20,292 bases of DNA from a virus. A model generated the notes under the pieces. That model was not told where the DNA came from. It saw only the letters and a list, made by a program, of their open reading frames with translations, and did no database searches. Location: positions 1 through 20,292 of IMG/VR virus record IMGVR_UViG_3300025311_000021; one strand, written 5' to 3'. Positions 1 to 20,292 of this stretch are shown here, in pieces. Positions within the stretch are counted from its first letter, which is position 1. Every line of letters starts with the position of its first letter. The translations under genes and the position numbers were made by a program.

Positions 1-105
1 CTCGCTCGCGAGCTGGGTGACTGGGCCGTCTGGCGGATCACCCAGGACAGCCGTACGGCGATCGCCTATCTCGAAGCACCGGGCTTCGCGTGGAGCAAGC
101 GGTGA
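1..105 (+). CDS. C-terminal end of an unidentified early protein (partial)
   Basis: An open frame enters from the left edge and ends at TGA 103-105, giving the last 34 residues. They are rich in Trp, Arg and Ala and end in WSKR. The next gene starts at GTG 102, sharing bases with this stop, so the two are translationally coupled. The fragment is too short to name. Its position upstream of gemA fits the small unnamed genes of the Mu early region. Confidence 0.55.
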   Translation, partial: LARELGDWAVWRITQDSRTAIAYLEAPGFAWSKR

Positions 106-338
106 AACGCCTGCGCACGCTGTCGATCGCGCGCCCAGAGGCGCTGAACCGGCGGCTCTGCCGGCAGGCGTGGGGCCAGCCGTATTGGCGCAGGTTGAGC
201 GTGCGCAAGCGCCTGGAATGGGAACTCCGGCAGATGCGGCGCATCGCGATCTTCCCGCTCGTGCGCGTGGAGCCGGAGGTGATCCTGCCGGGCGAGGCGC
301 CGCTCGACGAGACGTCGGGCCAGCCGGTGAGGCACTAA
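102..338 (+). CDS. Small basic hypothetical protein, early region
   Basis: A 78-residue, Arg-rich protein starting with MKRLRTLSIARPEAL. I chose GTG 102 because it overlaps the upstream stop (GTGA), the coupling style used throughout this window; an in-frame GTG at 90 is also possible. No membrane segment or known motif is visible. The middle is strongly basic and the last 25 residues are more acidic and Pro-rich. It is followed directly by a heptad repeat array that supplies the start of the next gene. Function unknown. Confidence 0.6.
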   Translation: MKRLRTLSIARPEALNRRLCRQAWGQPYWRRLSVRKRLEWELRQMRRIAIFPLVRVEPEVILPGEAPLDETSGQPVRH

Positions 339-340
339 GC

Positions 341-368
341 TGAGTGATGAGTGATGAGTGATGAGTGA
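341..368 (+). repeat. TGAGTGA heptad array overlapping a start codon
   Basis: Four perfect tandem copies of TGAGTGA. The array fills the gap after the stop at 338 and supplies the ATG at 361 of the next gene. It belongs to the GTRATGR heptad family also found at five other junctions in this window. Confidence 0.9.
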
Positions 369-639
369 TAAGCGCAAATTCCGCGGGCGGCGCCGGTGGA
401 CGGCGGCCGAGATCGCGCAGCTCAGGCGCCTTTATCCGGACGCGCTGACGGAAACGCTCGCGCGGCGCCTCAAGCGGTCGGTGTGCTCGGTCTACGGCAT
501 GGCGAACCTCATGGGTGTCAGGAAGAGCGAACGGTATTTTTCGAGTGATATTACTGGCCAACTCAAGAAGTTCTCGCGGGCCGGCGCCGCGATCGCTTCG
601 GCCCGCGAGCGGCTGATCAAGCAGGAGCTGCGGGCGTGA
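361..639 (+). CDS. SANT/Myb-like helix-turn-helix DNA-binding protein
   Basis: A 92-residue basic protein. Residues about 10-55 (WTAAEIAQLRRLYPDALTE and the following LARRLKRSVCSVYGMANLMG) have the spacing of a SANT/Myb or homeodomain-like three-helix fold, with the Trp at the start of helix 1 and a basic recognition helix. This kind of small DNA-binding protein recurs in the early region of Mu-like prophages. ATG 361 lies inside the heptad array; GTG 358 is an equally placed alternative adding one residue. No good Shine-Dalgarno is visible, so start and expression may depend on the repeat. Its target is unknown; early-gene regulation is an inference from position. Confidence 0.65.
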   Translation: MSDKRKFRGRRRWTAAEIAQLRRLYPDALTETLARRLKRSVCSVYGMANLMGVRKSERYFSSDITGQLKKFSRAGAAIASARERLIKQELRA

Positions 640-824
640 AATGGTGGGTATTCAACGAGGAGCGGCTCGTCACGGCGCTCGCCGCTTTCGTAGAGCGCCA
701 GAAGCGCGAGCATGAACTGGTACATAACGACACCACCGCCGACAAGCTGGGCGAGGCCATCCGCTCGTTTCTCGACTCGCCCGAAGCGCGCGAGCACAAG
801 CTGCGCGGAGACGATCAGCCGTGA
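636..824 (+). CDS. Small hypothetical early protein
   Basis: A 62-residue, charged and probably helical protein (starts MKWWVFNEERLVTAL). GTG 636 overlaps the TGA of the SANT-like gene at 637-639, indicating coupled translation. No signal peptide, membrane segment or catalytic motif is visible. It is the last gene before the 401-bp regulatory gap and probably closes the upstream operon. Function unknown. Confidence 0.6.
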   Translation: MKWWVFNEERLVTALAAFVERQKREHELVHNDTTADKLGEAIRSFLDSPEAREHKLRGDDQP

Positions 825-979
825 ATTCTTCTCAATACCCCCTTGAGGGGTACGCCGATAAAAAAACCCAAGCCGGGGGTGGGTCAAAACTCCGGCGGTC
901 CGCGATGGCAGCCGGCTCGTCCATGAGCCAGCCGGCCGGAACTCTCCCTCCTCCAGGGCGCCAGGCGCGGACACTTAAT
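825..979. other. Non-coding segment upstream of the c4-like locus
   Basis: No credible gene. It holds a short palindrome at 836-852 (TACCCC, 5-base loop, GGGGTA), a seven-A run at 860-866 and a GGCTC/GAGCC hairpin near 913-928. Nothing else is recognised before the promoter at 980. Confidence 0.5.
860..884 (-). terminator. Possible leftward Rho-independent terminator
   Basis: Read on the - strand this is ACCCA, a GC-rich loop, TGGGT and then seven T. The stem is only 5 bp and no leftward gene is seen, so it could be chance or could block transcription entering from the right. Confidence 0.25.
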
Positions 980-1009
980 TTGACACTGACGGGAAGACGG
1001 GGGTATTCT
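980..1009 (+). promoter_or_regulatory. Sigma70-like promoter of the c4-like/antirepressor operon
   Basis: A perfect -35 TTGACA (980-985), an 18-bp spacer and a -10 TATTCT (1004-1009, five of six consensus bases) put the start of transcription near A1016. This is the best consensus promoter in the window. It sits immediately upstream of the three-hairpin RNA, as expected for a constitutive promoter of a c4-type immunity RNA that reads on into the antirepressor genes. Confidence 0.7.
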
Positions 1010-1015
1010 GGCCGC

Positions 1016-1104
1016 ACTAGGCAATACAAGCGGCCGATCCGCTCCGTCAACGCGGATTTTTCACGCCCATCGTTCGGGCGTGATCGCCCGGCAACGGGCG
1101 GGTC
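1016..1104 (+). ncRNA. c4-like antisense RNA (P1 c4 family)
   Basis: Three hairpins follow the promoter: ATCCGC/GCGGAT (1037-1042 with 1052-1057) followed by a T run; TCACGCCC/GGGCGTGA (1061-1068 with 1076-1083), 8 bp; and CGCCCG/CGGGCG (1085-1090 with 1095-1100) closed by a GCAA tetraloop. The unpaired 5' arm carries CACTAG (1015-1020) and ATACAAG (1024-1030), exactly complementary to CTAGTG (1163-1168) and CTTGTAT (1152-1158) in the downstream leader. In phages P1 and P7, c4 RNA is cut from the same transcript as icd and ant and blocks their expression by antisense pairing. Hairpins, complementarity and downstream genes all fit that family. The ends are estimates; assignment to the Rfam C4 family is from memory, not a search. 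Confidence 0.7.
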
Positions 1105-1151
1105 GAGAGGCGCAAATACAACACCCGCAAGGGGAATAGCGCACGGCGCGT

Positions 1152-1220
1152 CTTGTATGCGTCTAGTGAGGCCTGCCCACCCCCTCATTTCGGTGGGCGA
1201 CTCTAGAAAATACAAGGAGG
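1152..1220 (+). promoter_or_regulatory. Structured leader with sequestered ribosome-binding site and antisense target
   Basis: The leader can fold as one long hairpin: CTTGTAT (1152-1158) with ATACAAG (1210-1216), TCTAG (1162-1166) with CTAGA (1203-1207), and a top stem GCCCACC (1175-1181) with GGTGGGC (1192-1198). The right arm runs into the Shine-Dalgarno AAGGAGG (1214-1220), five bases before ATG 1226. The left arm is the sequence complementary to the c4-like RNA 5' arm. The leader can therefore pair either with its own ribosome-binding-site arm or with the antisense RNA, but not both. Confidence 0.65.
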
Positions 1221-1225
1221 CATTT

Positions 1226-1504
1226 ATGCCTTGTCCCACCACGCCAGATCCGGGCGAACCAAACCTGTTTGACCGCTTTGAAAAGCTGCACGAAGCCCTG
1301 GAGAAGATGCGCGCCGAGATGGCGTGCGCCGAAAGTCTCGCGCTCCTGGAGACGATCAGCAACGACAACAAGTGGGTAACTTTGGCCCGCGACGATCTGG
1401 CAGAAGTCTTCGGCCAGTGGCGGGCGGCGCTCGCCGACGCGCGCGAGCTTTCCCTCGCCCTTCACGCGACGATCCATTCTCTCATCGGAGGCAAATCATG
1501 CTGA
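1226..1504 (+). CDS. Small ORF in icd position, upstream of the antirepressor
   Basis: A 92-residue acidic, mostly helical protein (starts MPCPTTPDPGEPNLF). ATG 1226 is fixed by a strong Shine-Dalgarno, AAGGAGG, five bases upstream. Its stop TGA 1502-1504 lies beyond the ATG 1498 of the next gene (7-bp overlap ATGCTGA), so antirepressor translation is probably coupled to it. In P1 the corresponding place is held by icd, a short ORF whose translation is needed for ant. No sequence likeness to Icd is claimed; the parallel is positional. No membrane segment or known domain is seen. Codons just after the start (CCTTGT, 1229-1234) can pair with ACAAGG of the Shine-Dalgarno region, another way to close the start. 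Confidence 0.7.
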   Translation: MPCPTTPDPGEPNLFDRFEKLHEALEKMRAEMACAESLALLETISNDNKWVTLARDDLAEVFGQWRAALADARELSLALHATIHSLIGGKSC

Positions 1505-2178
1505 ACACCCCCGCAACCATCGAGATCAAAAACCTGCCGGTAATGACCTACAAAGACCAGCCTGTGGCGACGAGCGCCATGCTCGCCCAGTACTACGGCA
1601 CCGATCCACGGCGCATTAGGCAGAACTTCAAAGGCAGGAAGGATCGCTTCATTATCGGGAGGCATTACTTTAAGCTGAGCGGCCCCGACTTGGCCGAGTT
1701 TCGGCGCGTCGTTAAAAGCGACGCGCCGTTTGCGCCGCCCGCGCTCGCGCGCGAGATCAACCTGTGGACCGAACGGGGCGCGGCGCGCCACGCCAAGATG
1801 CTCGACACCGAGCAGGCCTGGGCGGTGTGGGAAGCGATGGAGGACGATTACTTCCGCCGGGGCGGATCGGCCGCCCGCGGGGCGGACACGCCCGCCCCCG
1901 CCGCGCTCTTGCCGCCGCCCGCCTCCGCCAATCTCAAGCAACTCACCTGGGAGCAATGGGCGGCGATCCAGGAGGAGCGCGGCGATTTGTTCGCGTGCAA
2001 GGCGGAGTTGGTCGAGCTCAAGGCGCGGCTGAAACCCAAACACAGCTTCACCACCCCCGAGGAGCGCGCTCAGATTCACAGGTTGCGCGCCCAAGGTCTG
2101 TCATACGCCCAAATCGCCATCCGCACTAACCGCTCGGAACCCACCGTGGCTGCAATAGTGAAGAAGCACACACACTAG
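1498..2178 (+). CDS. ORF6N-domain phage antirepressor-like protein
   Basis: A 226-residue protein. Residues about 10-95 (IEIKNLPVMTYKDQPVATS, then LAQYYGTDPRRIRQNF and the F-I-x-G-x-H-Y-F-K-L segment) match the ORF6N domain of phage antirepressors of the KilA-N/ORF6N group. A Pro/Ala-rich linker follows, then a helical segment, and residues about 183-226 form a second helix-turn-helix (PEERAQIHRLRAQGLSYAQI) of the resolvase/transposase type. Antirepressors of this class inactivate a phage repressor or bind operators. The gene overlaps the preceding small ORF and sits behind a c4-like RNA, the setting of ant in P1. Its target, presumably this prophage's repressor, lies outside the window. Confidence 0.75.
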   Translation: MLNTPATIEIKNLPVMTYKDQPVATSAMLAQYYGTDPRRIRQNFKGRKDRFIIGRHYFKLSGPDLAEFRRVVKSDAPFAPPALAREINLWTERGAARHAKMLDTEQAWAVWEAMEDDYFRRGGSAARGADTPAPAALLPPPASANLKQLTWEQWAAIQEERGDLFACKAELVELKARLKPKHSFTTPEERAQIHRLRAQGLSYAQIAIRTNRSEPTVAAIVKKHTH

Positions 2179-2190
2179 TACGTACGCGAA

Positions 2191-2212
2191 ACCCGCCTTC
2201 GGGCGGGTCTGT
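2191..2212 (+). terminator. Terminator-like hairpin after the antirepressor gene
   Basis: ACCCGCC (2191-2197), a TTCG tetraloop and GGCGGGT (2202-2208) form a stable 7-bp stem 12 bases after the stop. The T tract is weak (CTGT), so termination may be partial. It separates the antirepressor operon from gemA. Confidence 0.55.
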
Positions 2213-2234
2213 CCGGCGTGGTGGCCGGGCACTG

Positions 2235-2720
2235 ATGAGCAGCCGAAATATGAGAGTTGATGCAGACCAACGACGTAAAGACTTGGCGGTGATTCACCTC
2301 GCCGCGAAGGCGCTGGGGTTGGACCGCGAAACCTATGAACAGATGTTGTTCACGCTCGCTCGCGTAAAAAGTGCGGCCGATCTGAACTTCGAAGGACGGC
2401 GCGCGGTAATAGAGCATCTGCGCGCGCGGGGGTTCAAGCCCTCACCCCGGCCCTCTCCCGGAGGGCGAGGGGGACACCCGGGCCGGCCGGCGAACATGGA
2501 CAACCCGGATCGCGGGCCGAGTCTGCGGAAGATCGAGGCGCTGCTGGCGGATGCCGGCCGGCCGTGGGCCTACGCCGACGGCATGGCGCGTAAAATGTTC
2601 CACGTGGAAAAAATCGCCTGGTGCGAGGCCGATCAACTGCATAGCATCATCGGCGCGCTGATGATCGACCAGAAGCGGCGGCGCGATCGCGCGGCGAAGG
2701 CGAACGCTGATGCACTGTAA
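2235..2720 (+). CDS. gemA: GemA-like regulatory protein (Mu gp16, DUF1018)
   Basis: A 161-residue protein. Residues about 12-67 (QRRKDLAVIHLAAKALGLDR, then YEQMLFTLARVKSAADL) are the first half of the GemA/DUF1018 fold, and residues about 95-150 (LRKIEALLADAGRPWAYADG, then MARKMFHVEKIAWCEADQL) are the second. Mu GemA affects host gene expression and replication and lies just upstream of mor, as here. The linker, about residues 70-90, is encoded by a CCCTCACCCC-type repeat (2439-2474) that keeps the frame open and inserts a Pro/Gly/Arg-rich stretch. ATG 2235 is the first start; ATG 2250 is in frame. The Shine-Dalgarno is weak. Confidence 0.85.
   Translation: MSSRNMRVDADQRRKDLAVIHLAAKALGLDRETYEQMLFTLARVKSAADLNFEGRRAVIEHLRARGFKPSPRPSPGGRGGHPGRPANMDNPDRGPSLRKIEALLADAGRPWAYADGMARKMFHVEKIAWCEADQLHSIIGALMIDQKRRRDRAAKANADAL
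2439..2474. repeat. CCCTCACCCC-type palindromic repeat inside gemA
   Basis: A CCCTCACCCCGGCCCTCTCC element followed by the reverse-complementary GGAGGGCGAGGGGG half. This is the common bacterial intergenic repeat with CCCTC arms. It lies in frame in the GemA inter-domain linker; a relative occurs at 19727-19823. Confidence 0.7.
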
Positions 2721-2973
2721 CCAACTCCGCGACCCGAATACCGGCGAGCTGCTCGCGATCGTCTGCGGCGACCGCAATCGCGTGCCGCTCTGCGCCTGCG
2801 GCAAGTCCTCGCGTTTTCAGTGCGACTGGAAAATCGCGCCCGGCAAGACGTGCGACAAGCATCTCTGCGGCGATCACGCCCAGGAGGTCGGCCCCGAGAA
2901 GCACTTGTGCCCGGGGCATCAAAAAGCCTATCGGCAATGGCAGGAACGCAAAACCGCAGCGGCGGGAGCATGA
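2710..2973 (+). CDS. Cys-rich, probably zinc-binding small phage protein
   Basis: An 87-residue protein with seven cysteines: one at residue 3, then C-G-D, C-A-C-G-K, C-D-W-K, C-D-K-H-L-C and C-P-G-H. The CACG..CDW..CDKHLC..H..CPGH pattern looks like a zinc ribbon or treble-clef fold, with His and Cys ligands in two clusters. ATG 2710 overlaps the end of gemA by 11 bp, and its stop overlaps the start of mor, making a gemA-Cys protein-mor unit. The role is unknown; binding nucleic acid or a host protein is only a guess. Confidence 0.65.
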   Translation: MHCNQLRDPNTGELLAIVCGDRNRVPLCACGKSSRFQCDWKIAPGKTCDKHLCGDHAQEVGPEKHLCPGHQKAYRQWQERKTAAAGA

Positions 2974-3308
2974 CGAGCCGGATGCACCCGATCCTGGAGG
3001 AACTGGCGGCCGTGGTGGCCGCCAGCCTCATGAAGCACCCGGGGCTCACGCGCGAGACCGCGGCAGCCGCGGCGGAACACATCACGGACGCGCTGCGCGC
3101 GACCTACGGCGGCGACAAGGGCATCTACATCCCGCGCACCAAGTACAGCGTCGCGTATATGCACGGCGAGATCGCACGGCGCTGGGACGGCACCAACACG
3201 CGGGAACTGTGCCGCGAACTCGGCATCAGCGATTCGCGTCTGCGCCAGCTCGCCCGCTCGGCGGATTACCCAAATCTACACCCAAAGTTTCCCGCGCTGC
3301 GCCCCTAG
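2970..3308 (+). CDS. mor: Mor/C-family middle/late transcription activator
   Basis: A 112-residue protein. Residues about 40-56 carry the family signature that ends in GGDKGIYIPR, and residues about 77-95 (NTRELCRELGISDSRLRQLA) form the C-terminal helix-turn-helix. Mu Mor (129 aa) and C bind as dimers upstream of weak -10 promoters and recruit RNA polymerase; this is near the usual size. ATG 2970 overlaps the previous TGA. It is the only Mor/C relative here, whereas Mu has two in tandem. The last 37 bp of the gene contain the shared motif proposed as its own late-promoter target (3272-3296). Confidence 0.85.
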   Translation: MTSRMHPILEELAAVVAASLMKHPGLTRETAAAAAEHITDALRATYGGDKGIYIPRTKYSVAYMHGEIARRWDGTNTRELCRELGISDSRLRQLARSADYPNLHPKFPALRP

Positions 3309-3311
3309 CAT
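3269..3311 (+). promoter_or_regulatory. Candidate Mor/C-dependent late promoter upstream of the amidase (Plys-like)
   Basis: AAATCTACACCCAAA (3272-3286), then TTTCCCG, with a -10-like TAGCAT at 3306-3311. CCCAAA is repeated 12 bp apart (3269-3274 and 3281-3286), which could be two half-sites on one face of the helix. The same 15-mer recurs at 15411-15425 upstream of the I gene, with the same offset to a -10-like hexamer. There is no -35 consensus, as in Mu C-activated promoters. Confidence 0.55.
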
Positions 3312-3317
3312 GGGCGC

Positions 3318-3941
3318 ATGGCGCAAGAATCGAGGATCGAGGATCGAGGATCGAGGATTGAGGCCCGGAAGCGGGCCGTCGATCTAATCGTCATCCATTG
3401 CAGCGCGACGCCCAACGGCCGGCGCACGACGGTCGAGGACATCGACCGCTGGCATGACGAGCGCGGTTTCGAGCGCGCTCCGGCTTGGCGGCGCCGCCAG
3501 AATCCCAACCTCGCGGCGATTGGCTATCACTTCGTGATCTATCTTGGCGGCGCGGTCGCCACCGGCCGGCATCTCGACGAGATCGGCGCGCACGTCTCGG
3601 GCAACAACCGCACCTCGATCGGCATCTGCATGATCGGCACCGACCAGTTCACGCCGCAGCAATGGGGCGCGCTCAAACACAACATCGACGGGCTCGCCAA
3701 GCTCTACGGTCGCGTGCTCGTGCCGCTGCCGGCCTCGGGGGTGATGGAACGGCGCGAGGCGGGACAGGTTTACCTCTGCGGCCACCGCGACCTTTCCCCG
3801 GATGAGGACAACGACGGCCTGGTCGAACGGTGGGAGTGGCTCAAAATCTGTCCCGGGTTTGACGTTCGCGCCTGGCTTGCGAGCGGCATGACGCCTCCGG
3901 CCGGCCACGTGCTCGAGATCCCAGACGAGGCGGCGGCGTGA
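3318..3941 (+). CDS. Endolysin: zinc N-acetylmuramoyl-L-alanine amidase (amidase_2/T7 lysozyme type)
   Basis: A 207-residue enzyme that cuts the bond between muramic acid and the peptide in peptidoglycan. Residues about 23-31 (LIVIHCSAT) hold zinc ligand H27; Y70-H71 matches the T7 lysozyme Tyr-His pair; H156 (GHRDLSPD) and C178 with K176 (KICPGF) match the other two ligands and the catalytic Lys. It occupies the place of Mu lys, directly after mor. It has no signal peptide, so release needs a holin. Residues 5-15 (SRIEDRGSRIE) are encoded by five ATCGAGG heptads rather than by family sequence; no other ATG or GTG start exists before the catalytic core. Confidence 0.9.
   Translation: MAQESRIEDRGSRIEARKRAVDLIVIHCSATPNGRRTTVEDIDRWHDERGFERAPAWRRRQNPNLAAIGYHFVIYLGGAVATGRHLDEIGAHVSGNNRTSIGICMIGTDQFTPQQWGALKHNIDGLAKLYGRVLVPLPASGVMERREAGQVYLCGHRDLSPDEDNDGLVERWEWLKICPGFDVRAWLASGMTPPAGHVLEIPDEAAA
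3329..3363 (+). repeat. ATCGAGG heptad array (five units) at the amidase N-terminus
   Basis: Four ATCGAGG units and a final ATTGAGG. Because 7 is not a multiple of 3, three units encode a heptapeptide (SRIEDRG). The same array with the same variant last unit is at 10972-10999 in the terminase gene. Confidence 0.9.
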
Positions 3942-4288
3942 TTCGTTATCTCGTCATCCTGCTCGTCATCGTGCTGGCGCTCGCCTGGGCGAGCATCGCC
4001 AGCGCCGCGGTCCAGCTCGACGGCCAGGGGTGCATGGAATACGCCATTTGGAGCCGGGACCTGGTTTGGGCCCGCGACGTCGGCGCCGATCGGGAGAAGG
4101 TCCGCGCGAGTCTCGCGGAGATGCGGGTGGAGACCGGAGCGGCAGGCGTCGCCGCGGGCGTCGTGTTCGCGCTCCTGCTGCGCGATCTCGACCGTCTATG
4201 GGACACCACCGCCAGCCGCCATGCGGTGATGCAGACGGTCGCCCGCGACTGCGTCGCGCGGCGCGGCCTATACGGTGATGAGATATGA
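3938..4288 (+). CDS. Small exported or membrane-anchored protein of the lysis cassette
   Basis: A 116-residue protein. Residues 1-23 are a strong hydrophobic segment (MIRYLVILLVIVLALAWASI) followed by ASA-A, a good signal peptidase I site, so it is secreted or anchored. The rest is helical with two Cys (one near residue 33, one near 107) that could form a disulfide in the periplasm, and a second apolar stretch near residues 69-80. GTG 3938 overlaps the amidase stop and the end overlaps the next ATG. It is in the right place for a spanin or antiholin-like protein, but no family match is recognised. Confidence 0.6.
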   Translation: MIRYLVILLVIVLALAWASIASAAVQLDGQGCMEYAIWSRDLVWARDVGADREKVRASLAEMRVETGAAGVAAGVVFALLLRDLDRLWDTTASRHAVMQTVARDCVARRGLYGDEI

Positions 4289-4470
4289 GCGGTTACAAAA
4301 CGCTCATCGGCGCGGCGGTGGCGCTCGCCGCCGAGCTCGCGCGGCTCGCCGGCGTGGACATCGGCGACCAGCAGGGGCTGGTGAATTCGATCCTGGTGAT
4401 CGGCGGCGTCGTGCTCGCGATCTACGGGCGGCTCGTCGCCAAAACCCGCTTCGACCAAACACGCATGTAG
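4285..4470 (+). CDS. Holin-like small membrane protein
   Basis: A 61-residue protein with two apolar helices (about residues 7-24 and 31-50, the second containing SILVIGGVVLAIYGR) and a short basic tail. Size, two membrane spans, positive C-terminus and position beside the amidase fit a class II or small phage holin, which would open the inner membrane to the endolysin. ATG 4285 overlaps the upstream TGA (ATGA). The call rests on topology and context only. Confidence 0.55.
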   Translation: MSGYKTLIGAAVALAAELARLAGVDIGDQQGLVNSILVIGGVVLAIYGRLVAKTRFDQTRM

Positions 4471-4480
4471 AGGGGGCATC

Positions 4481-4873
4481 ATGAAATCGTTCGCACACTA
4501 CGCATTGATCGCCCTCGCGCTGAGCCTCGCGGGCTGCGCTACCGGTATTGGCGAGAGGGTTCTGCTGGCCGGCACGACCGGCGCCGTGCGGTTCGATCCT
4601 GCGGATGTTGCCCGGGCAATCGAGATCGCAGTGAAGAAAAAAGACACCGACGGTGAAGCGTGCTATCGGGCAATCAGCAAGCATCTCGACCAAGAGTTTG
4701 TGCTCGAACCGATAGGCGTAGTCTCGCTCTTCGCCGCGGGTCGCGTCAGAATCATTGAAGCCGGCGCGGGCCTTGCGCGCGAGGTGAAGCGGGAGTGCGC
4801 GGTAATCGACTTTGATGTCACCCCGCTTTTGAGGGGCGCGGTCCGGGCGATCGGCGGAGCGCTGCTGCCGTGA
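4481..4873 (+). CDS. Phage-encoded lipoprotein
   Basis: A 130-residue protein with a clear lipoprotein signal: basic start, hydrophobic core and lipobox LAGC with C19 as the acylated residue. The mature part (about 112 residues) has two further Cys, K/D-rich segments and an apolar C-terminus. It is too long for a typical Rz1 outer-membrane spanin, and no Pro-rich region is present. A Shine-Dalgarno-like GAGGGGG precedes ATG 4481. It lies in the lysis cassette and overlaps the hydrolase gene, so it may act at the outer membrane in lysis or superinfection exclusion; neither is shown by sequence. Confidence 0.65.
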   Translation: MKSFAHYALIALALSLAGCATGIGERVLLAGTTGAVRFDPADVARAIEIAVKKKDTDGEACYRAISKHLDQEFVLEPIGVVSLFAAGRVRIIEAGAGLAREVKRECAVIDFDVTPLLRGAVRAIGGALLP

Positions 4874-5442
4874 GCATGGCACATCTGGTGCACGGCTACC
4901 GGGTAGCCGACGGGGGGAAGGCCACCAGCGACACCCTGATTCCGTACTTGGAAATGGCCGGCTTTCCTGTTCATCAGCACGACTACGGCTGGTTCGGACT
5001 CATGCAGGTTCGGCTGCTGAATGGCGGCGTGGCAGAGGATATCCTGCGCGGCACGAAGGTTGGCGACATCGGCGTCGGACACTCCAACGGCTGCGCGATT
5101 CTCGCCGATGCCGCCGACCGCGGCGCGCCGTTTGCGGGTCTGATATTCATCAATCCCGCGCTGGACACGGGCCGGGTGATCGAGCGGCGGGTGAAGTGGA
5201 TCCACGTCTATTACAACAAGGGCGATGTGCCAGTCTTGATCTCGGAATTGTTGGATTGGTTGCCGTGGAATTGGAACCACAAACACCCGTGGGGCGGGAT
5301 GGGCCGGACGGGATTTACCGGCCACGATCGGCGATATCGCAATGTCGACTGCGGCTCATACGGCGTAGCCGGGCACTCGGATTTTTTCCGGCGGATCGAG
5401 GTGATGGGGCCGGTGCTCATCCAAAACCTGAGGGCGGCATGA
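4870..5442 (+). CDS. Alpha/beta-hydrolase fold protein (putative esterase/lipase)
   Basis: A 190-residue protein. VHGY near residue 8 resembles the oxyanion-hole loop, GHSNG (S72) is the nucleophile elbow G-x-S-x-G, D119 (NKGDVPV) is a likely acid and H169 (GHSDFF) the likely catalytic His, all in the right order. It has no signal peptide. GTG 4870 overlaps the lipoprotein stop; ATG 4876 is an alternative. Placed beside endolysin, holin and lipoprotein genes, it may act on envelope lipids during lysis, or it may be a cargo gene. The substrate cannot be told from the sequence. Confidence 0.65.
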   Translation: MSMAHLVHGYRVADGGKATSDTLIPYLEMAGFPVHQHDYGWFGLMQVRLLNGGVAEDILRGTKVGDIGVGHSNGCAILADAADRGAPFAGLIFINPALDTGRVIERRVKWIHVYYNKGDVPVLISELLDWLPWNWNHKHPWGGMGRTGFTGHDRRYRNVDCGSYGVAGHSDFFRRIEVMGPVLIQNLRAA

Positions 5443-5561
5443 GCTGGCGGGACATGCGCTGGCAGGAGAAGGTCGTGGCGCCGCTGATTTTCGCGGCGGC
5501 GACGCTCGTCTACTACGGCCACGACGTCGTCGCCTGGCTGCTGGCGTTGATTGGGGTTTGA
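5439..5561 (+). CDS. 40-residue single-span membrane protein
   Basis: A charged N-terminus (MSWRDMRWQEKVV) precedes one long apolar helix (about residues 14-39, including APLIFAAATLVYY). ATG 5439 overlaps the hydrolase TGA, so it is translationally coupled. It may be an accessory holin or antiholin or just a small membrane protein; it is too short for family assignment. Confidence 0.5.
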   Translation: MSWRDMRWQEKVVAPLIFAAATLVYYGHDVVAWLLALIGV

Positions 5562-5580
5562 TTTAACGGGAGGAAACGCA

Positions 5581-5985
5581 ATGGCTAATGCACTGAGAGA
5601 CACCGGCCGCGAGGGATTCCTGGACGGCACGATCGATTGGGACACCAATACGATCAAGCATTTTCTCTACGACGAGGGCGCGGACGCGTTCATCGCCGGT
5701 GACGACAACCTCGACGACATCCTCGCCGGCGCGCGTATCGCGACCTCCGGCGCGTATGCGTCAAAGACCGTCACCGCCGGCGTGGCGGACGCGGCCGACG
5801 TCGTGCACACCGCGGTGTCGGGCGCGACGGTGGAGTCGATCGAGATCTACAAGGATTCCGGCGTGGAATCGACCTCGCGCTTGATCGCCAACATCGACAC
5901 CGCGACCGGGCTGCCGGTCACGCCCAACGGCGGAGACATAACGGTTGTTTTCGACGCAGGGGCAAACAGGATTTTCAAGCTGTGA
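5581..5985 (+). CDS. Conserved phage appendage-module protein (beta-rich, unknown function)
   Basis: A 134-residue protein starting MANALRDTGREGFLDGTIDW. The pattern of a short N-terminus, an I-D-W-x-T-x-T-I-K-x-x-L-Y-D segment, repeated T-V/T-A-G turns, an I-Y-K-D-S-G segment and a GLPVTPNGGDITVVFD-type ending is one I recognise as recurring in many phages beside tail-fibre genes, without a known function. ATG 5581 has a Shine-Dalgarno GGGAGGA. It starts the appendage module and is probably a virion component. Confidence 0.65.
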   Translation: MANALRDTGREGFLDGTIDWDTNTIKHFLYDEGADAFIAGDDNLDDILAGARIATSGAYASKTVTAGVADAADVVHTAVSGATVESIEIYKDSGVESTSRLIANIDTATGLPVTPNGGDITVVFDAGANRIFKL

Positions 5986-6467
5986 TGGACGGCAAGCTCA
6001 CCATCAACGTCAAGGCGGCCGGCACCCGCGTCGCGCTGAACCTCGACGATAAGGTCCGCGGCACGATGGACTGGTCGGCGGCGCAGCAGATCTCGCGCGA
6101 ACTGCGCGCGCTCGCGGCCGCAGCGGTGGGCATGGTGTTCTACAAGTTCACCGTCGACGGCCGCCCGGTCTACGTCGACTTCGAGCCGGGCCTGGCGCTG
6201 GCGCTCGCGAATGCGCTCTACCGATGCTCGCTCCAGGCCGAGGAGCAGGCGAAGGCCGAGCGCATCGCGCTTGATACCGCGATCCTCTACCGCGCGGGGG
6301 CGCCGCTCGGGCTCTCCAACGATCCGGCCATCCTCGACGAAGCGAAGAAAGAGGCGGCGTGGAATTCCGAACTGCGCCGCGCCATGCCCGGCGGCGTGAA
6401 ATCCGCCGAAGCGTTCGGCGTGCCGGCGGTGCGGCGCGGCCCGCCGCCCGGAACCACTCAACACTGA
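5985..6467 (+). CDS. Hypothetical protein of the appendage module
   Basis: A 160-residue protein. Residues about 1-70 look like a beta-rich segment followed by a helix (MDGKLTINVKAAGTRVALNL), the middle is helical and Ala/Glu-rich, and the C-terminus is Pro/Arg-rich and probably disordered. ATG 5985 overlaps the upstream TGA; GTG 5982 is possible. No motif recognised. Tight coupling to both neighbours suggests a structural or assembly role with them. Confidence 0.55.
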   Translation: MDGKLTINVKAAGTRVALNLDDKVRGTMDWSAAQQISRELRALAAAAVGMVFYKFTVDGRPVYVDFEPGLALALANALYRCSLQAEEQAKAERIALDTAILYRAGAPLGLSNDPAILDEAKKEAAWNSELRRAMPGGVKSAEAFGVPAVRRGPPPGTTQH

Positions 6468-6477
6468 AAGGACCCCC

Positions 6478-6684
6478 ATGAAAACCTATGACGCCATGAC
6501 GCTTTCGGAACTGGACGACGCGATCGCGCAGAGCAACGCGGTCGTGGACAAGATCAAACAGGATCTGCGCGACATGCAGCGCGCGCGCGACGCGCAGCTC
6601 GCCGCCGAGCTTACCGCGAAGCGCGTGGCATCGATGTCGCCCGCCGAACGCGAGGCGATGGCGAAGGCGCTCGCGGCGAGCTAA
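6478..6684 (+). CDS. Small coiled-coil hypothetical protein
   Basis: A 68-residue protein. Residues about 8-50 have heptad-like spacing of Leu, Ile and Val among charged residues (LSELDDAIAQSNAVVDKIKQ), predicting a coiled coil; the C-terminus MSPAEREAMAKAL is a second short helix. A Shine-Dalgarno AAAGGA lies before ATG 6478. Function unknown; a chaperone or linker for the appendage genes is possible. Confidence 0.55.
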   Translation: MKTYDAMTLSELDDAIAQSNAVVDKIKQDLRDMQRARDAQLAAELTAKRVASMSPAEREAMAKALAAS

Positions 6685-6694
6685 AGGATGGCCG

Positions 6695-6931
6695 ATGAGG
6701 CTGCATCGCAAGGTGTGGTTGTGGTGGGGGCACTGGTGGGCGGTGCAGTATCTCGACACGCGCGACGAGGTGTCGCTCGGCGTGAGGTTTAACTGGCGCC
6801 GGCCGCTGTTTGATCTTTACCTCGGCCCGCTGACGGTCGCGATCGGACGCTGTCCGGAACTGACGGCCCGCGACGAAGCGCAAAGCCACTCCTGCCGCGG
6901 GTTCATCATCACCGATCGGGCGGCGCTGTAG
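6695..6931 (+). CDS. Trp-rich hypothetical protein
   Basis: A 78-residue protein, Trp- and aromatic-rich at the start (MRLHRKVWLWWGHWWAVQYL) with predicted beta strands up to a LYLGPLTVAIGR-type segment, then a short polar tail with two Cys. ATG 6695 has an upstream AAGGA. Its stop abuts the start of the large repeat protein. Similar short proteins occur next to fibre genes in other phages, but the function is not known. Confidence 0.5.
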   Translation: MRLHRKVWLWWGHWWAVQYLDTRDEVSLGVRFNWRRPLFDLYLGPLTVAIGRCPELTARDEAQSHSCRGFIITDRAAL

Positions 6932-8647
6932 ATGGCAACCGCGACCAAAGCAACGCGCGGCGCAGTCGGGACGAACGACTGGACGACGCCAGAAAATGCG
7001 AGCGCTGACGATGGCGTGAACTACGCCACCTGTGCCCCAGGGAAAAACGCGTCGGTCATCGGCGATTGGGATTTTGCCGCGTTCACCGACGGCGAGATCC
7101 CGGTCGGCTCGCTCATCAACTCGGTCATCATCCGCTCGAACTACAAAGTCTCCACGACGCTCTCGATCGCGTCGCTGGGCGTGCAGGCGGGCAACAACGG
7201 CGCATTCGACGCCGAGGAAACGCACGCCACCGAGCCGACCACCGACACCGATTTTAATGTCACCTTCAATGCCGAGCCGTCGATCACCGACCTGAAAACG
7301 GCCGGGCGCCTGGTCGCCCGGATCCGCGGGATTCGCGGCAACGACATCGACGCGGTCACCCTCAGCCTCGATTATGTCGAGCTCCGCGTCGATTATGCTC
7401 CGGGCCAGACCGTATCCGACGCCGGCAACATCGCGAGCGGAGAAGCCTTCGGCGCCGATCAGGCGAACCTCACGCTGCCGGCGGTGGGCGGGCTCGCGAG
7501 CGAGGAGGCGTTCGGCGCGAGCCAGCTCAATCTCACGCTCTCCGGCGCCGGTGCGATCGCGACCGAGGAAGCGTTCGGCGCGGCCACCATCAGCGCCGGC
7601 ACGCCGCAGACGGTGAGCGAGGCGGGCGCGATCGCGAGCGCCGAGGCGTTCGGCGCCGACCAGCTCAATCTCACGCTCTCCGGCGCCGGCGCGATCGACA
7701 CCGCCGAGGCCTTCGGCGCGGCCACCGTCACGCCGGGCGGCGTCACCGTCACCGCCTCGGCCATTGACAGCGCCGAGGCTTTCGGCTCGGACCAGATCAA
7801 TCTCACCCTGCCGGCGGTGGGCGGGCTCGTGAGCGAGGAGGTGTTCGGCGCCGATCAGCTTAATCTCACGCTCTCCGGCGCCGGTGCGATCGCGACCGCG
7901 GAGGCGTTCGGTGCGGCGAGCGTGGACCTGGGGCCGATCACCCTTTCGCCGACGGCGATCGCGAGCGAGGAAGCGTTCGGCGATACGACCGTCACGCCGG
8001 GCGGGGTCACCGTCACGGCATCCGCAATCGACAGCGCCGAAGCTTTCGGCACCGACCAGGTGAACCTCGCGCTCTCCGGCGCCGGCGCCATCGCGACGGC
8101 GGAAGCGTTCGGGGCGGACACCGTCACGCCCGGCGGCGTCACCGTGACCGCCTCGGGCATCGCGAGCGCCGAAACATTCGGCAGCGACCGGCTCGATTTG
8201 ACGCTGCCGGCCGTGGGCGACATCGCGAGCGCCGAGGCCTTCGGCGCCGATCAGGTGAACCTCGCGCTGCAGGCCGCGGGCGCGATCGCCAGCGCGGAAG
8301 CGTTCGGAGCTGACCAGCTCAACTTGACGCTGCCCGCCGTGGGCGACATCGCCAGCGGCGAAGCGTTCGGCGCAGACACCGTCACGCCCGGCGGCGTCAC
8401 CGTCACCGCGTCCGGCATCGCGAGCGCTGAGGCGTTCGGCGCCGACCAGCTCAACCTGACGATCACCGGCGCCGGCGCGATCGCGAGCACAGAGGCCTTC
8501 GGCACGGCGCTGGCGCAGCTCGGCCTGGTGAGCGATCCGCGCTACATCGCGCCGGACGAGGCGCGCGCATTTACGGCGGCCGACCGGCCGCGCTTGTTCA
8601 CGGCCGAAGATCCCGGCCGCACATTCACCGCACCGGAACCCCGATGA
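6932..8647 (+). CDS. Large repeat-containing tail appendage or adhesin-like protein
   Basis: A 571-residue protein. Residues 1-155 look like a beta-sandwich head (DWTTPENASADDGVNYAT through YVELRVDY), a type common at the start of phage minor tail proteins. Residues about 162-532 hold 17 copies of an E-A-F-G-centred repeat of 21-23 residues in two alternating forms, one ending DQLNLTLPAVG and one ending TVTPGGVTVTAS. Residues about 536-571 carry short F-T-A repeats (ARAFTA, RLFTA, RTFTA). The regular beta-rich stalk suggests a fibre or spike on the virion. It overlaps the adaptor gene. No catalytic motif is visible. A fibre role is inferred from context. Confidence 0.65.
   Translation: MATATKATRGAVGTNDWTTPENASADDGVNYATCAPGKNASVIGDWDFAAFTDGEIPVGSLINSVIIRSNYKVSTTLSIASLGVQAGNNGAFDAEETHATEPTTDTDFNVTFNAEPSITDLKTAGRLVARIRGIRGNDIDAVTLSLDYVELRVDYAPGQTVSDAGNIASGEAFGADQANLTLPAVGGLASEEAFGASQLNLTLSGAGAIATEEAFGAATISAGTPQTVSEAGAIASAEAFGADQLNLTLSGAGAIDTAEAFGAATVTPGGVTVTASAIDSAEAFGSDQINLTLPAVGGLVSEEVFGADQLNLTLSGAGAIATAEAFGAASVDLGPITLSPTAIASEEAFGDTTVTPGGVTVTASAIDSAEAFGTDQVNLALSGAGAIATAEAFGADTVTPGGVTVTASGIASAETFGSDRLDLTLPAVGDIASAEAFGADQVNLALQAAGAIASAEAFGADQLNLTLPAVGDIASGEAFGADTVTPGGVTVTASGIASAEAFGADQLNLTITGAGAIASTEAFGTALAQLGLVSDPRYIAPDEARAFTAADRPRLFTAEDPGRTFTAPEPR
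7417..8527 (+). repeat. Seventeen degenerate 63-69-bp coding repeats (EAFG motif)
   Basis: The repeat is conserved at DNA as well as protein level: GAGGCGTTCGGCGCC-like cores recur every 63-69 bp, with near-identical CTCAATCTCACGCTCTCCGG and GTCACGCCGGGCGGCGTCAC tracts. Copy number could change easily by recombination. Confidence 0.85.
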
Positions 8648-8958
8648 GCATCGAATCCAAAGACCCCGCCGAGATCATCACGGTGACTTTCCCCTACGCC
8701 AAGGAAATCGGCGGCGCGACGATCCTGAACGAGGCGGATCCGGGCGCGAACCCGGACATCACCGTTGAGATCACCAACGGCACGGACTCGGGCGCGGCGC
8801 AGATGCTCAATGGCGCCCTGCAAATATCGACCTCGAATGTGCTGCAGAGCGTGAAGACCGGCCTGGACGGGGTCGATTACAAGCTGCGCTGCGAAGCGCC
8901 GTTGTCCGACGGGCGAAAACTGGTGCGGGTGCTGCCGCTGCCGGTGCGGCGTAAGTAG
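8644..8958 (+). CDS. Probable phage fibre-tail adaptor protein
   Basis: A 104-residue protein beginning MSIESKDPAEIITVTFPYAK and ending with the VLQSVKTGLDGVDYKLRCEA-type segment and a VRVLPLPVRR end. This pattern (K/D-P-x-E-x-I-x-V-T-F start, V-D-x-x-D-Y-x-L-R-C core) is that of small adaptor proteins next to fibre genes in many phages (Pam3 gp18-like, from memory). ATG 8644 overlaps the repeat protein stop by 4 bp. It would join the appendage to the tail or baseplate. Confidence 0.6.
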   Translation: MSIESKDPAEIITVTFPYAKEIGGATILNEADPGANPDITVEITNGTDSGAAQMLNGALQISTSNVLQSVKTGLDGVDYKLRCEAPLSDGRKLVRVLPLPVRRK

Positions 8959-8962
8959 CCCG

Positions 8963-9031
8963 GTAATGAGTAATGAGTAATGGGTAAAGGGTTTGACTCA
9001 TCACCCATCACCCATCACCCATCACTGATTA
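8963..9031. repeat. Head-to-head GTRATGR heptad arrays (imperfect palindrome)
   Basis: Four forward heptads (GTAATGA, GTAATGA, GTAATGG, GTAAAGG) at 8963-8990, a 6-base spacer GTTTGA, then five reverse heptads (CTCATCA, three CCCATCA, CTGATTA) at 8997-9031, ending at the start ATG of the next gene. The two halves can pair with roughly five of seven bases per heptad, including ATGGGT/ACCCAT (8980-8985 with 9003-9008). Confidence 0.85.
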
Positions 9032-9270
9032 TGGATATGTTCGACCAGGCGCAGGAGCACGAGCAGTGGATGCGCGACCAGGCGCTCGCGGCGCAGCGTG
9101 CGAGGGGGCTGTGTGGGAGGCAGCTTGCTGCCGATCGGGGGCAAGCCCCCTCCTACTGCCTGGACTGCGGCGAGGAGATCCCGGATGCGCGCCGGTGCGC
9201 GGTGCCGGGGACGGAGCGCTGCGTGGACTGCGCGAAAATATACGAACTTAAAAACAAGAGGCGGCGATGA
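9031..9270 (+). CDS. TraR/DksA-type C4 zinc-finger protein
   Basis: A 79-residue protein. The zinc finger is YCLDCGEEIP...RCVDCAKIYE, with C-x2-C pairs about 18-20 residues apart, preceded by a short helical arm (MDMFDQAQEHEQWMRDQALA). Proteins of this group bind the RNA polymerase secondary channel, as TraR of F does, and are common in this part of Mu-like prophages. Residues about 27-41 (between AQRARG and PSYCLD) come from a GC-rich palindrome inserted in frame (9113-9156), lengthening the link between helix and finger. ATG 9031 directly follows the heptad palindrome; an upstream in-frame ATG at 8980 would translate the repeat and is less likely. Confidence 0.8.
   Translation: MDMFDQAQEHEQWMRDQALAAQRARGLCGRQLAADRGQAPSYCLDCGEEIPDARRCAVPGTERCVDCAKIYELKNKRRR
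9113..9156. repeat. REP-like palindromic element inserted in the TraR-like gene
   Basis: GTGGGAGG (9113-9120) and CCTCCTAC (9149-9156) form the outer stem, GGCAGC/GCTGCC (9119-9124 with 9127-9132) and GGGGGC/GCCCCC (9137-9142 with 9145-9150) the inner ones. The same design is found at 13739-13792. It resembles the GTGGGAG...CGGGGGCAAGCCCCCTCCTAC repeats of gammaproteobacterial chromosomes. Confidence 0.75.
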
Positions 9271-9632
9271 GCTTGCAACTGGATTTGTGGCAACTGATCA
9301 CACTGCTCGGCGGCATGTCCACCTTCTTCATCGGCTCGATCGCGGCGATGTCGAAGATGATGGTCGGGCAATTCGAGAAACATCTCGACGATCGATTCGC
9401 GGCGCAGGAAGAGCTGCGCCGCGAGGGGCGCGCTAAATCCGAGCAACGATTCGACCGCCTGGAGCAGGCGAACATCGATCGCGAGCGCGAGATGCTGAAG
9501 CTGCGCGCGGAGCTGCCGGTGCACTACGTGCGGCGCGAGGACGCGATCCGTGCCGAGACGGTCATCAACGCCAAGCTCGACGCCCTTGCCGTGAAAATCG
9601 ACGCGGTCGCCGAACGCCAAAAGAGGACCTAA
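9267..9632 (+). CDS. Membrane-anchored coiled-coil protein (Mu gp25/DUF2730-like)
   Basis: A 121-residue protein. One N-terminal membrane helix (about residues 8-30, LITLLGGMSTFFIGSIAAMS) is followed by a long charged coiled coil to the end. This topology, size and place (before gp26- and gp27-like genes) match Mu gp25. Such proteins look like inner-membrane spanins, but a lysis role here is inference. ATG 9267 overlaps the TraR-like stop (ATGA). Confidence 0.7.
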   Translation: MSLQLDLWQLITLLGGMSTFFIGSIAAMSKMMVGQFEKHLDDRFAAQEELRREGRAKSEQRFDRLEQANIDREREMLKLRAELPVHYVRREDAIRAETVINAKLDALAVKIDAVAERQKRT

Positions 9633-9635
9633 ACG

Positions 9636-9938
9636 ATGGATTACGAGAAGATTCGCCGCGAGAACATCCGCTGGCACATTCTGGTGGCCGCCAACGCCGG
9701 CGCGCCGCAACCGGTCGCCGAGACGCTCATCCTCTCGGCGATCCAGTCGATCCCGGTCGAGTGCACGGCGCTGGAGCTGCGCCGCCAGCTCGACTATCTC
9801 GCCGACCGCGGCCTGGTGGAGCTGAAGCGCCATGAGGGCGCGCCGTGGACCGCGGATCTCACGCGCGAGGGCGCGGACGTGGTCGAGTACACCATCGAGT
9901 GCGATCCGGGCATCGCGCGGCCGCGTAAATACTGGTAA
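9636..9938 (+). CDS. Mu gp26-like winged-helix protein
   Basis: A 100-residue protein beginning MDYEKIRRENIRWHILVAAN. The segment LRRQLDYLADRGLVELKR (residues about 50-67) is a typical winged-helix recognition helix and wing, and the end ECDPGIARPRKYW is characteristic of this Mu gp26-type family. It lies between the gp25-like and gp27-like genes, as in Mu. It may assist packaging or regulate late genes; the function is not known. Confidence 0.75.
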   Translation: MDYEKIRRENIRWHILVAANAGAPQPVAETLILSAIQSIPVECTALELRRQLDYLADRGLVELKRHEGAPWTADLTREGADVVEYTIECDPGIARPRKYW

Positions 9939-9955
9939 TGGGATATGGGTGATGG
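9935..9955 (+). repeat. Three GTRATGR heptads overlapping stop and start codons
   Basis: GTAATGG, GATATGG and GTGATGG. The first contains the TAA stop of the gp26-like gene (9936-9938), the last supplies ATG 9952 of the next gene. Confidence 0.75.
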
Positions 9956-10494
9956 GTAAGAGAAGCAAGATCACGCAGCTCCCGCGCGAGGTCAAGGCGT
10001 GGCTCGATCAGGCGCTGATCGAGGGCAACTTCGCCGGCTACCAGGCGCTGGAGGCGGATCTCAAGTCGCGCGGCTACGACATCGGGAAATCCTCGATCCA
10101 CCGCTACGGCACGCACCTGGAGCGCAAGCTCTCCGCGATCAAGGCGAGCACCGAGGCCGCGCGGCAGATCGCGGCGGCGGCGCCGGATGACGCCGACCAG
10201 CGCTCGGCGGCCGTCATCAGTTTGATACAGACCGAGGTGTTCGAGGTGCTGGTCGCGCTGCAGGAAGCGGAGGCCGACGGCGACCCGATGAAGCGCGCGA
10301 AGCTGCTCTCCACCGTGGCCAAGAACGTCGCGACGCTCTCGCGCGCGAGCGTGAATCAGAAGAAACACGAGATCGAAGTGCGCGGCAAAGTCACGGCGGC
10401 TGCCGACCGCGCGGCCTCGATCGCCAAGAAGGGCGGGCTCACCGCGAGCGCCGTCGACACCATCCGCCGGGAGATTCTCGGCATTGCAGCATAA
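9952..10494 (+). CDS. Small terminase subunit-like protein (Mu gp27, DUF3486)
   Basis: A 180-residue protein, basic N-terminus (MGKRSKITQLPREVKAWLDQ), then LKSRGYDIGKSSIHRYGTHL, a helix-turn-helix that would bind phage DNA ends, followed by long helices. This is the DUF3486/Mu gp27 pattern, and the gene precedes the large terminase as in Mu. Small terminases recognise the packaging site and regulate the motor. ATG 9952 lies in the heptad repeat; no other start fits the family N-terminus. The Shine-Dalgarno is replaced by repeat sequence (GGGTGATGGG). Confidence 0.85.
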   Translation: MGKRSKITQLPREVKAWLDQALIEGNFAGYQALEADLKSRGYDIGKSSIHRYGTHLERKLSAIKASTEAARQIAAAAPDDADQRSAAVISLIQTEVFEVLVALQEAEADGDPMKRAKLLSTVAKNVATLSRASVNQKKHEIEVRGKVTAAADRAASIAKKGGLTASAVDTIRREILGIAA

Positions 10495-10530
10495 TTCCCT
10501 CAGCAGAGGGATAACTCAAGGAGAAGCAAA

Positions 10531-10800
10531 ATGAGCTGGAGCGTAAGTGCAATTGGCAAGCCATCCGCTGTCGCAGAAAAACTGGCATCACAGTTCGCGG
10601 CAATCAAGTGCATGGAACCCGAGGAAACAATCAAGAATCACGTGGCGAGCGCCGTAGCAGTCGCGCTCAAGGCGTTCCCGGCGTCCTATGCCGTCAAAGT
10701 GGACGCATCCGGCAGTCAGTCGACGAGTCACGCCGAGCCGGGTGTCGCGTCGAATCAACTCAGCGTCAAGATCGAGCCGCTCTGGGGTTTCTGCGAATAG
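10531..10800 (+). CDS. Small conserved phage protein, unknown function
   Basis: An 89-residue protein beginning MSWSVSAIGKPSAVAEKLAS, with a helical middle and a beta-hairpin-like end (VASNQLSVKIEPLWGF). Similar small proteins with an MxWSVxAxGKxxAV start recur in many unrelated phages. A clear Shine-Dalgarno AAGGAG (10519-10524) precedes it, and unlike its neighbours it is not overlapped on either side. Its codons have visibly more A and T in the third position than the terminase genes around it. It is flanked by a CCCTC/GAGGG hairpin (10497-10510) and a 144-bp gap, so it may be a moron. Confidence 0.65.
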   Translation: MSWSVSAIGKPSAVAEKLASQFAAIKCMEPEETIKNHVASAVAVALKAFPASYAVKVDASGSQSTSHAEPGVASNQLSVKIEPLWGFCE

Positions 10801-10944
10801 CAAAATGGGCAGCCTTGGGCGAAAAGGCCCGACGCGCCACAACGCGCCAGGCCGATTTTGGCCTTACCACCCTACGTTCTCGCGCCGGGACCCCTTTTAA
10901 CCCCCCTTTAACTCTCAACGTCGAACGCATTAAAGGCCATTTTT
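10801..10944. other. Gap before the large terminase gene
   Basis: A 144-bp stretch without a credible gene. It contains repeated GCGCC/GGCC words and a run of seven T at 10940-10946. The sequence TAAAGG at 10931-10936 could act as Shine-Dalgarno for the TTG at 10945. No terminator or good sigma70 promoter is apparent. Confidence 0.45.
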
Positions 10945-12561
10945 TTGAGAAAGACCCCCCCAAAAAGCAGGATCAAGGATCGAGGATCGAGGATTGAGGT
11001 CCCGGCTGCCGCCGCGCGCGACCCCCTGGACCGCCTCAAGACCGCGCCGAACGATCGTTCGGCGCCGGCGGTGCTGCTGTCGTATCAACAGGCCTGGGTC
11101 GCGGACCAGGCCGAGGTCGCGGTGTGGGAGAAGTCGCGCCGCATCGGCGCCTCGTGGTGCGACGCCTCCGACTCGGTGTTGACCGCCGCCGCGGCCGAGG
11201 GCATGGACGTGATGTATATCGGGTACTCCGAGGACATGACTCGCGAGTACATCGATGATTGCGCGATGTGGGCGCGCGCGTTCAACCGCGCCGCGAGCGC
11301 AATGCAGGAGGTGATGTTCGACGACACCGATGCCCGCGGCGAGATCCGGCAGATCAAGGCCTTCCGTATTGATTTCGCCTCGCGTTCCAAGATCCTCGCG
11401 CTCTCCTCGCGCCCGCGCTCGATCCGCGGCAAACAGGGCAAGGTCACCATCGACGAGGCCGCATTCCACGACGATCTCGATGGTCTGATCACCGCCGCGA
11501 TGGCGATGCTGATCTGGGGCGGGCGGGTGCGCATATTGTCGTCGCACAACGGCGAAGACAATCCATTCAACCTTTTGCTCAAGGATTGCCGCGCCGGGAA
11601 GCTGCCCTATTCGCTGCACGGGACGACGCTCACGACCGCGCTCGACGCCGGCCTGTTCGAGCGCATCCAATTGGTGATGGGCGCGCGGCTCAAGGAAAAA
11701 ACGCGCGCCGAGTGGGAGGCAAAAATCCGCGCGAACTACGGCGATCGCGCCGCCGAGGAGCTCGACTGCATTCCGCGCATGGGCTCGGGCGTCTACATCC
11801 CGCGCACCATCGTCGAGCGCTGCATGGAAGACGGCATCCCGCTCATCCATTACCGCAAGCCGGCCGAGTGGATGCTGAACGAGCGCCGCCTGGAAGAGGC
11901 CGACACCTGGATCCGCGACACGCTGAAACCCGTCATCGACAGCCTGCCCACCGACCGGCGCAGCGTGCTCGGCCAGGACTTCGGCCGCAGCGGAGATCTG
12001 TCCGACATCCTGGTGCTGCAGCGCGAGTCGCAGTCGCGCTGGCGCGCCGGCTTTCTGCTCGAGCTGCGCAACATCCCGTTCGACGTGCAGCAGAAGATTC
12101 TGTTTTTCATTCTCGACGAGCTGCCGTTATTTTTTCACGCCAAGTTTGACGCCCGCGGCAACGGCCAGGCGCACGCCGAGGCCGCGCTCCAGCGCTACGG
12201 CGTCTCGCGCGTGGAGTGCGTGATGGCGAGCCCGACCTGGTACGCCGCGAACTTCCCGCCCTACAAGGCGGCGTTCGAAGACCGCTCGATCGTGCTGCCG
12301 CGTTCGGAAGACGTGATCGCCGACCATCGCCGCGTGATTTTGAAAAACGGCTACCCGACGATGGACGACGGCCGGGACAAGGGCGCCGACGGTCAATACC
12401 GCCACGGGGACTCCGCCATTGCCGGGGTGAATGCCTGGGCGGCGACCAAGTGCGCTGTCGTGCCGATGGAGTTCGAATCGCTCGGGCGGATGCGCGAGAG
12501 CGCGCAGATCGACGACTATGCCGGCCGCGAGCGCTTTTCCCGCGCTGAATTTATGAGCTGA
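10945..12561 (+). CDS. Large terminase subunit (Mu gp28-like)
   Basis: A 538-residue DNA-packaging motor. The ATPase half has a Walker A-like VWEKSRRIGASW (residues about 60-71) and Walker B VTIDEAAFH (about 167-175). The C-terminal RNase H-like nuclease has acidic residues in GQDFGRSGDLS (near 345), KFDARGNGQ (near 402) and GDSAIAGVNAW (near 489). The portal follows four bases later, as in Mu. The start is unusual: no ATG or GTG precedes the core, so TTG 10945 with TAAAGG eight bases upstream is chosen. Residues 8-18 (SRIKDRGSRIE) are encoded by ATCGAGG heptads. GTG 11069 would remove the repeat but is close to the ATPase fold. Confidence 0.9.
   Translation: MRKTPPKSRIKDRGSRIEVPAAAARDPLDRLKTAPNDRSAPAVLLSYQQAWVADQAEVAVWEKSRRIGASWCDASDSVLTAAAAEGMDVMYIGYSEDMTREYIDDCAMWARAFNRAASAMQEVMFDDTDARGEIRQIKAFRIDFASRSKILALSSRPRSIRGKQGKVTIDEAAFHDDLDGLITAAMAMLIWGGRVRILSSHNGEDNPFNLLLKDCRAGKLPYSLHGTTLTTALDAGLFERIQLVMGARLKEKTRAEWEAKIRANYGDRAAEELDCIPRMGSGVYIPRTIVERCMEDGIPLIHYRKPAEWMLNERRLEEADTWIRDTLKPVIDSLPTDRRSVLGQDFGRSGDLSDILVLQRESQSRWRAGFLLELRNIPFDVQQKILFFILDELPLFFHAKFDARGNGQAHAEAALQRYGVSRVECVMASPTWYAANFPPYKAAFEDRSIVLPRSEDVIADHRRVILKNGYPTMDDGRDKGADGQYRHGDSAIAGVNAWAATKCAVVPMEFESLGRMRESAQIDDYAGRERFSRAEFMS
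10972..10999 (+). repeat. ATCGAGG heptad array (four units) at the terminase N-terminus
   Basis: ATCAAGG, ATCGAGG, ATCGAGG and ATTGAGG. It is read in the same frame as the array at 3329-3363 and gives the same peptide core (SRIxDRGSRIE). Confidence 0.9.
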
Positions 12562-12565
12562 TCCT

Positions 12566-14074
12566 ATGGCCCAATCCCCCGACACCCGAAAGAAACGCCT
12601 GTCCACCGACGAGATCGCCTCGATCGCGCGCGACATCAATCGCGTGATGTTCGGCGGCATCCTTCAAAACCTCGACGACACGCTCGTGACGCGCGGGCGC
12701 AGCAAGGGGCTCAAAATCTACGACGAGCTCGCGCGCGACACGCACGCTTACGCCGTGCTGCAAAAGCGCAAGCTCGCGGTGACCGCGCGCCCGTGGCAGG
12801 TCGACGCGGCCTCCGAATCGCCGCGCGATACGCAGGCGGCCGAGCTGGTGACCGCGCAATTCAAGGCGCTCGGCTTCGACCGCCTCACGCGCAATCTGCT
12901 CGATGCTCAGCTCAAGGGCTTCGCGGTGGGCGAGGTGATGTGGGACGTGCGCGGGGCGGAACTCGTTTGCGCGCGCGTGAAGCCGCGCAACGCGCGCCGC
13001 TTCGTCTTCGCCGAGGACGAGACGCTGCGGCTCATCACGCGCGAGCACCTGATGGACGGCGAGGCGCTGCCCGGGCGCAAGTTCATCGTGCACCGTTTCG
13101 GTGATGACGAATCGCCGTACGGCCTGGGGCTCGGCAACAAGCTTTTCTGGCCGGTGTTTTTCAAGCGCCAGGACATTACGTTCTGGTTGACCTTCGCCGA
13201 CAAGTTCGGCAGCCCGACCGCGGTCGGAAAATACCCCGCGGGCGCGATCAAGGAGGAACAGAAAAAGCTGCTCGACGCGCTCGCCGCCATCGCCCAGGAC
13301 GCGGGCATCATCGTGCCCGATGGCATGATGATCGAATTGCTCGAGGTGGCGCGCACCGGCTCGATCGACACCTATGAAAAGCTCGCGCGCTACATGGACG
13401 AGCAGATGAGCGAGTGCGTGCTCGGCGAATCGATCACCACCACGCCGGCGCTGACGGGGCTGGGCAGCGGCGTCGCGACCGTGCAGAACGAGGTCCGGAA
13501 AGAGATCGCGCAGGCCGATGCGGACGAGGTTTCGGAGACGCTCAACGAAACGCTGGTGCGCTGGATCGTCGATTACAACCTGCCCGGCGCCGGCTACCCC
13601 ACGGTGTGGCGGAACTTCGAGGAGCAGGCGGACCTCGGCGCGCAGGCGACGCGCGATCAGTCCATCTGCGAGATGGGATTCCGGCCGAGCCTGGAATACA
13701 TCAACGCGACCTACGGCGACAACTGGACCGAGGCGCCGGTGGGAGCCGGCTTGCCGGCGATTATTGGCGATCAATCGGGGGCAAGCCCCCTCAAACAACC
13801 GGCGTTCGCCGAACCGGCAATCGCGGTCGCCGGCGCCACCGAGGACCAGGTGGCGATCGATCAGGCGGCCGCGGAATTCTCCGCGGAATGGGAGAAGCTT
13901 CTCGGTCCGCGCATCGACGAGCTCGTCGCAATGGCCGAATCCACCGGCGATCTCGTCACCTTCCGCGAGCGCCTGGCGGAGCTGATGAAGGCGGCGCCGT
14001 CCGCGGCGCTCGTCGAATCGCTCGAGCGCGCCGGCTTCACCGCGCATCTGCTCGGCCGCACGAGTGGCAACTAG
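12566..14074 (+). CDS. Portal protein (Mu gp29-like, DUF935)
   Basis: A 502-residue protein forming the ring through which DNA enters the head. Typical DUF935 segments: LARDTHAYAVLQKRKLAVTA near residue 55, FVFAEDETLRLITREHLMDG near 148, the RFGDDESPYGLGLGNKLFWP region near 176 and the DIGHV-like EQMSECVLGESITTTPALTG near 283. It is followed by the F-type protein as in Mu. Residues about 392-410 (VGAGLPAIIGDQSGASPL) come from a palindromic repeat inserted in frame, in a probable linker before the C-terminal helices. ATG 12566 starts four bases after the terminase stop. Confidence 0.9.
   Translation: MAQSPDTRKKRLSTDEIASIARDINRVMFGGILQNLDDTLVTRGRSKGLKIYDELARDTHAYAVLQKRKLAVTARPWQVDAASESPRDTQAAELVTAQFKALGFDRLTRNLLDAQLKGFAVGEVMWDVRGAELVCARVKPRNARRFVFAEDETLRLITREHLMDGEALPGRKFIVHRFGDDESPYGLGLGNKLFWPVFFKRQDITFWLTFADKFGSPTAVGKYPAGAIKEEQKKLLDALAAIAQDAGIIVPDGMMIELLEVARTGSIDTYEKLARYMDEQMSECVLGESITTTPALTGLGSGVATVQNEVRKEIAQADADEVSETLNETLVRWIVDYNLPGAGYPTVWRNFEEQADLGAQATRDQSICEMGFRPSLEYINATYGDNWTEAPVGAGLPAIIGDQSGASPLKQPAFAEPAIAVAGATEDQVAIDQAAAEFSAEWEKLLGPRIDELVAMAESTGDLVTFRERLAELMKAAPSAALVESLERAGFTAHLLGRTSGN
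13739..13792. repeat. REP-like palindromic element inserted in the portal gene
   Basis: GTGGGAGCCGGCTTGCCGGC, a short spacer, then CGATCAATCGGGGGCAAGCC and CCCTC. Stems are GCCGGC/GCCGGC (13745-13758) and GGGGGC/GCCCCC. It shares its design with 9113-9156 but is read in a different frame and has no stop in the frame used. Confidence 0.75.
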
Positions 14075-14897
14075 CGTCAATTTCAATCTCGCGCCGGCAC
14101 AAGCGGCCGCGTTTTTTCGCGGCAAGGGGCTGCGCGCCTCGTTCGCCTGGCAGGACGTGCTGCACGACGAGCATGACGTCAATTTCGTCGTCGCCAAAAT
14201 GCTCGACCTCGATCTGCTTTCCGATGTGCACGGCTATGTCGATCGCGTGATCTCCGAGGGTTGGACGCAGAAGCGCTTCATCGATGAGCTGAAACCGGAA
14301 CTCGTCAACCGCGGCTGGTGGGGCCGGGCGATGATGACGGACCCCGCGACCGGCGAAGCGCGCGATGTCCAGCTCGGCAGCGTGCGGCGGCTCAAAACGA
14401 TCTACGACGTGAATTTGAGCACCGCCTATTCGGCCGGGCAATCCGCGCGGATCGAGGAGAACAAGGCGACCGCGCCGTATGTGATGTACAGCGCCATCCT
14501 CGATGGCCGCACGCGCCCGCAGCACCGCGCATGGAACGGGATCGTGCTGCCGGCCGACGATCCGTGGTGGCAGACGCACACGCCTCCGAATGGTTATCAC
14601 TGCCGGTGCACGCGGATCCAGCTCTCGCAACGCGACCTCCAACGCCTGGGCAAGAGCGGCCCGGATAAATCGCCCCCGGTGCAAACGCGAGAATGGCAAA
14701 ACCCGCGCACCGGCGAAGTGACGCAGGTGCCGGTCGGCATCGATCCCGGTTTCGGTTACGCGCCCGGCGCGAGCCGCCGCGACGAGATCGTCCAGGTCGC
14801 ACGCGACAAAGCCGCCGGCGCGCCGCCGGAGCTGCGTGCCGCCTTTCTGGAATGGCTGGACGCCACGATCGCACAGCGGCGAGGCGCCACGCGATGA
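14064..14897 (+). CDS. Phage head morphogenesis protein (Mu gpF, gp30-like)
   Basis: A 277-residue protein of the Phage_Mu_F family. N-terminal helices carry APAQAAAFFRGKGLRASFAW; the family core is ILDGRTRPQHRAWNGIVLPA and the THTPPNGYHCRCTRIQLS segment at residues about 146-195, with the conserved R-x-x-H and C-R-C residues. Mu F is a minor head protein needed for assembly. GTG 14064 overlaps the portal stop by 11 bp, and the next gene overlaps its own stop by 4 bp, so portal, F and G form one coupled unit. Confidence 0.9.
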   Translation: MATSVNFNLAPAQAAAFFRGKGLRASFAWQDVLHDEHDVNFVVAKMLDLDLLSDVHGYVDRVISEGWTQKRFIDELKPELVNRGWWGRAMMTDPATGEARDVQLGSVRRLKTIYDVNLSTAYSAGQSARIEENKATAPYVMYSAILDGRTRPQHRAWNGIVLPADDPWWQTHTPPNGYHCRCTRIQLSQRDLQRLGKSGPDKSPPVQTREWQNPRTGEVTQVPVGIDPGFGYAPGASRRDEIVQVARDKAAGAPPELRAAFLEWLDATIAQRRGATR

Positions 14898-15403
14898 CTT
14901 ATCCGGTCATCCACATCGACGATCGCCCCGTCATCGATGCGTTGAATCGCCTGTTCGCGATCGGCGAGGATCCGCGTCCCGCGCTCGACGCGATAGGCCG
15001 GCTGCTCGAAACCAAGATCAGGCAGGGCTTCGACATGAGCACCGATCCCTACGGCCGGCCGTGGGCGCCGCTCAAAATCCGTCACGGCCAGCCGCTGCGC
15101 GATATAGGTCACCTGATGCAATCGATCAGCTATCAGGTCGAAGGCAACAGCGTGGAGATCGGCACCGACAGGCCCTATGCGCCCACTCAGCACTACGGCG
15201 CCACGATCGAGGCGAAAACAGCCAAGGCGCTGCGCTTCTTCGTCAACGGAAAGCCGGTTTTCGTTGGCCGCGGCCACAAGATCACGATCCCGGCGCGCAT
15301 GATCTTCCCGACTGATGGGCTGCCGCCGGACTGGGAGACCGAATCGCTGGATGCGATCGGCGATGTGGTGCGCCCGGCCTGGGATGGCAAGGGGTCCGCG
15401 TAA
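14894..15403 (+). CDS. Phage virion morphogenesis protein (Mu gpG, gp31-like)
   Basis: A 169-residue protein of the Mu G/P2 S tail-completion family: IGRLLETKIRQGFDMSTDPY and GRPWAPLKIRHGQPLRD at residues about 34-74, then a beta-rich part (IGTDRPYAPTQHYGATIEAK) and GHKITIPARMIFP. It acts in head-tail joining or tail completion. ATG 14894 overlaps the F-type stop. Its stop at 15403 is followed eight bases later by the shared late-promoter motif, so it ends the first late operon. Confidence 0.88.
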   Translation: MTYPVIHIDDRPVIDALNRLFAIGEDPRPALDAIGRLLETKIRQGFDMSTDPYGRPWAPLKIRHGQPLRDIGHLMQSISYQVEGNSVEIGTDRPYAPTQHYGATIEAKTAKALRFFVNGKPVFVGRGHKITIPARMIFPTDGLPPDWETESLDAIGDVVRPAWDGKGSA

Positions 15404-15410
15404 TTTACTG

Positions 15411-15450
15411 AAATCTACACCCAAACATTCCCGGCGCGGGGCGGCAAACT
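15411..15450 (+). promoter_or_regulatory. Candidate Mor/C-dependent late promoter upstream of I (PI-like)
   Basis: AAATCTACACCCAAA (15411-15425), two bases, then TTCCCG, a repeat of the element at 3272-3294. A weak -10-like CAAACT (15445-15450) lies 34 bases from the motif start, the same offset as TAGCAT in the first copy. It lies in the only sizeable gap in the head-gene region, where Mu places its C-activated PI promoter. A GCGGCA/TGCCGC hairpin (15441-15457) overlaps the -10 region. Confidence 0.55.
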
Positions 15451-15459
15451 CTGCCGCTG

Positions 15460-15531
15460 ATGAACCCGATCATTTTCTCAGAAATTTTTCGCAAGACGGC
15501 GGCCCTCGCCGGCGGCAGACTCGGCGACTAA
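15460..15531 (+). CDS. Possible 23-residue leader ORF coupled to I
   Basis: ATG 15460 opens a short frame MNPIIFSEIFRKTAALAGGR-LGD that ends at TAA 15529-15531, overlapping the I start as TAATG. This geometry is typical of translational coupling, but no Shine-Dalgarno is visible and the ORF is short enough to be chance. Confidence 0.3.
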   Translation: MNPIIFSEIFRKTAALAGGRLGD

Positions 15532-16664
15532 TGAAGCTGATCCCGATCTTCAGGGCCGGCCGCCACCTCGCCACCAACGGCCAGACCTACGATTTCACCG
15601 ATGCCATCGTGGCGGCGAGCGCCGCCGCCTACGATCCGGCCAAGCACGAAGCGCCGCTCGTCGTGGGGCACCCCAAAACCGATGACCCCGCCTACGGCTG
15701 GGTTGAATCGCTGTCCTACCGCGAGCGCGGCCTCGACGCGATCCCCAAGCAGGTCGAGCCGCAGTTCGCCGAGCTCTACGCCACCGGCCGCTTCAAGAAA
15801 GTTTCCGCGAGCTTCTACCCGCCCGACCACCCGCAGAACCCGGTGCCGGGCGTCTATTACCTGCGGCACGTCGGTTTTCTCGGCGCGGCGCCGCCGGCGG
15901 TAAAGGGGCTGAAGGCCGCGAGCTTCGCCGACGAGCAAGGCGTAATTGAATTCGCGGACTGGGCCGACACGCAGAACGCCTCGCTTTGGCGCCGCCTGCG
16001 CGAATGGATCATCAGCAAGCACACCATCGAAGAGGCCGACAAGGTCGTGCCCGATTACGCGGTCGCCGCGCTCGAAGATGCCGCGCGCGCTGACGCCGCG
16101 GGAAGCGGCTCGCCCATGATGAGTTACTCCGAACAAACAGCAGAGGAGAAGCAAATGGCGCTCACCCAGCAACAGCTCGACCAACAGGCCGCCGAACTCA
16201 AGAAGCAACAGGATGCGCAGGCCGCGAAAGACGTGGCGTTCGCCGAGCGCGAAGCGAAGATCAAGACCGCCGAGGACGCGCAGCGCGCGGAAGCCGCGAA
16301 GCGCCACCGCGCCGCGATCGCCGAGTTCGTCGAGGCGCTGGTTAAGGAAGGCAAAGTCCTGCCCGCGCTCAAAGAGGGGCTCATCGCCTTCATGGCCGGG
16401 ACCGACCAGGCGGGCGTGGTCGAGTTCGGCGAGGGCGATAAGCACGAGAAAAAGCCGGCGCTCGAATGGCTCAAAAGCTACCTCGCCGCGCAACCAAAGA
16501 TCGTGGAGTTCAAGGAAACCGCCAAGACCGGCGTCGAAGTCGATCTCGACAATCCGAAGGAGATCGCGAAACGCGCGGTGGAATTCCAGGAGACCGAACG
16601 CAAGGCCGGCCGCGAGATCTCGGTCACTGCGGCCGTGCAGCACGTCACCAAGGGCGCGAACTGA
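15531..16664 (+). CDS. I: Head protease with C-terminal scaffold (Mu gpI-like)
   Basis: A 377-residue protein. Residues about 1-140 (IPIFRAGRHLATNGQTYDFT, EAPLVVGHPKTDDPAYGWV, and the FKKVSASFYPPDHPQ segment) are the Mu I-type protease domain, with GHP as the likely catalytic His and S-A-S-F as the likely Ser region. Residues about 209-377 are a Gln/Lys/Glu-rich helical scaffold. The protease removes the scaffold during capsid maturation. It starts the second late unit behind the PI-like motif and is followed by cement and capsid genes, as in other Mu-like phages. Confidence 0.88.
   Translation: MKLIPIFRAGRHLATNGQTYDFTDAIVAASAAAYDPAKHEAPLVVGHPKTDDPAYGWVESLSYRERGLDAIPKQVEPQFAELYATGRFKKVSASFYPPDHPQNPVPGVYYLRHVGFLGAAPPAVKGLKAASFADEQGVIEFADWADTQNASLWRRLREWIISKHTIEEADKVVPDYAVAALEDAARADAAGSGSPMMSYSEQTAEEKQMALTQQQLDQQAAELKKQQDAQAAKDVAFAEREAKIKTAEDAQRAEAAKRHRAAIAEFVEALVKEGKVLPALKEGLIAFMAGTDQAGVVEFGEGDKHEKKPALEWLKSYLAAQPKIVEFKETAKTGVEVDLDNPKEIAKRAVEFQETERKAGREISVTAAVQHVTKGAN
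16155..16664 (+). CDS. Z: Internal scaffold protein translated within I (Mu gpZ-like)
   Basis: ATG 16155 lies in frame inside the protease gene and has a strong Shine-Dalgarno AGAGGAG (16142-16148) six bases upstream. It would give a 169-residue protein starting MALTQQQLDQQAAELKKQQD, a coiled-coil scaffold without the protease. In Mu, Z is made in just this way from the 3' part of I. Internal Shine-Dalgarno sites are otherwise scarce in this gene-dense window, which supports real use. Confidence 0.7.
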   Translation: MALTQQQLDQQAAELKKQQDAQAAKDVAFAEREAKIKTAEDAQRAEAAKRHRAAIAEFVEALVKEGKVLPALKEGLIAFMAGTDQAGVVEFGEGDKHEKKPALEWLKSYLAAQPKIVEFKETAKTGVEVDLDNPKEIAKRAVEFQETERKAGREISVTAAVQHVTKGAN

Positions 16665-16670
16665 TTAAAC

Positions 16671-16705
16671 CCATCGCCCGTCATCCATCACCCATCACCG
16701 ATCAG
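16671..16705 (-). repeat. Reverse-oriented GTRATGR heptads between I and the cement gene
   Basis: Five CCATCAC-like units (CCATCGC, CCGTCAT, CCATCAC, CCATCAC, CGATCAG) fill the gap. The last one runs into the Shine-Dalgarno AGGAG of the next gene. Confidence 0.8.
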
Positions 16706-16713
16706 GAGCGCAC

Positions 16714-17502
16714 GTGAACCCTATCCTCACCAAATCCTACACCGCCGGCGCGGCCGTCGCCGCGAGCCGTTTCGTCAAGCACGGTTCATCCGATGGCGCG
16801 GCAATTCAGGCCACCGACGCGTCGGTCGCGATCCTCGGCATCTCCGAGCAGCTCGCCGCCGCTTCGGGCCAGCCGGTCGACGTCATCAAGGAGGGCCTCG
16901 CCTTCCTGGAACTGGGCGGCAGCGTCACGCGCGGCAACGTGCTGATCCCCGATGCCAACGGCAAGGGCGTCGCGGCAACCATCGTCGCCGGCACCGAGCA
17001 GCACGCCGGCGCGATCGCGGAGATCTCCGGCAGCGCCGGCGACATCATCCCGGTGCAGGTCATCGCCGGCAGCGTGATCGCCACCGACGTCGGCATCGCG
17101 AGCGCGGATGTGACCATTACCACCGGCGAGCTCCTCGCGCTGAATGCGACGCCCAAGGTTCTGGTCGCGGCCCCCGGCAGCGGCAAGGCGATCATCCCCG
17201 TGGATATGCAGTTGTTCCTCGACTACAACTCGGCGGCCTACGCGGGCATCGGCGCCACCGAGGAACTCGAGTTGCGGCACACCAATGGCTCGGGCCAGCT
17301 CTTCGCCACCGTCGAGACGACCGGTTTCCTCGATGTAACGGCGGGTGCCTATCGCCACATCTACCCGCTCGCGGCCGCAGCCGCGGCGCCGGTCGACAAC
17401 GCCGCGCTGATCCTGTGCCTGGCGGTCGGCGAGGTCACCACCGGCAACAGCCCGCTCAAGGTCCGGATCCGCTACCGCGTCGTCGACCTGGCGATGTTCT
17501 AA
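16714..17502 (+). CDS. Capsid cement/decoration protein (DUF2190-like) with extra C-terminal domain
   Basis: A 262-residue protein. Residues 1-110 match the small DUF2190 cement fold (YTAGAAVAASRFVKHGSSDG, then GQPVDVIKEGLAFLELGGSV). Residues about 130-262 form a second beta-rich domain (LLALNATPKVLVAAPGSGKA, IYPLAAAAAAPVDNAALILC) with a KVRIRYRVVDL-type end, so the protein is about twice the usual length. It lies between protease/scaffold and capsid, where Mu-like phages encode cement. GTG 16714 has AGGAG six bases upstream. Confidence 0.7.
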   Translation: MNPILTKSYTAGAAVAASRFVKHGSSDGAAIQATDASVAILGISEQLAAASGQPVDVIKEGLAFLELGGSVTRGNVLIPDANGKGVAATIVAGTEQHAGAIAEISGSAGDIIPVQVIAGSVIATDVGIASADVTITTGELLALNATPKVLVAAPGSGKAIIPVDMQLFLDYNSAAYAGIGATEELELRHTNGSGQLFATVETTGFLDVTAGAYRHIYPLAAAAAAPVDNAALILCLAVGEVTTGNSPLKVRIRYRVVDLAMF

Positions 17503-17508
17503 AAGGCC

Positions 17509-17543
17509 GGTGATGGGTGATGAGTAATGAGTGATGAGTAAAA
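17509..17543 (+). repeat. Forward GTRATGR heptads before the capsid gene
   Basis: GGTGATG, GGTGATG, AGTAATG, AGTGATG and AGTAAAA lie between the cement stop and the Shine-Dalgarno AAGGAGA of the capsid gene. Confidence 0.8.
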
Positions 17544-17563
17544 GCAAACAAGGAGAAACACAG

Positions 17564-18625
17564 ATGAAAAGCTACTTCAAATCCAATCTTCTGCAGATCG
17601 TGCTCGCCCTCGCGTTGATGGTGGGCATGTTCTTCGGCGCGATCGCGCCGGCGGATGCCGCTCTCGGCGGAATCATCCTGGTGACGACCGTGGCGCCGTT
17701 CCCGGTCACGCCCGAGCTCACGGCGGTTGCGCTCGCGTACCGCAATGTCAGGATGATCGCAGATGAGGTGCTGCCGCGAGTGCCGGTAGGCCTGCAGAAC
17801 TTCAAATACAACAGCTACCCCAAGGGCAGCTTGTTTACCATCACCGAGACGCGCGTCGGACGCAAGGGCGCGCCCAACACGGTCGAGTTCACCGCAACCG
17901 AGGTCGACTCATCGACCTTCGACGAGGCGCTCGACGACGAAGTGCCGAACGCCGACATCGAAAACGCACGCAACCAGCCCAACATGCCCGATCCGCTCAT
18001 GGAAGCGGCCGAAGGCCTGACCGAACTGGTCGTTCTCAAGCGCGAGCAGCGCGTCGCGGCGCTGGTCTTCGCCGCGGCGAACTACGGCAGCGGCAACAAA
18101 GTGCAACTGTCCGGCAACGATCAGTGGAACGTGGTGCACGCCGACAGCAACCCGGTTGCCGACATCACCACGGGGCTCGATGCCTGCATCATGCGCCCAA
18201 ACGTCATGGTCATCGGCCGCGCGGCCTACACTAAGCTCGCGCAAAATGCGGCGATGGTCAAGGCTTACAATGGCACCACCGGCGATTCCGGTATTGTGCC
18301 GCGCCGCTTCATCGCGGATCTGTTCGAGCTCGAGGAAATCCTGGTCGGTGAAGGCTGGGTCAACACCGCCAAGAAGGGCCAGGCGGCGAGCCTCGCGCGC
18401 GTGTGGGGCAAGCACGCCGCGCTGATCTACCGGAATAAACAGGCGCGCGCGCAGCGCGGCACGACGTTCGGATTCACGGCCCAGTGGGGCGGCCGGATCG
18501 CGGGCAGTGAATACGACGGCAAGATCGGCATGCGCGGCGGCCAGCGCGTGCGCGTCGGTGAATCGGTGCGCGAACTGATCATGGCCAACGACCTGGGATA
18601 CTTCATCGAAGACTGCGTGGCGTAG
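17564..18625 (+). CDS. Major capsid protein with an N-terminal signal-like segment
   Basis: A 353-residue protein. Segments such as TPELTAVALAYRNVRMIADE, VLPRVPVG, ENARNQPNMPDPLMEAAEGL and the C-terminal FTAQWGGRIAGSEYDGKIGM region are those of HK97-fold capsids of Mu-like siphophages (B3 type). ATG 17564 is set by AAGGAGA. Unusually, residues 1-32 have basic start, hydrophobic core (LLQIVLALALMVGMFFGAIA) and ADA-A, just like a secretion signal. Mu-like capsids are cut by the I protease, so this piece could be a removable peptide, a membrane tether for assembly or a wrong start; the strong ribosome-binding site argues against the last. Confidence 0.85.
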   Translation: MKSYFKSNLLQIVLALALMVGMFFGAIAPADAALGGIILVTTVAPFPVTPELTAVALAYRNVRMIADEVLPRVPVGLQNFKYNSYPKGSLFTITETRVGRKGAPNTVEFTATEVDSSTFDEALDDEVPNADIENARNQPNMPDPLMEAAEGLTELVVLKREQRVAALVFAAANYGSGNKVQLSGNDQWNVVHADSNPVADITTGLDACIMRPNVMVIGRAAYTKLAQNAAMVKAYNGTTGDSGIVPRRFIADLFELEEILVGEGWVNTAKKGQAASLARVWGKHAALIYRNKQARAQRGTTFGFTAQWGGRIAGSEYDGKIGMRGGQRVRVGESVRELIMANDLGYFIEDCVA

Positions 18626-18633
18626 CAGAAACC

Positions 18634-18706
18634 GTGAGAGCGGGAGGGCGTGAGAGCGTGAGAGCGAAAATCCACCTCCCGACCTCCCGATCTGACGATC
18701 TCCCGG
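18634..18706. repeat. GTGAGAGC octamer array with inverted CCTCCCGA units
   Basis: GTGAGAGC, GGGAGGGC, GTGAGAGC, GTGAGAGC at 18634-18665, then opposite-oriented CCTCCCGA-like octamers at 18675-18706. This fills most of the 87-bp gap between the capsid and gp36-like genes and is unrelated in sequence to the heptad families. Confidence 0.7.
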
Positions 18707-18712
18707 CCCTAA

Positions 18713-19156
18713 ATGACCTACGCCACCCAACAGGATCTGATAGACCGTTTCGGCGCGGACGAGCTGACCCAGCTCACGGACCGTACGAACTCCGGCACGA
18801 TCGACGCCGCGGTGATCGCGAAGGCGCTGGCCGACGCGGACGACGAGATCAATTCGTACGTGGCGACGCGCTACACGTTGCCGTTCGCGACGACGCCGAA
18901 CGTCGTCAAGCGGATCGCCGGCGACATCGCGCGCTATTTTCTCTACGAGGACCGCGCGACCGACCAGGTGACCAAGCGCTACGAGGACGCGATCAAGTTC
19001 CTGAAAAGCGTGGCGAGCGGCGGCGTGACGCTCGGCCTCGACGCCGCCAACCAGGTCGCGACGCAAAGCGGCGGCCCGGACTTCAAAGCGGGCGACCGCG
19101 TTTTCACCACGGGCAGCCCCAACCAGGGCACGGAAGGCACGCTGGATGATTACTGA
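18713..19156 (+). CDS. Head-tail connector protein (Mu gp36-like, DUF1320)
   Basis: A 147-residue protein with the DUF1320 pattern: MTYATQQDLIDRFGADELTQ, then LADADDEINSYVATRYTLPF and IAGDIARYFLYEDRA with a KRYEDAIKFLKSVASG end, about residues 1-100. A poorly conserved tail follows. Proteins of this type form the adaptor ring below the portal. The start has no clear Shine-Dalgarno because the octamer repeat occupies the leader. Its TGA overlaps the next ATG. Confidence 0.85.
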   Translation: MTYATQQDLIDRFGADELTQLTDRTNSGTIDAAVIAKALADADDEINSYVATRYTLPFATTPNVVKRIAGDIARYFLYEDRATDQVTKRYEDAIKFLKSVASGGVTLGLDAANQVATQSGGPDFKAGDRVFTTGSPNQGTEGTLDDY

Positions 19157-19593
19157 TGGCGATCGAACTCTTCGATCCGCAGCTCGTGATCGCGCGCCTG
19201 GCGGATCAGGTCTCGACGCTGCGCGAGATCGGCGGCGCGGCGGATTTCGAGGCCGCGGTGGAGAACGTCCCGCGGCAACTGCCGGCCGCTTTCGTCATCG
19301 ATCTCTCCATGACGCCCGGCCCGAATCGCGACGGCACGGGCGGGCTGTCGCAGCACACGGTGTATCGATTCGCCGTGATTCTCGTGCTGCAGAACCTGCG
19401 CGATGCGCGCGGGGAGGCGGCGAAAGCCGATCTGCGCACCATGCGCGCGTCGGTGATGACCGCGCTGCTCGACTGGCCGCCGGCGGCGGACTTCGATCCG
19501 ATCGAAGCCGGTCCCGGCCGGCTGTTGCAGTTCCGCGATCTCACGCTGTGGTGGCAGGACGATTACACCACGCGCAATTTACTGAGGATCTGA
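19156..19593 (+). CDS. Tail terminator/neck protein (Mu gp37-like, DUF1834-type)
   Basis: A 145-residue protein: LVIARLADQVSTLREIGGAA, then LPAAFVIDLSMTPGPNRDGT, the beta strand HTVYRFAVILVLQNL and the end FRDLTLWWQDDYTTRNLLRI. This matches the tail-terminator type proteins in the Mu gp37 position. It would cap the tail tube and join it to the head connector. ATG 19156 shares a base with the upstream stop. Confidence 0.75.
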   Translation: MAIELFDPQLVIARLADQVSTLREIGGAADFEAAVENVPRQLPAAFVIDLSMTPGPNRDGTGGLSQHTVYRFAVILVLQNLRDARGEAAKADLRTMRASVMTALLDWPPAADFDPIEAGPGRLLQFRDLTLWWQDDYTTRNLLRI

Positions 19594-19594
19594 C

Positions 19595-19900
19595 ATGACC
19601 CAACACATTCCAGGACACGGCGGCAGTTACGCGGTGAACGACGCGGGCGAGCTGGTGCAGAAAGAGGCCCCGACGCAGGACCATCCCGAGGGCAACCGCG
19701 CGCGCGATGCCGACGGCAAGCCGCTCGATCTCCCCCCATCCCAACCTTCCCCCACAAGGGGGGAAGGAGATGTTTTCCCCTCCCGCTTGAAGGGGGAGGG
19801 CGAGGGTGGGGGTGAAAAACCGGCGGAGATACCCGCGCCGAAGCCCGCGCCGGATCGGCCGCGCCGCATCGGCCCCGCCCCTTTTCCCGCCGGCGACTGA
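19595..19900 (+). CDS. Small Pro/Gly-rich late protein carrying a repeat insertion
   Basis: A 101-residue protein. Residues about 1-45 (MTQHIPGHGGSYAVNDAGEL through RARDADGKPLD) resemble small proteins found before tail genes in Mu-like phages. Residues about 46-75 are translated from a long CCCTC-type palindromic repeat (19727-19823) and are Pro/Gly/Glu/Arg-rich. The end is Pro/Ala-rich, so most of the protein is probably disordered. ATG 19595 follows the upstream stop by one base. Function unknown. Confidence 0.55.
   Translation: MTQHIPGHGGSYAVNDAGELVQKEAPTQDHPEGNRARDADGKPLDLPPSQPSPTRGEGDVFPSRLKGEGEGGGEKPAEIPAPKPAPDRPRRIGPAPFPAGD
19727..19823. repeat. CCCTC-type double palindrome inside a late gene
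   Basis: Two adjacent hairpins: CCTTCCCCC/GGGGGGAAGG with an ACAA loop, and CCCCTCCCGCTTGAAGGGGG-AGGG. Together with flanking CTCCCCCCATCCC and GGTGGGGGTG arms this is a longer member of the family at 2439-2474. The reading frame stays open through it. Confidence 0.75.
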
Positions 19901-19910
19901 ACGCCCTTCG

Positions 19911-19945
19911 TTCATCACCGATCACTCATCACTCATTACCCATTA
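19911..19945 (-). repeat. Reverse-oriented GTRATGR heptads before the tail tube gene
   Basis: TTCATCA, CCGATCA, CTCATCA, CTCATTA and CCCATTA fill the gap between a stop at 19900 and the ATG at 19958. Confidence 0.8.
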
Positions 19946-19957
19946 CCGGGGTAAATA

Positions 19958-20292
19958 ATGGCTACCAGATATTTCCGCAAAAAATCGATCCTCGCCAAGA
20001 TGGAAGTCACCTACGGCGTTGACTCGGCACCCACCGGCGCGGCGAACGCGATCAATACCCGCGACGTGGAATTCACGCCGATGGAGCTGGAGTACGCCGA
20101 CCGCGACATCGCGCGCGCCTACATGGGCCACCAGGAGCAGCTCGTCGTCACCAACCGCGCCCGGCTCAACTACAACGTCGAGATCGCCGGCTCCGGCACC
20201 GCCGGCGTGGCCCCCGCGTGGGGACCGCTCGCGCGCGCCTGCGGGATCGGCGAACTCATCCTCGCCGCCGCGCATGCCGGCACGGCGCAAGC
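19958..20292 (+). CDS. Tail tube protein, siphovirus type (partial, runs off the right edge)
   Basis: The first 111 residues are present. The start MATRYFRKKSILAKMEVTYG, the GAANAINTRDVEFTPME segment and the VEIAGSGTAGVAPAWGPLAR-ACG segment are typical of phage tail tube proteins of non-contractile tails. In Mu this place is held by gp38 and the sheath gene L, so this suggests a siphovirus-like tail as in phages B3 and D3112. A GGGGTAA precedes ATG 19958. The rest lies outside the window. Confidence 0.7.
   Translation, partial: MATRYFRKKSILAKMEVTYGVDSAPTGAANAINTRDVEFTPMELEYADRDIARAYMGHQEQLVVTNRARLNYNVEIAGSGTAGVAPAWGPLARACGIGELILAAAHAGTAQ

Follow-up and report, generated by a model that had tools for sequence, protein, structure and literature searches.

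A probable C4-type antisense RNA switch on an sRNA-Xcc1 (RF02221) scaffold ahead of the antirepressor operon of a Mu-like phage

The layouts closest to the locus described here are the c4-icd-ant operon of phages P1 and P7, the isrK-orf45-anrP locus of Gifsy-1 and the loci of sRNA-Xcc1 (RF02221). The c4-a1b1 motif, which we compare below together with IsrK, reportedly goes back to Weinberg in 2010. The annotated P1 record gives a promoter (48195-48223), the sites a1 (48255) and b1 (48269), the C4 RNA (48343-48419), the sites a2 (48423) and b2 (48452), and then icd (48470-48691) and ant1 (from 48688). IsrK is a short RNA of Gifsy-1 that activates anrP in trans via a small upstream ORF (PMC4825925). 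When sRNA-Xcc1 was described, in 2010, it had no confirmed target; it was mapped in Xanthomonas as an RNA of 88 nt by RACE and of about 100 nt on Northern blots (PMC2996969). It was later interpreted as a virulence RNA (PMC2996969, PMC12189769) and found in RNA-seq of Xylella (PMC12189769). Of the papers searched, one (PMC12189769) names C4 antisense RNA as well as sRNA-Xcc1, in an annotation table where they are not equated.

The window analyzed here, the whole 20,292-bp stretch of a virus record, encodes Mu-type GemA, Mor and portal proteins (PF06252, PF08765, PF06074), and a sibling contig (L303) carries Phage_Mu_Gam further left (upstream), in agreement with the Mu-like prophage proposed in an earlier, sequence-only reading of this DNA. 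Two viral contigs (L061 and L087) share this setting, with the same RNA class and with portal/MuF-like genes homologous to those of the window. All elements of the locus lie on the plus strand. The putative sigma-70-type promoter (980-1009; TTGACA 980-985, TATTCT 1004-1009, spacer 18), already recognized as a consensus promoter in that reading, is the sole promoter-like site in 800-2400, where 0.3 would be expected. At the predicted transcript start lies a decoy copy of the target, composed of b1 (CACTAG, 1015-1020) and a1 (ATACAAG, 1024-1030). The three hairpins noted earlier are present at 1037-1057, 1062-1082 and 1085-1100; the first is terminator-like and is followed by TTTTT (1037-1061), and termination there would yield a decoy RNA of about 47 nt.

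Downstream of these hairpins is a predicted antisense RNA domain (1097-1185), assigned to the sRNA-Xcc1 class on the RF02221 match, a covariance model built from other loci, and its stems. It has a 9-bp closing stem (1096-1104/1170-1178), a GCGC stem (1110-1113/1139-1142), a GCAA-capped (GNRA) hairpin (1124-1133) and, as its last hairpin, the antisense hairpin (1145-1163). The antisense arm (1152-1168) consists of a' (CTTGTAT, 1152-1158), which lies in the loop of this hairpin as an anti-Shine-Dalgarno sequence, and b' (1162-1168), a single strand 3' of the hairpin that includes CTAGTG (1163-1168). The two complementary blocks reported before, CACTAG with CTAGTG and ATACAAG with CTTGTAT, are thus in place, and the segment 1152-1168 is complementary to both of its flanks, 1015-1030 and 1203-1216. 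The second flank, absent from the sequence-only reading, is the putative target site, a second copy of the 5' arm made up of b2 (CTAGA, 1203-1207) and a2 (ATACAAG, 1210-1216, the third member of the triple match); it overlaps the Shine-Dalgarno sequence AAGGAGG (1214-1220) of a 92-aa ORF (1226-1504) in the position of icd or orf45. The end of this ORF overlaps the start of a gene for a 226-aa ORF6N and HTH protein of antirepressor type (1498-2178), as had been noted, and a type II hammerhead ribozyme (2184-2248; RF02276, 76.5 bits, E 1e-14) stands between the antirepressor gene and gemA as the right-hand part of the module (973-2234).

The window and P1/P7 c4-icd-ant have the same order of elements at similar spacing. 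In both the window and P1 there is a three-part complementarity of a1/b1, a'/b' and a2/b2, with a2/b2 at the Shine-Dalgarno sequence in the icd position; in both RNAs the hairpin loop matches the site proximal to the Shine-Dalgarno sequence and the strand after the hairpin matches the upstream site, and both have a closing stem and a terminator-like hairpin after a1/b1, which in P1 follows b1 as a comparable CGG..CCGCA..TGCGGTATTTTT. The small ORF overlapping the start of the antirepressor gene is likewise a trait of the P1-type icd-ant arrangement. The window differs from P1 in its Mu-like genome, in having ORF6N in place of P1 Ant, and in an RNA core (AATACAA..CCCG(GNRA)GGG..AAT) that has no C4 covariance match. 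Because of this difference in core, we regard the locus as a putative C4-type switch on an sRNA-Xcc1 scaffold, and not as a member of RF01695.

An Rfam scan of 700-1700 returned a full-length RF02221 match (1-87 of 87) at 1097-1185, with a score of 47.1 bits that is below the gathering score of 53 bits and an E-value of 2.4e-9 over the whole record. A C4 (RF01695) match was absent from 700-1700, even at E-values up to 10; since C4 matches do turn up in another contig (L031), the C4 search works. The covariance match is thus to sRNA-Xcc1, below gathering, and not to C4, the family against which the sequence-only reading had proposed to search 1000-1110. The stretch 1000-1110, which that reading took for the antisense RNA, contains the decoy arm (a1/b1) and then the intrinsic terminator; those boundaries gave no match to C4 or any other family, and the structured domain lies downstream. 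Nor was the proposal that GGCC beyond the target and upstream of the promoter is a trace of arm duplication supported: GGCC at 1170-1173 is more simply explained as belonging to the 3' side of the closing stem, and the upstream GGCC is at or before the predicted transcription start. A covariance model (R1) made from 43 loci that do not include the window gives it a score of 52.8 bits (E 3e-14). This value is partly circular, in that the window conforms to the core pattern by which those loci had been selected; most of the source loci that were scanned are above the RF02221 gathering score. The window domain has the conserved core and stems of bona fide sRNA-Xcc1 members, and it resembles them in fold, in length (88-89 nt) and in the order of decoy, terminator and sRNA. 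It is unlike Xanthomonas sRNA-Xcc1 in scoring below gathering and in its predicted target, an antirepressor operon and not symE or XAC0095.

From the window alone, the complementarity is weak and merely suggestive evidence, and not beyond chance at a strict level: dinucleotide shuffling of 980-1228 produced an equally good two-block match in 205 of 5000 trials (4%), and a triple of 7-mer, complement and 7-mer in 74 of 5000 (1.5%). Covariation over many lineages is the main evidence for the putative switch. A core pattern search gave at least 120 viral and at least 119 genome stretches, and among the matches listed the antisense loop sequence differs freely from locus to locus. Scans for the longest single match and whole-region RNAduplex scans were replaced by two-block and triple tests, because they were too noisy per locus. 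Of 95 dereplicated viral loci among the matches listed, 72 have the same complement of the loop arm (6-mer or longer) in both leader and downstream site; in the cross-locus control for a shared 6-mer, the frequency was 12% of 8474 pairs, and the genome loci among the matches listed repeat the viral result. Over the 193 sRNA-Xcc1-type loci in the matches listed, the decoy covaries with its own antisense arm in 83% (cross-locus control, 8%) and the downstream Shine-Dalgarno copy in 55% (control, 4%); both partners are found in 94 loci, the decoy alone in 66, the target alone in 12 and neither in 21. The 66 loci that keep decoy pairing fall under the cut-off at the next Shine-Dalgarno sequence, so control of a cis target is not universal. 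Compensating changes, the outcome that the sequence-only reading had proposed to look for among homologous leaders, are thus seen across the family in decoy and Shine-Dalgarno copies alike, and its P1 c4-icd-ant layout gains support both from this covariation and from the element-by-element match to annotated P1.

The 125 complete loci among the matches listed have 81 different loop k-mers; 118 of them have a closing stem of at least 8 bp, the 5' strand of which takes 58 different sequences across the set, and 82 have a hairpin with a T-run between a1 and the core. Stems were counted by script, after RNAalifold on a MAFFT alignment had recovered only 8 base pairs, because the stems were misaligned. 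Promoters were found within 60 nt 5' of a1 at 62 of 124 listed loci, compared with 3 of 243 control stretches. RNAduplex comparisons of own with shuffled partners gave z = -17.9 for the downstream and -16.5 for the upstream partner, and the decoy was the stronger partner in 106 of 124 listed loci. In six viral contigs (L002, L005, L017, L021, L023 and L112) the core is kept and the decoy is absent; a possible CCGCA(T) target stands immediately 5' of an ATG in these contigs, and a TTGAC-type site resembling a promoter separates it from the RNA. In one prophage (L031, 2422-3753), the isrK, C4 and sRNA-Xcc1 families occur in tandem ahead of two ORF6N-type genes.

Taken as a whole, the locus very probably controls its antirepressor operon by a C4-type antisense RNA switch on an sRNA-Xcc1 (RF02221) scaffold; the interpretation of the sequence-only reading, c4-type control of an icd/ant-style operon, is thus largely right, although the RNA was named wrongly. 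Comparison among loci demonstrates the three co-varying elements, the predicted RNA fold, the putative promoter and terminator, and the gene order. We infer from these that RNA processing, repression in trans, decoy action and translational coupling would operate as follows. Transcription from the single promoter would produce an RNA starting with the decoy copy of the target (b1-a1), and the majority of transcripts would stop at the terminator behind it, releasing the short decoy RNA. Read-through would add the structured RNA of about 89 nt, with its a'/b' arm complementary to the decoy and to b2-a2. As b2-a2 covers the Shine-Dalgarno sequence of the 92-aa ORF, which would be translationally coupled to the ORF6N antirepressor, antisense RNA freed from the decoy would cover b2-a2 and turn the operon off; with a1/b1 on the antisense arm, either within the same RNA or as a separate decoy, the operon would be translatable. 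In line with this, the predicted fold of the full leader places a1/b1 on a'/b' and keeps the Shine-Dalgarno sequence out of that pairing, and the predicted duplex energies in the window are -28.5 kcal/mol for the decoy compared with -17.8 kcal/mol for the target.

The order of promoter, short RNA, terminator, small ORF and antirepressor is also that of Gifsy-1, and both IsrK (RF01394) and the c4-a1b1 motif resemble the window in a short terminated decoy RNA followed by a small ORF and an antirepressor. The short terminated decoy of the window (1015 to about 1062) could accordingly turn the antirepressor on in trans, in the manner of isrK-orf45-anrP, where IsrK in trans activates anrP translation about 140-fold (PMC4825925); the isrK and C4 families adjoining an sRNA-Xcc1 locus in L031 are consistent with this. 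We consider it unlikely as the operative reading; there is no isrK Rfam match in the window. Trans activation has been shown for IsrK only (PMC4825925). The IsrK-type reading is not exclusive of the C4-type switch and can hold together with it, since the decoy is one half of that switch.

A purely cis-acting leader, in which one mRNA would toggle between a decoy-paired and a Shine-Dalgarno-paired fold without a free antisense RNA, is improbable. Every element does lie on one transcript, the pairing of decoy and antisense arm in the predicted leader fold is one in cis, and the predicted gain for the intact sRNA binding the target in trans is small (-2.4 kcal/mol). However, the closed 9-bp stem argues for a self-contained domain and the terminator separating decoy from domain suggests separate RNAs. 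In addition, family members accumulate as discrete RNAs of about 88 nt (PMC2996969; Xylella RNA-seq, PMC12189769), and in P1, where the layout is the same, the annotation gives C4 as an RNA of its own, 77 nt long.

Two sibling contigs bear on whether the C4-type switch is maintained in this phage. L304, which is 99.97% identical to window 2474-8717, lacks the whole 1.26-kb module (window 973-2234) and has 25 bp in its place (L304 612-638), passing from the equivalent of 972 to the gemA start. The promoter, the switch, the two ORFs and the greater part of the hammerhead were therefore gained or lost as a unit, and the predicted antirepressor module behaves like a gain/loss cassette. A search of GemA relatives found the module-free sibling and no second copy of the RNA. 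L303 is 99.6% identical over window 1-4234 and has an 11-bp deletion (window ~1454-1464) that brings the 92-aa ORF and ORF6N into one continuous frame; a similar orf45-anrP fusion has been reported in S. dysenteriae (PMC4825925). The module being dispensable, the deletion in the small ORF of L303 and the sub-gathering RF02221 score would all fit a degenerate relic, with elements inherited and control lost, but this is very improbable, given that the three elements, promoter, terminator, closing stem and both ORFs are all intact in the window and that the L303 deletion leaves the frame open, fusing the small ORF to ORF6N instead of breaking it. Chance complementarity in a GC-rich leader, for which the shuffles (4% and 1.5%) leave some room on the window alone, is scarcely credible once the independent RF02221 match and the covariation over about 190 loci are considered, and is rejected at the family level by the cross-locus controls.

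The genes downstream of sRNA-Xcc1-type loci are mostly predicted antirepressors. Among 66 downstream proteins the commonest Pfam domains were Bro-N (21), Rha (9), P22_AR_C (9), KilA-N (8), P22_AR_N (5), AntA (5) and ORF6N (5), and PHROG assigns the downstream proteins as anti-repressors; annotated cases include AntB of Stx phage P27, Ant of Aaphi23, the antirepressor of Bordetella phage IFTN1 and a KilA-N protein of Acinetobacter phage 4316. The antirepressor of the window matches PF10543 (ORF6N; E 1.3e-16), HTH_38 and PHROG 1760 (anti-repressor; E 4.6e-38), and on the latter family assignment its product would act against the phage's own repressor, a gene for which does not lie within the 20,292-bp fragment. 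Relatives of this ORF6N protein are few (L122, identical; L123-L125, at 40-50%), and none of L123-L125 has an RF02221 match. The 92-aa ORF has no Pfam or PHROG match and weakly resembles XAC0095 at a sub-threshold level (E 0.028).

The wider result, and a more interesting one than the single locus, is that sRNA-Xcc1 itself, on the comparison of many relatives, is a C4-type class, built like the C4 RNA of P1. RF02221 copies number 3-13 per genome in the six Xanthomonas genomes tested. The top-scoring copy (L253, from an X. hortorum genome) has the whole layout, at 1200-1680, ahead of a SymE toxin gene, with CTCGAAG in the decoy and again (the a2 copy) at the symE Shine-Dalgarno sequence, and CTTCGAG in the loop. 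An occurrence of sRNA-Xcc1 upstream of symE in integrons has been described, with the mechanism unexplained (PMC12444791), and L253 is presumably such an integron cassette. Part of L253 1200-1680 has 82% identity over 139 bp to plasmid DNA of Pseudomonas aeruginosa whose annotation is a BRO family protein. In most of the other Xanthomonas copies examined, which stand ahead of XAC0095 or SymE ORFs, the decoy match is retained (14-18 nt) and a cis target is absent from the next 700 nt; within the same 700 nt of copies without a cis a2 no further antisense target rose above controls. Xanthomonadaceae copies with a covarying decoy and no target at the next Shine-Dalgarno sequence (L132, L142, L156, L174, L186, L189, L202, L203 and L254-L272) are often followed by an ORF of the XAC0095 family, and in several of them SymE lies farther along.

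Tentatively, and with somewhat less than even confidence, we suggest that RF02221/sRNA-Xcc1 is half of a portable translation switch that combines a decoy with an antisense RNA and whose loops are hypervariable and private to each locus. Phages would use this switch for antirepressors, and in Xanthomonas integrons and chromosomes it stands in front of symE and XAC0095 genes; where a cis target is absent, the RNA may work in trans, either on other loci or as a captured immunity RNA directed at incoming phages. sRNA-Xcc1 would thereby gain a base-level prediction, namely that its loop pairs with the upstream decoy and, in complete loci, with the Shine-Dalgarno sequence of the next gene. C4-type antirepressor control would be extended past the Rfam C4 model to Mu-like phages and, on the core match alone and among the matches listed, to gamma-, beta- and alphaproteobacterial genomes and a few other MAGs.

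Hammerheads flanking prophage genes have been reported before (Perreault 2011). Type II hammerheads were seen in the early regions of Mu-like phages at window 2184-2248, L303 711-775, L128 2999-3066 and L129 2999-3063, and the phages bearing them include Burkholderia phage KS10 and Chromohalobacter phage YPCBV-1. Sibling contig L303 has a second copy. L303 1-80 is 84% similar to window 1428-1507 (the end of the small ORF and the start of the antirepressor); this stretch is a second site farther to the left in that genome, preceding another gene that a hammerhead follows.

Follow-up and report, generated by a model that had tools for sequence, protein, structure and literature searches.

A repeated motif before the lysis and head genes of a Mu-like phage as the probable operator of its own Mor-family activator

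The window analyzed here, a whole virus record of 20,292 b with 65% GC, is probably a fragment. It contains the motif AAATCTACACCCAAANNTTCCC twice on the + strand, once before a lysis gene and once before gene I (Table 1). We propose, with a probability of about 0.87, that the Mor-family activator encoded by the phage itself uses this motif as its operator and acts from it on two late promoters, Plys and PI. Mor would be produced at the end of the early genes, would bind about 43 b upstream of the start at the -35 place and would recruit host RNA polymerase to the -10 hexamer, turning on the lysis/packaging genes and the head genes together. The predicted starts are at about 3318 (Plys) and about 15457-15460 (PI).

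Table 1. Features of the two predicted late promoters and of repeated DNA in the window
Feature	Position	Strand	Basis or remark
mor-like gene, Mor/C-family activator	2970..3308	+	PF08765 and phrog_532
Operator copy 1 (Plys, predicted), AAATCTACACCCAAAGTTTCCC	3272..3293	+	letters and homologous place in relatives
Predicted -10 TAGCAT	3306..3311	+	34 b from operator start; 6 b before ATG
Amidase/endolysin gene	3318..3941	+	Amidase_2 PF01510, E 1.7e-11; phrog_822
gpG/Phage_tail_S-like virion morphogenesis gene	14894..15403	+	PF05069, E 1e-16
Operator copy 2 (PI, predicted), AAATCTACACCCAAACATTCCC	15411..15432	+	letters, place, relatives
Predicted -10 CAAACT	15445..15450	+	34 b from operator start
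Leader ORF, 23 codons	15460..15531	+	overlaps I start as TAATG; translation uncertain
Protease/scaffold gene I	15531..16664	+	phrog_976 head maturation protease, E 8e-119
Imperfect direct repeat	15440..15540	+	15440-15469 and 15511-15540, 71 b apart, 77% alike
Heptamer tandem arrays	341-369, 3329-3363, 8963-9025, 9934-9959, 10969-10999, 16669-16704, 17510-17541, 19912-19936

The Mor Gene and the Two Motif Sites

The Mor-like protein of the window was found to belong to PF08765 (E 7e-12; 45.7 bits with a cut-off of 24.9), and it matches the late transcriptional activator family phrog_532 (E 7e-13). A profile of this protein and six relatives matched Mu Mor 1rr7 and C 9l0x/9vw8 with E values from 1.5e-13 to 2.6e-12, while the single sequence gave no match to 1rr7, 9l0x or 9vw8. 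Searches with tblastn against the phages collection returned nothing at E 0.01 for the window Mor, and the DNA at 2900-3400 had no distant match in that collection. Among the GTDB genome contigs 63 stretches fit the Mor peptide patterns, none of which encodes a relative. An earlier sequence-only reading of this DNA had suggested a so far undescribed Mor/C-type regulator. The regulator is very probably of this type, but it is likely the PF08765 member encoded in the window itself; the activator family is already described and only the operator letters are new here.

According to the ORF assignments, copy 1 lies inside the last codons of mor, directly 5' of the amidase gene, and copy 2 lies in the gap between the gpG-like gene and the protease gene I. 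These are the places of Plys and PI in Mu, and the placement of copy 1 in coding DNA upstream of the amidase gene agrees with what the sequence-only reading had described. The mor stop codon TAG (3306-3308) forms the first half of the predicted -10. A scan of the window allowing up to three mismatches found no third site beyond those at 3272 and 15411, as had been noted by eye. The sequence-only reading had expected further copies upstream of the later tail genes (PP in Mu) and of a modification or end gene. No additional copy was found in the 1.9 kb past the window end on the near-identical contig L007, and the record ends shortly past the head genes. Exact matches to the motif were found in five IMG/VR contigs. 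Four are near-identical relatives, of which two carry copy 1 and two carry copy 2. The fifth is an unrelated AT-rich contig (L004) with the match on the other strand inside a RecA-like ORF (named by eye), which was taken as chance. The exact motif was absent from the GTDB genome contigs.

The near-identical relative L003 (635-1120) has the same mor and operator, together with a GemA that is 77% identical. Judged by the letters, this difference is a mosaic exchange immediately upstream of mor.

The window also contains arrays of heptamers (TGAGTGA, ATCGAGG, CATCACC, and their kin), several of them close to where genes begin; the 3329 and 10969 arrays fall at the N-terminal end of the amidase and large terminase reading frames, respectively. 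Long internal repeats with SAEAFGADQLNLTL-like units were found in a 571-codon ORF (6932-8647), which perhaps encodes a tail-fibre or surface protein.

Spacing and Promoter Form

At both sites a -10-like hexamer (TAGCAT and CAAACT, respectively) is located exactly 34 b from the operator start, and no TTGACA-like hexamer was found 16-18 b before either of the two. By their letters, the sites have the non-consensus -10, the fixed spacing and the lack of a good -35 of a Mu-type late promoter, and the putative activator site that they share precedes both the lysis gene and I, as in Mu. The arrangement TAGCAT-N6-ATG was also found in G005, G006, and L034, while CAAACT recurs at the I promoters of G005, G010, and G012. 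The imperfect direct repeat near the I start seems to have arisen by duplication of a -10/start segment.

Of 23 PI sites, 18 have a hexamer of the form NANNNT 5-8 b upstream of the start codon, compared to 58 of 567 control starts (the first start codons of other long ORFs), and at 20 of the 23 the start codon is 48-57 b from the operator start. This set excludes L094 and L099 from the 25 sites listed; the PI start counted is that of the leader ORF (15460) in the window, while in D3112 it belongs to a 57-codon ORF that lacks annotation and not to the annotated I. Shine-Dalgarno-like letters were found at 8 of the 23 PI sites and are no rarer there than in the control (178 of 567). The spacing to the start codon and the hexamers suggest that I and some lysis genes are transcribed with little or no leader. 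The amidase gene of the window may be one of them, and its ATG is predicted to be +1. A reachable start codon with an NANNNT hexamer was found at only 8 of 19 lysis sites, window included, and the leaderless start as a general mark of such promoters was therefore narrowed to I. According to PMC4461284, the mapped start lies 20 nt inside the downstream end of the Mu oligos in its Table 1; by hand count this puts the Mu PI start about 6-10 b upstream of an ATG. In the Mu record, the annotated start of I comes slightly later than this ATG.

The Same Two Places in Diverged Relatives

We compared 80 gp27-anchored loci, from 152 relatives found, and 24 F-anchored loci. The uncultured relatives G005 (IMGVR 3300003465_000026) and G010 (3300044961_000622) have the same order as the window, mor-operator-late genes-operator-I, while their operators differ from that of the window (CCCCAAATCCTGTACCCAGA in G005 and CCCCACATCCGTTACCTGAT in G010). 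The Mor of G005 is 53% identical to that of the window over the matched part, and its I is 42% identical. G005 is without the window motif; in its own pair, CCTCAAATCCTGTACCCAGA follows mor and CCCCAAATCCTGTACCCAGA precedes I. Repeat pairs in their own letters were also found in other relatives, including G010, G011, G009, and the piece pair L034/L112; the two pieces come from one metagenome (3300027513) and may be from different phages.

Sixteen phages, Fc02 among them, were chosen together with the interval rule after the first matches and sites were known, and 11 of them had a within-phage repeat of at least 17/20 at both places, compared to 2 of 240 between-phage pairings. None of 20000 re-pairings reached the observed within-phage sum. 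The lysis interval was -60 to +80 b around the mor stop, or the 170 b before the first annotated lysis gene, and the I interval was the 200 b before I. The test left out G012, G014, G015, L079, L076, and L103, where the lysis-side interval was set by eye, G006 and L034, which are without I sequence, and the near relatives Bhz63, L094, L099, L106, Ps60, JBD67, JD18, JBD25, and H72. KS10 was left out since its mor lies directly before I, and it has no repeat at the lysis genes.

Ungapped pairing failed in 5 of the 16 phages. In G007 the I sequence pairs with a site before the baseplate hub gene and in Rashabar with a site before the tape-measure gene, while pairing in G013 requires a shift in the spacer. 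L110 showed no lysis/I pairing by the ungapped test. The Mu lysis/I score in this test was 15, and the ungapped whole-record scan missed the known Plys/PI match of Mu.

Nineteen records were then scanned with their own operators at an identity of at least 75%. The window and 10 relatives had lysis-side and I sites only. Two + strand sites and no others were found in the window, G005, G009, G010, G011, G012, G014, G015, YPCBV-1, SHP3, Bhz63, and Rashabar, the two of Rashabar being those at I and tail. G007 and D3112 had two sites and one weaker match, and B3 had three + strand sites and two reverse readings of palindromes. A single site was found in G004, G013, G016, and G017 (in G017 together with its own reverse reading). 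The suggestion that one operator is common to Plys-like and PI-like late promoters, already made in the sequence-only reading, agrees with position, spacing and relatives, and we keep it as a prediction.

Some of these records have further features near the sites or the record ends. In RcWaterboi (L141 13279-13306, 21542-21569) a long hairpin, rich in GC and carrying a T-run (CCCCCGGAC..TGTGTCCGGGGGTTTTGC), precedes both the lysozyme gene and I and appears terminator-like as well as operator-like. In D3112 (L140 18927-19199) the anti-CRISPR gene AcrF2 separates the G gene from the PI-side repeat at 19741. Close to its right end, the Chromohalobacter phage YPCBV-1 (L134 34205-35938) has annotations for the diversity-generating retroelement protein Avd and for an RNA-directed DNA polymerase.

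Dyad Symmetry

Dyads were found in L034/L112 (CTTAAC-N4-GTTAAG) and in B3 at I (TTTTCGG-N4-CCGAAAA). In G013 the site following mor reads TTAACGCCGGTTAAAAGAG and the one preceding I reads TTTTAACCGGCGTTAAAAGAC, similar dyads that differ in their spacer. Counted by hand with the start codon as +1, the dyad centres are at -42.5 (L034) and -43.5 (G013; B3 at I). Passages of PMC4390567 describe the Mu Mor site as a 16-bp dyad element with 5-bp inverted repeats and its centre at -43.5. Symmetry is clear in L034/L112, G013, and B3; the window site fits in position and has no clear dyad. CCCAAA does occur twice, 12 b apart, in copy 1, which had been read as the signature of a dimeric activator. This reading was dropped because copy 2 differs (CTGAAA...CCCAAA), and the symmetric relatives carry inverted repeats instead of direct ones.

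Mor Count and Operator Specificity

The Mor profile was run over 25 records and found one Mor/C ORF in 21, window included, and two (Mor and C) in Mu, for which a 24-kb stretch served as control. It found no Mor/C ORF in G004, G016, and G017, contigs that are taken to lack the region. With one Mor/C gene, the middle step of Mu seems absent, as in B3.

The Mor recognition helix divides eight Pseudomonas B3-like phages into three groups (TEDWIYS; SEGLIYE; TPSSIYK), and their operators give the same three groups, the lysis site of H72 being outside the stretch compared. B3 and the other Pseudomonas B3-like phages examined have a third site before the tape-measure gene. The Mor proteins of B3 and Rashabar are identical in 102 of 120 columns, with 7 of 17 substitutions located in the helix-turn-helix (hand count), and the operators of the two phages differ at all three sites, lysis, I, and tail. 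Their DNA is the same over a stretch reaching 20 b upstream and 137 b downstream of the I start. On these letters, the I region of B3 (L133 19800-19970) and Rashabar (L138 20097-20266) is a natural operator swap. The distances between recognition helices and between operators appear weakly correlated, with r 0.28 (104/5000, n 13, relatedness not removed), or r 0.26 (157/5000, n 13) when the last residue is dropped.

Putative operators in Fc02 precede the holin gene (TTTTCGCTCCTTCCAAAATAC), I (TTTTCGCCCCTTCCAAAAGAC) and the tape-measure gene (TTTTAGCGTCTTCCAAAAGAC). RNA-seq after induction of Fc02 gave three forward-strand late clusters (PMC9936078, section 3.2). As described in that section, the first has the holin-endolysin genes first and then the packaging genes, and the second has mainly virion structural genes with a terminator at its end, followed by the third cluster. 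We infer that clusters two and three start at I and at the tape-measure gene, so that the three sites fit the three published clusters.

The motif could alternatively be read at the same promoters by another regulator, either a host factor or another phage HTH protein. This is unlikely, although more small regulators could lie outside the fragment: the operator letters vary by phage, in the B3-like groups along with the Mor recognition helix, and the operator position is that published for Mu Mor. In addition, mor immediately precedes copy 1, and its 3' end runs into the operator in L034, G009, and G013 as well as in the window. We accordingly favor Mor as the presumed binder.

Chance Repetition and Other Signals

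Identical 15-mers of any composition are common in the window, with 194 pairs compared to a shuffle mean of 2.1. The case therefore draws its strength from AT-rich composition, location and relatives. The repeat has 33% GC and is surrounded by DNA of 65% GC. The window has seven pairs of identical AT-rich 15-mers (at most 40% GC), and those other than AAATCTACACCCAAANNTTCCC appear to stem from the heptamer arrays. Only 2 of 300 dinucleotide shuffles had any AT-rich identical pair. The earlier statement that chance is very unlikely is upheld for AT-rich letters, but not for 15-mer identity in general.

In whole-record searches, the 200 b before I reached the lysis promoter in 16 of 21 records compared to 7 of 1260 random segments; the first matches were already known when all of the target intervals were set, 3 of the 16 landings were by tie (G011, L076, B3), and 10 of 15 records land there when the six with a target drawn around the match are excluded. 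Random segments often reach 17-19/20 elsewhere in their own genome, and the match score alone was rejected as evidence because such segments score as high. The score is thus not unusual for such DNA, while the place is. Chance, or a background of local repeats in a GC-rich phage where exact repeats abound, could draw on both the 194 pairs and these scores, yet it is most improbable given the rarity of AT-rich repeats in shuffles, the equal -10-like spacing at the two sites and the repetition of other letters at the same two places in relatives.

That copy 2 is a strong gyrase site or another replication or packaging signal is hardly credible: the Mu record does have a gyrase cut site (17879-17880) between G and I, but a gyrase site requires no paired motif, and the reading was set aside because it leaves copy 1 unexplained, which precedes the lysis gene on the coding strand at an equal distance to a -10-like hexamer.

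Implications and Comparison With Known Systems

The main interest, above the window motif alone, lies in a general rule and in the natural specificity swaps. To us the chances seem even that the repeat common to the I and lysis (or tail) promoters reveals the binding code in Mu-like phages with a single Mor, that one Mor drives the late operons directly, that the -10 usually abuts the I start codon (leaderless), and that helix and operators re-specify together. Comparing I-promoter with lysis-promoter DNA would then give operator targets for a class of uncharacterised activators. If true, such phages are a natural panel of mutually independent activator-operator pairs, many of the activator-promoter pairs being probably independent and of laboratory use, and they show a phage activator and its scattered sites switching specificity together. 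The Fc02 RNA-seq and the B3/Rashabar natural swaps make the prediction testable at once.

In Mu, C activates the late promoters Plys and PI, and Mor activates the middle promoter Pm. The window resembles Mu in the genes concerned (a lysis gene and I), in an activator of the same family, in a putative site at or just upstream of the -35 place and in a non-consensus -10 at its predicted late promoters. A Mu PI oligo in PMC4461284 also carries CAAACT, and a figure legend of the same paper gives a 10-bp match in common between the lys and I promoters. Unlike Mu, the window has other operator letters and one Mor/C gene, not two, and its operator overlaps the end of mor, with the mor stop within the predicted -10.

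Promoters were predicted for D3112-like phages, with no operator motif in the passages of PMC4378225 consulted, and none of the open-access titles among the matches listed announces late operators for Mor proteins of non-Mu phages. The B3-like phages (B3, Rashabar, Fc02) are like the window in having one annotated Mor and related sites before the lysis operon and I. They differ from it by a third site before the tape-measure gene and by a mor at the far end of a leftward operon, and the B3 operators are dyads, unlike the window site.
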